Of a stretch of DNA of 64,000 bases, positions 1 through 64,000 are shown piece after piece. The stretch's first letter is position 1. Each line of letters opens with the position of its first letter. The DNA comes from Bacteroidota bacterium. GTDB lineage: Bacteria; Bacteroidota; Bacteroidia; Flavobacteriales_D; Crocinitomicaceae. Under the pieces are notes generated by a model that was not told the origin of the DNA, made no database searches, and saw only the letters and a list, made by a program, of their open reading frames with translations. Where the stretch lies: positions 1 through 64,000 of the forward strand of contig JACPUU010000009.1 of assembly GCA_016192075.1 (NCBI GenBank). The letters are read 5' to 3'. Made by a program: the position numbers and the translations under genes.

Positions 1-431
1 CATACCAGCGCAGCATCAAATTTTTCCTGGTAAAAGTAAGTTCTTCCAAGAAGCGACAAATATTCTGATTCTCCTGGTTCCATTTCAACAGCCCTGGTTA
101 ATTCGGCAACAGATTCATCGTATTCCTCCAGAATTAAATGACAGGCTCCTTTATAATAATACACATCAGCAAGCGGGTCCCCCTTTTGAATAGCATTGTC
201 AAAATAGCTGATGGCCCGCCTGTAATTTCTTACCTGGAAACAGGCAATCCCTTTAAAGTACAAACTGACAGAAGCCATTTCAGACTCCTGGTCAGACTTA
301 TAGTCAATGACTTTGTAATATTCTTCCTCAGCAAATAATTTCTGAAGTTTCTCGGTGTATTTATCGGTTTGGGTGAAGCTCAAAAAGCAGCTAAAAACAA
401 AAAAGGATAAAAGCGCTAATTTTTTCATCAT
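1..431 (-). CDS. TPR-repeat exported protein (C-terminal part beyond left edge)
   Basis: The minus strand is open from an ATG-ATG pair at 431/428 to the window edge, about 143 codons, with no stop. The product begins with a Lys-Lys start and a hydrophobic stretch (KKLALLSFFVFSC), which is either a signal peptide or a lipobox ending VFSC. The rest has the period of tetratricopeptide repeats, with paired helices such as AISYFDNAIQKGDPLADVYYYKGACH, here residues about 65-90, and a second repeat around ELTRAVEMEPGESEYL. TPR proteins are protein-interaction scaffolds, and in Bacteroidota many are periplasmic. The partner cannot be told from this fragment. No -7 promoter box was found upstream. Confidence 0.75.
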   Translation of the reverse strand, partial: MMKKLALLSFFVFSCFLSFTQTDKYTEKLQKLFAEEEYYKVIDYKSDQESEMASVSLYFKGIACFQVRNYRRAISYFDNAIQKGDPLADVYYYKGACHLILEEYDESVAELTRAVEMEPGESEYLSLLGRTYFYQEKFDAALV

Positions 432-680
432 ACAGCAATTATAGAAGGTTTAGTTTTTGGAAACGTTGAATAAGCCTTTTAAGTAAAGATAATATAAATA
501 CTATTTTGAAGTTCTGGCAGAAGATTTACCAGGGTTGTGCAGGATTTACGGCTCTGAACCTCTACCTACCGGGGATATTTTATTACCAGACACAATCACC
601 GGGTTCTTTAAAAATTGTATTTTCGGTTAAGTGTTCAACTCAAATTATTCAGTACACCATTGAGGTTCGGTACAACATAA

Positions 681-1367
681 ATGAAAAAAGCAGTAAACAT
701 TGACGATTGGATTTTTACAAAAAAACTCAGCGATAAAAAAAGACTCACAGATGTATCTATTCACTTAAAATACCCGGAAATCAAGGGATTGATAAAGTAT
801 AGCCCTACTGAACGTAAAAATAAAATTAAACAGGACCTTCAAAACAAACTAAAAAAACTCATTGACAAACAACCGTTTACTCATTACTCAGTGATTGGTA
901 CAAAAACGAAACCAAGAGGAGTCAGAACGACCATTTCTCTTTTTGAACTCAGGAAAATTTCCAGACTTGACTTTGTGCAAACCATATTCATTAACAATGT
1001 AACACATGCAAGAAAAAAAAGGCAGCCAACGAAATCCTTCGCTTTTTATTGTGTCCGGATGACTGCAGCCATTGAGATAGAAGGCAGAAAAAAGGGTCTT
1101 CAGACCATTGAAGAACGCTTTGTTCTTGTCAAAGCACATTCATTTGAAGACGCTTATAAAAAAATAGAAAAACAGAAAAAGAGTTACGCCGAACCTTATT
1201 TAAATTCGTCGGGCGAACTAGTGCGCTGGAAAACAGAAAGTTTAGACGACTGTTACCTGACCGACATTTGTACGTTGGAAGATTTGGATAATCCGGAAGG
1301 AGTCGAAGTTTTTTCTGCTTTAAAAAATCGCAGGTTAACACCTGAACGTTATTGGGATGGAAAATAA
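681..1367 (+). CDS. DUF4288-domain protein
   Basis: This is a 228-aa predicted cytoplasmic protein without a signal peptide or membrane segment. Residues about 118-215 resemble the DUF4288 family: a strand with FYCVRMTAAIEIEG, then EERFVLVKAHSFEDAYKKIEK, then a YLNSSGELVRWK-like segment and EVFSALKNR near the end. The first 110 residues are Lys-rich and match nothing I recognise. DUF4288 has no established biochemical role. The gene stands alone between a minus-strand TPR gene and a non-coding stretch, and is richer in A and in AAA codons than its neighbours, so it may be an acquired gene. The start is the first ATG of the open frame. Confidence 0.6.
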   Translation: MKKAVNIDDWIFTKKLSDKKRLTDVSIHLKYPEIKGLIKYSPTERKNKIKQDLQNKLKKLIDKQPFTHYSVIGTKTKPRGVRTTISLFELRKISRLDFVQTIFINNVTHARKKRQPTKSFAFYCVRMTAAIEIEGRKKGLQTIEERFVLVKAHSFEDAYKKIEKQKKSYAEPYLNSSGELVRWKTESLDDCYLTDICTLEDLDNPEGVEVFSALKNRRLTPERYWDGK

Positions 1368-1414
1368 AAATTTCTCCTTAACCAAACACCTTAATGTTTG
1401 CCCATTGCTGCGCT

Positions 1415-1568
1415 GGATTTGTAATCCTACACCAAACCAAATTCTGATTTGTACAGAATGTGCAGTTATATTGGATCATAAACGTAATCCTGATTCGAAT
1501 GCAGATGACACTGATTTTACAGATCATCGCAGATTTCTTTCGGTTTGATTTTTTCATCTGTGTAAATC
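1415..1568. repeat. Intergenic palindromic repeat remnants
   Basis: Within the 286-base gap between the DUF4288 and GIDE genes are two inverted repeats. The first is GGATTTGTAATCC at 1415-1427, with arms GGATT and AATCC. The second pairs GATTTTACAGAT at 1513-1524 with ATCTGTGTAAATC at 1556-1568, with one insertion or mismatch. Both resemble the short palindromic intergenic sequences scattered through many Bacteroidota genomes, but this is from memory and no copy number can be counted here. A 63-codon reading frame through this stretch is low-complexity and unlikely to be a gene. Confidence 0.35.
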
Positions 1569-1654
1569 CTTTACACTCATTAGATCCGTATTCTAAAATT
1601 ACCTACATTTAGTTTCAGAAAACGGCCATACCGGCCAATTAAAAACTGATTGCG

Positions 1655-2353
1655 ATGACCCCTGAAATACTCATTCTTATTATTGTTTTGTTGATTATTG
1701 GTGGATTTATCTTTTACGGTTTTTACTTCAGCAAAAAAGCCGTTGTCCGGAGGAACCTGAAAAAAGCTGCGGGCAAAAAAATTTCTCAGTTCTTCAACGG
1801 CGACATTGCCAAAGTGGTTGGTCAGGTTGAATTTGTAGGCGAACCGCTTTCTGCACCTTTGTCGGGCAGGCCCTGCGCTTATTACCACGTACTGGTTGAG
1901 CAGCATGTTTCAAATGGTAAAAACTCGCACTGGAAAAAGCTGGTAGAAGAAGAAATTTCGGGCACTTTTGTTATTCGTGACGGAAAACATACTGCCTTTG
2001 TGGATCAGGCGCAAATCAAAACGTACCTGGTTCAGGACAAAACGTACAATTCAGGTTTCCTGAATGATGCATCCATTGCGTTAGACCAGTACCTCAGCAG
2101 ACACGGGCATAAAAGTACCGGCCTTTTGGGATTAAATAAAACCATCCGGTACAAAGAAGGTGTTCTTGAAAACGGTGAGCTGATGGCTGTTGTTGGTAAA
2201 GGAGAATGGAAAGAGGCCCGGGAACTGCACTTGCCGGAATCGTATGGACGGATACTGCATATCAGCGCAACCGATGAACACCCGGTTTATTTGAGTGATG
2301 ATCCGGAAACAGTGCGGGTCACTTATTCAGACGATGGCTATTACCTGAAGTAG
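1655..2353 (+). CDS. GIDE-like domain membrane protein
   Basis: This 232-aa protein has one N-terminal membrane helix (residues about 4-25, rich in Ile and Leu) followed by a basic stretch and a soluble domain. The domain carries features of the GIDE fold known from the mitochondrial E3 ligase MUL1 and from bacterial membrane proteins: GQVEFVGEPLSAPLSGRPCAYYHVLVEQ at residues about 52-79, a W-K-K segment, and VVGKGEWKEARELHLP near the C-terminus. There is no RING finger, so ligase activity is not implied. Function in bacteria is unknown. A TACATTTA box at 1604-1611 could serve as the -7 promoter element. Confidence 0.6.
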   Translation: MTPEILILIIVLLIIGGFIFYGFYFSKKAVVRRNLKKAAGKKISQFFNGDIAKVVGQVEFVGEPLSAPLSGRPCAYYHVLVEQHVSNGKNSHWKKLVEEEISGTFVIRDGKHTAFVDQAQIKTYLVQDKTYNSGFLNDASIALDQYLSRHGHKSTGLLGLNKTIRYKEGVLENGELMAVVGKGEWKEARELHLPESYGRILHISATDEHPVYLSDDPETVRVTYSDDGYYLK

Positions 2354-2391
2354 GAATCATTTATACAGGCCATTTACATTGACCCATTTTC

Positions 2392-2399
2392 TATCTTTG
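2392..2399 (+). promoter_or_regulatory. -7 box TATCTTTG of the 2407 gene
   Basis: TATCTTTG matches the Bacteroidota -7 consensus TANNTTTG and ends only 7 bases before the ATG at 2407. If it is used, the transcript would be nearly leaderless. No clear -33 TTTG was found at the usual distance. Confidence 0.5.
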
Positions 2400-2406
2400 C
2401 ACGCGT

Positions 2407-2931
2407 ATGAAAGCAACTTGTTTTTTTCCTGTTCTGATTGCGCTGCTACTTCTTCTCCCCCATACAAATACTGCATTTTCGGCTGAAATATGTTCTGAAA
2501 CAGAAATCTGCACAGAAATTGAAATAGAAACCACCGCCGAAAAAATCTGGAACCTGCTGATTGACTTTGAACGGTATCCGGACTGGCATACCTACTTGCT
2601 GGAAGTAAAAGGGAAACCGGTTGAAAAAACAAAAATCAAATGCACGGCGCTCAACGCAGATTCAAGCACCACGCAATTTTCAGCTTACATTCAGGAGGTA
2701 ATTCCCAACCGGAAATTAGCCTGGGGAGGTTCAGCCGGTTTCATTTTCAGAGCCAGCCATTATTTTATACTGGAAGGAATTTCAACAAACAAAACGCGGC
2801 TCATCCAGGGAGAATACTGGAAAGGGATGTTTGGAAAAAGCTATGGTAAAAAAATCTACCAGGAAACGTACCGGAAATTTGTCATCCTGAATCAGACGTT
2901 AAAATTGCTGCTTGAATCTGAATCCCGGTAA
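2407..2931 (+). CDS. Exported SRPBCC-family protein
   Basis: This is a 174-aa protein with a signal peptide (MKATCFFPVLIALLLLLPH, cleavage probably after TAFSA). The mature part has the START/polyketide-cyclase-like SRPBCC pattern: EIEIETTAEKIWNLLIDFERYPDWHTYL at residues about 38-65, then a central sheet, WGGSAGFIFRASHYFIL, and a C-terminal helix that closes the hydrophobic pocket. SRPBCC domains bind lipids or small hydrophobic molecules; the ligand here is unknown. It is the first of three SRPBCC proteins within 2.7 kb and is separated from the other two by an AraC-type regulator. Confidence 0.75.
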   Translation: MKATCFFPVLIALLLLLPHTNTAFSAEICSETEICTEIEIETTAEKIWNLLIDFERYPDWHTYLLEVKGKPVEKTKIKCTALNADSSTTQFSAYIQEVIPNRKLAWGGSAGFIFRASHYFILEGISTNKTRLIQGEYWKGMFGKSYGKKIYQETYRKFVILNQTLKLLLESESR

Positions 2932-2962
2932 ACAATCAGCGCAGCGCGGTTGAAAAAATGGT

Positions 2963-2970
2963 TATCTTTG
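2963..2970 (+). promoter_or_regulatory. Candidate -7 box TATCTTTG of the AraC gene
   Basis: TATCTTTG fits TANNTTTG and lies 113 bases before the ATG at 3084, which would give the regulator a leader of about 110 bases. No convincing -33 element is visible at standard spacing. Confidence 0.35.
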
Positions 2971-3083
2971 ATTTCGGTTTTGCGGATAAACAGCCTGTAT
3001 TTCAGCATCTGCATCTGTAAAAAAACTGCAAAATCATTGCCCTAATTATTTCAAATCCAATAACCATTGGCAAACAGGTAAAA

Positions 3084-3947
3084 ATGGTAGTCGAATTCAA
3101 AGAACTAAAATACAAGGGAAAAAGAGCGTTCGAAAAATTGGTGATGACGACTGATTTTAAACGGATTCCCAAATTTTTTGCGGCAGACGAGGCCTGCTTT
3201 CTTTACCTTACAAAGGGTTCGTTTCAGTTTCGTACACCAACAAGTGTTGTAACCTACAGCAAAAATGAAGCAATGCTGGCCAAGTGCGGCGATTATTTTA
3301 TTGAAGAGCCACCGGTACATGAAAAATCAAATGAAACCATTTCAGCAATTGGCGCCTTCTTTAATCCTGAAGCGGTAAAAGAACTCTTTGATGTCGATTT
3401 ATCACTGTCTCATTTTACACAAAATTTCGATGTCATAAAGGTCAACATTCAGCCTTTGATCAATGCTTTTATCAGCAGTATTGACTTTCTGCTTGACAAT
3501 CCCGCTGTTGCGGATGAAAACCTGGTGCGCAATAAGCTCAAAGAACTTTTAATTCTGCTCAGCAAAAGTGAAAACGCAGCGTCTGTCAACGAGTTTGTCT
3601 CTTCCTTGTTTGTTCCCTTTGAATACAATTTTAGCGAGGTCATCCAAAAAAATCTTTATACCAATTTGTCACTGGACGAGCTGGCTAAACTGTGTCACTG
3701 CAGCCTGGCAACATTCAAACGAAAATTCAGGGCACATTACAACGAAAGTCCTGCCCGGTATATTTCCACAAAAAAATTAGAAAAAGCCGTTCAGCTGCTC
3801 CAAACCAGGTCTATGGCTATTGCAGATATTGCATATGACTGCGGTTTTGAAACCATTCCAAATTTCAACAAGGCATTCAAAAAACAGTTTGGCAAATCAC
3901 CCGGCGAGTATCGGCTGAGCCAATTGGATAACGATTTGAGCCGATAA
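3084..3947 (+). CDS. AraC-family transcriptional regulator
   Basis: This is a 287-aa cytoplasmic DNA-binding protein. Residues 1-175 form a cupin-like ligand-sensing region (YLTKGSFQFRTPTS, YSKNEAMLAKCGDYF). The C-terminal 90 residues contain the two helix-turn-helix motifs of the AraC/XylS family: LSLDELAKLCHCSLATFKRKF, then IADIAYDCGFETIPNFNKAFKKQFGKSPGEYR, which is the family signature. It probably controls the two SRPBCC genes that follow at 4020 and 4607, which are on the same strand after a 72-base gap. The ligand is unknown. Confidence 0.9.
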   Translation: MVVEFKELKYKGKRAFEKLVMTTDFKRIPKFFAADEACFLYLTKGSFQFRTPTSVVTYSKNEAMLAKCGDYFIEEPPVHEKSNETISAIGAFFNPEAVKELFDVDLSLSHFTQNFDVIKVNIQPLINAFISSIDFLLDNPAVADENLVRNKLKELLILLSKSENAASVNEFVSSLFVPFEYNFSEVIQKNLYTNLSLDELAKLCHCSLATFKRKFRAHYNESPARYISTKKLEKAVQLLQTRSMAIADIAYDCGFETIPNFNKAFKKQFGKSPGEYRLSQLDNDLSR

Positions 3948-4019
3948 GAAAATTCCGGCCTTTTTAGTCTTGTCACCTTTGTGTTGTCAAATCAAAACAA
4001 CTAACAAACAGAAGACAAG

Positions 4020-4595
4020 ATGAAAACAAATTTAATTTACAGCGCGGCTTTTATAGCCTTTTTATTTGCGGGTGTGAGTGCCCACGCAAAAGAAAAAAAA
4101 TCCACCATTATTACACAGCAACTGGTCATTAATGCTCCGGTAGACAAGGCCTGGCAGGTATTGGGCCCGCAATTTGCCGATGCCTATAAATGGGCCGCAA
4201 GCGTTGAACACTCTGAGGCCAGAGACCATAATGGTGTAAACGGTTCAAACTGCACCGAACGGGGCTGTGATGTTTCCGGAATAGGAAGTATCAAAGAAAA
4301 AATTCTCACCTACTCGGATACTGAACACATTCTCTATTACGAAGTGTATGAAGGCATGCCCAAAATGGTTACTTACATGACCAACTACTGGCAACTGACT
4401 GCAACCGCCGACGGAAAAACCCGGTTAGACATGAAAATGGAAATGAAAACCGGCGGTATGATGGGTGCTATGATGAAAGGCATGATGAAAAAGAAAATGA
4501 CCCGGCTGTCAGCAGAGATAACCGAAGAATTCAAATATTATGTTGAAACAGGTCAGCCCCACCCGCGAAAAGTAAAAGCAAGTAACAAACACTAA
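4020..4595 (+). CDS. Exported SRPBCC protein with CxxxxC motif and Met-rich helix
   Basis: This is a 191-aa protein with a signal peptide (residues 1-23, ending VSAHA) and an SRPBCC fold starting with TQQLVINAPVDKAWQVLGP. Two cysteines, C78 and C83, lie in NGSNCTERGCDVSG, a motif shared with the next gene. A C-terminal helix is very Met-rich (TGGMMGAMMKGMMKKKM). It is a close paralogue of 4607, which lacks a signal peptide, so one copy acts in the periplasm and the other in the cytoplasm. Substrate unknown; a disulfide or metal site at the two cysteines is possible. A weak -7-like CACCTTTG precedes it at about 3975. Confidence 0.75.
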   Translation: MKTNLIYSAAFIAFLFAGVSAHAKEKKSTIITQQLVINAPVDKAWQVLGPQFADAYKWAASVEHSEARDHNGVNGSNCTERGCDVSGIGSIKEKILTYSDTEHILYYEVYEGMPKMVTYMTNYWQLTATADGKTRLDMKMEMKTGGMMGAMMKGMMKKKMTRLSAEITEEFKYYVETGQPHPRKVKASNKH

Positions 4596-4606
4596 AACCT
4601 GCAAAA

Positions 4607-5101
4607 ATGAAAATTGAACGGGAAATAATCATAGACAGTTCCATTAACAAAGCCTGGAAGGTGTTGGGAACCGAATTCGCAGATGCTTACAAATGGGCAT
4701 CGGTAGTGAACCATTCTGAATCAAAGGGTGGCAGCTTAAACGGATCATCCTGCAGTGAACGCAGCTGTGACATTTCAGGTATGGGAAAAACCAGGGAGAA
4801 ACTCATCAGCTACTCTGACGCCGAACATTCGCTTTGTTATACGGTTCCAGAAGGAATGCCCAAAATGGTAAAGCACGCGACCAATTCATGGCAGCTTGTT
4901 TCCCTGGGCACCGATAAAACAAAACTTAAAATGGAAATGAACCTTACGTTGGGTGGATTTATGGGCTTTATGATGAGGCCTATGATGAACCTGATGATGC
5001 GTAAAATGGCCAAAGGAATTACAGACGATTTTAAGTTTTATGTAGAAAACGGCCGGCCGGGCAAAGCAAAACTGAAAGCCATGGAAAAGTATAAGAGGTA
5101 A
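4607..5101 (+). CDS. Cytoplasmic SRPBCC protein, paralogue of 4020
   Basis: This is a 164-aa protein that starts directly with the SRPBCC domain (KIEREIIIDSSINKAWKVLG) and has no signal peptide. It shares with its upstream neighbour the segment FADAYKWA, the motif NGSSCSERSCDISG (C49 and C54), EGMPKMV, and a Met-rich C-terminal helix (GGFMGFMMRPMMNLMMRKM). Only 11 bases separate the two genes, so they are very likely co-transcribed, ending at the hairpin terminator at 5117. The pair looks like a tandem duplication followed by a change in cell location. Confidence 0.75.
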   Translation: MKIEREIIIDSSINKAWKVLGTEFADAYKWASVVNHSESKGGSLNGSSCSERSCDISGMGKTREKLISYSDAEHSLCYTVPEGMPKMVKHATNSWQLVSLGTDKTKLKMEMNLTLGGFMGFMMRPMMNLMMRKMAKGITDDFKFYVENGRPGKAKLKAMEKYKR

Positions 5102-5116
5102 TCATTGCATACCGGT

Positions 5117-5148
5117 AAAAGCACAATCAGAAAGGGTTGTGCTTTTTT
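5117..5148 (+). terminator. Rho-independent terminator after the SRPBCC pair
   Basis: AAAAGCACAA at 5117-5126 pairs perfectly with TTGTGCTTTT at 5137-5146 around a 10-base loop, and the 3' arm runs into T's to 5148. It follows the stop at 5101 by 16 bases. Confidence 0.85.
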
Positions 5149-5236
5149 GTTTACCAGTCAGCCCTTGCATTACGTTCTGCGGTATTATGCTCCGGACCGG
5201 TTTACGTATTACACCATTTTACGTACCTTTATTTCA

Positions 5237-5788
5237 ATGAACACACTGACAGAATTAGATACGCCACGACTCGTGCTTAAACCCGTTACACCTGCTGTAA
5301 TTCACGCGCAGTTTGAGCAAAAAAAGAAGGAAGAGATCATGCAGTTTTTTGGCACAGGTGAAGACGGGTATGCCCATTTAAAACACATGCATGAAAAGGG
5401 GATGGAGACACACCGGCTTTCGTTATTCTATTTTTTACTGGTTGATAAAGAAAACAACGGTGTAATTGGTGAATGCGGTTTTCATACCTGGAATGCCACG
5501 CACAGACGGGCGGAATTATTTTACCTCCTGAAAAATGACGCTGTTAAACGCAAAGGATTTATGACTGAAGCGCTATCCGAAGTTTTGAACTTTGGTTTCA
5601 GAGAACTACAGTTGCACCGGGTAGAGGCATTAATTGCAAACTGGAATACACCTTCCCTGAAACTGCTGGAGCGTTATGGCTTTACAAAAGAAGGAACCAT
5701 GCGTGAAGATTACCTGGTAGACGGAAAAAATGAAGACTCCGATTGTTATTCGTTACTGAAATGGGAGTGGGAAAAGCGCGACCGGTAA
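5237..5788 (+). CDS. GNAT-family N-acetyltransferase, RimJ/RimL type
   Basis: This is a 183-aa protein. The open frame extends 132 bases upstream, but those bases contain the terminator at 5117-5148, so the ATG at 5237 is the start; a TACCTTTA -7-like box lies at 5224-5231. The domain opens with ELDTPRLVLKPVT, typical of the Acetyltransf_3 group, and carries GECGFHTWNATHRRAELFYLL and the acetyl-CoA binding region KGFMTEALSEVLNFGFRELQLHRVEA, followed by NTPSLKLLERYGFTKEGTMREDYLVDG. The group acetylates protein N-termini or small amines using acetyl-CoA. The substrate cannot be predicted. Confidence 0.85.
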   Translation: MNTLTELDTPRLVLKPVTPAVIHAQFEQKKKEEIMQFFGTGEDGYAHLKHMHEKGMETHRLSLFYFLLVDKENNGVIGECGFHTWNATHRRAELFYLLKNDAVKRKGFMTEALSEVLNFGFRELQLHRVEALIANWNTPSLKLLERYGFTKEGTMREDYLVDGKNEDSDCYSLLKWEWEKRDR

Positions 5789-5855
5789 AATCAACAACTA
5801 CAAAGTATCATTGGGCTGAACACCAACTCTTCTGGCCTCTGTCAGCATTTATCGT

Positions 5856-7214
5856 TTATTCTGTAGGAATCAATAACGTAAAAGAGCTGCCTTTTCCCAG
5901 TTCACTCACCAGTACAATTTCACCATTCAGAAAACGGGCAATTTTGCGGCTTATGGAAAGTCCTAATCCCGTTCCTCCGTATTTTCTTTTAGTGGATCCG
6001 TCGGCTTGCTGAAACGCTTCAAATATTAACTCGTGCTTGTCATTTGGCACACCTATTCCCGTATCTTTCACTTCAAAGGCAATTATCCGGCTCTGTTGGT
6101 TATTCAGCTTCTCCGATTCAGTTTCAGTAGACGACCGCATGATCAGTTCAACACTGCCCCTTTCAGTAAATTTAAGGGCGTTGGAAAGAAAGTTTTTGAG
6201 TACCTGCTCAAGCCGGAATACATCGGTCGTAATCGATTCACACAAGGCATCGCTCTTTTTTATCGAAAAGAGAATTCCCTTTTCTTTCGCCAACGGAGCA
6301 AACAAATCCGTCAGATTTTTGGACAGATCAGACAACATTACGCGCTCAATATCCAGTTCCATTTTACCAGATTCAATTTTTGACAGGTCCAGAATTTCAT
6401 TGATCAGTTCAAGTAACCCGTTACCGGAATCATGAATAACGTTGGCATATTTGATCTGGTCAGCGGTTAGATTTTCTTTCTCGTTTTCTGCCAGAAGTTT
6501 GCTCAGCAACAGAATTGAGTTCAGGGGAGTGCGCAATTCATGGCTCATGTTTGCCAGAAACTCTGATTTGTATTTATTGCTTTGTGAGAGCTCTTCGGCT
6601 GTTTTTCTAAGCTCAAGCGTTGCCGCTTCCAGCGCTTCATTTTTTTCATTCACGGCCTGATTTTTTTCTTCCAGCAACTGGCTTTTTTCTTCCAGATCAC
6701 GGTTGTTCTGAAGTATCCGTTGCTGCTGAGTTTTGAGCTCTTCTTCCGAAATCCGGAGTTTTTGGGCCTGAGCCTCCAGTTCCGTATTTTTCTTTTTCAA
6801 ATCCAGGTTTAAACCATGCAGCGTAATTCCCTGCTGGTGTTTTTCAATAAAAAACCGGACTTTGTTAATCAGAATTTCAGGCTGAAAGGGTTTTGTAATA
6901 AAACTGAATGCCCCTTTTTCATAACCCTTAAATACATTCAGGTTATCCGTATATACGGCTGAAATGAATATAAAAGGCAAGTCAGCCGTTTTCTCTTCGC
7001 CGCGCAGAATTTCAGCTAATTCATACCCATCCATTTCAGGCATTTGAATATCAAGCAGCGCAAGCGCAAAGTCATGCCTCAGGGTTGCTTTTAATGCCTC
7101 GTTACCACTGGTTGCCTCCACCAGTTCAATGTTCAGATCTTTGAGAACGGTGCGCAGCGCAATCAGATTTTCAAGCTTGTCGTCAACTATTAAAATTTTG
7201 GGAACACTTTCCAT
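5856..7214 (-). CDS. Receiver-histidine kinase, soluble
   Basis: This 452-aa protein has an inverted order for a hybrid kinase: an N-terminal receiver domain (acidic D11-D12, phospho-acceptor D55 in LLDIQMPEMDG, K108 in ITKPF), a coiled coil (about 130-215), then HisKA with H225 in NMSHELRTPLNS, an N-box near VLKNFLSNALKF, and G-boxes DTGIGV and GTGLGLSI. There is no membrane segment, so it is cytoplasmic. It is the last gene of the five-gene signalling operon, 23 bases after the 1212-aa kinase, whose C-terminal receivers may pass phosphate to or from it. It ends 67 bases from the convergent GNAT gene. Confidence 0.92.
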   Translation of the reverse strand: MESVPKILIVDDKLENLIALRTVLKDLNIELVEATSGNEALKATLRHDFALALLDIQMPEMDGYELAEILRGEEKTADLPFIFISAVYTDNLNVFKGYEKGAFSFITKPFQPEILINKVRFFIEKHQQGITLHGLNLDLKKKNTELEAQAQKLRISEEELKTQQQRILQNNRDLEEKSQLLEEKNQAVNEKNEALEAATLELRKTAEELSQSNKYKSEFLANMSHELRTPLNSILLLSKLLAENEKENLTADQIKYANVIHDSGNGLLELINEILDLSKIESGKMELDIERVMLSDLSKNLTDLFAPLAKEKGILFSIKKSDALCESITTDVFRLEQVLKNFLSNALKFTERGSVELIMRSSTETESEKLNNQQSRIIAFEVKDTGIGVPNDKHELIFEAFQQADGSTKRKYGGTGLGLSISRKIARFLNGEIVLVSELGKGSSFTLLIPTE

Positions 7215-7237
7215 TGTATGAATTTTAATACCCGGTT

Positions 7238-10200
7238 TTACTTACCTAACCAAACACGCATCAATGACAGCAAGCGCTCAACATCCACGGGTTTTGTAAT
7301 ATAATCATTTGCCCCTGCGTCAATGCATTTCTGCCGGTCATCTTTCATGGCTTTGGCTGTTAGGGCAATTATCGGAAGCTTTTTAAACTCAGGTTTTGTG
7401 CGTATTATTTTCATGGCTTCATACCCGTCCATTTCAGGCATCATAATGTCCATTAACACCAGGTCTATCTTATCATGCCGGGCTAACATTTCCAACGCAT
7501 TTTTTCCGTTATCTGCTTTTATTATTTCCATACCGCGCTCTTTTAAAATTCTCGACAGCGCAAACACATTCCGCATGTCATCATCAACGAGGAGTATTTT
7601 TTTGCGCTGAAAAACCGCTTCTTTATCGTACAGATTGTGAATGATTAATTGCTTTGTTTCAGGTAAATCTTTAATGGTCCGGTGCAGGAACAGCGCTGTC
7701 TCATCCAGCAGCCGTTCTTCTGATTTTACGCCTTTTATGATAATACTTTCTGAATATTTCCGAAGCTCTTCATTTTCTTCTTTCGTCAGCTCTTTACCGG
7801 TATAGACAATAATCGGGGGAACACTTGATTTATTTTGCAAATCCAGTTTATAGATAAACTCAAAACCGGTCATATCCGGGAGTCCGAGATCCAATATAAT
7901 ACAATCTATGTGCTGGTCATTGTAGATGGCCAGGGCATTTGAGCCGTTGTCTGCCTCAAAGCATTTTACATCACCGTTCCCGATTAATTTGCGCATGGCC
8001 TTGCGCGCATTTTCATCATCTTCAATAATAAGCAGGTTTTTTACCTTTCGGCTGACAAAATTTTCAATGCGGTTGAATGCTTCTTCAAGGTCTTTTTTAT
8101 CGATTGGCTTCATGAGGTATTCGATAGCACCTTCCCTGATCTGATCTAACGAACGTTCGTTTACTGAAACAATATGCACCGGAATATGTCTGACCTCAGG
8201 GTTCGCTTTCAGGGCACTCAACACCTTGTTTCCGTCAATGCCCGGAAGATCAATATCCAGAATGATGGCATGCGGTTTATAGGTTGTTGCAAGCCTTAAA
8301 CCATCTTCACCAGTTGAGGCAGAGAGGCATTTGAACCCTTTATTATTTGCCTGTGTCAAAAGAATTTCAGCAAATTTAAGATCGTCTTCAATGATCAGTA
8401 CAACTTTATCGTCTGCCGTAATGGAATCCCTGTCATCATCAATAGCCGGATAATTAAGGAATTGTGAGTCGTCTTTATACGATGGTTCATAAATAACTGT
8501 CTCACGCACAGGTTTTATTTCAGTGGCATATTCATGGGTCTGATTTATTTCAAACGGAAGAACGACTGAAAAAACGGAACCCTTGTTGGGTTCACTTTTC
8601 ACGCTGATTTCAGCCCCCAGTAATTTTGCAAGTTCTCTTGAAATGGAAAGCCCCAGTCCTGTACCGCCATATTTCCGCGAGGTACCGCCATCAGCCTGTT
8701 GAAATGCCTCAAAAATAGCCATTTGTTTATCTTCCGGAATACCAATACCGGTGTCTGAAACAGCAATAACCAGTTTCTTTTCGGTATATCGCCCGACACG
8801 TATGGCTACACTTCCCTTTTCTGTAAATTTGATGGCATTCGACACTAAATTTTTTAAAATCTGGTTTAACCGCTGCGCATCACTTCGAATGGATTCCGGC
8901 AATTCTGGATCAATATCAATCGTTAATTTAAGGCCCTTTTGGTCTGCCTGGTGTCTAAAATCACGCGACAGATTTTCAATAAAATTACGCAGTGTGATGC
9001 GCTCTGCATTGATAACCATTTTTCCGGCTTCAATTTTCGAAAGGTCAAGTACTTCATTAATCAACACCAACAGTTCATGGCCGCTTTTATAAATAATTTC
9101 AGCACTTTCAACCTGGTCTGCATCCAGCGTTTTCTTTTTGTTTTCAGACAAATCTTTGGACAAAATAAGCAAACTGTTCAGGGGTGTTCTCAACTCGTGA
9201 GACATGTTGGCCAGGAACTCAGATTTGTACTTGCTGCTTACCTCCAGCTGTTTTGTTTTCTGTTCAATATCAAACCTTGATGCTTCAACCTCTTTATTTT
9301 TCATTTCCAAAGCCTGGGTTTGTTCTTCCAGCTCTTCGTTGGTTATTTGCAACTCTTCCTGTTGCTGCTTGAGATTTTGTGCCTGCTCTTCCAGCTCTTC
9401 ATTCATCTGTTTCAACTCTTCCTGCTGGGTTTGAAGTTCTTCACTCTGCACCTGTGTTTCTTCAAGCAAGTCCTGGATTCGTTTTCTGGCCTTGGCAGAA
9501 TTTATGCTGATTGCAATACCTTCCATGGACGAATTGATAAATTCCAGTTCTGTTTCACTGAATTTTTCAAGTTTTCCAAGTTCGATAACACCTGCTGTCT
9601 TTCCGTCAAAAGTAAACGGAGTTATTATAAGGTGTTTTGGTTTTGCGCTCAAAACAGAAGAGGACACCCTCAATTGCTCTTCGGTAATATCATTCAGTAA
9701 AATTTGTTTTCGCTCACTGGCAGCCTGGCCCACGAGCCCTTCACGCAGCGCAAATTTTTCTTTCGTTTCCAACGGAGCGCTGAACGCATATTGTCCGCTG
9801 AGTATCAATTCATCGCTTTTATCGTGTAAAACGTAAACCGCTCCAATGTTTGCATTGAGATACGAACATAAAAAACCAATGGTATTCGATGCCAGTTCTT
9901 CAATGCTCTGATCACCGATTAATCTCTCACTGAGCTGATTCTGCCCTACCGAAAGCCAGTTGTGCTTTTCATTGGCGGCCGTAGTTTCACGCAACGAATG
10001 GGTCATTTTTTTCAGGGCATTTCCCAGGGCATCTTTATCAGACAGGGGAACCAGATCAGACGAATAATCGCCGGAAGCGACCTTACTTGCATTTTCTGTT
10101 ACTTCCCTGAAACTTTCATTGATACTTACCAGTGAATTGAATACGGGCTTTAACTCATCGTTGGTATGGTCCTCCATTCTGGCATTGGTAAACTCCCTGC

Positions 10201-10876
10201 TGGCAATTTTTTCAGCTTCTTTTGTAATGGCTGCAATTCGTTGTGAAATGCTGCGGATGATCCAGACCGAAATAAGTATTATCAGAATAAATCCGGCTAT
10301 TATCACAACCGCAATCAGATTTAATGCCGACTTGTAACTTTGTTCATTCTGCATTTTATCTGCCGCAACACTTGCCTCATTTTTTTCAATGAGACGGGCT
10401 ATTTGTTCAATGGCAACCCTTCTGACAACCAGCCCTTTTTCAGAAGATATCTGAAAGGCTTTTTCATCTTCTTCTTTTATCGCCAGTGAAACAATCTCAT
10501 CGAGATAAGGCAGAAAATCCGTCCAGGTATCCTTGAATTCGTCCAGGATTACTTTTCCTTCTGCATCAACCAGTTTTTCCAGTTCTCTTACTTTTGTATC
10601 AACAATGTCGGTTGATTCGTAAATCAAATCTTTAAAGCCATCTTTCTTTACCGGGTCACTTTCAAGAATGATGTTTTTTTCATGCCGTGTTTCATTCAGA
10701 ACAGCAATCAGTATTTCATTTGAAAGGTTTACCTTTTTAGTACTGTTGTCCACAATGTTGGTCAGGCGTTCATTTGCATCTGACAACTTACTGATCATCA
10801 GCAATCCCAGTAAAATCAATAAGGTTAAAAGAAGGACAAATCCAATCAATAATCTGGTTCTTATGGTTAAGTTCAT
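7238..10876 (-). CDS. Membrane hybrid histidine kinase with HAMP, GAF and three receivers
   Basis: This is a 1212-aa inner-membrane sensor kinase. In order: TM1 (about 9-28), a helical sensor domain of about 150 residues like those of chemoreceptors, TM2 (about 186-207), HAMP, GAF (about 310-460), a Glu/Gln-rich coiled coil (about 465-548), HisKA with H560 in NMSHELRTPLNS, HATPase (N-box LNQILKNLVSNAIKF; SDTGIGIP; GGTGLGLS), then three receivers, with phospho-acceptors in ILDIDLPGIDG (about D874), ILDLGLPDMTG and LMDIMMPEMDG. Its start overlaps the cheB stop by 4 bases. The sensor architecture and its partners suggest a kinase tuned by CheR/CheB methylation. Confidence 0.92.
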   Translation of the reverse strand: MNLTIRTRLLIGFVLLLTLLILLGLLMISKLSDANERLTNIVDNSTKKVNLSNEILIAVLNETRHEKNIILESDPVKKDGFKDLIYESTDIVDTKVRELEKLVDAEGKVILDEFKDTWTDFLPYLDEIVSLAIKEEDEKAFQISSEKGLVVRRVAIEQIARLIEKNEASVAADKMQNEQSYKSALNLIAVVIIAGFILIILISVWIIRSISQRIAAITKEAEKIASREFTNARMEDHTNDELKPVFNSLVSINESFREVTENASKVASGDYSSDLVPLSDKDALGNALKKMTHSLRETTAANEKHNWLSVGQNQLSERLIGDQSIEELASNTIGFLCSYLNANIGAVYVLHDKSDELILSGQYAFSAPLETKEKFALREGLVGQAASERKQILLNDITEEQLRVSSSVLSAKPKHLIITPFTFDGKTAGVIELGKLEKFSETELEFINSSMEGIAISINSAKARKRIQDLLEETQVQSEELQTQQEELKQMNEELEEQAQNLKQQQEELQITNEELEEQTQALEMKNKEVEASRFDIEQKTKQLEVSSKYKSEFLANMSHELRTPLNSLLILSKDLSENKKKTLDADQVESAEIIYKSGHELLVLINEVLDLSKIEAGKMVINAERITLRNFIENLSRDFRHQADQKGLKLTIDIDPELPESIRSDAQRLNQILKNLVSNAIKFTEKGSVAIRVGRYTEKKLVIAVSDTGIGIPEDKQMAIFEAFQQADGGTSRKYGGTGLGLSISRELAKLLGAEISVKSEPNKGSVFSVVLPFEINQTHEYATEIKPVRETVIYEPSYKDDSQFLNYPAIDDDRDSITADDKVVLIIEDDLKFAEILLTQANNKGFKCLSASTGEDGLRLATTYKPHAIILDIDLPGIDGNKVLSALKANPEVRHIPVHIVSVNERSLDQIREGAIEYLMKPIDKKDLEEAFNRIENFVSRKVKNLLIIEDDENARKAMRKLIGNGDVKCFEADNGSNALAIYNDQHIDCIILDLGLPDMTGFEFIYKLDLQNKSSVPPIIVYTGKELTKEENEELRKYSESIIIKGVKSEERLLDETALFLHRTIKDLPETKQLIIHNLYDKEAVFQRKKILLVDDDMRNVFALSRILKERGMEIIKADNGKNALEMLARHDKIDLVLMDIMMPEMDGYEAMKIIRTKPEFKKLPIIALTAKAMKDDRQKCIDAGANDYITKPVDVERLLSLMRVWLGK

Positions 10877-11463
10877 AGTACAGTTCTCATTTGTTTATCA
10901 ATAGCTATAAGAAGGGCAATAATATTTTCAAGCGTTAAGATATAATCCACTTTGGTGGTTGCAATGGCACTTTCCGGCATATAGGCTGATTCAGCATCTG
11001 CAGGATCCTGTACAATCGTCAGGCCGCCATTTTCTTTTATTCGTTTAAGACCCTCAGCACCATCACTGTTTGAGCCTGTCAAAACAATTCCAATAAGCTC
11101 ATTTTGATAGACCTCAGCCGCTGACTCAAACAAGACATCGACGGATGGCCTTGCGTAATTCACGCGTTCATCAATAGAGAGTGAAAGTGTTCTTGTTTTT
11201 TCAATTAACAAATGATAATTGGGCGGGGCAACATAGGCCGTTCCGCTTTGAATTTTTTCTTTTTCATCAGCCTCTTTTACGTGGATTTTGCTATTTTCAT
11301 TCAAAAGATTTATCCAGCGGCCGTCTGAACGCGGACTCAGGTGCTGCACAATAATAACAGGGATACTGAAACCGGCAGGCAGCATTGAAAACAGCAGTTT
11401 CAGGGCGTTCAACCCCCCTGACGAAACTCCAATAACAATAGCTGAATAAGTCATTCTTTTCAA
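10873..11463 (-). CDS. cheB: Stand-alone CheB-type protein-glutamate methylesterase
   Basis: This 196-aa protein consists only of the CheB catalytic domain and lacks the usual N-terminal receiver. The catalytic residues are visible: S14 in GVSSGG, H41 in IVQHLSPR, and D134 in LTGSNSDGAEGL, together with PPNYHLLIE and VNYARPSVDVLF. CheB removes methyl groups from, and deamidates, glutamyl residues of chemoreceptors. No receptor gene is present, so the likely target is the coiled coil of the neighbouring kinase. The start overlaps the cheR stop by 4 bases, which implies translational coupling. Without a receiver, its control must come from protein contacts or expression. Confidence 0.92.
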   Translation of the reverse strand: MKRMTYSAIVIGVSSGGLNALKLLFSMLPAGFSIPVIIVQHLSPRSDGRWINLLNENSKIHVKEADEKEKIQSGTAYVAPPNYHLLIEKTRTLSLSIDERVNYARPSVDVLFESAAEVYQNELIGIVLTGSNSDGAEGLKRIKENGGLTIVQDPADAESAYMPESAIATTKVDYILTLENIIALLIAIDKQMRTVL

Positions 11464-12284
11464 TATTTCTTTTTGAAGATCCGGTGTTTCTTATCCAATT
11501 CCCAATATGCTTCAAAAAAATCGGTGAATCGTAATCCCTCTTTTGATCCCAGGCACAAGATGCCGCCGTTGATCAGACTATCGAATAAAAGCTTTTGAAC
11601 TTTATTCTGAAGATTTCTTTCAAAATAAATCAACACATTTCTGCAAAGTACAAGGTGTACCTCTGCAAAAACGCTGTCGGTAACCAGGTTGTGATTTGCC
11701 CAGACAATATTTTTTTTCAAATGCTGGTTCATGATCACGTGATCGTAATGTGCGGTGTAGTAGTTTGAGAACGATTCTTTGCCGCCAGCCAGCTGATAAT
11801 TGGCGGTGTATTCTTTCATGAGATCATTCGAAAAAATGCCGTCCCTGGCTTTATCCAGCGTTTGTTGATTAAAATCAGTGGCATAAATGGTTGTGCGTTC
11901 ATACAAGCCCTCTTCGTGTAAAATAATGGCCATCGAATATGCTTCTTCACCACTGGAACATCCGGCGTGCCATACCTTAATAAAAGGATAGGTTCGCAGC
12001 AGCGGAATGATGTTTTTTCGCAGTGATAAATAAAAACCGGGATCACGGAACATTTCAGTTACCGTAATTGAAAAATCCTGTAACACCTGGTAGGCAAATT
12101 TCTTGTCCTGGATAACGGCCCGTTCCATTTCGGCAACACTGCTGATGCCCGATAAAATCAATCTGTTCTTTATTCTACGGCTAATATGTGCCGCCGAATA
12201 CTCTCTGAAATCATATCCATATTTTTTATAAATGGTTTCAAGTAAATTGCTAATTTCCAGGTCTTGTCTAACTTCAGGGGTCAT
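11460..12284 (-). CDS. cheR: CheR-type protein-glutamate O-methyltransferase
   Basis: This is a 274-aa protein with the CheR N-terminal helical domain (residues about 1-75, including YGYDFREYSAAHISRRIKNR) and the S-adenosylmethionine-binding domain with motif I IKVWHAGCSSGEEAYSMAI, ATDFNQQTLDKARDGIF, and LVLCRNVLIYFERNLQNKV. It lacks the beta-subdomain-linked TPR or receptor tether seen in some homologues. The reaction adds methyl groups to glutamates of a receptor coiled coil. It lies second in the operon, 56 bases after the response regulator, and overlaps cheB by 4 bases. Confidence 0.93.
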   Translation of the reverse strand: MTPEVRQDLEISNLLETIYKKYGYDFREYSAAHISRRIKNRLILSGISSVAEMERAVIQDKKFAYQVLQDFSITVTEMFRDPGFYLSLRKNIIPLLRTYPFIKVWHAGCSSGEEAYSMAIILHEEGLYERTTIYATDFNQQTLDKARDGIFSNDLMKEYTANYQLAGGKESFSNYYTAHYDHVIMNQHLKKNIVWANHNLVTDSVFAEVHLVLCRNVLIYFERNLQNKVQKLLFDSLINGGILCLGSKEGLRFTDFFEAYWELDKKHRIFKKKY

Positions 12285-12340
12285 TTCAGAATTATGCTTG
12301 ATTAATGAAAGGCAACGTGTTTATGATTCATCTTTCCACG

Positions 12341-12718
12341 TTATAGGTTCAGTAAACCCTTAATTTGATTCAAGAGAATGGTAATGTCGACCGGTTTTGA
12401 GCAGTACTCATTGGCGCCGGCATCAAGGCACTTTTTCCGGTCTCCTTTCATTGCCTGAGCTGTCAGAGAAATAACCGGTATGTGTTTGAGTTTTGAATCA
12501 TTGCGTATTTCATTAAGCACATGATACCCATCCATTTCAGGCATCATCATATCTAACAAAACAAGATCGATATGCTCCCCTGACCTTAACTTTTTCAGGC
12601 AATCAATTCCATCTGTAGCAACAAGAATTGTTGGCTTTTTAGGTCCAAGCACTGCCGATAAGGCAAAAATATTTCTGTCATCATCATCAACCACTAAAAT
12701 TGTTCTGTTTTCCAACAT
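12341..12718 (-). CDS. Single-domain response regulator, first gene of the signalling operon
   Basis: This is a CheY-like receiver of 125 aa when started at the ATG at 12718; the frame allows a 20-aa N-terminal extension from 12778 that matches nothing in the family. The acidic pocket is in LVVDDDDRNIF, the phospho-acceptor is D56 in LLDMMMPEMDG, the switch Thr is in ISLTAQAMKGD, and the Lys is in CSKPVD. It has no output domain, so it probably works as a phosphate shuttle or sink for the two kinases downstream. The sequence is close to the third receiver of the 1212-aa kinase, suggesting duplication within the operon. Confidence 0.9.
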   Translation of the reverse strand: MLENRTILVVDDDDRNIFALSAVLGPKKPTILVATDGIDCLKKLRSGEHIDLVLLDMMMPEMDGYHVLNEIRNDSKLKHIPVISLTAQAMKGDRKKCLDAGANEYCSKPVDITILLNQIKGLLNL

Positions 12719-12778
12719 ACGCGTATTCTTACAGTATTTATCCGCAACAAAATGGTAACTGTTCTGCCTTTTATTCAT

Positions 12779-13188
12779 GCCTGGACTTGCAATTAATCAC
12801 ATTTAAAAAGGACAGAAAATTACGTGCGTTTAAAGACAATTAAAGTATCACAAGTTTCTCAGAAAAGGCAGATTATTTTCCCAACGAAACTTTTCAGCAA
12901 TTCAAGGACTTATTTTGGTTTCCCAACGCAAAACATCCAGGAATCTGTTCATTTTTAGAAACGGTGAATAGAAACAGGTAGCTATGGCGGAAACGAAAAG
13001 TTGCAAAAACCTGCCGGTAACCAGACCCTGTTTCTTTGAGCAATGCAATCCGGTTTGAAAACAGACCCGTTGAGTCATTTCAACGGGTATTGATTCTGTC
13101 GGGCTTTTGTGCTAATTTTGAGGTGCTTGTTTTCAGCAGTTTTGTGTTAGCTGAACAGGTAATGGTAACTCTAACGAATGCACCACAC
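12779..13188. other. Intergenic region upstream of the AraC gene and the signalling operon
   Basis: No gene is supported in this divergent region of about 410 bases. It should hold the promoters of both the minus-strand signalling operon and the plus-strand AraC gene. Visible elements are the direct repeat TTTCCCAACG at 12877-12886 and 12919-12928 (42 bases apart) and the -7 box at 13113-13120. I found no TANNTTTG box for the minus-strand operon. Confidence 0.6.
13113..13120 (+). promoter_or_regulatory. -7 box TAATTTTG of the AraC gene
   Basis: TAATTTTG fits TANNTTTG, with a TATTG at 13088-13092 near the -33 position. It lies inside the open frame that starts at the TTG at 13036, so it argues that translation starts downstream, at ATG 13162 or 13189. 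Confidence 0.5.
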
Positions 13189-13968
13189 ATGAACTATTGG
13201 TATCAAAAACCCCATGCAGCCATAGCCGGTTATGTCAAAACGGTTTTGATTCTCGAAGGTTTTTCTGAAGCTGACTCGTCCATGCTGCCGCTTTTTGCCA
13301 ACGGAATGCCTGCACTGCTCTACCAGGTAGAAAAAGACTCACCTGAAAATGCAGCGGGGCAACTGACCTTATTTGGAAAATCGGTTCCACCCGATTACTG
13401 GTCTGTTCAACCCAGCACTACCCTTATTGCCTACTTTTTCAAACCCTTTGCATTGGGCTGTATATTCAATATAGCTGCCCGTGAACTGACGGACAAACCC
13501 ATTGATGCCTTCAACCGGAAACTGCAAAAAACAGCGACGGTTAAAACGCAGTTGAAACAGGCTGATTCCACACAACGGAAACTGGAAATTCTGGATGATT
13601 TTATCGGCCGCCAAATCTGCCACAACCAAAAAGAATGTGAAATCATAGCCTGCGCAACCGACCAGATTATGTGCGACCCGGGCACAGGAGTACTGTCACA
13701 ATTACTTAAAAAATTGAAACTAACCGAGCGGACCTTTCAACGTATTTTTAAGCGTTACGTGGGTATTACACCCAGTCAATACCGGCGCATTTGCCAATTT
13801 TATTTTGCATTTGATCAGCTGCGGGGCAAACAATTTGAAAAACTGACAGACATTGCCTTTGAAAACGGATATGCGGATCAAAGCCATTATATCCGCTCAT
13901 TCAGGGAGTTTACAAAAATCACACCCAACGACTACCTGAAGTTTGGTTTGACACAAAAAAGGGATTAA
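13189..13968 (+). CDS. AraC-family transcriptional regulator with DUF6597-like N-terminus
   Basis: Started at 13189 the protein has 259 aa and opens MNYWYQKPHAAIAGYVKTVLIL, the usual beginning of this Bacteroidota AraC group. ATG 13162 (268 aa) is an alternative, and the TTG at 13036 is unlikely because a -7 box follows it. The first half is a ligand-sensing domain (LPLFANGMPALLYQ, PSTTLIAYFFKP). The C-terminal third carries the two helix-turn-helix motifs: LLKKLKLTERTFQRIFKRYVGITPSQYRR and TDIAFENGYADQSHYIRSFREFTKITPNDYLK. It may regulate the small-enzyme genes that follow it (14039-16618); there is no direct proof. Confidence 0.85.
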   Translation: MNYWYQKPHAAIAGYVKTVLILEGFSEADSSMLPLFANGMPALLYQVEKDSPENAAGQLTLFGKSVPPDYWSVQPSTTLIAYFFKPFALGCIFNIAARELTDKPIDAFNRKLQKTATVKTQLKQADSTQRKLEILDDFIGRQICHNQKECEIIACATDQIMCDPGTGVLSQLLKKLKLTERTFQRIFKRYVGITPSQYRRICQFYFAFDQLRGKQFEKLTDIAFENGYADQSHYIRSFREFTKITPNDYLKFGLTQKRD

Positions 13969-14038
13969 TGTCGGTTTTATTCTATTTTGTTCATCGGGGG
14001 TCTCCTTTCTTTGCAGGTAAATACTTAAATTAAAAACA

Positions 14039-14890
14039 ATGAACGAACAAATAACTCCCTGCCTTTGGTTTGACGGTAAGGCAAAAGAAGCAGCAGCATT
14101 TTACTGTGCCCATTTATCAAACGCTAAAATTTCAGCACAATCACCCATTGTTTCTGAAATTGAAATCTCAGGCTACAAACTGATATGCCTGGATGGTGGT
14201 CCCAACTATCAGCCGAATGCATCCATCTCGTTTTTTTATACCTGCGAAACAGCCACGGAACTTGATCAGATCTGGGCTGCTTTTGAAAAAGGAGGACACG
14301 TACTGATGCCGTTGGATAAGTATCCATGGAGTGAAAAGTACGGCTGGGTGAATGATCAATACGGCATCTCGTGGCAATTTTCGCTGGGCAAAGCGGGCGA
14401 AACCGGACCCAAAATAGTACCCTGTATGCTGTTTACCGGCAGCCAGTATGGACGCGCCGATGAAGCCATTGCGCACTACACTTCTATTTTTAAAAATGCC
14501 GGGGTAAACGGTATTCTGCGCTACAAAAGTAACGAGCTGCCCGACCAGGAAGGCAAAATAAAACAGGCACTAATAAGCCTGGATGGTCAACAGATAATGC
14601 TGATGGAAAGTGCCCTGCCTCACAATTTTACATTCAGTGAAGGTGTTTCACTTACCGTCTATTGCCATACACAGGATGAGGTTGATTATTACTGGGAAAA
14701 ACTCACTGAAAACGGAGCCGAAAGCCGGTGTGGCTGGTTGAAAGATAAATTTGGCGTGTCCTGGCAGATTATTCCCAAAATGCTGGGCAAACTCATGAGC
14801 GACCCCGCCAAGGCAGGAAAGGCAGCACAGGCATTTATGGAAATGCGCAAACTGGATATTGAAAAAATAATACAGGCTACCATTGCCTGA
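14039..14890 (+). CDS. Two-domain VOC (PhnB-like) protein
   Basis: This 283-aa cytoplasmic protein is two PhnB-type glyoxalase/VOC modules fused. The first (about 1-120) begins ITPCLWFDGKAKEAAAFYCAHL and ends YGWVNDQYGISWQF; the second (about 128-250) begins IVPCMLFTGSQYGRADEAIAHYTSIF and ends CGWLKDKFGVSWQIIP. The pattern is that of the family once named 3-demethylubiquinone-9 3-methyltransferase, whose real activity is mostly unknown. The tail KLMSDPAKAGKAAQAFMEMRKLDIEKI is also typical. It lies in a run of small genes with 6-32 base gaps. Confidence 0.85.
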   Translation: MNEQITPCLWFDGKAKEAAAFYCAHLSNAKISAQSPIVSEIEISGYKLICLDGGPNYQPNASISFFYTCETATELDQIWAAFEKGGHVLMPLDKYPWSEKYGWVNDQYGISWQFSLGKAGETGPKIVPCMLFTGSQYGRADEAIAHYTSIFKNAGVNGILRYKSNELPDQEGKIKQALISLDGQQIMLMESALPHNFTFSEGVSLTVYCHTQDEVDYYWEKLTENGAESRCGWLKDKFGVSWQIIPKMLGKLMSDPAKAGKAAQAFMEMRKLDIEKIIQATIA

Positions 14891-14921
14891 AAATGGAAAC
14901 GTCCTGACCCATTTGTGAGCT

Positions 14922-15344
14922 ATGACTAAATCTGTTTTCAAAAGCATTGGTGTACTTATGCTGGCATTTGTACTGAATGCACTCTTATCTGTTCTTACTG
15001 ATTTTCTGCTGGAATCTATTGGTATGCTTCCTGATCCTTCAAAAGGGCTGTTTGAAACAAATGCCATTCTATTGGTTTTGTTTTACCGTGGTATTTATAC
15101 GATTGCCACCGGCTATCTTATTGCCAGACTTGCCCCCAGCCGTCCCATGCTGCATGCTTTGATTCTTGGTATTATAGGAACCGCGCTGACACTGCTGGCT
15201 ACAACAAATCCTACTTTAGCTGAAAAAGCACCTTTGTGGTATGGATATACATTAGCGGCATTATCAGTACCTTGTGTCTGGTTGGGTGTTAAAATTGCAC
15301 AAAGCTGGCATCCAAACACCACCAAAAATAACCCTATAAACTAG
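14922..15344 (+). CDS. Small four-helix membrane protein
   Basis: This 140-aa protein has about four predicted membrane helices (about residues 8-28, 45-65, 74-92 and 104-124). No family motif is recognised. It sits 31 bases after the VOC gene and 6 bases before a DUF1801 gene, so it is probably in the same transcript. A function cannot be suggested. Confidence 0.65.
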   Translation: MTKSVFKSIGVLMLAFVLNALLSVLTDFLLESIGMLPDPSKGLFETNAILLVLFYRGIYTIATGYLIARLAPSRPMLHALILGIIGTALTLLATTNPTLAEKAPLWYGYTLAALSVPCVWLGVKIAQSWHPNTTKNNPIN

Positions 15345-15350
15345 CACATT

Positions 15351-15761
15351 ATGGCAAAGTCAAAACCTGGCGATCAGGAACAGGTAACCGAACACATCAA
15401 AAAGCTTGAACCGACATTGGCTGAAGTGGTGGAAACCATACGGCAGGTAATTTTAAGTACCGACAAGGAAATCGGAGAACGTATCAAATGGAATAATCCG
15501 AGTTTTTACTACACCGGTCAAATGGCTGAATCTGACCCCAAAGAATACAAACGGGAAATGGTGGTAATGAACCTGTTTAAAGGCCGGATTATGCTTGTAC
15601 TGCCCAGCGGTGCAAAGGTAAATGACACATCAGGCCTGCTCGAGGGCGACTACAAGGATGGGCGCCGGCTGATCATTTTCAAAGACCTGGATGACGTGAA
15701 AAAGAAACAAAAGGCCTTGCAGAAAATACTTAAAACCTGGCTGAGCCTGGTTGAAAAATAG
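15351..15761 (+). CDS. DUF1801-domain protein
   Basis: This 136-aa cytoplasmic protein has the YdhG/DUF1801 pattern: VTEHIKKLEPTLAEVVETIRQVIL at residues about 11-34, then IGERIKWNNPSFYYTGQM, and a central strand region MVVMNLFKGRIMLVLPSGA. Members have a profilin-like sheet and an uncertain function. A second DUF1801 protein lies at 18813. It is 26 bases upstream of the GNAT gene at 15788. Confidence 0.8.
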   Translation: MAKSKPGDQEQVTEHIKKLEPTLAEVVETIRQVILSTDKEIGERIKWNNPSFYYTGQMAESDPKEYKREMVVMNLFKGRIMLVLPSGAKVNDTSGLLEGDYKDGRRLIIFKDLDDVKKKQKALQKILKTWLSLVEK

Positions 15762-15787
15762 GTCACCCCCGATGTAAAAAAACCAGG

Positions 15788-16618
15788 ATGAAACGGTTAG
15801 ATAAAGACGATTATTATAAACTGGCAGAACAATTAAAACAGGTAACAATCAACCATTTTTTTGCCCGGTCTGTCATTGAAAATAAAGCATCGGGGGCCGT
15901 GTTTGTGGATGATACAGCCAACCCCAAAACATTTTATATCACCCACGCTTACGGCATGACCCTTTTGGCAGGAAACAGTGACAACGAGGCATTCAACCAG
16001 GCCTTCAAAAAACATGCACTGAATCTTGAACACACGCGCAATACTTTTGAATGGATGCAGGCATTTCCCGAAAACTGGAACGCCGTTCTTGCCAACCTGT
16101 TTAAAGACTCATTGACTCTTTCAGCTTCAAATACAACAGGGAAAGAAACAGGCATTATTGAATTAAATACCCGGGTAAATTTCACATTCGATAAAGCCCG
16201 CTACCTGGCACTGAGAAGCCCAAAAAACGCTCCCGAAATCAGCATGGTGCGGGCTGACAGGCAAATTTTCAGAGACATGAAAGGCAGTGTAATTCCCGCA
16301 TATTTTTGGAAAAATGAAGATGATTTTTTAGAACAGGGTGTTGGATTCAGCCTGCTTTATAATGGAAATTTAGCTTCCACAGCCTATTCGGCATTTATTC
16401 ATGGAAACCAGCTGGAGATTGGTATTGAAACCGTTGAAGCCTATCGTGGAAAAGGCTTTGCCGAACAAACCTGCATTGCGTTAATTGATTATTGTCTTGC
16501 CAATAATTACGAACCCATTTGGGCGTGCCGGCTTGAAAACACCGGGTCCTACAAATTGGCCCAAAAACTTGGTTTTACACCGTCAAAAGAAATTCCCTAT
16601 TACAGGTTGAGTAAATAA
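15788..16618 (+). CDS. GNAT acetyltransferase of the PF12746-like group
   Basis: This is a 276-aa protein with an N-terminal half without recognisable motifs and a C-terminal GNAT domain: GVGFSLLYNGNLASTAYSAFIHGNQLEIGIETVEAYRGKGFAEQTCIALIDYCLANN (residues about 186-243), which holds the acetyl-CoA pyrophosphate loop at YRGKGFAEQ, and PIWACRLENTGSYKLAQKLGF near the end. Its length and layout match the GNAT_acetyltran family. Substrate unknown. It ends the run of genes that starts at 14039. Confidence 0.8.
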   Translation: MKRLDKDDYYKLAEQLKQVTINHFFARSVIENKASGAVFVDDTANPKTFYITHAYGMTLLAGNSDNEAFNQAFKKHALNLEHTRNTFEWMQAFPENWNAVLANLFKDSLTLSASNTTGKETGIIELNTRVNFTFDKARYLALRSPKNAPEISMVRADRQIFRDMKGSVIPAYFWKNEDDFLEQGVGFSLLYNGNLASTAYSAFIHGNQLEIGIETVEAYRGKGFAEQTCIALIDYCLANNYEPIWACRLENTGSYKLAQKLGFTPSKEIPYYRLSK

Positions 16619-16621
16619 AAA

Positions 16622-16644
16622 ACCGGATATACTTTTTATCCGGT
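16622..16644 (+). terminator. Weak hairpin after the GNAT gene
   Basis: ACCGGATA at 16622-16629 pairs with TATCCGGT at 16637-16644, 4 bases after the stop at 16618. The 3' side lacks a T tract, so termination is uncertain. Confidence 0.4.
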
Positions 16645-16915
16645 ACCGCATTAACCCAACATCTGACAGAACCTATTTTTTAGTATCTTAGTTTTTAAAC
16701 ACCGGCATAAGACAGTAATTTGTCAGGTATGAGCCAGGAGACTGTTTAAAAATGAAACCAGGTTTGACAGATACGGGGATTCTCCGGCTGATTTGTCATC
16801 TCAAATCTGCGGGAATTTTTTTGATCAAAAAATCAAAATTAAACAGTTTCTAAGACAATCTGCTGACAAAAAGTACTGCTTTTCAAACCGGACCAGAACT
16901 AAAAAAGTCAGGTAA

Positions 16916-18202
16916 ATGGCAACGAATGGTACACAGCTTGGTTTATTAAACATGAAACGTTTGGTAGACACCGTTCAGGAATTATCTCTTGCGCGGGACA
17001 TTGAATCAGTTATGCTTATTGTACGCACTGTTGCGCGTGAACTTACCGGGGCTGACGGTGCAACCTTTGTGCTTCGTGACAACGGCTTTTGTTATTATGC
17101 TGATGAAGATGCCATAAGTCCGTTGTGGAAAGGCAGCCGCTTTCCAATGGAAACCTGTATCAGCGGATGGGTCATGCTCAACAAAAAACCGGTGCTCATT
17201 AGAGACATTTATTTAGATGACCGGATTCCGGCAGATGCATACCGACCTACGTTTGTAAAAAGCCTGGCCATGGTCCCTATCCGTACACTGGCCCCCATTG
17301 GTGCCATTGGAAATTATTGGGCTGATTACCATGTACCATCTGAAGAAGAAGTGGCACTGCTGCAGGCATTGGCTGATATCACCGCCGTCTCTATTGAAAA
17401 CATTGAAGTACGCAATACACTGGAAGATAAAGTGCGCGAAAGAACCCAGGAATTACTTGATTCACTTGACAGGGAAAAAGAGCTGAACACCCTGAAAAGT
17501 GCATTTGTTTCTATGGCTTCACATGAGTTCCGAACCCCGCTGGGGACCATTCTTTCAAGCACATCACTGGTTGAAAAATATACCGAAACAGACCAGCAGG
17601 ACAAGCGTGAAAAACATTTGACACGGATCAAATCAACCGTAAAAGACCTGGTACAGTTACTGGATGATTTTCTATCCATCGACCAACTGGAACACGGAAA
17701 AATGGAAACCAGACAGGAAAATTTTGACCTGCAGCACTTTTTACTGAACATTGTGAATGACCTCGACGGCATCAGAAAAAACAGGCAGGTCATTCACTAC
17801 ACCCACCTGGGTGAAAAGGAAGTTCAGCTGGACACTAAAATACTCCGGAATGTACTGTTCAACCTGCTGTCCAACGCTATCAAATACTCAGACAAAGACA
17901 TTGACCTGAACGCTACCGTTCAGGAAGGGATGATAACCATTCGGGTAACGGACCAGGGAATTGGTATACCTGAAGAACAGCAAAAAAACATGTTCAGTAA
18001 ATTTTTCAGGGCAAGCAATACCTTTGGTATTCAGGGCACCGGGTTGGGAATGAACATTGTAAAACATTATGTGGAGCTGCTTGGCGGTACCATTGATTTT
18101 ACCAGTTGTGAAAACAAGGGAACCACTTTCACCGTGCTATTACCCAATGCTGCCGGAATAACAAAAGCAGAAGTTCTGAATGCATCGGCCAGCCGGAATT
18201 AA
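16916..18202 (+). CDS. Soluble GAF-domain histidine kinase
   Basis: This 428-aa cytoplasmic kinase has a GAF domain (about 15-165; GADGATFVLRDNGFCYYADED, FPMETCISGWVMLNKKP), a short coiled coil, HisKA with H203 in SMASHEFRTPLGT, an N-box near LRNVLFNLLSNAIKYS, and G-boxes DQGIGIP and GTGLGMNI. The GAF sequence resembles the phytochrome-type sensor kinases that read small ligands or redox state, but there is no clear bilin-attachment cysteine. No response regulator is next to it, so its partner is elsewhere. The ATG lies at the end of a 297-base gap. Confidence 0.9.
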   Translation: MATNGTQLGLLNMKRLVDTVQELSLARDIESVMLIVRTVARELTGADGATFVLRDNGFCYYADEDAISPLWKGSRFPMETCISGWVMLNKKPVLIRDIYLDDRIPADAYRPTFVKSLAMVPIRTLAPIGAIGNYWADYHVPSEEEVALLQALADITAVSIENIEVRNTLEDKVRERTQELLDSLDREKELNTLKSAFVSMASHEFRTPLGTILSSTSLVEKYTETDQQDKREKHLTRIKSTVKDLVQLLDDFLSIDQLEHGKMETRQENFDLQHFLLNIVNDLDGIRKNRQVIHYTHLGEKEVQLDTKILRNVLFNLLSNAIKYSDKDIDLNATVQEGMITIRVTDQGIGIPEEQQKNMFSKFFRASNTFGIQGTGLGMNIVKHYVELLGGTIDFTSCENKGTTFTVLLPNAAGITKAEVLNASASRN

Positions 18203-18448
18203 AAATGGCGGATTATACTATAATCCCACTGAATGCTCCTTATCCCAATCACGAAAATTTCTTTTCGCTTCATAAACATCGCTTCAGCAATTTGCCTTGC
18301 GGACCTTGTTATACCATAACTGCGCAAAAGCAAGAAGCAGCAGAGAATATTCCTGACAGATTTAATTTCACCCCAAATTGAAGTGACCTTTTTCTGCTGA
18401 CATACTGTTGTCACCCCCTACCCTTACTCTTGCCTAAAAAACAGAACC

Positions 18449-18805
18449 ATGAATAACACTTTAAAAATTCGCAACGCATTTATCGTAGGCGCGGTGCCTG
18501 CCGTCCTTGAAGGAATTCTCATTTTTCTGGCTGATCCCGAAGCCAGCAACTGGATTGTGATTCAATCCATATTCTTTTGGTTTACGTGCGGTTTTGTTGT
18601 TTACCTGGTGAACATTGGTTACCGGAAAATCTTAGTTTCGCTGTTGCTAACAGTATTTCTCAATATACCCTGGTTTATTGCATTAACGGTGGTGGCAAAT
18701 CAACCAGATCATTTAATACCTTTACTTGTTGCCAGCATTATTATGGGAACACTTATTGGCTTACTTTCAGCCTGGCTGAACAAGCCGATGCAGAAATCTA
18801 ACTGA
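18449..18805 (+). CDS. Small four-helix membrane protein
   Basis: This 118-aa protein has about four membrane helices (10-27, 34-54, 60-82, 88-110) separated by short loops, and no motif that I recognise. It precedes the DUF1801 gene at 18813 by 7 bases and is probably co-transcribed with it. Its function is unknown. Confidence 0.65.
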   Translation: MNNTLKIRNAFIVGAVPAVLEGILIFLADPEASNWIVIQSIFFWFTCGFVVYLVNIGYRKILVSLLLTVFLNIPWFIALTVVANQPDHLIPLLVASIIMGTLIGLLSAWLNKPMQKSN

Positions 18806-18812
18806 CGCACCT

Positions 18813-19247
18813 ATGAACTCACCGAATGCTCCCAAACGAAAAATGCAAACCGTAAATTTTCATACGGTCGATGAATTTCTTGACTATCTGCCGGAGGATG
18901 AACTGAAACTGGTGCTTGCATTACGGCAGTTGGTTCTTGACTGCATTCCCGGAGTAACAGAAAAACTGGTATACAATGTTCCCTATTACAAGGTAAACAG
19001 GAACATTTGTTTCATCTGGCCGGCAGCTATACTGTGGGGAAACAAAAAGTCGTATACGGGCGTGCGTTTTGCCTTTACGAATGGCAACCTGCTGCAGGAC
19101 GAGATTGGTTACCTGGACAAAGGAGCGCGCAAACAGGTCTATTGGAAAGATTTTACCAAAGTCAGCGAAATTGATTTTGACCTCTTGAAAGCATACCTTT
19201 TTGAAGCCGTATTAATTGATGAAGAACTAAAAATGCCGCGCAAATAA
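18813..19247 (+). CDS. DUF1801-domain protein
   Basis: This 144-aa cytoplasmic protein carries the DUF1801 pattern: TVDEFLDYLPEDELKLVLALRQLVLDCIPGVTEKLVYNVPYYKVN (residues about 17-60) and a strand region ICFIWPAAILWG. It is a distant paralogue of 15351. Function unknown. It is convergent with the DinB gene, with 6 bases between the stops and no terminator visible in between. Confidence 0.8.
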   Translation: MNSPNAPKRKMQTVNFHTVDEFLDYLPEDELKLVLALRQLVLDCIPGVTEKLVYNVPYYKVNRNICFIWPAAILWGNKKSYTGVRFAFTNGNLLQDEIGYLDKGARKQVYWKDFTKVSEIDFDLLKAYLFEAVLIDEELKMPRK

Positions 19248-19253
19248 ATACGG

Positions 19254-19718
19254 TCAGCTGTTTTTTACCACCCGTTTTAACGCCATCAGGTACCCCAGAT
19301 GCAACCCCTCGTGCACATTGACAAAAGCCAGCGCCTCATCAAATGAATGAATGGTGTTTCCAAAACTGGTGGTATAGGGTGTATAGGTTTTGAATAAATT
19401 ATTTTTGATATCAGCAGCCAGCCGTTCTGGTTGTTGTTTCAGTTCACTTTTGATAAAATCAAGATCGGCCTGGGTAATGGGCGCCTGCGGAAACGTTCCT
19501 TTTTTGTATTTATCAACGAATGACTGCTCAAGTGCCACTGCATTTCCACTCAGGCGGTAAAGCAAACCCTGCTGGGTAGATACCAGGTGACCAATGTGCC
19601 AGGCCATATTTCCGGTAAATCCGGCCGGAATTTTATTGAGCTGTTCAAGCGTCACTCCCTCCAGCATATTCAAAACGTTGTTCCGTCCAATTTGGAAAAT
19701 ATCAGCAGCTGTTGTCAT
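19254..19718 (-). CDS. DinB-family protein
   Basis: This 154-aa protein is a four-helix bundle of the DinB/YfiT superfamily. The three metal-ligand histidines are visible in NMAWHIGHLVSTQQ (H near residue 42) and VNVHEGLHLGYLMALKR near the C-terminus. Family members bind a metal and include thiol-dependent S-transferases, but most, like this one, have no known substrate. It stands alone on the minus strand. Confidence 0.85.
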   Translation of the reverse strand: MTTAADIFQIGRNNVLNMLEGVTLEQLNKIPAGFTGNMAWHIGHLVSTQQGLLYRLSGNAVALEQSFVDKYKKGTFPQAPITQADLDFIKSELKQQPERLAADIKNNLFKTYTPYTTSFGNTIHSFDEALAFVNVHEGLHLGYLMALKRVVKNS

Positions 19719-19819
19719 GTTTGTCGGTTTTTATAGAATAAAGCTAGGGAGTTCTTTTGGAATAATGAATAGAAGTCAGAAGGATTAATCATGCGGTAAC
19801 GCTATGCCATGGGCACGAA

Positions 19820-20539
19820 TCAGTTTCCCATCACAAACACGCAAGGCAGTTTATCAAAAGCAAACGGCTTATTTTTCCAGCCGGCTATCTTTTTTGTCTG
19901 AATTTTTTGGTGTTCACCGGTGATGTCATACGCCACGGTCAGTTTAATCTCTGACGGAACCGATTTTACCAGGTCATCAAAAAGTACCTCGTTGCGGTAA
20001 GGTGTTTCTATAAAGAGTTGCGCAAAACCGGTTCGCTGAATCTGCGTTACCAGGTCTTTGATTTTTTGCACCCGTTCATTGCCTGATTTTGGCAGATACC
20101 CGTGAAAAGTAAATCCCTGCCCGTTCATACCGCTTGCTGCCAGTGCCAGTAAAACAGAACTGGGACCAATCAGCGGAATAACCTCACACTCATTTTCATG
20201 TGCCAGGGCAACAATGCGGGTTCCGGGATCAGCCACTCCCGCATAGCCTGATTCAGACATCAGGCCCACATTTTTTCCTTCATTTAAAAGTTTTATCACA
20301 TCCGGGTGAAAATTATAGGCGGCATGTTTGTCCTGTTCAAAAAAAACCGAATCATCAATCGGAAAAAACGGGTCCATTTTTCGCAAAAACTGCCGCGCTG
20401 TTTTCAGTTTCTCAACCACAAAAAAACGCAGCTCTCCCACAACAGACCTGTTAAAATCAGGAAGCACGTGCTGAAAAGTGTCTTCGCTGATGGGCACCGG
20501 AATAATATATAATTTTCCTTTACTCAATGTACCGTGCAA
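19820..20539 (-). CDS. RsmI-like SAM-dependent methyltransferase (tetrapyrrole methylase fold)
   Basis: This is a 239-aa protein with GKLYIIPVPISEDT at the N-terminus, GLMSESGYAGVADPGTRIVALAHENECEVIPLIGPSSVLLALAASGMNGQGFTFHGYLP in the middle (residues about 92-150), and FIETPYRN, the features of the RsmI branch. RsmI methylates the ribose of C1402 of 16S rRNA. This is the shorter second Bacteroidota type, so the exact substrate is uncertain. Its first codons overlap the end of the phosphatase gene by 20 bases, and the pair follows dnaA as in other Flavobacteriales. Confidence 0.8.
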   Translation of the reverse strand: MHGTLSKGKLYIIPVPISEDTFQHVLPDFNRSVVGELRFFVVEKLKTARQFLRKMDPFFPIDDSVFFEQDKHAAYNFHPDVIKLLNEGKNVGLMSESGYAGVADPGTRIVALAHENECEVIPLIGPSSVLLALAASGMNGQGFTFHGYLPKSGNERVQKIKDLVTQIQRTGFAQLFIETPYRNEVLFDDLVKSVPSEIKLTVAYDITGEHQKIQTKKIAGWKNKPFAFDKLPCVFVMGN

Positions 20540-20981
20540 TTAACTGGTCCGTAGCATCATCCAGCATGTCAAAAACATCCTGAAATCCTTTTTCTCCGCC
20601 ATAATAAGGGTCGGGCACCTCACGGTTTTCATCCGGATAAATCTCATCCAGGATCAATTTTACTTTTGCCCGGTCGTCATCATTCCGTGCCAGGCTCAGA
20701 ATATCTCTTTGGTTAGACAAATCCATGGCATAGATAAGATCAAACTCATCAAAATCTGACACTACAAACTGGCGGGCTCTTAAATCTGAAATATCCAGGC
20801 CGTTTTTCAATGCCGTCATCCGCATGCGCGTATCTGGTGCTTCACCTGCATGAAAATTGGATGTTCCGGCTGAATCGGTTAGCACCTCTTCATTTTTCAT
20901 GGCCCTTAGTTTATGGCGTAAAATTCCCTCTGCAATGGGTGAGCGGCAGATGTTTCCCAGGCAAACCATTAGAATTTTCAT
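20520..20981 (-). CDS. Low-molecular-weight protein-tyrosine phosphatase
   Basis: This 153-aa cytoplasmic enzyme has the P-loop VCLGNICRSPIAEG (catalytic Cys at residue 7, Arg at 13) and the general acid in EVPDPYYGGEKGFQDVFDMLDDA. Its length is normal for the family (about 150). It removes phosphate from tyrosine residues; the target is unknown. It is translated first, with the RsmI-like gene overlapping its end, and lies 337 bases from the dnaA stop. Confidence 0.92.
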   Translation of the reverse strand: MKILMVCLGNICRSPIAEGILRHKLRAMKNEEVLTDSAGTSNFHAGEAPDTRMRMTALKNGLDISDLRARQFVVSDFDEFDLIYAMDLSNQRDILSLARNDDDRAKVKLILDEIYPDENREVPDPYYGGEKGFQDVFDMLDDATDQLIARYIE

Positions 20982-21285
20982 AGATTCTGATTCGGTTTAT
21001 AATCTTTAAAATGATTCCAGATGAACGATAGGCGATTTCAGATTTTCGATGTACCAAAATCAAAATGCGGACCGTTCCACTAAATTAAGGATAAGATTTC
21101 AGATGGTTGGAATCTGAATGTTCAAAAGCTCAATTGTCTGACTGTCATCTCGGGTGAAACGAAGTATAGTGATAGATCTGTTCCGGTTAACGCGCAATGT
21201 TTTCAGTGTACTATTGAACAAACTTCTCCCTACGGGCGGGATTGACAAATCCTCTTTAGTCCTGAGCACAGCCGGAGGGAGCAAC
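20982..21285. other. Intergenic region with repeat-like remnants
   Basis: No gene is supported here. A 62-codon minus-strand frame is unlike any protein. The bases around 21140-21170 (TGTCATCTCGGGTGAAACGA) and 21260-21285 (CCTGAGCACAGCCGGAGGGA) look like decayed copies of the TGTCATCCCGAGCGAAG / CTGAGCGCAGCCGAAGG repeats known from many genomes. This is a judgement from memory. Confidence 0.35.
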
Positions 21286-21315
21286 AAAAAACCCCGGTTG
21301 AACCGGGGCTTTTTG
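21286..21315 (-). terminator. Terminator of dnaA
   Basis: CCCCGG and CCGGGG around a 5-base loop (21292-21308) are flanked by A's on one side and T's on the other, so the hairpin can act in both directions. It lies just after the dnaA stop at 21319. Confidence 0.85.
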
Positions 21316-21318
21316 TTT

Positions 21319-22755
21319 TTAATTTACGTTTAGTTTTTTCTCAAGGTCTTCCAGGTAACCCTTAAACTGTTTATCTGTTTCAGCCAGGTTATTAACGGTA
21401 CGACAAGCGTGTAATACGGTTGCGTGATCTTTACCTCCGCATTGTGCGCCAATGCTGGCCAGTGACCATTTGGTCATCTTTTTGGCAAAGTACATCGCAA
21501 TTTGTCTTGCCTGCACAACCTCACGTTTACGTGTTTTAGATTTCAACAATTCAATTGGCAGGTTGAAATAATCGCAAACAATTTTGTGAATGTAATCCAT
21601 CGAAACTTCGCGGGCGGTATTCTTCACAAATTTGTCGATCATCTTTTTAGCCAACTCAATGTTGATCGCTTTCTTATTTAAAGATGCATGTGCAATCAAT
21701 GAGGTAAGCGCGCCTTCCATTTCACGGATGTTGGTATTGATGCTATAAGCCAGATACTCAAGAACATCGTCTGGAATTTCAACGCCGTTTCCATAAATTT
21801 TGCGCTGAAGAATGGCAATTCGTGTTTCCAGTCCCGGAGCCTGAACATCTGCTGACAACCCCCATTTAAAGCGGGACAGCAAACGTTGTTCAATGCCTTT
21901 CATTTCAACCGGGGCTTTATCAGCAGTCAATACAAGTTGTTTGCCGGACTGGTGCAGGTGATTAAAGATGTGGAAAAATGCATCCTGCGTTTTTTCTTTT
22001 CCTGCAAAAAATTCAACATCATCAATGATCAGTACATCCATCAATTTATAAAAATTGATAAAGTCATTGGTTGTATTGTTTTTGATTGAATCAATAAACT
22101 GGCGGGTGAATGTTTCAGCCTGGGTATACAACACCGTTTTATTTGGAAACTGATTTTTGATTCCAATTCCAATGGCATGTGCCAAGTGTGTTTTTCCTAA
22201 ACCAACACCTCCATATATAAGGAGTGGGTTAAACGCTGTTCCACCAGGTTTGTTGGCAACGGCATAAGCAGCTGAGCGTGCCAGGCGGTTACAGTCTCCT
22301 TCAATAAAATTATCAAACGAGTAGGTTGGATTCAGGTTAGACTCAACATTAACTTTTTTCAGTCCGGGAATAACAAACGGATTCCGGATCGGATTTTCAC
22401 CAATGTTAATTGGCATTGAAACCGGAGTGTTCGAAATATCCTGTTTACTGTTGGTTGGCAATTTAACCGTATAAGGTGTTTTTTTGTCAGAGCTGCGATC
22501 CATAATGATCGAATACTCCAGCTTTGCCTCAGGACCAATTTCTTTCTTGATTACTTTTTTAAGCAGATCAATATAATGTTCTTCTAACCACTCGTAGAAA
22601 AAATGCGAAGGAACCTGTAATGTCAAAACCTTATTCTTGAATCGGATTGGTACAATTGGCTCGAACCAGGTTTTGAAGCTCTGAAGGCTTATATTATCCT
22701 TGATTACTTTGAGGCAATCTTCCCAAATAGATTCATGGTTTTTTTTTTCTTTCAT
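21319..22755 (-). CDS. dnaA: Chromosomal replication initiator DnaA
   Basis: This 478-aa AAA+ ATPase binds DnaA boxes and opens the replication origin. The N-terminal DnaB-contact domain (ESIWEDCLKVIKDNISLQSFKTWF, SHFFYEWLEEHYIDLL) is followed by the ATPase domain with Walker A GGVGLGKTHLA and Walker B VLIIDDVEFF, the sensor/arginine-finger region GIEQRLLSRFKWGLS, and the C-terminal DNA-binding domain (REVVQARQIAMYFAKKMT; GGKDHATVLHACRTV). Length and motif order are normal. It is transcribed away from the thioesterase gene, and no -7 box could be fixed in the AT-rich upstream region. Confidence 0.97.
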   Translation of the reverse strand: MKEKKNHESIWEDCLKVIKDNISLQSFKTWFEPIVPIRFKNKVLTLQVPSHFFYEWLEEHYIDLLKKVIKKEIGPEAKLEYSIIMDRSSDKKTPYTVKLPTNSKQDISNTPVSMPINIGENPIRNPFVIPGLKKVNVESNLNPTYSFDNFIEGDCNRLARSAAYAVANKPGGTAFNPLLIYGGVGLGKTHLAHAIGIGIKNQFPNKTVLYTQAETFTRQFIDSIKNNTTNDFINFYKLMDVLIIDDVEFFAGKEKTQDAFFHIFNHLHQSGKQLVLTADKAPVEMKGIEQRLLSRFKWGLSADVQAPGLETRIAILQRKIYGNGVEIPDDVLEYLAYSINTNIREMEGALTSLIAHASLNKKAINIELAKKMIDKFVKNTAREVSMDYIHKIVCDYFNLPIELLKSKTRKREVVQARQIAMYFAKKMTKWSLASIGAQCGGKDHATVLHACRTVNNLAETDKQFKGYLEDLEKKLNVN

Positions 22756-22997
22756 TCAGGTACGGGTTAGTAATAAATTTCTTTGCAGGTCGATTTTTTT
22801 GTTGAAAAAATCAGTGAACAAATATTCACATAAAAAAGTTATAAAAAAAATTTTTTGAATGTTGTTTTTTAAAAAAATTTTACATCAGATCATTGTGTTT
22901 TTTTTATCACTTTTTTATTTATAATTCTTTGGACCAATTCTAAATATTTTATTATAAATGTTACTTTTAATTTTGTTACTCACCTAAGATACACAAA
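22756..22997. other. AT-rich divergent region between dnaA and the thioesterase
   Basis: About 240 bases, very rich in A/T runs, holding the promoters of both genes. TAATTTTG at 22968-22975 fits the -7 box of the thioesterase gene, 23 bases before its ATG. Only near-matches to the DnaA box are present (ATATTCACA near 22821), not a cluster, so an origin is not claimed. Confidence 0.6.
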
Positions 22998-23408
22998 ATG
23001 TTTACACATGACACACAAATACGCATCCGATATAGTGAAACGGATCAAATGGGATATTGTTACTACGGAAATTATGCGCAATTTTTTGAAATAGGACGGG
23101 TAGAAACTTTAAGGTCACTTGGCATCAGTTACAAAGAACTCGAAGAAAAGGGAATTATGTTACCGGTTCTCAACTATGAAGTCAAATTTATCAAACCTGC
23201 TTTTTACGATGACCTGGTTACGATACGAACCATTATTAAAACCATTCCCCGGGCACGAATTGATTTTGACTATGAGCTATACAATGAAAACCAGGTATTG
23301 CTCACTACCGCCCACACAACGCTTGTTTTTATCCAGAAAGAATCGATGAAACCCTGCCCTGCCCCGGCTGAAGTCATTGATAAACTCACTCACTTTTTCA
23401 ACAGCTGA
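22998..23408 (+). CDS. Acyl-CoA thioesterase, hotdog fold (YbgC/FadM type)
   Basis: This 136-aa cytoplasmic enzyme has the 4-hydroxybenzoyl-CoA thioesterase pattern: IRYSETDQMGYCYYGNYAQFFEIGRVETLRSLG (residues about 10-43), with the catalytic Asp at 16, then PVLNYEVKFIKPAFYDDLV, and a final strand TTLVFIQKESMKPCPAP. It hydrolyses acyl-CoA thioesters; chain preference is not predictable. Its divergent place next to dnaA is common in the Flavobacteriales. It is convergent with a small lipoprotein gene, 2 bases away. Confidence 0.9.
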   Translation: MFTHDTQIRIRYSETDQMGYCYYGNYAQFFEIGRVETLRSLGISYKELEEKGIMLPVLNYEVKFIKPAFYDDLVTIRTIIKTIPRARIDFDYELYNENQVLLTTAHTTLVFIQKESMKPCPAPAEVIDKLTHFFNS

Positions 23409-23410
23409 TC

Positions 23411-23701
23411 CTACAGTTCAGTGCAGGTATACTCGAAATTATCCAGGGTGGTGGTGTCAGAGAGAACAGAATACTTGTCATCAATGGTAAACTCCTCATC
23501 ACTTTTAACACATTCGTCTTTAAGATAGGTTGTATCCGTGTCCTGCAGATAACCGGTATACGTAGTCACCACTTCTTCTTCACCATTTACAGTCTGTTCA
23601 ATGGTAGTCACCGTATAGGTATAACTGCATTTCATGCATCTTTCGCAGGACGAAACAAGCACAAAAACAGATCCCAGTATAAATACCCCGGACAGATGCA
23701 T
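23411..23701 (-). CDS. Small lipoprotein, unknown
   Basis: The 96-aa product begins MHLSGVFILGSVFVLVSSC, a lipoprotein signal peptide with lipobox VSSC. The mature part has CERCMKCSYTYTV at its N-terminus and further cysteines (DECVKS, YTCTEL), and is acidic with many Thr. The longer frame from 23722 is rejected because a -7 box on this strand covers 23720-23727. It is divergent from mnmD. No function can be given; the cysteines may form disulfides. Confidence 0.75.
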   Translation of the reverse strand: MHLSGVFILGSVFVLVSSCERCMKCSYTYTVTTIEQTVNGEEEVVTTYTGYLQDTDTTYLKDECVKSDEEFTIDDKYSVLSDTTTLDNFEYTCTEL

Positions 23702-23709
23702 AGTATTCT

Positions 23710-23717
23710 TAAATTTG
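23710..23717 (+). promoter_or_regulatory. -7 box TAAATTTG of mnmD
   Basis: TAAATTTG fits TANNTTTG exactly and ends 19 bases before the mnmD ATG at 23736. It lies two bases from the opposing box of the lipoprotein gene. Confidence 0.6.
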
Positions 23718-23719
23718 TT

Positions 23720-23727
23720 CAAAGATA
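23720..23727 (-). promoter_or_regulatory. -7 box TATCTTTG of the small lipoprotein gene
   Basis: Read on the minus strand, 23727-23720 is TATCTTTG. Its distance of 18 bases to the ATG at 23701 matches other starts in the window, and it excludes the upstream ATG at 23722. Confidence 0.6.
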
Positions 23728-23735
23728 TAAAACTA

Positions 23736-24401
23736 ATGAATCGGAAAATTATTGTAACCGGTGATAATTCAAAATCTTTGTTAATCCCTGACCTGGATGA
23801 AACATACCACTCTGTTCATGGCGCCAGGAACGAGTCACAGCACATTTTTATCAACTGCGGGCTGCTGCCACAACTTTCAAATTCTGAGGTGCGCATATTT
23901 GAAATGGGCTTTGGAACAGGCCTTAACGCATTACTCACCCTGCACGCTGCACAATCACATTCCACTCCTATTATATACGACACATTTGAAAAGTACCCGG
24001 TTGACCTTTCAACCATCCTGGAAATTGGTCACCCTGAAAATACGGGTCTTGCTCACCTTGCTGAAGCATTTACAGCCATGCACACCTGTGAATGGGATAC
24101 CTTTACCCAAATAACCCCGGGGTTTATGTTCCGCAAGTCAAAAGGTGATATCAAAAACGCACACTTAAAAGCCAGCCAGTATACGCTTATATACTATGAT
24201 GCTTTTGCTCCAAAAATTCAGCCTGATCTGTGGACGGATGAGATAATGCAGAAAATGTATGATGCGCTGCAGCCCGGGGGTACACTTTTAACGTATTGTG
24301 CCCAGGGGCAATTTCGCCGAAACCTCAAAGCAGCGGGCTTTAGCATAGAAAGACTGGGCGGTCCTGCCGGAAAAAGAGAAATCACCCGCGCAACACGGTA
24401 A
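23736..24401 (+). CDS. mnmD: tRNA (mnm5s2U34)-methyltransferase MnmD
   Basis: The start is the ATG at 23736, placed by the -7 box; the frame is open further upstream. The 222-aa protein has the SAM-binding motif IFEMGFGTGLNALLT (about residues 60-74), YYDAFAPKIQPDLWTDEIMQKMYDALQPGGTLLTYCAQG, and a GGPAGKREITRA end. It matches the MnmC2-type methylase that finishes the 5-methylaminomethyl-2-thiouridine of tRNA wobble position 34, here without the MnmC oxidase domain, which is the stand-alone MnmD form. Expressed in the cytoplasm. Confidence 0.88.
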   Translation: MNRKIIVTGDNSKSLLIPDLDETYHSVHGARNESQHIFINCGLLPQLSNSEVRIFEMGFGTGLNALLTLHAAQSHSTPIIYDTFEKYPVDLSTILEIGHPENTGLAHLAEAFTAMHTCEWDTFTQITPGFMFRKSKGDIKNAHLKASQYTLIYYDAFAPKIQPDLWTDEIMQKMYDALQPGGTLLTYCAQGQFRRNLKAAGFSIERLGGPAGKREITRATR

Positions 24402-24449
24402 GGGTTAAACTATAATTCCTAATTTTACCCCCTAAATATCCTTAACCAC

Positions 24450-27694
<3,245 letters not shown>

Positions 27695-27698
<4 letters not shown>

Positions 27699-28609
27699 AC
27701 GCAGATAAATTCAGAGGACTGGGTGTAGCAATGATTACCCCTTTTCTGCCGGACGGATCAATTGATTTTCCGGCGCTGACCAGGTTGACCAGCTATTTGA
27801 TAGAGGGCGGTGTGAATTACCTGGTGGTTCAGGGCACAACCGGTGAATCACCTGTACTGACAAAAGAAGAGAAAAATGCCGTGCTGACCTGTGTTGCAAA
27901 AGCAAATGCCAAACGGGTTCCGGTTGTTTACGGTGTTGGCGGCAATAATACCCTGGCTGTTGCTGAATCACTGAAATCGTTAGACACATCCATTGTTGAT
28001 GGCATTCTATCCGTTTCACCTTACTACAATAAACCAACACAAGAAGGCATTTACCAGCACTATAAAATGCTGGCAGAAGCCACTCCGCTGCCAATCATTT
28101 TGTACAATGTACCCGGCAGAACGTCATCTAATGTTTTACCTGACACTACCTTGCGGCTTGCCAAAGACTTTAAAAACATTGTAGCGGTCAAAGAAGCTTC
28201 AGGAAACATGGAGCAGATTATGGACATTATTAACCGCAAACCAGAAAATTTCCTTGTTATTTCAGGTGATGATGGCATAACCCTGCCGGTTATAGCTGCC
28301 GGTGGTGACGGTGTTATCTCTGTGATTGGAAATGCCTTTCCGCATGTGTTCAGTGCAATGGTTAAAGCAGCATTGGCAGACGATATGGATGAGGCCCGCA
28401 GACTTCATTATATTTTGTTTCCCGTGGTACCGCTTTTATTTGTTGAAGGAAACCCCGGCGGCATCAAAGAAGCCACTGCCCATTTGGGCTTAACCACCAA
28501 TAAATTACGCCTGCCGCTGGTGAACGTTTCTGAGGCCACCCGGTCCAAAATAATTGCCTTGACAAGTAACATTTATAAGGCCCTCCCGTATGACCTTATA
28601 AAAAAATAG
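27695..28609 (+). CDS. dapA: 4-Hydroxy-tetrahydrodipicolinate synthase DapA
   Basis: This 304-aa enzyme joins pyruvate and aspartate-semialdehyde in the lysine and diaminopimelate pathway. The Schiff-base Lys is K166 in IVAVKEASGN, the active-site Tyr is Y137 in ILYNVPGRTS, and the Thr pair is in VVQGTTGESPVLT near residue 48. YYNKPTQEGIYQHY is present as well. Length is usual. It closes the terC, ligA, DUF6913, dapA operon, and a -7 box overlaps its stop codon. Confidence 0.96.
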
Positions 28610-28617
28610 TATATTTG
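28610..28617 (+). promoter_or_regulatory. -7 box TATATTTG of the 28645 lipoprotein
   Basis: TATATTTG directly follows the dapA stop and lies 27 bases before the ATG at 28645. It overlaps the first codon of the longer frame from 28615, so that start is unlikely. Confidence 0.5.
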
Positions 28618-28644
28618 CTTAAATACACACATAATCAGGAATTA

Positions 28645-29538
28645 ATGAAAAATAAAACTTTATTCGTAGGTCTGATAGCCGCTACATGTTCAGGGTTTAT
28701 GATGAGCTGCGGTGGTAGCGGTGAAGATGAGTTACAAAATGTGGTTGTAGCCGATACAGCTCAAACCAATGTACAACCTGAACAGCCTGCTGTTGAGTAC
28801 GCTGTTCCTACCCCAAATGAATTATTTGAAATCATTAAAATACAGGGTGGTGAACAACGCGTTGGCCTGGTCAATCCGCTTGACAACCGCAGTAAATATG
28901 TCGAAACAAAATCAAAAGCTTTAAATTTTGGTGTCTATTCTGCTGACCTGGCTTATATGAGCTGCTTTGGAATTGGTACAGAATTCCTGATGTATTTCAA
29001 AGCAATTGAAGAAATAGGTACTGAGTTGGGAATTGAGGGAGCCTTTGATGAAGAATTAATGGGCCGTATTGAAAACAACGAAGGAGATACCGATTCTCTT
29101 TTTGCCATTTCCAATGAAAGCTATTATGACAGTTACCTGTATCTTGAAGAGAATGATAAAGGCGTTGAACTTTGCCTGATTATGGCAGGTGGTTATATTG
29201 AATCACTTTACATCGTTTGCAGCCTGGTTGATAAATACAAAGAAGGAGACCCGGTTATTGAAAAAATCGGTGATCAGAAACTGGTACTTGAAAACCTGCT
29301 TGATTTTATTCTTCAGTATTCTGACGATCCAAGTGTGTCTGAAGTAATGGATGATCTTATTTCATTAAGCGAGGTATTTGAGACCAGTATGGAGTTTGAA
29401 GAGTCTGGTACAAGTATTGATAAAGGAGAAAATAACATGCTGGTTCTTTCAGGCGGAGGCTCTTATAAAATGACTAAAAACTCACTTGAGAAAATTACAG
29501 CAAAAGCAAAAGAACTCAGAGAAAATATTACTAAATAA
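28645..29538 (+). CDS. Lipoprotein, unknown
   Basis: The 297-aa product starts at 28645 with MKNKTLFVGLIAATCSGFMMSC, a lipoprotein signal peptide with lipobox MMSC, then a Gly-rich tether. The mature part is acidic with no recognised domain; it includes TPNELFEIIKIQGGEQRVGLVNP and helices rich in Glu and Asp, so it may be an all-alpha fold. It is followed 6 bases later by another exported protein, and both end at the terminator at 30091. Function unknown. Confidence 0.8.
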   Translation: MKNKTLFVGLIAATCSGFMMSCGGSGEDELQNVVVADTAQTNVQPEQPAVEYAVPTPNELFEIIKIQGGEQRVGLVNPLDNRSKYVETKSKALNFGVYSADLAYMSCFGIGTEFLMYFKAIEEIGTELGIEGAFDEELMGRIENNEGDTDSLFAISNESYYDSYLYLEENDKGVELCLIMAGGYIESLYIVCSLVDKYKEGDPVIEKIGDQKLVLENLLDFILQYSDDPSVSEVMDDLISLSEVFETSMEFEESGTSIDKGENNMLVLSGGGSYKMTKNSLEKITAKAKELRENITK

Positions 29539-29544
29539 TCGATT

Positions 29545-30072
29545 ATGAAAAGAGCAATTATTTTAGGATCAGTACTAGCCGTTGTTGTTGTGCTTCAGGC
29601 ATACTCCCAATGTCAGAAAACGCATTATTTCTGTACGGCACAATTAACCAAAGAAGAACAGGCTGAATTCTGGAATCTCAATAACCAGTCTCAAAGCGCC
29701 ATGTTTGCTAAAGGTCAGATATATGAAATGAGCTTTATTGCCTACAAAGGATATGATTACAGACTTTCGGTCTGCACTGATATTGCCGGCGGAGAAAAAG
29801 TATCGTTTGAAATGCTGCAGGATGAAGTTGTTCGTGTAAAAGACGAATACGGCAACACCAACATCAAAAAAACAAAAGAATCTATCTATAAAAACGCTGA
29901 TGATGGTATGAAACCTTCAATCACTTTTACAACCGATAAAACAAAAAAAATCTATGTTAAAGTGAATGTTCCGGCAACCGGAACCAGTTCAGACAAAGCT
30001 GTTGGAAAAACAGACAATGTATGTGTTGGTGTGTTGTTAGAGCATAAAGAAGCTGCATCACTTGGTTTCTGA
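29545..30072 (+). CDS. Exported protein, unknown
   Basis: This 175-aa protein has an N-terminal signal peptide (MKRAIILGSVLAVVVVLQAYSQ). The mature part contains four cysteines (CQKTHYFC, LSVC, NVCVG) and a KGYDYRLSVCTDIAGGEKVSFEML strand region, suggesting a beta-rich periplasmic or surface domain. No family is recognised. It is co-transcribed with the lipoprotein at 28645. Confidence 0.75.
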   Translation: MKRAIILGSVLAVVVVLQAYSQCQKTHYFCTAQLTKEEQAEFWNLNNQSQSAMFAKGQIYEMSFIAYKGYDYRLSVCTDIAGGEKVSFEMLQDEVVRVKDEYGNTNIKKTKESIYKNADDGMKPSITFTTDKTKKIYVKVNVPATGTSSDKAVGKTDNVCVGVLLEHKEAASLGF

Positions 30073-30090
30073 TAAAAAAATTCATTCCGT

Positions 30091-30124
30091 AAAAAACCGT
30101 TCTGGCCTGCCTGAGCGGTTTTTT
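30091..30124 (+). terminator. Terminator after the 29545 gene
   Basis: AAAAAACCG pairs with CGGTTTTTT around a 16-base loop, with T's continuing. It follows the stop at 30072 and precedes the DHH gene. Confidence 0.75.
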
Positions 30125-30145
30125 CATTTTTAAGAGCCTGATTTC

Positions 30146-31183
30146 ATGACAACAATTTTTACTGAATCAAAAATGACTGAACTGGTCCGGCTGATGAGCC
30201 GGGCCAAATCCATTGTTATTACATCGCATAAATCACCTGACGGAGACAGCATGGGCTGTTCCCTGGGACTGTTCCATTTTCTGCTGAAACAAGGTTATCC
30301 GGTAACGGTTTGCCACCCTGACATGGCTCCCTCATTCCTTCACTGGATGCCGGGCTCAGAGCATATAGTACTACTGGAGTCAGAACCCGAAAAAGCAAAA
30401 AAACTCCTTGAAAATGCTGACCTTATTTTCTGCCTGGATTATCACCACCCGTCACGCACTGGTAAAATGGAGGAATTGCTGGTTGCTTCAAAGGCCGGTA
30501 AAATTATTATTGACCATCACCGTGATCCTGACCAGGAATTTGCAACACTGCTTTTTTCAGACATCACCGCCAGCAGTACTTCCCAACTCATCTATGACTT
30601 CATTGAAGCACTGGACAGGCTTGATCTGATTGATGAAAAATCAGGCACGTGTATTTACACCGGCCTTGTAACCGATACCGGGTCGTTTCGCTTCTCTGCA
30701 ACATCTGCCAGAACCCACCATATTGCCGGTGACCTCATTAACCGGGGAATTAAAACATGGCAGGTTCATGAAAACCTGTTTGACACCAATTCATTGAATA
30801 AACTGAAAATGGTCAGCTATGCCCTGCTTGAAAAACTGGTTATACTGCCTGAATACAAAACTGCCTATATCTGGCTCACGCGTAAAGAAGAAGAACGCTT
30901 TCAGGTTATAAAAGGAGATACCGAAGGTTTGGTAAATCAGGTGCTTTCCATTGAAGGCATCCGGCTGGCAGGTTTCTTTAAAGAGGCCGACCAGATTATC
31001 AAAATATCATTCCGCTCAAAAGGAGAAATACCTGCCAACCAGTTGTGTAAAATGCATTTTGAAGGCGGCGGTCACCTGAATGCTTCAGGTGGAAAATATG
31101 TCGGTAAAATTGAAGATGCCGTGCAAAAATTTGTAACCATTCTTCCTAATTTCGTTGAAGAAAACAAAGCCCTTTTTGAATGA
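30146..31183 (+). CDS. DHH-family phosphoesterase, NrnA type
   Basis: This 345-aa protein has the DHH/DHHA1 arrangement of nanoRNases and pAp phosphatases. Visible are motif I SHKSPDGDSMGCSLG, motif II LIFCLDYHHPSRTGK, motif III IIIDHHRDPD, motif IV YTGLVTDTGSFRFSAT, and the DHHA1 signature GGGHLNASGGK near the C-terminus. The enzyme degrades very short RNA or 3'-phosphoadenosine 5'-phosphate with Mn(II). The next gene overlaps its stop by 4 bases. Confidence 0.9.
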   Translation: MTTIFTESKMTELVRLMSRAKSIVITSHKSPDGDSMGCSLGLFHFLLKQGYPVTVCHPDMAPSFLHWMPGSEHIVLLESEPEKAKKLLENADLIFCLDYHHPSRTGKMEELLVASKAGKIIIDHHRDPDQEFATLLFSDITASSTSQLIYDFIEALDRLDLIDEKSGTCIYTGLVTDTGSFRFSATSARTHHIAGDLINRGIKTWQVHENLFDTNSLNKLKMVSYALLEKLVILPEYKTAYIWLTRKEEERFQVIKGDTEGLVNQVLSIEGIRLAGFFKEADQIIKISFRSKGEIPANQLCKMHFEGGGHLNASGGKYVGKIEDAVQKFVTILPNFVEENKALFE

Positions 31184-31713
31184 AAACCCTCTCCCCTTTT
31201 CTGTTTGGCTTAATGTGTCTGGTTGCTTGTGCTGAACAGGAGCAAGAGCAGGTTCCGGTAATTGATCCGGACTGGACGCAGGACAACTCGTCAGACATGA
31301 ACCAGGTTTTTGCCGCTGAAGAAGAAGATGAAATTGACTTGTTTGTAGAACGTCACCAGGATTGGAAGGTAGTTGAAACCGGAACCGGGCTGCGCCATTT
31401 TATCTATTTCAAATCTGAAAATCACGACACCGCCCGCGTAGGTGATATTGCTACTGTTGATTTTGAAATTACCCTGCTCGATGGCTCCGTTTGCTATTCA
31501 TCAGCTGAAAACGGACCAGAGAGTTTTATGGTTGAGCACGCTGATATTGAAAGCGGACTCCATGAAGCCATGCAACTGCTTTGTACCGGTGACAAAGCCA
31601 AATTCATTCTGCCAAGCCGCATGGCCCATGGCCTTATTGGTGACGAAGAAAAAATTCCGCCCCTCACCACGGTTGTTTACGATATTCAGGTATTAAAAAT
31701 AGAACGTCCATGA
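31180..31713 (+). CDS. FKBP-type peptidyl-prolyl isomerase lipoprotein, GldI-like
   Basis: This 177-aa protein has a lipoprotein signal peptide (lipobox LVAC) and a single FKBP domain at residues about 70-175: DTARVGDIATVDFEITLLDG, GLHEAMQLLCTGDKAKFILPSRMAHG and IPPLTTVVYDIQVL. A DHH phosphoesterase followed by FKBP lipoproteins matches the gldI neighbourhood of Flavobacteriales, in which GldI is a gliding-motility isomerase. Whether this gene is the true orthologue is uncertain, so no symbol is assigned. It overlaps both neighbours by 4 bases. A protein chaperone for secreted or outer-membrane proteins is the likely role. Confidence 0.82.
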   Translation: MKTLSPFLFGLMCLVACAEQEQEQVPVIDPDWTQDNSSDMNQVFAAEEEDEIDLFVERHQDWKVVETGTGLRHFIYFKSENHDTARVGDIATVDFEITLLDGSVCYSSAENGPESFMVEHADIESGLHEAMQLLCTGDKAKFILPSRMAHGLIGDEEKIPPLTTVVYDIQVLKIERP

Positions 31714-32582
31714 AATACATGCTTTATTTAACAGCATTTACTGCCCTTGTTTCATGTGAACTAAAAGGGGTTGATGACGGAGAAGAAACCGGCACAACAG
31801 ATTCTGTAAAAGTAACTGTGGGAGAAAATGTGGTACTGGATGAAAACGGCAGAATGTTGTCAGACAGCGTTAATGGTGTGCCCAATCAAATGGTCTACAA
31901 CGGTGAAAAAGGCCTGCGTATAGAATGGACCAAAAAAAACACAACAGCTCAGCAAATCAGGTTAAATGATGTGGTCATGATTAATTATCATGCGCGCGTG
32001 GCCGGCGGCGAAGAATACGACTCCAATGACCCGATAGGTGAACCGGTACCGGTAAAAACCAATATTGGAATGCTCATTGAAGGTTGGGAAAAAGGTCTTT
32101 TATTCATGCACAAAGGAGATAAGGGGCGCATCATGATTCCAAATGCGATGGCTTATGGTGAAGACGGCTACCTGGATAAAGTGCCGCCAAAGGCAGATAT
32201 CATTGTAGATATTGAAATTATTGACATCATTACCCCTATAGTATTGGAAGAAGGTGTAAAAGTGTATAAATGGAAAACTTCTGACACCGGCAAAACACCT
32301 GAAAAAAACCAACTGATCACGTTTGATTACTTTGCTTTCATTAAAGGAGAAGATGGGCATTTGTATGACAATTCTTTTAAAAACGGTGTTTCTTTTTCAT
32401 TCAAATTTGAAAATGCAGGTGTTGTTGACGGGCTGCACCAGGGTATGAGTGTTATGAAAGCCGGAGAGAATGCCTACTTTGAAATACCAGCCAAACTGGC
32501 CTACGGCAAAAAAGGACTCCTTGACCTGGTGCCTGAAAATAGCGACATTGTTTACGATGTACGTGTAGTTTCGATTGAATAG
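31710..32582 (+). CDS. Two-domain FKBP-type isomerase lipoprotein
   Basis: This 290-aa protein has a lipoprotein signal peptide with lipobox LVSC and two FKBP domains in tandem. The first (about 85-175) has LNDVVMINYHARVAGG and LLFMHKGDKGRIMIPNAMAYG. The second (about 195-290) has NQLITFDYFAFIKGEDG and GLHQGMSVMKAGENAYFEIPAKLAYG. FKBP domains catalyse cis-trans isomerisation of proline bonds and act as chaperones in the periplasm. It ends the nrnA-FKBP-FKBP operon. Confidence 0.85.
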   Translation: MKYMLYLTAFTALVSCELKGVDDGEETGTTDSVKVTVGENVVLDENGRMLSDSVNGVPNQMVYNGEKGLRIEWTKKNTTAQQIRLNDVVMINYHARVAGGEEYDSNDPIGEPVPVKTNIGMLIEGWEKGLLFMHKGDKGRIMIPNAMAYGEDGYLDKVPPKADIIVDIEIIDIITPIVLEEGVKVYKWKTSDTGKTPEKNQLITFDYFAFIKGEDGHLYDNSFKNGVSFSFKFENAGVVDGLHQGMSVMKAGENAYFEIPAKLAYGKKGLLDLVPENSDIVYDVRVVSIE

Positions 32583-32680
32583 GAATTCACTGGCTGTTTT
32601 CCCGGACCAGAAATAGTCTCTTTCGTTTTAAACCTTTGTTTATTTAATGAGTCGAAGCTTTTGTTATTACCTCAAAAGCT

Positions 32681-34900
32681 ATGAAATCACTATTACTTGC
32701 AGGCATTGTTCCGTTTCTGCTTCATCCGGCTGTTTATGGCCAGAATTTTTACGATATTTCTACCATACAGCACATTGAAATAACCTTTTCGCAAAGCAAT
32801 TGGGACTATATTCTCGACACCGCCAAAACCGGATCAGACAGTTATACCCTGGCTGACTGGGTTGAAATTAACGGTGTTTACTTTGACAGCGTAGGCGTAA
32901 AATATAAAGGAAACAGTTCTTACAACGCTACCAACACAAAAAATCCACTGCATATAGAACTTGATCATTTTAAATCGCAGGACTATAATGGAACCAAGGA
33001 TATTAAATTAAGTAACGGTTTTCATGATCCGTCAACGGTAAGGGAAGTATACCTCTACTACATTGCCCGCCAGTACATGCCTGCACCCCGGGCAAATTAC
33101 ACACAGGTAATAATCAATGGTCAGCCCATGGGGCTTTACACCAATGTTGAAGCCATAACCGGTACATTTTTAGCTGATCACTTTTTCAGCCAGGACAATC
33201 CATTTATTTTTGCTGACAGCGGTGGATGCGGCCTTACCTTTCCAGGTTCCGACTCAACCTTGTATTACACACCTTACACACTCAAATCAGACTATGGATA
33301 CGCCGCCCTTTCACAACTTTGCGATACGCTCGAAAATAACGGCGCCGCAATAGAAAACATATTGGATGTAGACCGGACCTTATGGATGCTTGCGTTTGAC
33401 AACGTTACGGTTACACTTGACAGTTACCTCGGAAATTCAAAACATAATTATTACCTCTACCAGGATGAAAACGGACGATTTAATCCAATTGTCTGGGATT
33501 TAAACGGTGGATTGGGTGGGTTCAGCCAGGCCTCCCCGGGCCCCGGGTTATCGGTTGCACAATTGCAAACACTTTCACCCACCCTTCACGCAACAGATTC
33601 GCTGTGGCCACTGGTCAGTAATTTATTGCAGGTGCCCATGTACCGTAAAATGTACATTGCCCACATGCGCACTATTCTCAACGAAAATTTCGTGGATTCA
33701 GTGTATTACAATTTCACCCAGAATCTTCAGGCAATTATTGATACCGCTTATCAGTCAGATCTGAATGCCTTTTATAGCTATTACGAGTTTACATCAAACC
33801 TGACAGACAATGTGATAGATGGCCCTAAAACAATTCCCGGCCTCACTTACCTGATGGAAGAGCGAATTTCTTTTCTGAACAGCACCACTGAATTTCAGCA
33901 AATACCCCCGGTCATTGCGTCAGTCACTTCGTCTGACGATTCGCCGCCCATGAACAGCACCGTTTTTATAACAGCTGATGTCAGCAATACTTCCGGTGTA
34001 TTTATCGGAACCCGTAATTCTATTACTGAAAAATTTGTTCGCCAGCCGATGTTTGATGACGGAGCTCACGGCGATGGTGCGCCGGGGGATAATTTATTTG
34101 GTGTTGAAATTGCGGTAGGGTCAGGCAGCACCCAATATTATATCTATGCAGAAAATACAAGTGCCGGAGTATTTTCACCTGAACGTGCTGAATACGAATA
34201 TTACCTTTTAGAACCTGAAAAAGGCGTTGTGATAAATGAAATTATGGCCGATAACCAAACAACACAGCCTGATTCTTACGGCGAATACAATGACTGGGTT
34301 GAACTTTATAACAACTCATCTTCACCCATTGACCTGGGCGGATACTATTTAAGTGATGATCTTCTGAATCCGGCTAAATGGACTTTTCCGGCCGGGTCTG
34401 TAATTGAAGCCGGAGATTTTCTGATTGTATGGACCGATGCCGATTCAACACAAATTTTCGGGCTCCACACCAATTTCAAATTAGCTGCCTCAGGTGAAGC
34501 AGTTATTCTTTCAGATACAGCACTTCAATCAATTGATCAAATACTCTTTTCTGATTTGGGTGCAGATATTACGTTTGGCAGATATCCAAACGGAACCGGA
34601 CCTTTTATGGAACTTTATCCATCGTACAATGCACTGAATTCACAAGTGGTTTCAATTGATCAAAGCAACCAGGAATTAAATACAGATTTTACCGTTTATC
34701 CGAATCCGGCAACTGATTTTATCACCATTGCAACTGATTTTACAGAACCAAAAACATACGTTATCTATAACAGCGCCGGCACCTTGTTAGTTTCAGATTG
34801 GATTACAGAAAAAACAACGATACCTGTTTCTTCACTCTCATCAGGGGTTTATTTTGTGCGGATTGGCGATAAAACAAAAAAACTTATTATCGCACATTAA
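32681..34900 (+). CDS. CotH-kinase-like secreted protein with lamin-tail and T9SS domains
   Basis: This is a 739-aa secreted protein. After the signal peptide (about 1-20, ending VYG) comes a CotH kinase domain (about 30-390): GNSSYNATNTKNPLHIELD, YVNVEAI-like Gly-Leu-Tyr strand, the catalytic-loop region with D247 in LDSYLGNSKHNYYLYQD, and the metal-site Asp in VWDLN (D273). Then a bacterial Ig-like stretch, a lamin-tail domain (about 515-620, KGVVINEIMADN), and a C-terminal T9SS sorting domain (about 668-739, VYPNPATDFITIATD). CotH kinases phosphorylate proteins on Ser or Thr outside the cytoplasm. WDLN replaces the more common WDxD, so activity is uncertain. Confidence 0.85.
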   Translation: MKSLLLAGIVPFLLHPAVYGQNFYDISTIQHIEITFSQSNWDYILDTAKTGSDSYTLADWVEINGVYFDSVGVKYKGNSSYNATNTKNPLHIELDHFKSQDYNGTKDIKLSNGFHDPSTVREVYLYYIARQYMPAPRANYTQVIINGQPMGLYTNVEAITGTFLADHFFSQDNPFIFADSGGCGLTFPGSDSTLYYTPYTLKSDYGYAALSQLCDTLENNGAAIENILDVDRTLWMLAFDNVTVTLDSYLGNSKHNYYLYQDENGRFNPIVWDLNGGLGGFSQASPGPGLSVAQLQTLSPTLHATDSLWPLVSNLLQVPMYRKMYIAHMRTILNENFVDSVYYNFTQNLQAIIDTAYQSDLNAFYSYYEFTSNLTDNVIDGPKTIPGLTYLMEERISFLNSTTEFQQIPPVIASVTSSDDSPPMNSTVFITADVSNTSGVFIGTRNSITEKFVRQPMFDDGAHGDGAPGDNLFGVEIAVGSGSTQYYIYAENTSAGVFSPERAEYEYYLLEPEKGVVINEIMADNQTTQPDSYGEYNDWVELYNNSSSPIDLGGYYLSDDLLNPAKWTFPAGSVIEAGDFLIVWTDADSTQIFGLHTNFKLAASGEAVILSDTALQSIDQILFSDLGADITFGRYPNGTGPFMELYPSYNALNSQVVSIDQSNQELNTDFTVYPNPATDFITIATDFTEPKTYVIYNSAGTLLVSDWITEKTTIPVSSLSSGVYFVRIGDKTKKLIIAH

Positions 34901-35045
34901 AAGCAGCATTGGTCGGGCATCCAGCATGTCTGCTGCCTTGGCTGTTTCAATAAATACCGCTGATTAATCAATCTATTTTCATTTCCAGACAACCCTTGTA
35001 TTTTGTCTTTGTATTTAGGTCAGAAACACTAAAAACTACGAGAAT

Positions 35046-35384
35046 ATGGAAACTAAAAAATTAATGATCGCATCAATTGTTGCCGGAAGCATTTCAATCC
35101 TTTTTCCTTCCTGCGAACCTGAAACACCGGTACCGGGAGATCCATCACTGATTGATTCAATCTGGCAGGACCCGAATGATACAACAGGCACCGGTGGCGG
35201 AGGCGGAACAAACGATGATTCAACCTTCTACGGCGGTGGTACAGATACCACAGGATACGGCGGCGGCGGTACAGATACTACAGGATATGGCGGCGGTGGC
35301 GGCTGGGGTGATACAACCGGATACGGCGGCGGTGGCTGGGGTGATACAACCGGCTGGGGTGATTCAACCAACTTTGGAGGATAA
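35046..35384 (+). CDS. Gly-rich tandem-repeat lipoprotein
   Basis: This 112-aa protein has a lipoprotein signal peptide with lipobox FPSC, a short Pro-rich region, and then a repeat array of DTTGYGGGG units ending in GWGDSTNFGG. The repeats consist almost only of Gly, Thr, Tyr, Trp, Asp and Ser and should be disordered. The order of genes is CotH-like kinase, this protein, sigma factor. It could be a surface tether, an adhesin or a target of the kinase, but no function is known. The stop is 41 bases before the sigma-factor start. Confidence 0.7.
   Translation: METKKLMIASIVAGSISILFPSCEPETPVPGDPSLIDSIWQDPNDTTGTGGGGGTNDDSTFYGGGTDTTGYGGGGTDTTGYGGGGGWGDTTGYGGGGWGDTTGWGDSTNFGG
35231..35368 (+). 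repeat. Tandem repeat inside the Gly-rich lipoprotein gene
   Basis: The first two units (35238-35267 and 35268-35297) are each 30 bases and differ at four or five positions, mostly synonymous. They are followed by 33-base and shorter variants that add a GGCTGGGG segment. Copy number may vary between strains. Confidence 0.75.
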
Positions 35385-35425
35385 TCATTCGTCTGCACAT
35401 TAGGGCTTCTAAACCTTATTCAGCA

Positions 35426-35989
35426 TTGGACAAAAAAAAATTAGCACAGGAATTTATCCGCGGAGACAAAGCGGCTTTTGATTGGATTTACACCAATTAC
35501 GCTAAAGGTATGTACGCTATTTGCCTGCGCTATACTAAAAATCAGGACGAAGCAGCTGATATTTTACAAGAGGCTTTTATTAAAGTTTACGAAAAAAGAT
35601 CACTCTTTAATCCTGTCTATGAAATTGGTCCCTGGGTAAAACGCATTGTCATCAACCAGGCTATTAACCATTTTCGGTCAAACAAACGGTTTGAACTGGT
35701 TGAAGATGATAGCTACTTCGAAGAACCTGAAGAAACGCTTGAAATTGAAGATTTAAATAACGTACGGGAAGCTCTTGTGACAATTCTGCAAGAGCTTCCT
35801 GAAGGTTATCGAACCGTATTTAACATGTACGTGATTGACAACCTCACACACCAGGAAATTGCCGAGTACCTGGGCGTATCTGTCAACACTTCCAAAACAC
35901 AGCTTTTGAAAGCACGCAAATTGATTCGTCAAAAGCTGGAAGAACGAAAAATAACCCGATCAAGCATTAAAGATGAGCAAGGAATTTAA
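35426..35989 (+). CDS. ECF-type RNA polymerase sigma factor
   Basis: This 187-aa sigma factor has region 2 (residues about 10-75, with FDWIYTNYAKGMYAICLRYTKNQDEAADILQEAFIKVYE) and region 4 (about 115-175, LPEGYRTVFNMYVIDNLTHQEIAEYLGVSVNTSKTQLLKARKLIRQKL). No ATG lies near, so the TTG at 35426 (TTG GAC AAA AAA AAA) is the start. Its last 17 bases overlap the next gene, which is predicted to be its anti-sigma factor, so the two are translationally coupled. Target promoters are unknown; the operon itself may be among them. Confidence 0.9.
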   Translation: MDKKKLAQEFIRGDKAAFDWIYTNYAKGMYAICLRYTKNQDEAADILQEAFIKVYEKRSLFNPVYEIGPWVKRIVINQAINHFRSNKRFELVEDDSYFEEPEETLEIEDLNNVREALVTILQELPEGYRTVFNMYVIDNLTHQEIAEYLGVSVNTSKTQLLKARKLIRQKLEERKITRSSIKDEQGI

Positions 35990-37523
35990 AAATATGGACG
36001 ACCTGTTCAGAGAAACATTTGCTGACGAACAAGCAGATGTTCCGGCCTTTGTCAAATCAAACATTGACGAACGTCTGGGGTTTCATAAAAAGAAAACCGG
36101 ATGGAAGTGGGGAACTGCGCTTCTTGGCCTTTTACTGATTTCAGCCGGCGTGCTGTGGTTTTCAGGTGATCCTGAAAAAACGCAGCTGTCTGTTGATCAA
36201 AACACCACGCAAACAACAGGCAACCAGCCTGCTGAAACACCATCCATCTCTGCTCAAAACAGTAACCCTACAAACACGACAGATCAGATTCTGACAATTG
36301 AAACGAACACTGAACCTGTTGCCGCTTCTGGCCTGTCCTCAGGTTCAGGCATGGCAGAAACAGACGCCTCAGGCGGAGCTGTTTCCAATTCTTCCGGTAC
36401 ATTTCAACCAACCAAAAACCAGCGGCACACCAACCCGCATAGTACTTCTATGTCTGGCAAAAATGAAACGCAACCCGGCGGAACGTCAGAACAGGCCGGA
36501 CTTTCGGAACAAACTGCCACATCAGAACCAACGGGTGCTGACAGATCAGAAACTACCTGTACTTTAGCGGTTACAAGCACCTCAACCAACGCAACTGAAA
36601 GCAGCCAGAATACCTCTTCAACTTTTGATAGAAGCTACAAAACACCTGTTAACCTGGCATATCGTGCGCAGGAAAAAAATGACGGACAAACGGCATTGAC
36701 AATAACTCATGGCCCCGTTTCAACTTCGAATTGGTTTAAAACAGATTCGAAAACAAACATACCCGATGCCACGCTCATTGAACGCGGAGAATATTATAAT
36801 CCATGGATGATATCAGCTACGGCGGGGATCAACTTTGCCCAGTCAAAATATACATTTCAAACCAACACTGAAAAAATTTATTACGATAACTCCACCTTTA
36901 TGGCACCCGGCTTTGAAGGAAACATGGATGTCAAATACCGGCTCAAAAACAGCCTGACCTTTGGAACAGGTGCAGGCATTTCCCAACTCGTTGAAAATTA
37001 CAATTTCTTTAAAGAATCTGTAGACATTGATACAACCATTGTTTGGCAATACCAGAATGTTTACCAATATGACTCGCTGCTGGACACCACTATTTTTATC
37101 GGGATCGATTCCACTTCTACCGCAACGTATGACAGCACCAAAATAACGTTGTACAATGAAAACGGTACTACCAAAGCCACGTATCTGCAGATACCATTCA
37201 GTATTGGAACCCAGATTATCCGCAACAAATTCCGGTTTGATTTATTTGTCATGGGGCGTTTCAATTATCTCATTAATGGATCAGGAGGCTATTTACAGAA
37301 TGATGTTTTTATGGCATTTACCAAAACTCAAAATGAAATTTTTAAAACCTGGTACATTGATTTAATGATTGGCGGAGCCGTGCATTACCAACTCTTTGAA
37401 AAACTCTACCTGACAGGTACTTTCAGATTTCATCCGGCATTGGGGCAGCTTTACGAAGGGCTTGATTTTAACCGGAGTATCCAGTCATTTCATGCCGGTT
37501 TGGGGGTGAGTCTGAAACTATAG
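35973..37523 (+). CDS. Predicted dual-membrane-spanning anti-sigma factor
   Basis: This 516-aa protein begins with a 45-residue cytoplasmic segment (MDDLFRETFADEQADVPAFV and following), then one membrane helix (about 46-64), a periplasmic Thr/Ser/Asn/Gln-rich linker of about 200 residues (about 70-270), and a C-terminal region (about 274-516) with alternating aromatic strands like an outer-membrane beta-barrel: YYNPWMISATAGINFAQSKY, GTGAGISQLVENYNFF, and a final strand AGLGVSLKL. The layout, next to an ECF sigma factor, matches proteins described as Dma1-type in Bacteroides. Start ATG 35973, or ATG 35994 directly after the sigma stop. It ends in CTATAG, shared with the opposite gene. Confidence 0.75.
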   Translation: MSKEFKNMDDLFRETFADEQADVPAFVKSNIDERLGFHKKKTGWKWGTALLGLLLISAGVLWFSGDPEKTQLSVDQNTTQTTGNQPAETPSISAQNSNPTNTTDQILTIETNTEPVAASGLSSGSGMAETDASGGAVSNSSGTFQPTKNQRHTNPHSTSMSGKNETQPGGTSEQAGLSEQTATSEPTGADRSETTCTLAVTSTSTNATESSQNTSSTFDRSYKTPVNLAYRAQEKNDGQTALTITHGPVSTSNWFKTDSKTNIPDATLIERGEYYNPWMISATAGINFAQSKYTFQTNTEKIYYDNSTFMAPGFEGNMDVKYRLKNSLTFGTGAGISQLVENYNFFKESVDIDTTIVWQYQNVYQYDSLLDTTIFIGIDSTSTATYDSTKITLYNENGTTKATYLQIPFSIGTQIIRNKFRFDLFVMGRFNYLINGSGGYLQNDVFMAFTKTQNEIFKTWYIDLMIGGAVHYQLFEKLYLTGTFRFHPALGQLYEGLDFNRSIQSFHAGLGVSLKL

Positions 37524-37691
37524 TTTTTTCTTTTCTTTGCCTTTGGAATAACCAAAATAATAGCCAAAGATTAAGCCAACCACACCGCCAATCACAAATT
37601 CCCACAAGTGGGCAAGTACATACATGGCGCCCGCAAAAAGTAAAACGGCAATGACAATGATCCAGATTGTTTTGGAAGATTTGTTTTCCAT
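37518..37691 (-). CDS. Small two-helix membrane protein, 57 aa
   Basis: The minus strand has a complete frame from the ATG at 37691 to the TAG at 37518-37520. It encodes two hydrophobic helices (about residues 9-29 and 31-48, with GGVVGLIFGYYFGY in the second, a glycine-zipper) and basic ends (SSK at the N-terminus, KGKEKKKL at the C-terminus). The amino acid composition is right for a real membrane protein. Its stop shares the palindrome CTATAG with the stop of the anti-sigma gene. Function unknown. Confidence 0.7.
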   Translation of the reverse strand: MENKSSKTIWIIVIAVLLFAGAMYVLAHLWEFVIGGVVGLIFGYYFGYSKGKEKKKL

Positions 37692-37844
37692 AATTCAGGC
37701 GTTTTGGATTTAATTAAATTTACTTTTTCAGATAAGAGGCACAAAAAAATGCCCCATAGATCCTTACAGCAGAAGCGTTTTAGTCATTTCAGTATTCGAA
37801 ATTCCCTGTTCAATATTCGCTATTAGCTGTGCGAGCCCCCTTAC

Positions 37845-40463
37845 CTACTTAATCAATTCAGCTTTCACGTACTCAATAGCCTTAGGTAAACCATTTGGAT
37901 CTTTACCTCCTGCCGTTGCAAAGAAAGGCTGACCGCCGCCGCCGCCGCCAATTAATTTGGCTGATTCACGAACCAGGTTACCCGCATGCCAGTTTTTTGC
38001 CTTGGCAAGATCATCTGAAATGGCAATTGAAATGGTTGCTTTTCCGTCTGATTTTCCACCTACAACCAGTACTAAATTTTCTACTTCACCTTTTAGCTGG
38101 AAACAAAGATCTTTGATTAAGCCGCCGTCCAGTTCAAGAATTGCAGACGCATAATTCACCCCTCCCAAATCCTGAATTTTCTTTTTCAACTCTTCTTTGA
38201 TACCAACAAGCTGACCGCGTTGTAATTTTTCAATTTCTTTGGTCAGTGCATTTTTTTTATTCAGCAAATCTTCAACTGCTGCCGCCAGATCAGCCGGCTT
38301 ATTCAGCAGCGCTGACACTTTTTCAAATTGTTCAGCACGCTCTTTGTAATAAAGCTCAGCCTTTTCAGAAGTGATGGCTTCAATACGCCGGATTCCGGCA
38401 GCAACTGACCCTTCAGAAACCAATTTAAACAAACCAATTTCACTGGTTGATTTTACATGGCATCCGCCGCACAACTCTACTGAATCACCGAATTTAATGA
38501 CACGTACAAAATCACCGTATTTTTCACCAAACAAAGCCATGGCTCCCATTCCCTGAGCTACCGTAATTGGCACGGTGCGTTTTTCATCCAGGTGAATACC
38601 GGCTTTGATTTTTTCATTGACTTTTTGTTCAATCACAGCCAGTTCTTCATCGGTTACTTTTGCAAAATGGGAGAAGTCAAAGCGCAAATACTCGTCGTTT
38701 ACCAATGATCCTTTTTGCTCAACGTGTTTGCCTAAAACCTCACGCAGTGCATGATGCAATAAATGCGTGGCACTGTGATTAGCCTGTGTGAGTTTGCGTT
38801 TGTGTGATTTAACCTCAGCCTTAAATAAGGAAGTCAGATCTTTTGGCAGTTTTTCAGCGAGGTGAATAATCAGGTTATTCTCTTTTTTAGTATCAAAAAT
38901 CTCAATTGTTTCTGCCGCATTGGTTAATGTTCCCTGGTCACCCACCTGTCCTCCGCCTTCAGCGTAAAAAGGTGTTACGTTAAATACAAGCTGGTAGAAT
39001 TCCCTGTTTTTCTGTTTCACCTTGCGGTATTTTACCAGGTACAATTCTGTTTTCAAAAAATCATACCCAATAAATTCCTGCTGGTCATCATTCATTAAAA
39101 TCACCCAGTCATCTGATTCTACCTGGGTAGCTGCGCGTGAACGGTCTTTTTGTTTAGCCAGTTCCAGCTCAAACCCGCGTTCATCTACCAGTATGTTATT
39201 CTCACGCGCGATAAGTGATGTAAGGTCAAACGGAAATCCAAAGGTATCGTACAATTCAAAAACGGCCGCACCGGCAAGTTCATTTTTACCTTCTGTTTTG
39301 GCTTTTGTGATCAGGTCGTTGATGCGTTTAATTCCGGTTTCCAGCGTTCTGAAAAAACTGGCTTCTTCTTCAAAAATCACTTTCTGAATGAGCTCACCCT
39401 GTGATTTAAGTTCTGGAAAAGCATCACCCATAGCCTGCCCCAGTTTCACTGAAAGATTACATAAAAAAGGTTCTTTCAGGTCCAGTGCCTGATAGCCGTA
39501 ACGCACTGCGCGGCGAAGAATCCGGCGAATAACGTATCCAGCCCCGCTGTTTGACGGCATTTGGCCATCAGCAATTGAAAATGAAATAGCGCGGATGTGA
39601 TCCACAATCACACGCATGGCAATATCCGTCGATTCGTTTTGTCCGTATTTTTTGCCGGTCAATTCTACCAAATGCTGAATCAGAAACTGGAACATGTCCG
39701 TATCATAATTCGATTTTTTACCCTGCAGCACCATAGCTAAACGCTCCAGCCCCATTCCGGTATCAACATGCGTAGCAGGCAGCTTTTCAAGTTCACCATT
39801 TGCTTTGCGGTTAAACTGCATAAATACCAGGTTCCAGATTTCAATTACCTGCGGGTGGTCATTGTTAACCAGTGTTTTTCCGTCAACTTTTTTACGGTCG
39901 GCCTCATCACGCATGTCTACGTGAATTTCAGAACACGGACCACACGGACCGGTGTCTCCCATTTCCCAGAAATTATCTTTTTTAGACGCTTTAAGAATCC
40001 GGTCAGCAGGCATATACTGCCTCCAGTATTCTTCAGATTCTGTATCTGCCGGAACGCCGTCCTGCTCATCGCCTCTGAAAACCGTTACATAAATACGATC
40101 GGTATCAATTTTATAAATTTTGGTTAGCAATTCCCAGGCCCAATCAATGGATTCTTTTTTGAAATAATCACCAAACGACCAGTTGCCAAGCATTTCAAAC
40201 ATGGTGTGGTGGTATGTGTCTACCCCCACTTCTTCCAGGTCATTGTGTTTACCTGAAACGCGCAAACACTTTTGCGTATTGGCAATGCGTTTATCCTTTG
40301 CTTCACTGTACCCGAGGAAAAAATCTTTAAACTGATTCATTCCGGCATTGGTAAACATCAGGGTAGGGTCATTTTTTACCACCATGGGAGCAGATGGAAC
40401 GATTTTATGCTTTTTGCTTTCAAAAAAATCGAGGTAAGCCTTACGTATGTCGTTGATTTTCAT
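37845..40463 (-). CDS. alaS: Alanyl-tRNA synthetase AlaS
   Basis: This 872-aa enzyme charges tRNA-Ala. The class II aminoacylation domain opens with RKAYLDFFESKKHKIVPSAPMV and PTLMFTNAGMNQFKDFFLG. The editing domain has the zinc-site HSATHLLHHALREVLGKH (near residue 567) and the CGGCHVKSTSEIGLF motif, and the C-Ala region has GGGGGGQPFFATAGG near the end. Length and motifs are normal. The promoter box is at 40498-40505, just upstream on the minus strand. Confidence 0.97.
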   Translation of the reverse strand: MKINDIRKAYLDFFESKKHKIVPSAPMVVKNDPTLMFTNAGMNQFKDFFLGYSEAKDKRIANTQKCLRVSGKHNDLEEVGVDTYHHTMFEMLGNWSFGDYFKKESIDWAWELLTKIYKIDTDRIYVTVFRGDEQDGVPADTESEEYWRQYMPADRILKASKKDNFWEMGDTGPCGPCSEIHVDMRDEADRKKVDGKTLVNNDHPQVIEIWNLVFMQFNRKANGELEKLPATHVDTGMGLERLAMVLQGKKSNYDTDMFQFLIQHLVELTGKKYGQNESTDIAMRVIVDHIRAISFSIADGQMPSNSGAGYVIRRILRRAVRYGYQALDLKEPFLCNLSVKLGQAMGDAFPELKSQGELIQKVIFEEEASFFRTLETGIKRINDLITKAKTEGKNELAGAAVFELYDTFGFPFDLTSLIARENNILVDERGFELELAKQKDRSRAATQVESDDWVILMNDDQQEFIGYDFLKTELYLVKYRKVKQKNREFYQLVFNVTPFYAEGGGQVGDQGTLTNAAETIEIFDTKKENNLIIHLAEKLPKDLTSLFKAEVKSHKRKLTQANHSATHLLHHALREVLGKHVEQKGSLVNDEYLRFDFSHFAKVTDEELAVIEQKVNEKIKAGIHLDEKRTVPITVAQGMGAMALFGEKYGDFVRVIKFGDSVELCGGCHVKSTSEIGLFKLVSEGSVAAGIRRIEAITSEKAELYYKERAEQFEKVSALLNKPADLAAAVEDLLNKKNALTKEIEKLQRGQLVGIKEELKKKIQDLGGVNYASAILELDGGLIKDLCFQLKGEVENLVLVVGGKSDGKATISIAISDDLAKAKNWHAGNLVRESAKLIGGGGGGQPFFATAGGKDPNGLPKAIEYVKAELIK

Positions 40464-40497
40464 TTGGTCCTTTGTTAACGATTGTTAATTGGAATGG

Positions 40498-40505
40498 CAA
40501 ATTTA
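40498..40505 (-). promoter_or_regulatory. -7 box TAAATTTG of alaS
   Basis: On the minus strand 40505-40498 reads TAAATTTG, 34 bases before the alaS ATG. It is 11 bases from the opposing box at 40517-40524. Confidence 0.55.
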
Positions 40506-40516
40506 GGCTTATTCGG

Positions 40517-40524
40517 TAAATTTG
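40517..40524 (+). promoter_or_regulatory. -7 box TAAATTTG of the M23 peptidase gene
   Basis: TAAATTTG fits the consensus and gives a leader of about 65 bases to the ATG at 40596. The two divergent promoters lie back to back. Confidence 0.5.
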
Positions 40525-40595
40525 CACCCGCCTTCTGACTTTTCTTAGCAATTAAACTTTCTAAGGGATACCGGAACAACTACACGACCAAGCCT

Positions 40596-41567
40596 ATGAA
40601 AAAACAAAAATTCAGATACAACCCGGAGACGTTATCGTATGTGCCGGTTGAGATAACCTGGAAAGAACGTATTCTGAAAACCTTACTGGTAATAGCACCA
40701 GCTATCTTTTTTGGGTTTGTATTCCAGTTTTTGTTTGCGGCCATATTTCCATCAGCGGCTGAGCAAAAATTGGACCGAGAAAATGCATTTTTGAATGAAC
40801 AGCTGGATCATATAAATGAAGAAATGGCTTTGATGTCTTCTGTTTTGGATGACATTGAAAAACGCGACAATGAAATTTTCAGGGTGGTGTTTAACGCTGA
40901 TCGCTTTCCGGACGAAATGCGCCAGTTGGGTACCGGTGGTACAGATGAATATGATCATTTGAAAGGGTATGATATTTCAGAAAAAGTAATTGCCAACTCA
41001 CGTAAACTAAAAGAACTCCAGAAACGGATTTATGCACAGTCTATTTCATTTGATGAAGTGATTAAACTGGCGAAAGAAAAAGAAAAAATGCTGGCCTGTA
41101 TACCTGCAATTCAGCCCATTGCCAATGAAGATTTAACCCGCATGTCATCTGGCTATGGCTGGCGGATTGACCCTATTTATAAAACGCAAAAAATGCACTG
41201 GGGCATTGATTTTACGGCAGAAACCGGAACAAATGTGTATTCCACCGGAAACGGTGTTGTTAAACTGATTGAAGAAAAACTATGGGGTTACGGTACCTCG
41301 GTAATTATTGATCATGGCTTTGGGTATACCACACGGTATGCGCACCTGAGCGGTTACACCGTAAAAGTGGGCGACAAAATTACCCGCGGGCAGCTGATTG
41401 GTTATGTTGGGTCAACCGGTAAATCAACCTCACCGCATTTGCATTATGAAGTAGAAAAAAACGGTGTTAAAATTAACCCGATTCATTTTTTCCATTCAGA
41501 CGTCAACAGTGAAGACTATGAACGTTTGCTTGAAATGTCAACCAATGCCAACCAGACATTTGACTAA
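40596..41567 (+). CDS. M23-family peptidase, membrane-anchored
   Basis: This 323-aa protein has a cytoplasmic N-terminus, one membrane helix (about 25-50), a coiled-coil segment (about 60-160), and a C-terminal M23 (LytM) domain. The zinc ligands are in MHWGIDF (H and D), YAHLSGY and HLHYEV. Such enzymes cleave or bind peptidoglycan cross-links in the periplasm, controlling cell division or growth. All metal-ligand residues are present, so it is probably active. It is divergent from alaS and ends at a strong terminator. Confidence 0.9.
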   Translation: MKKQKFRYNPETLSYVPVEITWKERILKTLLVIAPAIFFGFVFQFLFAAIFPSAAEQKLDRENAFLNEQLDHINEEMALMSSVLDDIEKRDNEIFRVVFNADRFPDEMRQLGTGGTDEYDHLKGYDISEKVIANSRKLKELQKRIYAQSISFDEVIKLAKEKEKMLACIPAIQPIANEDLTRMSSGYGWRIDPIYKTQKMHWGIDFTAETGTNVYSTGNGVVKLIEEKLWGYGTSVIIDHGFGYTTRYAHLSGYTVKVGDKITRGQLIGYVGSTGKSTSPHLHYEVEKNGVKINPIHFFHSDVNSEDYERLLEMSTNANQTFD

Positions 41568-41589
41568 TCGACCGTATTAAAGGAATTTG

Positions 41590-41620
41590 AAAAAGACTGC
41601 GATACCCGCAGTCTTTTTTT
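41590..41620 (+). terminator. Terminator of the M23 gene
   Basis: AAAAGACTGC at 41591-41600 pairs with GCAGTCTTTT at 41608-41617 around a 7-base loop, and a T tract follows to 41620. Confidence 0.9.
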
Positions 41621-41640
41621 GTTCCGTTTTACAGCGCATA

Positions 41641-41667
41641 AAAAAAGCCTCCCGGTAAAGGAGGCTT
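41641..41667 (-). terminator. Terminator of the 41692 lipoprotein gene
   Basis: AAGCCTCC at 41645-41652 pairs with GGAGGCTT at 41660-41667 around a 7-base loop. On the minus strand the hairpin is followed by T's, as expected for the gene that ends at 41692. Confidence 0.9.
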
Positions 41668-41691
41668 CTTCATTTTCAAGGGTTAATGCGG

Positions 41692-42624
41692 CTATTTCAA
41701 TTCTTCAGTTGTAATTTCGCCATAAGAAACGGGATACTCTGTATCACCAGCTTTTACAAAAACAACGCCTAATTTTTTATCTACTTTCACAACAGTAGCT
41801 TCACTGTATGAAACAGATGTAATAGCCCATACTTTGTCACCCGCTTTTACAACCGGAACTCGTGGAACCACTTTACAGTCTGCTTTTGAATACACTTTCA
41901 TTTTGCCTGCAAAACCGCAAGTCAGAACTTTGTCACCAGAAACTTTAATGATGGTAGCCGCTTCATATCCCCACTCTGATTTTACAGCAATGGTGTTCCC
42001 TTCCTGCCAGTCATCGGTAATTTTAACAAAGCTATCGGGTGCTAACTGATATTCTGTTGCGCCAATCGATTTTCCGCTTTCATCATCTGTAGCCGGATTA
42101 TCATAGGCCAGATCAAGGTAACGTACTTTTGGTGAAGCAGGGTCAGTAGCATCTGTTACAATGGCACGTTGCAAGCCTGAACCGGTTTGCCACCAGGTCA
42201 GTACAATGTCACCAACTGCAGCCGTTTGACCTTTTGGAATATTGATCAACAGTGAATTTGGCATTTTTTGAACACCGTCAAAGGTAAACTCAACGTCAGA
42301 TTCCACATCTCCGGCAGCAGACATCTTTGCATCATAGAAAATAAGGGTTTGATCAGCCGGAACTTCTTCTTCAAAAATACTTTGGTACATTCCCCATGAC
42401 GGACAAAGAACAGCATTTCCGGGTTCAGACGTAATGGCTACCGTTGGAAAATCCCACGGAGTCATGCCCGGTGCCAGTGCAGCTGCCGTATCAACCGTAG
42501 CTGCGGTATCTTTTTTAGTTGTGTCAGTACCTGTAGTTTCACCTCCACCGCAGGACGTATTCAGGGATGCAACAAGCATTCCGCCCAACGCAATGGGCGA
42601 AATAATCAATAATTTCTTTTTCAT
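41692..42624 (-). CDS. Lipoprotein with repeated SH3/Tudor-like segments
   Basis: The start is the ATG at 42624, because a -7 box at 42646-42653 lies inside the longer frame and the product then begins with a lipoprotein signal peptide (MKKKLLIISPIALGGMLVASLNTSC). The 310-aa product has a Thr/Asp-rich tether, then a beta-rich region with several short repeats of the form GDKVLTCGFAGKMKV and GDKVWAITSVSYSEATVVKV near the C-terminus, resembling SH3 or Tudor folds. Function unknown. Confidence 0.8.
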   Translation of the reverse strand: MKKKLLIISPIALGGMLVASLNTSCGGGETTGTDTTKKDTAATVDTAAALAPGMTPWDFPTVAITSEPGNAVLCPSWGMYQSIFEEEVPADQTLIFYDAKMSAAGDVESDVEFTFDGVQKMPNSLLINIPKGQTAAVGDIVLTWWQTGSGLQRAIVTDATDPASPKVRYLDLAYDNPATDDESGKSIGATEYQLAPDSFVKITDDWQEGNTIAVKSEWGYEAATIIKVSGDKVLTCGFAGKMKVYSKADCKVVPRVPVVKAGDKVWAITSVSYSEATVVKVDKKLGVVFVKAGDTEYPVSYGEITTEELK

Positions 42625-42645
42625 AGATTGGTTTAATTTATGAAT

Positions 42646-42653
42646 CAAATGTA
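42646..42653 (-). promoter_or_regulatory. -7 box TACATTTG of the 41692 lipoprotein gene
   Basis: On the minus strand 42653-42646 reads TACATTTG, an exact fit to TANNTTTG, 21 bases before the ATG at 42624. Confidence 0.6.
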
Positions 42654-42696
42654 ATCGGGATTCGTTAAGAAATAATGTCAGTTGAAAACTAAATAC

Positions 42697-42720
42697 ACAT
42701 GTTGAAAACATGTATCTTTA
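42697..42720 (+). promoter_or_regulatory. Inverted repeat abutting the -7 box of the endonuclease gene
   Basis: ACATGTT at 42697-42703 and AACATGT at 42707-42713 form a perfect inverted repeat with a 3-base centre. Its last base is the first base of TATCTTTA (42713-42720), a one-mismatch -7 box, 17 bases before the ATG at 42738. A protein on the repeat would block RNA polymerase, so this is a candidate operator. Confidence 0.45.
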
Positions 42721-42737
42721 CGTGACATAAATCATAC

Positions 42738-43781
42738 ATGAAAAATTTTCTCTGGTTATTCTTCCTGATTCCTGCCAGGCTTTTGGTAGCACAGGTACCG
42801 GCCTATTATAGCTCCATTGATTTCTCACAAACCGGTCTGCCCCTGAAAAATCAGCTGGCAACGCTTATTACCAACACGCACACCACCCCCATTTCGTACG
42901 CTGATGTATGGACTGTTTTGCAGGTATCGGATCTTGACCCAACCAACAGCGCCAAGGTTTTACTGGCGTATGGGTACAATGATTCAGACGGAAATATTTT
43001 TAATGACCGCACCCGTGATAAAACAAATTACGGCGGTTCCAGCGGGCAGTGGAACCGCGAGCACACCTTTGCCAAGTCACTGGGCGTACCGGACCTGGGT
43101 ACTTCTGGCCCTGGCAGCGACGCACACAACCTGCGGGCAAGTGATGTGGACCAGAATGCCAGCCGCGGTAATTTGTTATTTGCTGATGGCAGCGGAAATG
43201 CCGGTACAACCGGTGCATACTGGTATCCGGGTGATGAATGGAAAGGTGACTGCGCGCGGATTATCATGTACATGTACCTGCGGTATGGGTTACAATGCAG
43301 GCCTTATTACTGCGCATCAGGAACAGCTAATTCCATTGACGCAAATATGGTAAATGTGTTACTGGACTGGAATGCAGAAGATGTTGTTTCGCAACTGGAA
43401 AAAAACCGGAACGATGAAATTCAAAGCTGGCAGGGAAACCGCAACCCGTTTATTGACAACCCTTATATAGCTACCAAAATATGGGGTGGAACACCGGCTG
43501 AAGATACCTGGGGCGGACTTGGTTTTGAACAGGTCTCCGTTTCAGAGTTTGTCATTTACCCGGTGCCGGCTTCAGACCATACCATCTATGTCAATCACAC
43601 CGGATCTGCGGCAATTGAGACAATCCGGATTTTTGACCTGAACGGACGCCTGATTTCAACCTATACCCTGAACCAGGTACTTGCTGCTCCTTTTGAAATT
43701 AACCACGTTCCCGGCGGAACCTGGCTGTTAACTATTCAAACCGAACAAGGTTCAACCACCCAAAAAATAGTTGTGGAGTGA
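42738..43781 (+). CDS. Secreted endonuclease I family protein with T9SS sorting domain
   Basis: This is a 347-aa protein with a signal peptide (about 1-18), an endonuclease I domain (about 20-250), and a T9SS sorting domain (about 270-347; EFVIYPVPASDHTIYVNHTG). Nuclease motifs are QWNREHTFAKSLG and SDAHNLRASDVDQNASRGNLLF, with the catalytic His and metal-binding Asn. The protein should be exported across both membranes and degrade DNA outside the cell, for nutrient or phosphate use. It ends 4 bases into the next gene. Confidence 0.88.
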   Translation: MKNFLWLFFLIPARLLVAQVPAYYSSIDFSQTGLPLKNQLATLITNTHTTPISYADVWTVLQVSDLDPTNSAKVLLAYGYNDSDGNIFNDRTRDKTNYGGSSGQWNREHTFAKSLGVPDLGTSGPGSDAHNLRASDVDQNASRGNLLFADGSGNAGTTGAYWYPGDEWKGDCARIIMYMYLRYGLQCRPYYCASGTANSIDANMVNVLLDWNAEDVVSQLEKNRNDEIQSWQGNRNPFIDNPYIATKIWGGTPAEDTWGGLGFEQVSVSEFVIYPVPASDHTIYVNHTGSAAIETIRIFDLNGRLISTYTLNQVLAAPFEINHVPGGTWLLTIQTEQGSTTQKIVVE

Positions 43782-44014
43782 GCCGGAAAATAAAAATAAT
43801 CTGGGATTTTTACGGTGATAAAGCTGAAAAAACAGCCATTCACCACGAAATTCATTTGCGCGAGTTTATGGACAAACACAAGCTGGAATTATTGGATTCG
43901 GGAGTTTCATCTGCCGCTGATTTTCATTTTATGGCCTACCTGACCATTCCGGAAAAAGATGTCAAAATCATACGTGATGCGCTAAAACCTCAGCGCGCTT
44001 TTGTGGTGGAATAG
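43778..44014 (+). CDS. Small cytoplasmic protein, unknown
   Basis: This 78-aa protein starts at GTG 43778, overlapping the endonuclease stop (GTGA). It has an alternating pattern, KIIWDFYGDKAEKTAIHHEIHLREFM then ADFHFMAYLTIPEKDVKIIRDALKPQRAFV, which suggests a small alpha-beta domain. No family is recognised. It is convergent with the MBL gene, with 22 bases between. Confidence 0.6.
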   Translation: MSRKIKIIWDFYGDKAEKTAIHHEIHLREFMDKHKLELLDSGVSSAADFHFMAYLTIPEKDVKIIRDALKPQRAFVVE

Positions 44015-44036
44015 ATCAAAAGCCAATTACCAGAGT

Positions 44037-44687
44037 TTACATCTCCATGTAGCGGATCGGGTTGGTCTTTTTCTCCTGCCCGATCGTTGTTTCAGCACCA
44101 TGACCGCAGTAAACAATGGTATCATCAGGCAAGCCAAACATTTTTTCCAGGATTGTTTTTTTCAGTACATCAAAACTGCCACCCGGCAAATCTACCCTTC
44201 CAAAACTTCCCTGAAACAGAATATCGCCGTTAATTACAAACTTGTCAGCCGCGCTGAAAAAAGCAACATGACCCGGCGCATGACCCGGCCCAAAAATGAT
44301 TTGCAGCGATGAGTGACCAAATTCCAACAACTCATTTTCTTCCAGAAAAAAAGCAGGTTCAGGTGACAACTGATAGCCGTCAAAACCATATACATGCGCA
44401 TAATTGGGAATAGCCTGTAAGGTAGCCAGATCATTGCGGTGAATACCCAAAGGCAGGTTGTAGGTTTCAGCCACATAATAATTACCCAGCACATGGTCAA
44501 TGTGACAATGGGTATTGACCAGCTTTACGGGTTTAAGTCCGTTTTTATCAAGGTAGGCCGACAGGTATGCCTGCTCTGAACGCTCATAACAACCGGGATC
44601 AATGATAACCGCCTCCTGCGTTTCATCACTGAGAATATAGGTATTTTCCTGGAACGGATTAAACGTCAGTTTATGAACTTTAATCAT
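44037..44687 (-). CDS. MBL-fold hydrolase, glyoxalase II-like
   Basis: Started at 44687 this is a 216-aa cytoplasmic enzyme (MIKVHKLTFNPFQENTYILSD). The upstream ATG at 44723 is rejected because a -7 box lies between. Zinc ligands are in NTHCHIDHVLG (HxHxDH), GPGHAPGHVAFF and YCGHGAETTIGQE. The short length and the sequence VIIDPGCYERSEQ match the glyoxalase II-like group of MBL proteins, which hydrolyse thioesters. The exact substrate is not known. Confidence 0.88.
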   Translation of the reverse strand: MIKVHKLTFNPFQENTYILSDETQEAVIIDPGCYERSEQAYLSAYLDKNGLKPVKLVNTHCHIDHVLGNYYVAETYNLPLGIHRNDLATLQAIPNYAHVYGFDGYQLSPEPAFFLEENELLEFGHSSLQIIFGPGHAPGHVAFFSAADKFVINGDILFQGSFGRVDLPGGSFDVLKKTILEKMFGLPDDTIVYCGHGAETTIGQEKKTNPIRYMEM

Positions 44688-44707
44688 TGGTTTTTGCGTT
44701 ATATCCT

Positions 44708-44715
44708 CAAAGGTA
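44708..44715 (-). promoter_or_regulatory. -7 box TACCTTTG of the MBL gene
   Basis: On the minus strand 44715-44708 reads TACCTTTG, 20 bases before the ATG at 44687. It rules out the start at 44723. Confidence 0.6.
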
Positions 44716-44736
44716 GCAAACATGCCCTGATATTTG

Positions 44737-44744
44737 TATCTTTA
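44737..44744 (+). promoter_or_regulatory. -7 box TATCTTTA of the 44756 gene
   Basis: TATCTTTA matches TANNTTTG but for the last base and ends 11 bases before the ATG at 44756, so the leader would be very short. Confidence 0.45.
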
Positions 44745-44755
44745 CACTTATTGAC

Positions 44756-47700
44756 ATGTCAAAACGTGCATTACATACCGTGTTGTTCTGCCTGATTTTT
44801 TCAATCAGCTACGGTCAGTTTTACCAGGGGTCGTACCAGGAATTTGGCAAAAACAGAGTTCAGTACAACGGATTTAGCTGGAAATACCATAACTACCAAC
44901 GTTTTAAAATTCACTATTCAGGCATTAACGAAGATATTGCCGTTTACGTAGCACGCACACTGCATCATTACCTGGGTGAGGCTGAATCAAAGCTGGATTA
45001 TGTGTTCCCTGAAAAGCTGGACGTTATTGTCTATGAGAGCCAATCCAAATTCAGACAAAGTAACCTGGGGGTAAATAATGAAGATTACAGCAATGTAGGC
45101 GGAACAACGCGTATTGTTGGCTCTAAAATATTCATGTATTTTGAAGGTGATCATGAAAGTTTCAATCAAAATATAAAGGCGGCCGTCTATGAAGTTTTGC
45201 TGATGCACATGCTTTTTGGCGGAGACTGGAAAGATCAGCTCAAATCAACCATGAACTCCGGCATTCCGCCCTGGCTTGAAAAGGGACTCATTTCATACTT
45301 TGTAAAAGAATGGGACGATGAAACAGAAAGCCGCGTAAAAGATTTGATTCTGACAAAAAAAATAGACCGGTTCAATAAACTGACCGAAGAAGAAAAAGCC
45401 TATGCCGGGCATGCCGTATGGAATTACATTGCTGAAACACACGGCTCATCTATCATTCCAAACATCATCTACATTACACGGGTCACCAAAAACATTGAGC
45501 GTGGGTTTTACTCCCTGCTGAACATGGATTTTGTTAAACTCAATAAAAATTACATTGCCTTTTACCGGTCACGTTACGTTGAAGAATACAAAAATCAAAC
45601 AGAGCCTGAAGGAGACAAACAGAACTACAAAATCAAAAAAGAATCGGTCTATTATGACGTTAAAATAAGTCCAGACGGATCAAAAATTGCCTACGTAGAA
45701 AATACACTTGGCCGTTACCGCGTAAAAGTACTGGACACCCTTACCGGTAAAACCCAAAAGATTTTTGCGGCAGAGCCTAAAATGGAGCGCATTCAGGATC
45801 ACTCCTACCCCGTCATTGGCTGGCACCCGAGTGGTGAAGCACTGACTTTTTTTGCTGAATCCAAAGGTGCACTTCACATGTACATTTATACGTTTGAAGA
45901 CAAATCACTGGTAGAAAAAGAAATAAAAGAACTGGATAAAATTCTGGATTTTGCCTATTCTAAAGACGGTAAAAAAATGGTTTTTTCAGGGGTGATCCGC
46001 GGTCAGTCTGACCTTTACCTGATGGACATGTCATCACAGGTAAGAAAACAACTCACCAATGACATTTACGATGATTTAAACCCGCAATTTATTGACAATT
46101 CAAGCCGCGTTATTTTTTCATCAAACCGAACCAGCGATACCATTTTCAAACAGCCCGATATTGATTTTATAGATACCCGAAATGATATTTTTATTTACAA
46201 CCTGCGGGATGCAGATCACACCTATAAAATGCTGGAACAGGTTACCCAAACGCCTGATTTTGATGAAACACAGCCCTATGCCATCGGCCCGCAAAAATAC
46301 ATTTTTCTGAGTGATCAAAACGGTATTTCAAACCGGTTTATTGCAGAGCGTGACAGCGTTATCAGTCACATTGACACCACCATTCACTACCGCCACAAAA
46401 CGGTTATCTCACCGCAGACAAACTATGTCACCAGCATTCTTGAACAAAACATCAATCAAAACAATCAGCTGGTATACCTGATCTATCAGAACAGCCAGTA
46501 CAAGTTTATTACCGATGCAGCAAATACTACTAAAATTGATGTGCTCTGGAACACTACGTACGTTGAAAAACGCCTGAAACGCCGTGAGAGGCAGGAACAA
46601 AAAAACACCATTCAGAATAACCCGGATGATACCATTCAGGTGGGAGACATGAATTACCAGCGTGTTATTGTCGAAATTGGCAGCACAGGTGAACAGATTT
46701 CGAATCCAAACATTTCCAAAACAACCGATTCAACCCTGCTGGTGATAAGCAAATTCAGCCCGCCCAAATACAGCATTTACCAGGTAAATTTTGCCAAAGA
46801 CTTTGTGCTTTCACAGTTCGATAATAATTTTCTTTTTCCAAACTATCAGCCTTACGCCGGACCTGGTTCGGTTTATTTTAACCCGGGAATGAATGCCCTT
46901 TTCAAAATTGGCGCCAGTGATTTGTTTGATGATTATAAACTGCTGGGCGGGGTTCGGATTCCTACCAGTTTTACCAGCGGCGGCGAGTTTCTGTTTATGG
47001 CTCAGCATTTGCGTGAGCGGCTTGATCACAGGTTAGTGGTATACCGGCAAAAAACCATTAACGCTTCTGGCTTTTACAAATCATTGACCCATGATGTCAG
47101 GTACCGGATATCGTACCCATTCTCTGAAATTTTTTGTGTGCGGGCAACCGTTAACCTGCGCAAAGACAGGCAAATTTTTATTCCCTACAGTGACAATTCC
47201 CTGCTGCTTGAATCACGAAACAAGTATAATTCAGGCCTCAATCTGGAATTGGTTTTTGATAATACCATTCCCATTGAACTGAACATTATGCGCGGTACAC
47301 GGTTTAAACTATTTGCTGAGTACCTGCAGGAACTGGGTGGAAATTATGATCCTACATTTAACCTGGGGCTTGATTTCAGAAACTACACCCGCATAGCCCG
47401 CAACTTTATTTGGGTAAACCGGCTGGCAGGGGCAACCTCTTTGGGTGATCGTAAACTGCTTTACTACATGGGCGGCGTTGATAACTGGATTTTGCGCCCA
47501 AATCCTGATTTTGACCAATCCATAACCGTTGACCCTTCTCAGAATTTTGGGTTTCAAACCATTGCAACACCCGTCAGAGGGTTTATACAGAATGTGCGCA
47601 ACGGCAACAGTTTTGTAGTTTACAACACTGAACTGCGCCTGCCTGTTTTCACTTTCTTTTCAAGCTACCCGATTAAAAGTGATCTGATGCGGCATTTTCA

Positions 47701-47965
47701 GGTTGTTGCTTTTGGTGATGTGGGAACGGCATGGACCGGCCCCAACCCATTCAGCTCTGAAAATTACTTTAACACCCAGATGATTCATGATAAGCCGGTA
47801 ACCATTAACGTAGAAAACCTCCGTGAGCCCATCATTGGCGGGTTTGGCTTTGGGTTCCGCTCAAGAATATGGGGCTATTTTGTACGGCTTGATTTTGCCT
47901 GGGGCATTGAAGATCTTGAAATTCAAAAACCAATTACCTACTTCTCATTATCCAAAGATATATGA
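44756..47965 (+). CDS. Outer-membrane protein: degenerate peptidase, TolB-like propeller and Omp85-like barrel
   Basis: This 1069-aa protein has a signal peptide (1-20), a domain resembling gluzincin Peptidase_MA (about 35-270), a beta-propeller with TolB/WD40-like blades (about 300-620; DVKISPDGSKIAYVENTLGRY, LDFAYSKDGKKMVFSG), a linker, and a C-terminal beta-barrel (about 750-1069) with Omp85-like segments (VRGFIQNVRNGNSFVVYNTELRLPVF, VAFGDVGTAWTG, GGFGFGFRSRIWGYFVRLDFAWG). The peptidase HExxH site reads YEVLL at 145-149, while PPWLEKGLISYF at 171-182 is kept, so metal binding is probably lost. The gene overlaps the next by 4 bases. Function unknown; an outer-membrane sensor or secretion part is likely. 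Confidence 0.82.
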   Translation: MSKRALHTVLFCLIFSISYGQFYQGSYQEFGKNRVQYNGFSWKYHNYQRFKIHYSGINEDIAVYVARTLHHYLGEAESKLDYVFPEKLDVIVYESQSKFRQSNLGVNNEDYSNVGGTTRIVGSKIFMYFEGDHESFNQNIKAAVYEVLLMHMLFGGDWKDQLKSTMNSGIPPWLEKGLISYFVKEWDDETESRVKDLILTKKIDRFNKLTEEEKAYAGHAVWNYIAETHGSSIIPNIIYITRVTKNIERGFYSLLNMDFVKLNKNYIAFYRSRYVEEYKNQTEPEGDKQNYKIKKESVYYDVKISPDGSKIAYVENTLGRYRVKVLDTLTGKTQKIFAAEPKMERIQDHSYPVIGWHPSGEALTFFAESKGALHMYIYTFEDKSLVEKEIKELDKILDFAYSKDGKKMVFSGVIRGQSDLYLMDMSSQVRKQLTNDIYDDLNPQFIDNSSRVIFSSNRTSDTIFKQPDIDFIDTRNDIFIYNLRDADHTYKMLEQVTQTPDFDETQPYAIGPQKYIFLSDQNGISNRFIAERDSVISHIDTTIHYRHKTVISPQTNYVTSILEQNINQNNQLVYLIYQNSQYKFITDAANTTKIDVLWNTTYVEKRLKRRERQEQKNTIQNNPDDTIQVGDMNYQRVIVEIGSTGEQISNPNISKTTDSTLLVISKFSPPKYSIYQVNFAKDFVLSQFDNNFLFPNYQPYAGPGSVYFNPGMNALFKIGASDLFDDYKLLGGVRIPTSFTSGGEFLFMAQHLRERLDHRLVVYRQKTINASGFYKSLTHDVRYRISYPFSEIFCVRATVNLRKDRQIFIPYSDNSLLLESRNKYNSGLNLELVFDNTIPIELNIMRGTRFKLFAEYLQELGGNYDPTFNLGLDFRNYTRIARNFIWVNRLAGATSLGDRKLLYYMGGVDNWILRPNPDFDQSITVDPSQNFGFQTIATPVRGFIQNVRNGNSFVVYNTELRLPVFTFFSSYPIKSDLMRHFQVVAFGDVGTAWTGPNPFSSENYFNTQMIHDKPVTINVENLREPIIGGFGFGFRSRIWGYFVRLDFAWGIEDLEIQKPITYFSLSKDI

Positions 47966-48387
47966 CCCTTCAAACCGTTATTATTCTTGTTCTCATTGGT
48001 ATTTTTGCCGGAGCCATCAGTGGTTTTATTGGTGTTGGCGGCGGTGTTATTATTGTACCTGCACTTGTCTATTTTCTGGGAGTTTCACAGCACACCGCAC
48101 AAGGTACCAGCCTGCTGCTCATGCTGCCGCCCATTGGAATTCTGGCTGTGATGAACTATTACAAGGCCGGGCATATTGACTGGACGTATGGAATCATTAT
48201 TGCGTCAACCTTTATTATCGGCGCGTATTTTGGTTCCAAACTATCACTGAAACTAAATGCCAACATGGTCAAACTGATTTTCGGAATTTTTATGTTGTAC
48301 GTCTCCGTCAGAATGATCTATACCAGTTTAAAATCCGGATTAAAAAACAATGAATCCACTTCTGCAACAGAAAACCGAAGCAATTAA
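47962..48387 (+). CDS. TauE/SafE-family half-transporter
   Basis: This 141-aa membrane protein has four predicted helices and the TauE/SafE opening motif GIFAGAISGFIGVGGGVIIVPALVYFLG (about 11-38), followed by HTAQGTSLLLMLPPIGILA. Typical members have about 250 aa and two such halves; this single half may form a dimer. Family members export sulfite, sulfoacetate or other anions. The gene overlaps the 1069-aa gene by 4 bases and the amidohydrolase by 38 bases. Confidence 0.8.
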   Translation: MTLQTVIILVLIGIFAGAISGFIGVGGGVIIVPALVYFLGVSQHTAQGTSLLLMLPPIGILAVMNYYKAGHIDWTYGIIIASTFIIGAYFGSKLSLKLNANMVKLIFGIFMLYVSVRMIYTSLKSGLKNNESTSATENRSN

Positions 48388-49528
48388 AGACGAAGTTGTT
48401 TCAATTCGTCGTCACCTGCATACGCATCCTGAATTATCTTTTCAGGAGACCGAAACGTCAGCATACATACAGCGTAAACTCAGTTCATGGGGTATTAAAT
48501 TTCAAAAAGACATTGCGGGTACAGGTATTGTGGCGTTGATTGAATCACCCTTGGCAAATTCCCGCTGCATTGCCCTGCGGGCAGATATGGATGCCCTGCC
48601 GATTACAGAGCTGAATGAGGTTTCATACAAATCTCAAAATACCGGGGTTATGCATGCCTGCGGACATGATGTACATACGGCCATATTACTTGGAACAGCC
48701 AAAATACTGAACGAACAGCGCAGTGAATTATCACAATCGGTCAAACTTATTTTTCAGCCAGGCGAAGAAAAATTACCCGGCGGGGCCAACCTGATGATTC
48801 AGGCCGGGGTACTCGAAAATCCAACGGTCGAAGAAATTTATGCCCTGCATGTTTTTCCTGAACTGGAAGCCGGAAAAGTAGGACTCCGATCAGGTATGTA
48901 TATGGCATCCTGTGATGAAATTTACATCACTGTTGAGGGCAAAGGCGGACACGCAGCCATGCCGGCGCTGAATATTGATCCCGTTTTAATTGCGGCAAAA
49001 CTGCTGCTCAAACTGCAGGACATTCCTGAAAAACATTGCCCTGAGGGGGTTCCGTGTGTACTTGCGTTTGGAAGAATTGAAGGGCTGGGCGCTACCAATG
49101 TTATTCCGGACAAAGTAGAAATTCAGGGCACTTTCAGAACCATGGATGAAGCATGGCGAAAAAAAGCGCATGAACTGATCAGGCAGCTTGCGGCTGAAAC
49201 GGCCACTGAGGCTAAAGGAAAAGCAACCGTGCGGGTTGAAAACGGATACCCTTACCTGGAGAACAACCCGGCCCTGACTGAAAAAACCCGGAAAACACTT
49301 CAAAAAACCTTTGGAGAGGCCAATGTCATTGACTTACCGCTGCGCATGACCGGGGAGGATTTTTCATTTTTTGCCCAAAAAATTCCGGCTACTTTTATCC
49401 GGCTGGGGGTTCGAAACGAATCACGGGGCATTGTACATGCCGTGCACAACGCGCGCTTTGACATTGATGAAAATGCACTTACAACAGGTATTCAGACGCT
49501 TCTGTCCATCTGTTTCAGAACCCATTGA
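48350..49528 (+). CDS. M20-family N-acyl-amino acid amidohydrolase
   Basis: This 392-aa cytoplasmic metalloenzyme has the M20D pattern: RRHLHTHPELSFQE at the N-terminus, metal ligands in VMHACGHDVHTAILLG and FQPGEEKLPGGANLM, and HVFPELEAGKVGLRSG, then the dimerisation domain (GKGGHAAMPALNIDPV) and a C-terminal RMTGEDFSFFAQKIP. Members release amino acids from N-acyl, hippurate or IAA-type conjugates. Substrate unknown. It overlaps the upstream gene by 38 bases and its start is the first ATG with the usual opening sequence. Confidence 0.9.
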   Translation: MNPLLQQKTEAIKDEVVSIRRHLHTHPELSFQETETSAYIQRKLSSWGIKFQKDIAGTGIVALIESPLANSRCIALRADMDALPITELNEVSYKSQNTGVMHACGHDVHTAILLGTAKILNEQRSELSQSVKLIFQPGEEKLPGGANLMIQAGVLENPTVEEIYALHVFPELEAGKVGLRSGMYMASCDEIYITVEGKGGHAAMPALNIDPVLIAAKLLLKLQDIPEKHCPEGVPCVLAFGRIEGLGATNVIPDKVEIQGTFRTMDEAWRKKAHELIRQLAAETATEAKGKATVRVENGYPYLENNPALTEKTRKTLQKTFGEANVIDLPLRMTGEDFSFFAQKIPATFIRLGVRNESRGIVHAVHNARFDIDENALTTGIQTLLSICFRTH

Positions 49529-49593
49529 CAATCAACCTTCTTACCGAACGTTTTTTTTACTATACTTGTAACATAAATCTAAAAAAAATTTAC

Positions 49594-49818
49594 ATGAAAA
49601 AAATGATACTTGCAGTTGCTGTTCTTGGTGGAGTTGCAGCTTTAACATCTTGCAAAAAAGACTGGACCTGTGAATGTACCGGACAAATTATGGGCGTTCC
49701 GTTTACAGCAAGCGATACCATTTATACTGACATGACTAAAAAAGATGCTGAATCTAAATGTGACCTGAATGATTTCAGCTATGGCACTGATAACTATGCT
49801 GATTGCAGCTTAAAATAA
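49594..49818 (+). CDS. Small lipoprotein A of a tandem pair
   Basis: The start is the ATG at 49594; the frame is open for 69 bases upstream but a lipoprotein signal peptide begins here (MKKMILAVAVLGGVAALTSC). The 74-aa product has the lipobox LTSC, followed by KKDWTCECTGQIMG, a TDMTKKDAESKCDLNDFSYGTDNYADCSLK end and four or more cysteines in the mature part. It is a close copy of the gene at 49847. TATACTTG at 49561-49568 may be the -7 box. Function unknown. Confidence 0.82.
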   Translation: MKKMILAVAVLGGVAALTSCKKDWTCECTGQIMGVPFTASDTIYTDMTKKDAESKCDLNDFSYGTDNYADCSLK

Positions 49819-49846
49819 ATTTACTAACCAATTTAACCAATTCACA

Positions 49847-50071
49847 ATGAAAAAAATGATTTTAGCGGTTGCTATCCTAGGTGGTGTTGCAGCCTTAACC
49901 TCGTGTAAAAAAGATTACGTTTGTACCTGCTCAGGTACTGTTTTGGGTGTTTCATACAGCGGTGCTGATACAACGCTGGCTGATATGACCAAAAAAGATG
50001 CTGAAGCAAAATGTGACACCTGGGATTTTTCTTACGGGACTGACAATAACCAATCCTGCGAGTTGAAATAA
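49847..50071 (+). CDS. Small lipoprotein B of a tandem pair
   Basis: The 74-aa product (MKKMILAVAILGGVAALTSC) has the same signal peptide and layout as 49594: KKDYVCTCSGTVLGVSYSGADTTLADMTKKDAEAKCDTWDFSYGTDNNQSCELK. The C-x-C pair, TKKDAE.KCD.WDFSYGTDN and the last Cys are conserved between the copies, while the middle differs. Both genes are in one transcript that ends at the terminator at 50090. No function is known. Confidence 0.82.
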   Translation: MKKMILAVAILGGVAALTSCKKDYVCTCSGTVLGVSYSGADTTLADMTKKDAEAKCDTWDFSYGTDNNQSCELK

Positions 50072-50089
50072 TTTTTATTCGTAATTTTG

Positions 50090-50120
50090 AAAGGTCTTCA
50101 TAAACATGAAGACCTTTTTT
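50090..50120 (+). terminator. Terminator of the tandem lipoprotein genes
   Basis: AAAGGTCTTCAT at 50090-50101 and ATGAAGACCTTT at 50106-50117 form a 12-bp perfect stem with a 4-base loop, then T's to 50120. It lies between the lipoprotein stop (50071) and the thioredoxin start (50127). Confidence 0.95.
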
Positions 50121-50126
50121 GTTTCT

Positions 50127-50831
50127 ATGAAATCCCTGTCTCTTCTTCTCTTAATTCTGGCCCTGGGCCTGGCAGTTATCATACCCTTCTTTTTCAGGGA
50201 TAGCCTGTTTTTCCTGGTTGGCAGTTTAAAACTTGGCTGGCTTTTCAGCAACATTGTTCTGCGCCTGCTGGTAATTGTTTTATTCGCGGTATTTCTGCAT
50301 CATCTGCTAAAACTGAGTTTAAAACAACGAAAACTAAAATTCATCTACAGCTTTCTGATTGCCATACTTCCGGGCTTCGGACTTTCGTTTATCTACCCCA
50401 TTTACAACATTGACTTTGGCATGCTGGGTGACACTTTTGCCATGCAAAACAAGCCGTTTGTGGATGAGCACCTGACCAGCCTGCCTGATTCAGAAGGCAA
50501 ATACACCATTTACGGATTTTTCACCACCACCTGCCCGCATTGCATGGAAGCTTCAGAAAGACTCGGAACCAATATTAAGGGCGGGCAAAAAGTACCCGTA
50601 AATATTCTTTTTCCATCAACCGAAGAAGATGCAAAAAAATTCCTGGACAACTACCAGGGTGAAAATTTCAATTACGGACTCATTGACAATGATTCTGCAT
50701 TTATTACAATTTCGGGCGGGGCATTTCCGTCTATATTTCTGCTTGACCCAAAAGGCACTACCGTCAACCACTGGACCGGGGATGAGTTAAACTATACGGC
50801 TCTTGATTATTTAAAATCACTTGATCAATAA
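50127..50831 (+). CDS. Membrane-anchored thioredoxin-like protein, CPHC
   Basis: Started at 50127, this 234-aa protein has three N-terminal membrane helices and a thioredoxin-like domain (about 120-234). The active site is CPHC in YGFFTTTCPHCMEASERLG; the redox cysteines would lie outside the cytoplasmic membrane. CPHC is the DsbA-type motif, so disulfide exchange in the periplasm is likely. The upstream ATG at 50106 sits inside a terminator stem and is rejected. Confidence 0.82.
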   Translation: MKSLSLLLLILALGLAVIIPFFFRDSLFFLVGSLKLGWLFSNIVLRLLVIVLFAVFLHHLLKLSLKQRKLKFIYSFLIAILPGFGLSFIYPIYNIDFGMLGDTFAMQNKPFVDEHLTSLPDSEGKYTIYGFFTTTCPHCMEASERLGTNIKGGQKVPVNILFPSTEEDAKKFLDNYQGENFNYGLIDNDSAFITISGGAFPSIFLLDPKGTTVNHWTGDELNYTALDYLKSLDQ

Positions 50832-50846
50832 GGGCTTATAATTCGT

Positions 50847-50854
50847 TAACTTTG
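50847..50854 (+). promoter_or_regulatory. -7 box TAACTTTG of ispH with -33 TTG
   Basis: TAACTTTG is preceded by TTG at 50821-50823, 23 bases upstream, a normal spacing for Bacteroidota. It ends 14 bases before the TTG start of ispH and supports that start. Confidence 0.6.
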
Positions 50855-50868
50855 CAAAAAGTTTCCAT

Positions 50869-52089
50869 TTGAAAACCTTTGAAATTCCATCTTATTACCG
50901 TTCACCCATCATCAGCCGTGTGAAAGCTTTCAGGAGCGCAGGTGATAAACTTAAGAAGGATTTTACGCCTACGGTATTGAATTTTGGACCGGTACAAATT
51001 GTTCTTGCCCGCCATTTCGGATTCTGTTACGGGGTTGAAAATGCCATTGAAATATCGTATAAAGCCATTCAGGAAAATCCAGGCAGGCAAATTTACCTGC
51101 TTAGCCAGATGATTCATAACCCTGAAGTGAATGAAGACCTGGTAAGGCGGGGTGTCTTTTTTTTGCAGGATACCAAAGGCAATCAGCTTATCTCCTGGGA
51201 CCTGCTCAAGCCAGATGATGTTGTCATTATTCCGGCCTTTGGTACAACGCTGGAAATTGAGTCCGATTTAAAATCTCGCGGCATTCAGCTGGAAAAGTAT
51301 GACACCACCTGCCCCTTTGTGCAGCGCGTGTGGAAAAAATCAGAAAAACTGGGACAGGATGAATTTACGGTGATCATTCACGGTAAAGATAAACATGAAG
51401 AAACCAGGGCTACATTTTCACACACCAATGAATTTGCAAAAGCCGTTGTTATCAGAGACATTGCAGAGGCACGTATTTTGGGTGAAGTAATACTGGGTAC
51501 CAAAAGCAAAGCTGATTTTGAAACCGTTTTTGAAGGACGATTTTCGGCAGGCTTTGATGCAACAAAAGACCTTGAAAAAATTGGTGTGGTAAACCAAACA
51601 ACCATGCTGGCTTCTGAAACGCAGGAAATAACGGACTACCTGAACCTGGTAATCAATCAAAAATACGGCATCGGAAATGCAGGAGCTCATTTTGCCAACA
51701 CGCGTGATACCCTTTGTTATGCAACCAATGACAACCAGTCAGCAACCTTAAAATTGCTTGAAGAAAAAGCAGACCTTGCTATTGTAGTTGGCGGTTATAA
51801 CAGTTCTAATACCTCACACCTGGTGGAATTGTGTGAAACAAAATTTCCAACGTATTTTATCAAAGATGAAACTGAAATAATCAGCTCTTCTGAAATCCAC
51901 CATTTTGATTTACACCAGCGAACTGTTTCAGAAACCCGCAATTATTTACCCGCGGGCCATGCCCGGATTATACTGACAAGCGGAGCCTCGTGTCCGGATG
52001 CAACCGTAGACCGTGTTATTCAAAAACTGCTCACCTATTTTGAAAACACCCGCCTGATTGATGATGTATTAAATGAACTGACTGTATGA
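50869..52089 (+). CDS. ispH: 4-Hydroxy-3-methylbut-2-enyl diphosphate reductase IspH
   Basis: This 406-aa iron-sulfur enzyme makes IPP and DMAPP at the end of the MEP isoprenoid pathway. The three iron-sulfur Cys are in FGFCYGVENAIE, TTCPFVQRVWK and DTLCYATNDNQ, and a further Cys is in SGASCPDATVDRV. YNSSNTSHLVELCE is present as well. It is longer than the common 310 aa because of an N-terminal extension and insertions, as in other Flavobacteriales. The start is TTG 50869, preceded by a -7 box. Confidence 0.95.
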   Translation: MKTFEIPSYYRSPIISRVKAFRSAGDKLKKDFTPTVLNFGPVQIVLARHFGFCYGVENAIEISYKAIQENPGRQIYLLSQMIHNPEVNEDLVRRGVFFLQDTKGNQLISWDLLKPDDVVIIPAFGTTLEIESDLKSRGIQLEKYDTTCPFVQRVWKKSEKLGQDEFTVIIHGKDKHEETRATFSHTNEFAKAVVIRDIAEARILGEVILGTKSKADFETVFEGRFSAGFDATKDLEKIGVVNQTTMLASETQEITDYLNLVINQKYGIGNAGAHFANTRDTLCYATNDNQSATLKLLEEKADLAIVVGGYNSSNTSHLVELCETKFPTYFIKDETEIISSSEIHHFDLHQRTVSETRNYLPAGHARIILTSGASCPDATVDRVIQKLLTYFENTRLIDDVLNELTV

Positions 52090-52511
52090 AATTAGCACTG
52101 ATTCTGTTGCTGGCATTGCCTTTTACGATGCTGGCCCAACCAGACAAACCTGTAAAACTGAAAGAAAAATCAGATGAAGTTATCTTTCTGCGAAAAGTAG
52201 AACAAGCGGTCAGGGCGCATGACGCCGACCAGCTGATGGTATACATGGAGCCCGGTTATAAACGCTCACAGCACGATGAATTTCTGGAAGGCAGAACACT
52301 TCAGTTTCTGACTGAATTTTTTTGTCCGGCCATTCCTTTTGACCAGATTACAACCGTCAGGCTCATCAGTTACACATCATCGAAAGAAGATAAAAATCAA
52401 TACGACGTTGTTTTCTATATCTCAAATGGCAGCAGCGAATGCAACAGTACTTTTTTTATGACCAGGCACCCGGGAACCGGTGTATTTTCAATTTTTAGCG
52501 CAGTTGGTTAA
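52086..52511 (+). CDS. Exported protein of the NTF2/DUF4783-like type
   Basis: This 141-aa protein has a signal peptide (1-18, ending MLAQ). The mature part has a helix (VIFLRKVEQAVRAHDADQLMVYMEPGYKRS) and a strand-rich C-terminus, reminiscent of the DUF4783/NTF2-like group, but the match is weak. It starts 4 bases inside the ispH stop and its stop abuts the uvrB start. Function unknown. Confidence 0.65.
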   Translation: MKLALILLLALPFTMLAQPDKPVKLKEKSDEVIFLRKVEQAVRAHDADQLMVYMEPGYKRSQHDEFLEGRTLQFLTEFFCPAIPFDQITTVRLISYTSSKEDKNQYDVVFYISNGSSECNSTFFMTRHPGTGVFSIFSAVG

Positions 52512-54529
52512 TGGACTTTAAACTACAATCTGACTATTCCCCTACCGGTGATCAGCCTGAAGCAATCCGTCAATTGGTTGAAGGGTTGAACCAGGGACTT
52601 CCGGCCCAAACGTTACTGGGAGTGACCGGTAGCGGTAAAACATTTACCATGGCAAACGTGATCAGGGATGTCAAACGCCCCACCCTGGTTCTCTCACACA
52701 ACAAAACACTTGCGGCACAGCTCTACGGTGAGTTCAAGCAGTTTTTCCCTGAAAATGCGGTGGAGTACTTTGTGTCTTATTATGATTATTACCAGCCAGA
52801 AGCATACTTGCCGGTTACCGATACATTCATTGAAAAAGACCTCGCCATCAACGATGAAATTGAGAAACTGCGATTAGCTGCTACCTCATCCCTGCTTTCA
52901 GGCAGGCGTGATGTTATTATTGTTTCATCCGTCTCATGCATTTACGGTATCGGAAATCCGGCCGAGTTTAAAGAAAGTATTATTCCGGTCAAAAAGGGAA
53001 TGATTATCAGCCGCAATAAATTTTTGCTGAAGCTGGTTGAGAACCTGTATTCACGAAACGACACAACACCCGAACGGGGTAATTTCAGGGTGAAGGGAGA
53101 TACCATCGATGTCTTTCTGGCGTATGCGGACTATGCCCTGCGTATTATTTTCTTTGGAGATGAAGTGGAAGAAATTTATACCCTTGACCCCATCAACAAT
53201 TCAAAACTGGAAACCTTTTCTGAAATCAACATTTTTCCGGCAAACATTTTTGTGACCAGTCAGGCCACCATCAATAAAGCAATTGGTGACATTGAACTGG
53301 ACCTGGGCAAACACCTGGAATACCTGAAAAAGGAACAAAAATTTCTGGAAGCAAAACGCATTGAAGAGCGTGTTACCTATGACCTGGAAATGATTCGTGA
53401 ATTGGGTTACTGCAACGGTATTGAAAACTATTCGCGGTATTTTGATCAACGTGCCCCGGGTACAAGACCCTTCTGCCTGATTGATTATTTTCCGGATGAT
53501 TTTATTCTGATGGTAGATGAAAGCCACGTAACCATGCCCCAGATAAAAGCCATGTACGGCGGTGACCGGTCACGTAAATTAAACCTGGTGGAATATGGTT
53601 TCAGGCTGCCGGCCGCAATGGATAACCGGCCGCTTAAATTTGAAGAGTTTGAAGCCGTTGTCGGGCAAACTATTTATGTCAGCGCCACACCGGCAGAATA
53701 TGAACTGGAGAAATCAGAAGGTGTTATTGTCGAACAAATTATCCGGCCAACCGGCTTACTTGATCCAAAAATTGATGTACGCCCGAGCATGAACCAGATT
53801 GATGACCTGATTGAAGAAATTCAGCTGCGCCGTGAAAAAGATGAGCGGGTACTGGTAACCACCCTTACCAAACGAATGGCAGAAGAACTTCAAAAATACC
53901 TGGACAACCTGGGAATTCCCTGCCGCTATATCCATTCCGATGTAGACACGCTTGAGCGGGTAGAAATACTCCGGCAGCTGCGGCTGGGTACATTTGATGT
54001 TTTAATTGGTGTTAACCTTTTGCGTGAAGGGTTGGATTTGCCTGAAGTTTCACTGGTAGCAATACTGGATGCTGACAAAGAAGGTTTTCTGCGATCAGAA
54101 CGTGCCCTGGTTCAAACCGTTGGCCGTGCCGCACGAAATGTAAACGGACTCGTCATTATGTACGCTGACCGTATTACTGATTCCATGAAAAAAACCATTG
54201 ATGAAACCAACCGCCGCCGTAAAATTCAGGAAGAGTATAATACCGAACATAACATTACACCAACACAGATTAAAAAATCGCGTGAAGCCATTATGAAACA
54301 AACCAAAGTGGCAGATCGTGACCATATTCCGGTAGAATACACTTTTAATACAGAAACCGCAATTGCTGCCGATCCGGTAATAGAATACATGACCCGTGAC
54401 CAGCTTTCACAAACCATTCAAAAGGTTAAAAAAGACATGGAAAAAGCAGCCAAAGAACTTGATTTTATTGAAGCAGCGCGGCTGCGTGATGAAATGTTTC
54501 TGCTGGAAAAAAAATTAGCCGCTAAATAA
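52511..54529 (+). CDS. uvrB: Excinuclease ABC subunit UvrB
   Basis: This 672-aa protein is the damage-verifying helicase of nucleotide-excision repair. Visible motifs are Walker A LLGVTGSGKTFTMANVI, the beta-hairpin region VSYYDYYQPEAYLP, Walker B ILMVDESHVTMPQIKAMYGGD, the helicase motifs VLVTTLTKRMAEELQKYL and VGRAARNVNGLVIMYAD, and a C-terminal UVR domain (DMEKAAKELDFIEAARLRDEMFLLEK) for UvrC contact. Length is normal. Confidence 0.97.
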   Translation: MDFKLQSDYSPTGDQPEAIRQLVEGLNQGLPAQTLLGVTGSGKTFTMANVIRDVKRPTLVLSHNKTLAAQLYGEFKQFFPENAVEYFVSYYDYYQPEAYLPVTDTFIEKDLAINDEIEKLRLAATSSLLSGRRDVIIVSSVSCIYGIGNPAEFKESIIPVKKGMIISRNKFLLKLVENLYSRNDTTPERGNFRVKGDTIDVFLAYADYALRIIFFGDEVEEIYTLDPINNSKLETFSEINIFPANIFVTSQATINKAIGDIELDLGKHLEYLKKEQKFLEAKRIEERVTYDLEMIRELGYCNGIENYSRYFDQRAPGTRPFCLIDYFPDDFILMVDESHVTMPQIKAMYGGDRSRKLNLVEYGFRLPAAMDNRPLKFEEFEAVVGQTIYVSATPAEYELEKSEGVIVEQIIRPTGLLDPKIDVRPSMNQIDDLIEEIQLRREKDERVLVTTLTKRMAEELQKYLDNLGIPCRYIHSDVDTLERVEILRQLRLGTFDVLIGVNLLREGLDLPEVSLVAILDADKEGFLRSERALVQTVGRAARNVNGLVIMYADRITDSMKKTIDETNRRRKIQEEYNTEHNITPTQIKKSREAIMKQTKVADRDHIPVEYTFNTETAIAADPVIEYMTRDQLSQTIQKVKKDMEKAAKELDFIEAARLRDEMFLLEKKLAAK

Positions 54530-54538
54530 CATTTTTAC

Positions 54539-54991
54539 ATGAACGAAGACCTGAAAAAAATGCTGGACCATTCCGTTGAATATGCGTCCGAATTATTATT
54601 GGAAACGGGAGATTGTTATCCGTTTGCTGCCTACATTGATACTGTTGGAAATGTACATCCGCTGGAAATGGAGATTGACGAAAAAAACGTTCCGCAGATT
54701 CAAAAAGTAATTGATGCCCTCACTATATACTGTAAAGGAGAAATGAACGAAAACCGTATGCGGGCCTATTGCCTTTCTTACGAAGTAAAAGTTCAGCTGG
54801 CTGAAAATCAAACAACCGATGCCATTGCTTTTGAAATGGTTCATCAGACTGAAAAAAACATTCCTGCATTTTACCTGCCGTTTAAATCAAACCGGCTTTC
54901 TAAAAAAGAACGTGAAGCAAATCCGCAGGCAACCAAAAACCAACCTGAAGAGGCCCAGGCTGAACTGGGAGATTTGTTTGCTGTGCGGTGA
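54539..54991 (+). CDS. Cytoplasmic protein, unknown
   Basis: This 150-aa acidic protein (MNEDLKKMLDHSVEYASELLLETGDCYPFAAYI and following) has an alpha-beta pattern with a KSNRLSKKEREANP segment and a Gln-rich acidic C-terminus. It starts 9 bases after the uvrB stop, so it is likely in the same transcript. I do not recognise the family. Confidence 0.7.
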   Translation: MNEDLKKMLDHSVEYASELLLETGDCYPFAAYIDTVGNVHPLEMEIDEKNVPQIQKVIDALTIYCKGEMNENRMRAYCLSYEVKVQLAENQTTDAIAFEMVHQTEKNIPAFYLPFKSNRLSKKEREANPQATKNQPEEAQAELGDLFAVR

Positions 54992-55067
54992 TTAAAAAAA
55001 ACGCACACCCCGGGCAATTTTTACTGATCTTTACCATTAATTAGTTACAAGGGGCCGTTGTAAAACA

Positions 55068-55865
55068 TTGAATTTTGCCTATATTCGCCGCCGTAAACAG
55101 TTAGCTATCAAAACACAAGACAAAATAGCAGGAATACACAATTACTGTGACCGGTGGTGTGAACGCTGTGCAATGACCGCGCGGTGTACACTTTTTGTTG
55201 CGGATGAACAACGTGTGCTGCCGGACCTTTCCGGAAAAGCTGCGGCGCTTAATTTTGAAAAAGCACTGGAACAATTTCACCTGTGGGTTTCTGAAAACAA
55301 AATTACGCTGGAACAGCTGATTCCGGATTCGGAAGCAGAGAATAAACGGCGTGAAAAAAACAAAACCAATCCACGAACCAGTGAAACGTCAAGGCTGGCG
55401 AATGAATACCGGGTCATGTGGTCTGATTTCAGATTCAAAAACAAACCGGTATTTGAGCGTTTCAATCAACACACAACCGGGCGCGCTGAACTTCAGATGA
55501 AAGCAAACCTGGAAGCGGTAGACCTTTTTCAATACGCGGTTGATACCATTGACAACTATGAGCAGCACCTGCCTGTCCGTATCAGTTGTGCCTACATCTC
55601 TTCTGCTGAAAAGCGCGAAACTGTTTCTGATCCGGTACAAAACGAATTCAACGGCAACGCCAAAGTAGTGCTGTTAGTTGTTGAAGACAGCTTTGCAGCC
55701 TGGGAAATTCTGCTGAAACTATTTCCTGAAGTGGCAGGCCAATGCCGGACATTTCAGATGCAGCTTGACCGGATTCGCAAACGGATACTGATTGACTTTC
55801 CAAATGCACCGTTTTTCATACGGCCTGGTTTTGACGAAAAAAATCTTACTAAATCGAGTTATTAA
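55068..55865 (+). CDS. Cysteine-rich N-terminal protein, unknown
   Basis: This 265-aa protein starts at TTG 55068, the only start codon near the beginning of the frame (previous stop at 55038-55040). Residues about 24-40 hold five cysteines in YCDRWCERCAMTARCTLF, which could bind a metal or an iron-sulfur cluster. The rest is helical and charged, with NYEQHLPVRISCAYISS in the middle and a basic C-terminus. I know of no named family. It is separated by 76 bases from the upstream gene. Confidence 0.65.
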   Translation: MNFAYIRRRKQLAIKTQDKIAGIHNYCDRWCERCAMTARCTLFVADEQRVLPDLSGKAAALNFEKALEQFHLWVSENKITLEQLIPDSEAENKRREKNKTNPRTSETSRLANEYRVMWSDFRFKNKPVFERFNQHTTGRAELQMKANLEAVDLFQYAVDTIDNYEQHLPVRISCAYISSAEKRETVSDPVQNEFNGNAKVVLLVVEDSFAAWEILLKLFPEVAGQCRTFQMQLDRIRKRILIDFPNAPFFIRPGFDEKNLTKSSY

Positions 55866-55917
55866 AGGGATTTTGAATTTGCTTTTCAAATCAGGAAGCA
55901 TTTCACAGGGAGAATAT

Positions 55918-55925
55918 TATCTTTG
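55918..55925 (+). promoter_or_regulatory. -7 box TATCTTTG of the 55948 gene
   Basis: TATCTTTG fits the consensus exactly, 22 bases before the ATG at 55948. The TTTG sequences upstream are too far (36 bases or more) to be a standard -33 element. Confidence 0.5.
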
Positions 55926-55947
55926 CGTTACCTAAAAACTCTCATGT

Positions 55948-57066
55948 ATGACCTTTAAATTCACAACAGCAGTTGTACTGCTTTTGTTTTCCCTAAATTC
56001 ATTATCTCAAGGCTGTGTTGCTATCCGTTCCAATTGTGGTGTCGGTGGCTCAAACGGAAACGGATCTATCCTGAAAAAAGGAGAATTCCTTGCTTCTGCC
56101 AATTTCCGCTATTTTGAATCGTATAAACACTTTCGCGGAACCACGGAAGAAACCGACCGGGTTGAAAAGGGTACACAAGTAATCAATAACTCTTTTTTTA
56201 GTGATATTACCCTGAATTATGGAATTACCAACCGCTGGTATGGTGCTTTTACCCTTCCGGTAGCTTATCACCTGCGCTCATCGATGTATGAACACGGTGG
56301 TAACCCGCCAAACGGCAAAGGTGAACGTCATGAAACCAGTTCATTCGGTCTGGCTGACATAAGACTGGGTGGTGGCTTCTGGCTTTTTGATCCATCTAAA
56401 AAAGAACGGTTTAATTATTCTGTTGGCCTGGGTGTTAAACTGCCAACCGGTAATTACAATGTTACCGATGAATTCTACAACCAGGGAACAACGAAAGACT
56501 CTATTAAAGTAATGGTTGTTGATCAATCCATTCAGTTGGGTGACGGCGGATATGGTATTACAATCGATATCCAGGGGTTTCAGTTTCTGACAAAAAAACT
56601 GTTTCTGACAACCAATTTATATTACATGAGCAACCCCATGACAGACAATGGTGTACTTACACGCAGCGGATCACAGTATTTTTCATGTCCTGATCAATAT
56701 GCCGCACGTCTTGGATTATCATATGCAAGTCCGGTTGAAGGGCTGATACTTTCTTTGGGTGGCAGATGGGAAGGCGTTCCGTCAGATGACCTGATTGGCA
56801 GCAGTGCCGGTTACCGTCGTCCGGGATATGTAATTTCCATTGATCCGGGTGTCAGCTATATCAAAAACAACCTGGTATTTAACCTGGGAGTGCCGGTAGC
56901 TGTTGAAAGAAACCGTGTTCAAAGTTATCAGGACAAACTTGATACGCAAAACACCGGCGTATTTAAACAGGGTGATGCCGCATTTGCGGATTATGTAATT
57001 AATTTCAGCGTGGCGTACAAAATCGTTCGGAAGGATAAAATCCACGTTGATATGCCCGCTGAGTAA
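55948..57066 (+). CDS. Outer-membrane beta-barrel protein, transporter-like
   Basis: This is a 372-aa protein with a signal peptide (about 1-20, ending SLSQ) and alternating strands rich in aromatic residues: NGITNRWYGAFTLPVAYHL-like segments, IRLGGGFWLF, YSVGLGVKLPTGNYNV and a final strand near DYVINFSVAYKIV. The layout resembles the MetA-pathway or FadL-like barrel proteins that carry small molecules across the outer membrane. The ligand is unknown, and two Cys near the N-terminus (CVAIRSNC) are odd. Confidence 0.72.
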   Translation: MTFKFTTAVVLLLFSLNSLSQGCVAIRSNCGVGGSNGNGSILKKGEFLASANFRYFESYKHFRGTTEETDRVEKGTQVINNSFFSDITLNYGITNRWYGAFTLPVAYHLRSSMYEHGGNPPNGKGERHETSSFGLADIRLGGGFWLFDPSKKERFNYSVGLGVKLPTGNYNVTDEFYNQGTTKDSIKVMVVDQSIQLGDGGYGITIDIQGFQFLTKKLFLTTNLYYMSNPMTDNGVLTRSGSQYFSCPDQYAARLGLSYASPVEGLILSLGGRWEGVPSDDLIGSSAGYRRPGYVISIDPGVSYIKNNLVFNLGVPVAVERNRVQSYQDKLDTQNTGVFKQGDAAFADYVINFSVAYKIVRKDKIHVDMPAE

Positions 57067-57141
57067 CAACGAAAGAAGAGTTCCGTTTTCCAGGGCAGGT
57101 TACGTGAATTTTCCGATATTTAACATAAGGAACGTTCTTCT

Positions 57142-57540
57142 ATGACCCAATTGACTACAAAAAAATTAGAGCTCGAAAAATTTACTGTCACGATACTGGA
57201 ACCCGGAATCGTTGAGGACCATGTAAAGCCTGGAATGCACATGGAAACCCGCGATGTATGGAACCTGAAAAAAATAAATCAGGATCTGATGGGAAACAGG
57301 ACGTATGCTGTACTTATATCTTCTGGGCACTTATCGTCCGTTTCAAAAAATGCGCGTGAAGTGGTTGCCAGTAAAGAATTTGTTGGCCGGACACTGGCCA
57401 AAGCTCTGCTGGTTGAATCACTGGGCCACCGGATTGTCGGTAATTTTTACCTGACCGTAAACAGGCCGTTTATCAAAACACGCATTTTTACAGATCGTAA
57501 TGAAGCCCTGCACTGGTTGCGTCTTCAGTTGAACCCATAA
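57142..57540 (+). CDS. STAS/SpoIIAA-like domain protein
   Basis: This 132-aa cytoplasmic protein has the alternation of strands and helices of the STAS or SpoIIAA-like fold: LEKFTVTILEPGIVEDHVKPGMHM, TYAVLISSGHLSSVSKNAREVVAS, and a C-terminal TRIFTDRNEALHWLRLQL. The last segment is usual in bacterial STAS/SEC14-like proteins that lack the phosphorylatable Ser. Function unknown; protein binding or regulation is likely. It stands alone with 75- and 95-base gaps. Confidence 0.6.
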   Translation: MTQLTTKKLELEKFTVTILEPGIVEDHVKPGMHMETRDVWNLKKINQDLMGNRTYAVLISSGHLSSVSKNAREVVASKEFVGRTLAKALLVESLGHRIVGNFYLTVNRPFIKTRIFTDRNEALHWLRLQLNP

Positions 57541-57635
57541 GCTGCCAAAACTCAGCCAAATATCAGGTTAGTCCTGAACTTTATCAGTTTTGTCTGAAGC
57601 TAAAATATGTACTTTGGCTTCACTAAAGCAAAACC

Positions 57636-59009
57636 ATGACAGCACTACGAATTCAGTTTTTAGGAGGAGCCGGAACAGTAACCGGCTCAAAGACACTGGT
57701 TGAATACAACAGTAAACGAATTCTGATAGACTGTGGTCTCTTTCAGGGATTAAAAGAGTTGCGGCTTCAAAACTGGAGTGAGTTTCCGGTAGACCCAAAA
57801 ACAATTGATGCCCTGATTCTCACCCACGCCCACCTGGATCATTGCGGCTATATTCCGGTACTTGTAAAAAACGGATTTAGCGGTCCTATTCACTGTACCA
57901 AACCAACCCGTGAATTAACGGAGATCATTCTCAAAGACAGCGCCAAAATACAGGTTGAAGATGCTGAACGTGCAAACAGAAAATCGTATTCATCACATGA
58001 AAAGGCAAAACCGCTGTACAAACCAGAGGATGTAGAACTGGCAATGACTCAGTTTGTGAGCCACGATCTTTCTGAATGGGTTTTGATCAACAATGACATG
58101 AAATTTCAGTTTTTAAACAGCGGCCACATTCTGGGCTCAGCTTTTGTTGACCTGAAAGTTGCAGACAAAAAAATTCTTTTTTCTGGCGATATCGGCCGGT
58201 CAAATCCAATGCTGCTCTACCCTGCCAAACACATTAATGAAACCGATTACCTGATTATGGAATCTACGTATGGTGACCGGGTACACACGTGTGAAAATGT
58301 GAAGAACGAACTGCTTCGGATTATTTATGAAACTACTGAGCGCAATGGAATTCTGATGATTCCGTCTTTTGCAGTTGAACGTGCACAGGAATTAATTTAC
58401 CTACTTTATCTGCTGAAAGAAGAAGGGCGTCTGCCTGAAATTCCAATATACCTTGATTCACCCATGGGTATTAATTCTACCGGGGTATATGACCACTACC
58501 CAACCTGGCAGAATTTGCCGAAAACCCATTTCAATGAAATGTATGACGATATCCATTTCATTGACAATTATGAAACATCCAGGGCTGTTGTCAATGACAA
58601 AAAACCAAAAATTGTATTGGCAGGGAGTGGTATGCTCGAGGGCGGCCGGATTTTGCATTACCTGAATAATCACATTGAAAATCCGGACAACACCATTTTG
58701 TTCTGCGGATTTCAGGCGGCAGGTACACGCGGGCGTGCCATTTTACACGGTGAACAGGAAATTAAGTTTTTTGGTGACTATAAAAAAGTCAAATGCCATG
58801 TAGAATCCATCACATCCATGTCAGCCCACGGTGATCAGCAGGAGATGCTGGACTGGATGTCAAAATTCAAAAAAGCACCTAAAAAAGTTTTTCTCAATCA
58901 CGGTGAACCGCACCAGACCGATACGTTTCGTGTAAAAATCAAATCGACCCTCAAATGGGAAGTTGTCATTCCGCAACTCTATGAATCATTTCACCTGGAC
59001 GACGAATAG
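57636..59009 (+). CDS. MBL-fold beta-CASP ribonuclease
   Basis: This 457-aa enzyme starts at ATG 57636 (TALRIQFLGGAGTVTGSKTLVEY). It has the MBL metal site LTHAHLDHCGYIPVL (HxHxDH), FSGDIGRSNPMLLYP, ESTYGDRVH, the beta-CASP motif FAVERAQELIYLLYLLKE, a His in LNSGHILGSAFVDL, and the C-terminal PKKVFLNHGEPHQTDTF. The family cuts RNA (as in CPSF-73 or bacterial RNase J relatives) and may act in mRNA decay. The upstream reading frame has no plausible start. Confidence 0.88.
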   Translation: MTALRIQFLGGAGTVTGSKTLVEYNSKRILIDCGLFQGLKELRLQNWSEFPVDPKTIDALILTHAHLDHCGYIPVLVKNGFSGPIHCTKPTRELTEIILKDSAKIQVEDAERANRKSYSSHEKAKPLYKPEDVELAMTQFVSHDLSEWVLINNDMKFQFLNSGHILGSAFVDLKVADKKILFSGDIGRSNPMLLYPAKHINETDYLIMESTYGDRVHTCENVKNELLRIIYETTERNGILMIPSFAVERAQELIYLLYLLKEEGRLPEIPIYLDSPMGINSTGVYDHYPTWQNLPKTHFNEMYDDIHFIDNYETSRAVVNDKKPKIVLAGSGMLEGGRILHYLNNHIENPDNTILFCGFQAAGTRGRAILHGEQEIKFFGDYKKVKCHVESITSMSAHGDQQEMLDWMSKFKKAPKKVFLNHGEPHQTDTFRVKIKSTLKWEVVIPQLYESFHLDDE

Positions 59010-59128
59010 CCGCAGAACGCACCAATTGTATAACCGGTAGCAAACATCATCGGGTTGAAAGTTTTACCGGGCCGTACTTTTTGAAAGAGGGCTAATTCCG
59101 TAGTTTCGTTCTATCAAAACGAAATGGT

Positions 59129-59497
59129 ATGAAAGCAATCCTGTCTATCGGACTTCTGGTAATGTCTAACCTGTTTATGACCCTGGCCTGGTACGGCCAC
59201 CTGCGTTTTCATGAAATGAAATGGTTTAAACAACTGGGACTGGTTGCCATTATTTTTATCAGTTGGGGAATTGCCTTGTTTGAATATTGTTTTCAGGTTC
59301 CGGCAAACCGTATCGGATACGCAGGTAACGGCGGACCCTTTTCATTGATGCAGCTAAAGGTTCTGCAAGAGGTAATAACACTGATTGTATTTACCATTTT
59401 TACACTGGTTGTTTTCAAAACAGAAGTATTCAAATGGAATCACGTAATTGGATTCATTTTTCTGATACTGGCCGTTTATTTTATTTTCAAAAAGTAG
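59129..59497 (+). CDS. DMT-family small membrane protein (DUF486)
   Basis: This 122-aa inner-membrane protein has four helices and the signature of DUF486: NLFMTLAWYGHLRF, SWGIALFEYCFQVPANRIGY and GPFSLMQLKVLQEVITLIVF. The group is related to drug/metabolite transporters but the substrate is unknown. The pair with the next small membrane protein may be accidental. Confidence 0.85.
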   Translation: MKAILSIGLLVMSNLFMTLAWYGHLRFHEMKWFKQLGLVAIIFISWGIALFEYCFQVPANRIGYAGNGGPFSLMQLKVLQEVITLIVFTIFTLVVFKTEVFKWNHVIGFIFLILAVYFIFKK

Positions 59498-59535
59498 CCT
59501 TGTCAGCATAAATCAACCTGAAAAAAGTGTGTGCT

Positions 59536-59889
59536 ATGAAACTGGAACATAAAAAAGAAGAGATTGTACCGCTTAAACAATTTGTAATACGCGTAGGCAA
59601 ATATTCAGCCTTTGCCGGAATTTTGGTTGTATTCTCAATTGGCTTAGGGATGCTGGGATACCACCATTTTGGAAATTTAAGCTGGCTGGATAGTTTTTAC
59701 ATGAGCGCCATGATTCTGACAGGTATGGGCCCTGTTGAAACCATGACCACGGAATCAGCCAAACTATTTTCAGCATTTTATGCCCTTTACAGCGGCATTG
59801 CATTTTTAAGTATTACGGCTGTTTTTTTTGCACCCATCGTTCATCGTCTGATGCACATTTTTCAACTGGAACCCGACCAAAAAAATTAA
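59536..59889 (+). CDS. Small membrane protein, possible ion-channel-like
   Basis: Started at ATG 59536 (a GTG at 59527 is less likely) this is a 117-aa protein with two membrane helices, about residues 24-44 and 81-106. In between is LSWLDSFYMSAMILTGMGPVETMTTESAKLFSAFYALYSGIAFLS, which has the spacing of a two-helix potassium-channel pore loop (LTGMGP where TVGYGD is usual), but the selectivity filter does not match, so this is only a resemblance. Function unknown. Confidence 0.6.
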   Translation: MKLEHKKEEIVPLKQFVIRVGKYSAFAGILVVFSIGLGMLGYHHFGNLSWLDSFYMSAMILTGMGPVETMTTESAKLFSAFYALYSGIAFLSITAVFFAPIVHRLMHIFQLEPDQKN

Positions 59890-59994
59890 CCGCCCCAAAT
59901 GCGGCAGGGTTGTTTCAACCGTTTTATGTCTATGAAGAGGAAAGACAAACCAGATTTTATGGTACTGAAAGCACAGGGCAAGTTCAATTTTAAC

Positions 59995-60002
59995 TACCTT
60001 TA
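59995..60002 (+). promoter_or_regulatory. -7 box TACCTTTA of the DUF3179 gene
   Basis: TACCTTTA is one base from the consensus TANNTTTG and lies 20 bases before the ATG at 60023. Confidence 0.4.
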
Positions 60003-60022
60003 AGAACTATCCTGACCCCATC

Positions 60023-61174
60023 ATGAAAACAATCTTTTACCTAAGCGTGCTGTTTTTAACGGCATTTGAAATTTTCAATGTGTACTTCATTATGCCCATG
60101 CCCGGCAGCCAGGAAATGGACAGCATTGGCATTGCTTATTTTTTGTATACCTACCGCTGGCTGTTTCGCATTCTATTGGGAGCCGGAGTGGTCATTGGTT
60201 TTGTTAAAACCTGGAATGGTCCGCGAAAATGGGTTCGCATGATTACGCTGATTCCGATGCTGGCGGCTGTCTATCTTTTCAATTTTGTGATGGTGGCAGA
60301 TAAAATGTTTTTGCAGCCGGCCGAATTGATTTTAAAAAATGCTGCCGAAAATGAAGTGCCGCTTGACCGGATTGTGCTGGGAATTGTGCATGATGGCGAA
60401 GCCAAAGCATACCCCATTGAATACCTGGCTTACCATCACCAGGTGCAAGACGTGGTTGGCGGTAGATCGGTTATTGTTACCTATTGCAGTGTCTGCCGCA
60501 CGGGCCGTGTTTTTGAGCCGCTGGTTGACGGAAAACCGGAGCAATTCCGGCTGGTTGGAATGGACCATTTCAACGCCATGTTTGAAGATGAAACTACCGG
60601 CAGCTGGTGGAGACAGGTAAGCGGTGAAGCCATTACCGGCAGCCTCAAAGGTTCAAAACTGCCTGAATTTCCTTCGGTGCAAATGACGCTGCAGCAGTGG
60701 CTGCAATTATATCCGAATTCATTGATTATGCAGCCTGATCCGGCATCTGTTTCAAATTATGATCCGGAAGCCCGGTATGAAAAAGGGCTCAGTCAAAGTT
60801 CACTCACCGGCACAGACCCCGCTTCATGGCAAAAAAAATCATGGGTGGTAGGCATTGCACTTGAAACAGAATCAAAGGCGTATGACTGGAACGACCTGGA
60901 ACAAAAAAGAATCATCAACGATCAGATTGGAGAGACTGCCATTATGCTGGTACTTTCTGAAGACCTGCAGAGTTTTGCTGCCTTTCAGCGCCCTGATAAA
61001 GAAATAGCAACCATACAAGGGGATACCATTTTTGTATGCAACCGCAAATACAACCTGGCGGGTGTAAATTATGAAGACAATACCGATGTGCTGAAACGGG
61101 TACCGGCTTACCAGGAATTCTGGCACAGTTGGCAAACGTTCCATCCGGCAACCGGCCGGTATGCTGAAAACTGA
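60023..61174 (+). CDS. DUF3179-domain membrane protein
   Basis: This 383-aa protein has three N-terminal membrane helices (about 4-24, 46-68, 74-92) and an outer domain of the DUF3179 family (about 110-340): VHDGEAKAYPIEYLAYHHQVQDVVGGRSVIVTYCSVCRTGRVFEP, then FNAMFEDETTGSWWRQVSGEAITG and SKAYDWNDLEQKRIIND. The CSVCRTG motif is the family signature. The function is not known; the Cys and His suggest metal or redox binding. It is separated from the next gene by 83 bases. Confidence 0.9.
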   Translation: MKTIFYLSVLFLTAFEIFNVYFIMPMPGSQEMDSIGIAYFLYTYRWLFRILLGAGVVIGFVKTWNGPRKWVRMITLIPMLAAVYLFNFVMVADKMFLQPAELILKNAAENEVPLDRIVLGIVHDGEAKAYPIEYLAYHHQVQDVVGGRSVIVTYCSVCRTGRVFEPLVDGKPEQFRLVGMDHFNAMFEDETTGSWWRQVSGEAITGSLKGSKLPEFPSVQMTLQQWLQLYPNSLIMQPDPASVSNYDPEARYEKGLSQSSLTGTDPASWQKKSWVVGIALETESKAYDWNDLEQKRIINDQIGETAIMLVLSEDLQSFAAFQRPDKEIATIQGDTIFVCNRKYNLAGVNYEDNTDVLKRVPAYQEFWHSWQTFHPATGRYAEN

Positions 61175-61230
61175 TTTTAAGATCACAAGCAAACGTCTTT
61201 TTTTTACTGCATACTTAAATTCCGGATCAC

Positions 61231-61238
61231 TAAATTTG
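61231..61238 (+). promoter_or_regulatory. -7 box TAAATTTG of the 61258 gene
   Basis: TAAATTTG fits the consensus exactly and ends 19 bases before the ATG at 61258, as in the other genes here. Confidence 0.6.
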
Positions 61239-61257
61239 ACCTATAAATCAAGCCTAC

Positions 61258-62283
61258 ATGAAAACTGCACTTTTTGGTTACTGTATCTTTTTTCTGTTTT
61301 TAATTTCAGCCTGTTCTAAACTTGAAAAAACAGATGCCCCTGTGGATTATCCGGCCGCTTATGTGATCAACGGTGAAAGCAACAGTATCTCCATCATCAA
61401 TATTGAGTCAGATGAATTGGTTCAGTCATGCCAATTCAAAAAAGGAAGCTGGCCGCATCACATTTACAGCAATTCGACCGAGGATAAACTGGTTGTTTCA
61501 CTGGTAGGTACTGATTTAAGCAGCGGTCACGCGGGCCACGGTGAGGCAGACGATTCATACCTGATGATTCTGGATGCATCAAACCTGAAAATACTTGCCT
61601 GTACAAAAACAAATTCGGCAACGCACAATGCTATTTTTATGAATTCAGACGAAGAAGTCTGGATTACAGAAATGGAAGACCAGGGAACAATCTTAAAACT
61701 GGATGCCAAATCACTGAAAGAAAAAGGTTCAATAGCTGTGGGGTCAACCCCGCTTGAAATTACCAAAGATCCGAACGGAACGTATGTATTTGTGGCAAAC
61801 GGTTCAGGCAACAGCATTTCAGTGGTTAGTGCGGCAACCGGTGAAGTGGTTAAAACCATACCGGTAGGGCTTGAACCTGTTGGTGCATGGCCGGCGTCAA
61901 ACAATAAAATGTATGTTGACTGTGAAGTATCCAAACAGATTTATGAAATTGATGTAACAACACTTACCGTTACTGATACCATTGCACTTACTTACACACC
62001 GGCATACGTGGCTTACAACCAAACGCTTTCTGAGCTTTGGGTTTCAGATGCACAAAACGGTGGCGTACACAACTATCAGCTGGTGGCCGGTTCATGGGTT
62101 GAACAGGCTTTTCTTGCTACCGGCTCCAATGCACATGCCATTGCGTTTAATGCAGATTATTCAAAGGCATACGTAACCAACCAGGGACAAGGCAATGTGT
62201 CCGTCATAAACCCAACCACATTTGTCAAAATCAAAGACATAACCGTAGAAACAAAACCAAACGGAATTTACATACGGGACTGA
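61258..62283 (+). CDS. YncE-like beta-propeller lipoprotein
   Basis: This 341-aa protein has a lipoprotein signal peptide (lipobox LISAC) and a seven-bladed propeller with YVTN/YncE-like repeats: YVINGESNSISIINIESDELVQSCQF, NGSGNSISVVSAATGEVVKTIPVG, and YVTNQGQGNVSVINPTTFVKIKDI. The blade pattern repeats about every 42 residues. Relatives bind DNA or proteins in the periplasm or on the surface; the ligand is unknown. Confidence 0.88.
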   Translation: MKTALFGYCIFFLFLISACSKLEKTDAPVDYPAAYVINGESNSISIINIESDELVQSCQFKKGSWPHHIYSNSTEDKLVVSLVGTDLSSGHAGHGEADDSYLMILDASNLKILACTKTNSATHNAIFMNSDEEVWITEMEDQGTILKLDAKSLKEKGSIAVGSTPLEITKDPNGTYVFVANGSGNSISVVSAATGEVVKTIPVGLEPVGAWPASNNKMYVDCEVSKQIYEIDVTTLTVTDTIALTYTPAYVAYNQTLSELWVSDAQNGGVHNYQLVAGSWVEQAFLATGSNAHAIAFNADYSKAYVTNQGQGNVSVINPTTFVKIKDITVETKPNGIYIRD

Positions 62284-62410
62284 TACCAGGAACTACAAGC
62301 TGTCGTACCCGGACTCTATTCCTGAATAAATTCATCCATTACCAGATTCATACAGATCTGTTGATTGGTTTTAGTTACATTCGGAGACACCTAAATCAAC
62401 CGTATCTCTT

Positions 62411-64000
62411 TTGAGTTTCCATTATAAACCGGAATTTAAGCAGCTGATTTGTTTTTTTACATTTCTGCTTCTCACTTCTGCCATGGGTCAAAGCCGGCAG
62501 CCGGCCTACTTTATTCTGGGAGAAGATCAGTTTAAGGGAGCCCGGATTTATGATGTTATCCAGGATCAGGACCTGAATTATTGGTTTTCTACAAACGAAG
62601 GTCTCTTTTTCTATGACCATTACCGGTATCGCAAAATAGAATGCAACGCCTCCAAAAGCATCTCCTTTTTCAACTTTGTCATTAACGGCAACGGAACCAT
62701 TTTTTGCAACAACCTCAACAACCAGGTTTTTGCAATTAAAAATCAAACCTGCTCCCTGCTTTATGAATTAAAGCCCGATGAAATTCAGCCCGATCTTAGT
62801 CTTGCAGTCACCCCAGAAAACCACATTCTCATTGGCGGCAGAAAACTCATTCTTGCCGCTGAAAATGGCTCTGTCACTGCACGTTACGACCTCACGGGCA
62901 ATTACGTTGGTGTACCATTTACGACCCGGGATCAACGTATACTCTACCCGCTTTCACAAAAAGATTCGGTTGCTGTCTGTCAAAACGGAAAATTCGAAAA
63001 ACGCAAACTGATATATACAAACACGCCACCCAAAACAAAAAAAGTACTTCAATTCTTCCGTTTTGGAGATACCGCCTATGCCATAAATATGGAAAGCAAA
63101 GATTTGTTTCTTTTCAATGAAGCAGATTACACCCTCACGGCCATTGAAACCTATGATGTGTTAAAGCGCAGCGAGTCGCTTCGGTTATACGCTACATCTG
63201 CCAATTTATGGGCTGCCGGCACCCTGCCTGGTGTTGCATCATTTGATAAAACCCTTTCAGAAAAAACCGCCGGTTTGTTTTATACCGATGTGTTTGTTTC
63301 AGATATTTATGAAGACAATGAACAAAATATACTCATCAGTACCTTTGACCATGGTGTCTATGTTATTCCCGATTTAAAAATTCCGGATCTCATCAAAGAC
63401 TTTCTGGATGAGCCGGTGGGTGTAATTACGCAAAACGATAGCCTGGGCCTGATTTTAGGAACCTCCCGGGGAAAACTGGTGACTTTCAAAAACGGAAAAT
63501 TTGACATCATTCATGAAAACGGAAAAAGATCCATTGAAGTAATTATTGACAACAACAAGGCTCCGTTTCTTATTTTTGACGATGGTTCCATCAGGGCCCT
63601 GGACAAAAAAAACGGGCGTGTTTATGGAATTATTCAGGCCTCACTGAAAGACGGTGTATTTGTCAATCCAACTACCTTTTACCTGAGTACAAACAACGGC
63701 TTAATGCGCGGTGAACGGAAAAATTCAGGGAATTTTGAAACAACCTGGGTACCCGGACTTCACTTCAGAAACTATGCTGTTGAAAAAGAGGACAGCGCTA
63801 ATACCCTTTATGTTGCCACCATTAACGGGCTCTTTGTTTTAGATAGTTTGGACCATGTCACCGAATTAAAACACGATAACCAGTCAATCTTCTCCTCTAC
63901 CCTGTGTTCAGATGGTCACTTCATTTATGCACCGTTAACCAAACCCGGAATTTTAATTCTGGAGCACGGGCAGGTTATTCGAAAAATTGAACCTGAAATT
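62411..64000 (+). CDS. Sensor protein with regulator-type propeller (truncated by right edge)
   Basis: The frame is open from 62375 to the end of the window. With TTG 62411 as start the product begins with a basic region, a hydrophobic segment and QS (KPEFKQLICFFTFLLLTSAMGQS), a good signal peptide; the first ATG (62483) would remove it. The 530 visible codons show two-component-regulator propeller blades: ARIYDVIQDQDLNYWFSTNEGLFFYD, NILISTFDHGVYVIPDL and TTFYLSTNNGLMRG. In Bacteroidota this is the N-terminal sensor half of hybrid kinases or LytTR proteins. The output domain lies outside the window. Confidence 0.75.
   Translation, partial: MSFHYKPEFKQLICFFTFLLLTSAMGQSRQPAYFILGEDQFKGARIYDVIQDQDLNYWFSTNEGLFFYDHYRYRKIECNASKSISFFNFVINGNGTIFCNNLNNQVFAIKNQTCSLLYELKPDEIQPDLSLAVTPENHILIGGRKLILAAENGSVTARYDLTGNYVGVPFTTRDQRILYPLSQKDSVAVCQNGKFEKRKLIYTNTPPKTKKVLQFFRFGDTAYAINMESKDLFLFNEADYTLTAIETYDVLKRSESLRLYATSANLWAAGTLPGVASFDKTLSEKTAGLFYTDVFVSDIYEDNEQNILISTFDHGVYVIPDLKIPDLIKDFLDEPVGVITQNDSLGLILGTSRGKLVTFKNGKFDIIHENGKRSIEVIIDNNKAPFLIFDDGSIRALDKKNGRVYGIIQASLKDGVFVNPTTFYLSTNNGLMRGERKNSGNFETTWVPGLHFRNYAVEKEDSANTLYVATINGLFVLDSLDHVTELKHDNQSIFSSTLCSDGHFIYAPLTKPGILILEHGQVIRKIEPEI

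Follow-up and report, generated by a model that had tools for sequence, protein, structure and literature searches.

The window analysed here, a stretch of 64,000 nucleotides, comes from a bacterium of Crocinitomicaceae (Flavobacteriales), a mostly marine family. Between positions 35426 and 37523 it carries an ECF sigma factor gene followed by a gene for a partner protein of 516 residues. The two genes, the parts of the partner and the upstream neighbours are arranged as follows.

31180-31713, plus strand: FKBP-type isomerase gene, GldI-like below the cut-off (NCBIfam GldI 93.3 bits, cut-off 157.6)
31710-32582, plus strand: tandem FKBP-type isomerase gene, lipoprotein-like (Pfam FKBP_C 125.2 bits)
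32681-34900: CotH-family (CotH-kinase/LTD) gene that carries a type IX tail, flanked by the FKBP genes and the 112-aa ORF
34988-35013, plus strand: candidate promoter for the sigma factor, GACAACC-N15-TGTA (CAAC at 34990-34993, TGTA at 35010-35013), upstream of the 112-aa ORF
35046-35384, plus strand: ORF of 112 aa, lipoprotein-like and Gly/Thr-rich, between the candidate site and the sigma gene
35426-35989, plus strand: ECF sigma factor gene, 187 aa, TTG start (Pfam Sigma70_r2 and Sigma70_r4_2)
35973-37523, plus strand: gene of the probable Dma-type trans-envelope anti-sigma factor, 516 aa (ORF, predicted structure, profile comparison)
35973-36095, plus strand: partner residues 1-41, presumed to lie in the cytoplasm and bind the sigma factor (two predicted helices, conserved motif)
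36096-36161, plus strand: partner residues 42-63, transmembrane helix preceded by a Lys-rich stretch (hydropathy, AlphaFold2 helix)
36162-36803, plus strand: partner residues 64-277, disordered tether (low pLDDT)
36804-37520, plus strand: partner residues 278-516, predicted eight-strand barrel (AlphaFold2, VIA-align)
37029-37139, plus strand: partner residues 353-389, longest barrel loop with its strand ends (AlphaFold2 loop 358-382, motif positions)

The gene pair is confirmed as real. An earlier sequence-only reading had proposed a sigma factor and a 516-aa partner with a short cytoplasmic segment and a single helix; both ORFs are present, overlapping by 17 bases, and hydropathy and AlphaFold2 agree on the helix. 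Chance is excluded as the origin of the pair, because ten other loci share the same build after an orthologous sigma gene. The sigma factor matches two Pfam families above their cut-offs (Sigma70_r4_2, 61.9 bits; Sigma70_r2, 53.1 bits), and its gene starts with a codon other than ATG in 13 of 13 loci, that is, in the window and its 12 nearest relatives (L011-L022). TTG is used in the window and ten of these relatives, CTG in L019 and GTG in L021, and no in-frame ATG was seen upstream of the start at any of the 13 loci; the non-ATG start is a conserved weak start. The partner matches no Pfam family at E up to 1, and its sole NCBIfam match is to GltJ, over the tether (14.4 bits, cut-off 450). 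A PADLOC search gave no defence-system match.

The partner contains one hydrophobic helix, its best 19-residue window scoring 1.74 at residue 47, with a runner-up elsewhere of 0.73. In the AlphaFold2 model, which was built from 11 alignment rows, helices are placed at residues 8-15, 25-34 and 42-63, the first two with low confidence (block pLDDT 43-55). The N-terminus carries the conserved motif KEFKNIDDLF...VPAxVKxNID, and a structure search with this presumed sigma-binding end against solved structures returned chance matches only (enolase, E 0.13 or more). The long low-complexity linker that had been noticed in the sequence is borne out by the model, in which residues 58-271 are unstructured (pLDDT <50). 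The tether comes to about 214 residues, and Thr makes up 18% and Ser 14% of residues 63-277. Its composition had been called unusual, but it is ordinary for the group, since Ser and Thr together make up 32% of the window's tether and 21-32% in ten relatives. The tether has 163-274 residues in the window's group (11 rows) and 114-260 in 24 more distant rows; its sequence drifts, yet its length never falls below 114 residues in the 35 aligned barrel-bearing rows. PMC12578637 gives D-T/S-hydrophobic as an O-glycosylation consensus. D[ST][AILVMT] motifs of this type number 0-4 in the tether of each relative and zero in that of the window, and the idea of an O-glycosylated tether was dropped on these counts.

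An eight-strand barrel had been expected in residues 274-516, and AlphaFold2 indeed predicts eight long strands between residues 278 and 515 (278-294, 308-323, 328-357, 383-417, 420-442, 460-475, 478-487 and 500-515), together with an extra strand of five residues (445-449) within a barrel loop. Block pLDDT is 73-95 in the barrel, save for residues 351-390 (31-54). The turns between strands 2-3, 4-5 and 6-7 have 2-4 residues, and the remaining four loops, on the opposite side, have 12-25. The barrel begins and ends on the short-turn, presumably periplasmic, side, as is required if the tether arrives from the periplasm. Five D[ST][AILVMT] motifs sit in residues 353-389. VIA-align relates the model to small outer-membrane barrels with Z of 16-19: the designed barrel 6x9z (Z 18.9, rmsd 1.6, 116 aligned), OmpA 9a2m (Z 16.4, rmsd 2.9, 170 aligned), NspA 1p4t (Z 16.3, rmsd 2.9, 152 aligned) and OmpW 2f1v (Z 16.0, rmsd 2.8, 170 aligned). 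The Pfam families OMP_b-brl and OMP_b-brl_2 leave the window partner unmatched at E up to 1 and, at E up to 0.01, match none of the 11 proteins in its group.

The same pair is found on Crocinitomix algicola contig NZ_LYPF02000019.1. A first scan for relatives with the 516-aa partner protein found none, so the sigma alignment was used to find them. A search with the partner protein gave matches in 6 of 59 genomes, the genome of the window included, and the distribution of the pair is therefore patchy; the match in G048 is weak and its gene broken, with the tether and barrel of a related partner lying in different frames (L006), which reflects either a broken gene or an assembly error. In the order as a whole, a profile match occurs in 79 of 299 genomes, a count made without locus-by-locus inspection and with many partial matches.

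The gene after the sigma gene was examined in 80 loci found with the sigma alignment. Ten of the 12 nearest have a full-length partner of the same build, which in L012 has a very divergent barrel and an overall identity of 17%; the sequence of L013 stops before the partner and L022 yields a partial frame only. The other 68 loci have partners of 387-614 aa (30 loci) or of 170-219 aa (34 loci), apart from two of intermediate length, one of them cut by a contig end, and two loci that stop before the partner. Among the 23 loci titled Saprospiraceae, 21 have a short partner, one has a long one (L052) and one has no partner within the locus. Twenty-four of the 30 long partners were taken as barrel-bearing and aligned, and six (L024, L025, L047, L052, L065 and L086) were excluded on account of C-termini or lengths that seemed to differ. 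At E up to 0.01, 13 of these 24 distant partners match OMP_b-brl_2 and 8 match OMP_b-brl. The predicted structure of a Reichenbachiella partner has helices at 2-17 and 25-71, a disordered stretch with one helix (72-206) and eight strands, and its barrel aligns with NspA (VIA-align Z 17.9) and OmpA (Z 17.6). The pair in L088, a record titled Rickettsiales, groups with Cytophagales in the sigma tree, and the record is probably a mislabelled metagenome bin. Several short partners (L038-L090) end in an acidic C-terminus with a hydrophobic last residue (e.g., DETNI, DETSI, EEVSL), which could be a recognised tail.

The genome of the window holds further pairs. It has 29 sigma-region matches (28 above the cut-off), and the gene next to each of the other 28 was checked. 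The partner in L130 resembles a tethered barrel (OMP_b-brl 29.0 bits, cut-off 28.7), as does that in L142 (a weak outer-membrane match of 24.8 bits, cut-off 135), and that in L133 was judged by eye to be one, which gives four small-barrel pairs in this genome, two of them (L133, L142) judged mainly by eye. Three other partners carry outer parts of different kinds:

L122:3376-4449, plus strand: partner with helix, tether, PKD and CHU_C type IX sorting domain (CHU_C match)
L132:1307-2623, minus strand: partner with helix, tether, PKD and CHU_C type IX sorting domain (CHU_C match)
L128:3459-5135, plus strand: partner with a barrel of the PorP/SprF family as its C-terminal half (75.1 bits, cut-off 22.3)

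The L122 and L132 partners score 58.6 and 52.4 bits with CHU_C (cut-off 27) and 36.1 and 42.0 with TIGR04131 (cut-off 35), so that these putative anti-sigma factors look like type IX secretion substrates, and the L128 partner reaches 81.2 with the NCBIfam PorP model, below its cut-off of 90.55. Each of these two kinds of partner was searched in 150 genomes of the family, this one included. An ECF gene directly precedes the PorP-type partner in 20 of 20 loci examined and the CHU_C-type partner in 26 of 30; of the remaining four, L172, L177 and L185 end at a contig boundary and L197 matches the CHU_C part only. No ECF partner fused to a type IX sorting domain or to PorP/SprF is named in the literature titles and abstract openings covered. 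By eye, the partner L142:897-2588 (minus strand) has about four tandem copies of the sigma-binding segment, L133:1313-2641 (minus strand) also has tandem copies, and the gene after the sigma gene in L134 has three, with no helix above threshold; such tandem segments would possibly make one anchor for several sigma factors.

The sequence-only reading had likened the partner to the Dma proteins and suggested a candidate from another lineage, and both halves of the protein now point the same way. According to PMC13088901, the dma2 operon has the order das2, dma2, DUF4943 gene, with a DUF4858 gene alongside. Searching 148 genomes of the phylum for DUF4858 turned up a single weak match, and searching 120 genomes of the family of that match for DUF4943 turned up none. 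In 247 genomes of the class, DUF4943 gave seven matches, two of which were read (L198 and L199, two genomes of one genus); both have the order sigma gene, partner gene (351-356 aa), DUF4943 gene and a further gene, and their partners, with a helix and a barrel-like end, are taken as Dma2 orthologues by gene order. When the first 80 residues of the 11 rows of the window's group were compared with the two orthologues, hhalign gave 93.9% over 73 columns with 21% identity, a pairwise percentage that is not database-calibrated and comes from a stretch that includes the hydrophobic transmembrane helix. The barrel part gave 83.9% against a Dma2 orthologue (E 7.7e-6, 139 columns), on the same pairwise footing, and the short partners, mostly from Saprospiraceae, aligned poorly with the window group (16.8%).

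The sigma factors lead in the same direction. Sigmas were scanned for in 121 loci, of which L120 yielded none, and a tree of 94 rows was made by a quick method, with 34 open forks and several long own-genome branches; the short-partner group was represented by 11 of its 34 members and the CHU_C and PorP groups by samples, and four loci with no usable partner were omitted. The own-genome rows need not all be ECF factors; L119, for one, resembles the primary sigma factor. The window sigma and ten relatives form a clade of 11 rows (SH-aLRT 100), nested in a clade of 68 rows (SH-aLRT 96) that includes the two Dma2-operon sigmas and also holds the long, short and CHU_C groups. Seven own-genome sigmas fall in this larger clade (the window's and those of L122, L127, L130, L132, L133 and L142), and 21 of the 27 other own-genome sigma-70-family rows, the PorP type among them, fall outside it. 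Taken together, the profile alignment of both partner ends and the sigma clade support the placement of the pair in the Dma kind.

As is predicted for the window pair, Dma1/Dma2 with Das1/Das2 combine an N-terminal anti-sigma segment, one transmembrane helix, a disordered tether and a C-terminal beta-barrel, and the Dma1 and Dma2 genes also adjoin an ECF sigma gene. The window pair differs from the Dma of the gut bacterium Bacteroides thetaiotaomicron in its lineage, Flavobacteriales, and from the Dma2 orthologues in its tether (213 residues against about 130), in its surroundings (FKBP isomerase genes near the pairs of the window group, the DUF4943 gene near theirs) and in the CAAC-TGTA/TGTC site described below, which is missing upstream of both Dma2 operons. 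Signalling of the FecR/FecA type likewise runs from an outer-membrane signal through an inner-membrane anti-sigma factor to an ECF sigma factor, but the membrane parts proposed here are one chain with a small eight-strand barrel instead of a TonB-dependent transducer. The RseA/DegS sigma-E response shares with the proposed model an inner-membrane anti-sigma factor and envelope stress as the likely input, whereas RseA stops short of the outer membrane. PMC13114119 describes an ECF/anti-sigma pair of Phocaeicola vulgatus, cirYZ, that shares a transcript with a gene resembling the one for Spy, a periplasmic chaperone; this may parallel the folding theme taken up below.

A second conserved feature lies upstream of the sigma gene, where CAAC-N16/17-TGTA occurs in 10 of 13 loci (counted in the window before 35046) and is missing within 200 bp in L013, L014 and L017. 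Shuffled regions contain it 0.08 times on average and twice at most. A fairer control, because the motif was picked on the same regions, is the highest count that any 4+4 dyad reaches in each of 200 shuffled sets, which averages 4.3 with a maximum of 7, against the 10 observed. In the more distant loci (L023-L090, regions of 250 bp), the form CAAC-N16/17-TGTC, read off the same regions in which it was counted, stands upstream of the sigma gene in 17 of 29 long-partner and 19 of 34 short-partner loci (shuffle means 0.13 and 0.26, maximum 2). Elsewhere it is found in 1/8 CHU_C loci, 0/10 of the window group, 0/3 own barrels, 0/6 PorP loci, 0/2 Dma2 operons and 0/21 other sigmas of the genome. 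The corresponding counts for CAAC-N17/18-GTCT are 16/29 (long), 18/34 (short), 6/8 (CHU_C), 1/10 (window group), 1/3 (own barrels, in L142), 0/6 (PorP), 0/2 (Dma2 operons) and 0/21 (other sigmas of the genome). Since the loci are related and not independent, all these counts overstate the number of events. The site is read as a putative promoter type, widespread in the sigma branch, of which the window's group has a TGTA form. Across the seven pair-bearing genomes, GRCAACC-N14/15-TGTA shows no enrichment (53 matches against 52 in the control), and the window's own genome has 15 against 13. Of 30 genome-wide site-match loci examined, 11 are intergenic by an ORF test; among a set of 24 site-match loci, eight could not be framed and went uncounted (L246, L251, L254-L259). 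A site before a PorV/PorQ-family gene in two genomes was rejected, as the upstream sequences prove, by eye, to be coding sequence from the 3' end of the gene before it.

As for the neighbouring genes, the 112-aa ORF, which has no Pfam or NCBIfam match, is probably the first gene of the operon. A block of NrnA-like, GldI-like FKBP and tandem FKBP genes precedes the sigma gene in 10 of 12 loci, and FKBP genes lie near it in 10 of the 11 testable relatives (L014 has less than 0.4 kb upstream, and L021 is without them over 4 kb). From the end of the tandem FKBP gene to the sigma gene there are 75-265 bp in seven loci and 0.8-1.1 kb in L011, L013 and L017. Downstream, an AlaS gene lies on the opposite strand in 7 of 12 loci. 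The CotH protein of the window is unmatched in the 12 nearest loci. The tandem FKBP protein is not called BamJ: it scores 88.2 bits, below the cut-off of 100, and a gene above that cut-off (109 bits) lies elsewhere in the genome.

The explanation that fits best overall, and that we consider quite probable, is a sigma/anti-sigma pair of the Dma kind that would span the envelope and free its sigma factor upon failure or disturbance of the barrel. Partner residues 1-41 would hold the sigma factor at the inner membrane, which the partner would cross once, and the tether would run through the periplasm to a barrel that BAM would have inserted into the outer membrane. If insertion failed or the barrel were disturbed, the tether could be exposed or pulled and the partner cut; the freed sigma factor would then transcribe its own operon from the CAAC-N16-TGTA site, plus other genes. 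Autoregulation of this kind has a counterpart in the dma2 mutant of B. thetaiotaomicron, where das2 rises by 4.54 log2 (PMC13088901), from which it follows that the das2/dma2 pair is self-activating. With moderate confidence, the likeliest signal is outer-membrane protein assembly, because folding by BAM precedes anchoring of the barrel and because FKBP genes adjoin the pair in most relatives. Against this theme, the CotH gene and the 112-aa ORF separate the FKBP genes from the pair in the window, L021 lacks the FKBP gene, the tandem FKBP protein is not BamJ, and the genome-wide site matches are not above control, so that no regulon speaks for assembly sensing.

The same architecture could instead serve a receptor, in which the outer loops would bind an outside ligand or partner protein and the event would be relayed via the tether. 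The four 12-25-residue loops on one side of the barrel, the longest with five O-glycosylation-type motifs when its strand ends are included, would suit such a role, and the further pairs of this genome with other barrel-like partners would suit different inputs. This longest loop, however, is poorly conserved in both sequence and length across the relatives, no ligand pocket is shown, and 213 residues of disordered tether would presumably transmit a change of shape poorly. We hold a receptor to be rather unlikely. More doubtful still is that the tether is cut soon after export, leaving a barrel and an ordinary membrane anti-sigma factor as separate proteins whose fusion only matches their numbers. 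Half of the distant sigmas (34/68) have partners of 170-219 aa, too short for a tethered-barrel build, and since 21 of the 23 loci titled Saprospiraceae are of this kind the barrel seems unnecessary for the switch in that branch; but the tether keeps at least 114 residues in all 35 aligned barrel-bearing rows, as spanning needs, and the Dma proteins are described with domains that reach from the outer membrane into the cytosol (PMC13088901). Control of vesicle formation, which the pair might share with Dma1 and Dma2, we hold to be unlikely, although architecture and sequence kinship favour it by analogy and mutation of dma1 or dma2 increases vesicle output in B. thetaiotaomicron. The same source reports that Dma1 and Dma2 have distinct regulons and that a dma3 mutation does not revert the hypervesiculation of dma1 and dma2 mutants (PMC13088901), so that the family has no single output, and nothing noticed around the pair points to vesicles. 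What is known of Dma1 and Dma2 in this respect should not be carried over to the window pair.

Returning to a trans-envelope switch of the Dma kind, the sibling pairs suggest, tentatively and with some doubt on our part, that Bacteroidota may build on a single plan, consisting of a cytoplasmic sigma-holding end, one membrane helix and a disordered tether, to which various outer modules, clients or components of different export routes, are fitted interchangeably. Small barrels would stand for the BAM route, PorP/SprF barrels for type IX secretion, and PKD with type B sorting domains for the substrates of type IX secretion. A given sigma factor would be coupled to the test molecule of a single route, and either failure of that route or export of the molecule would set the sigma factor free. 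As the sigma factor of the PorP/SprF pair (L128) belongs to a different branch, outside the 68-row Dma clade, the shared design would have arisen at least twice.

The switch of the Dma type, described in B. thetaiotaomicron (PMC13088901), is thus placed in a flavobacterial lineage, with likely kin in Cytophagales and other Bacteroidota. Beyond this kinship, the locus adds a conserved upstream site, a conserved non-ATG start of the sigma gene and nearby FKBP isomerase genes. The window pair offers a simple way of testing whether a Dma-type protein reports on the assembly of outer-membrane proteins. The sibling switches, with their type IX modules, provide a direct means of studying how the state of type IX secretion might be sensed in Bacteroidota.
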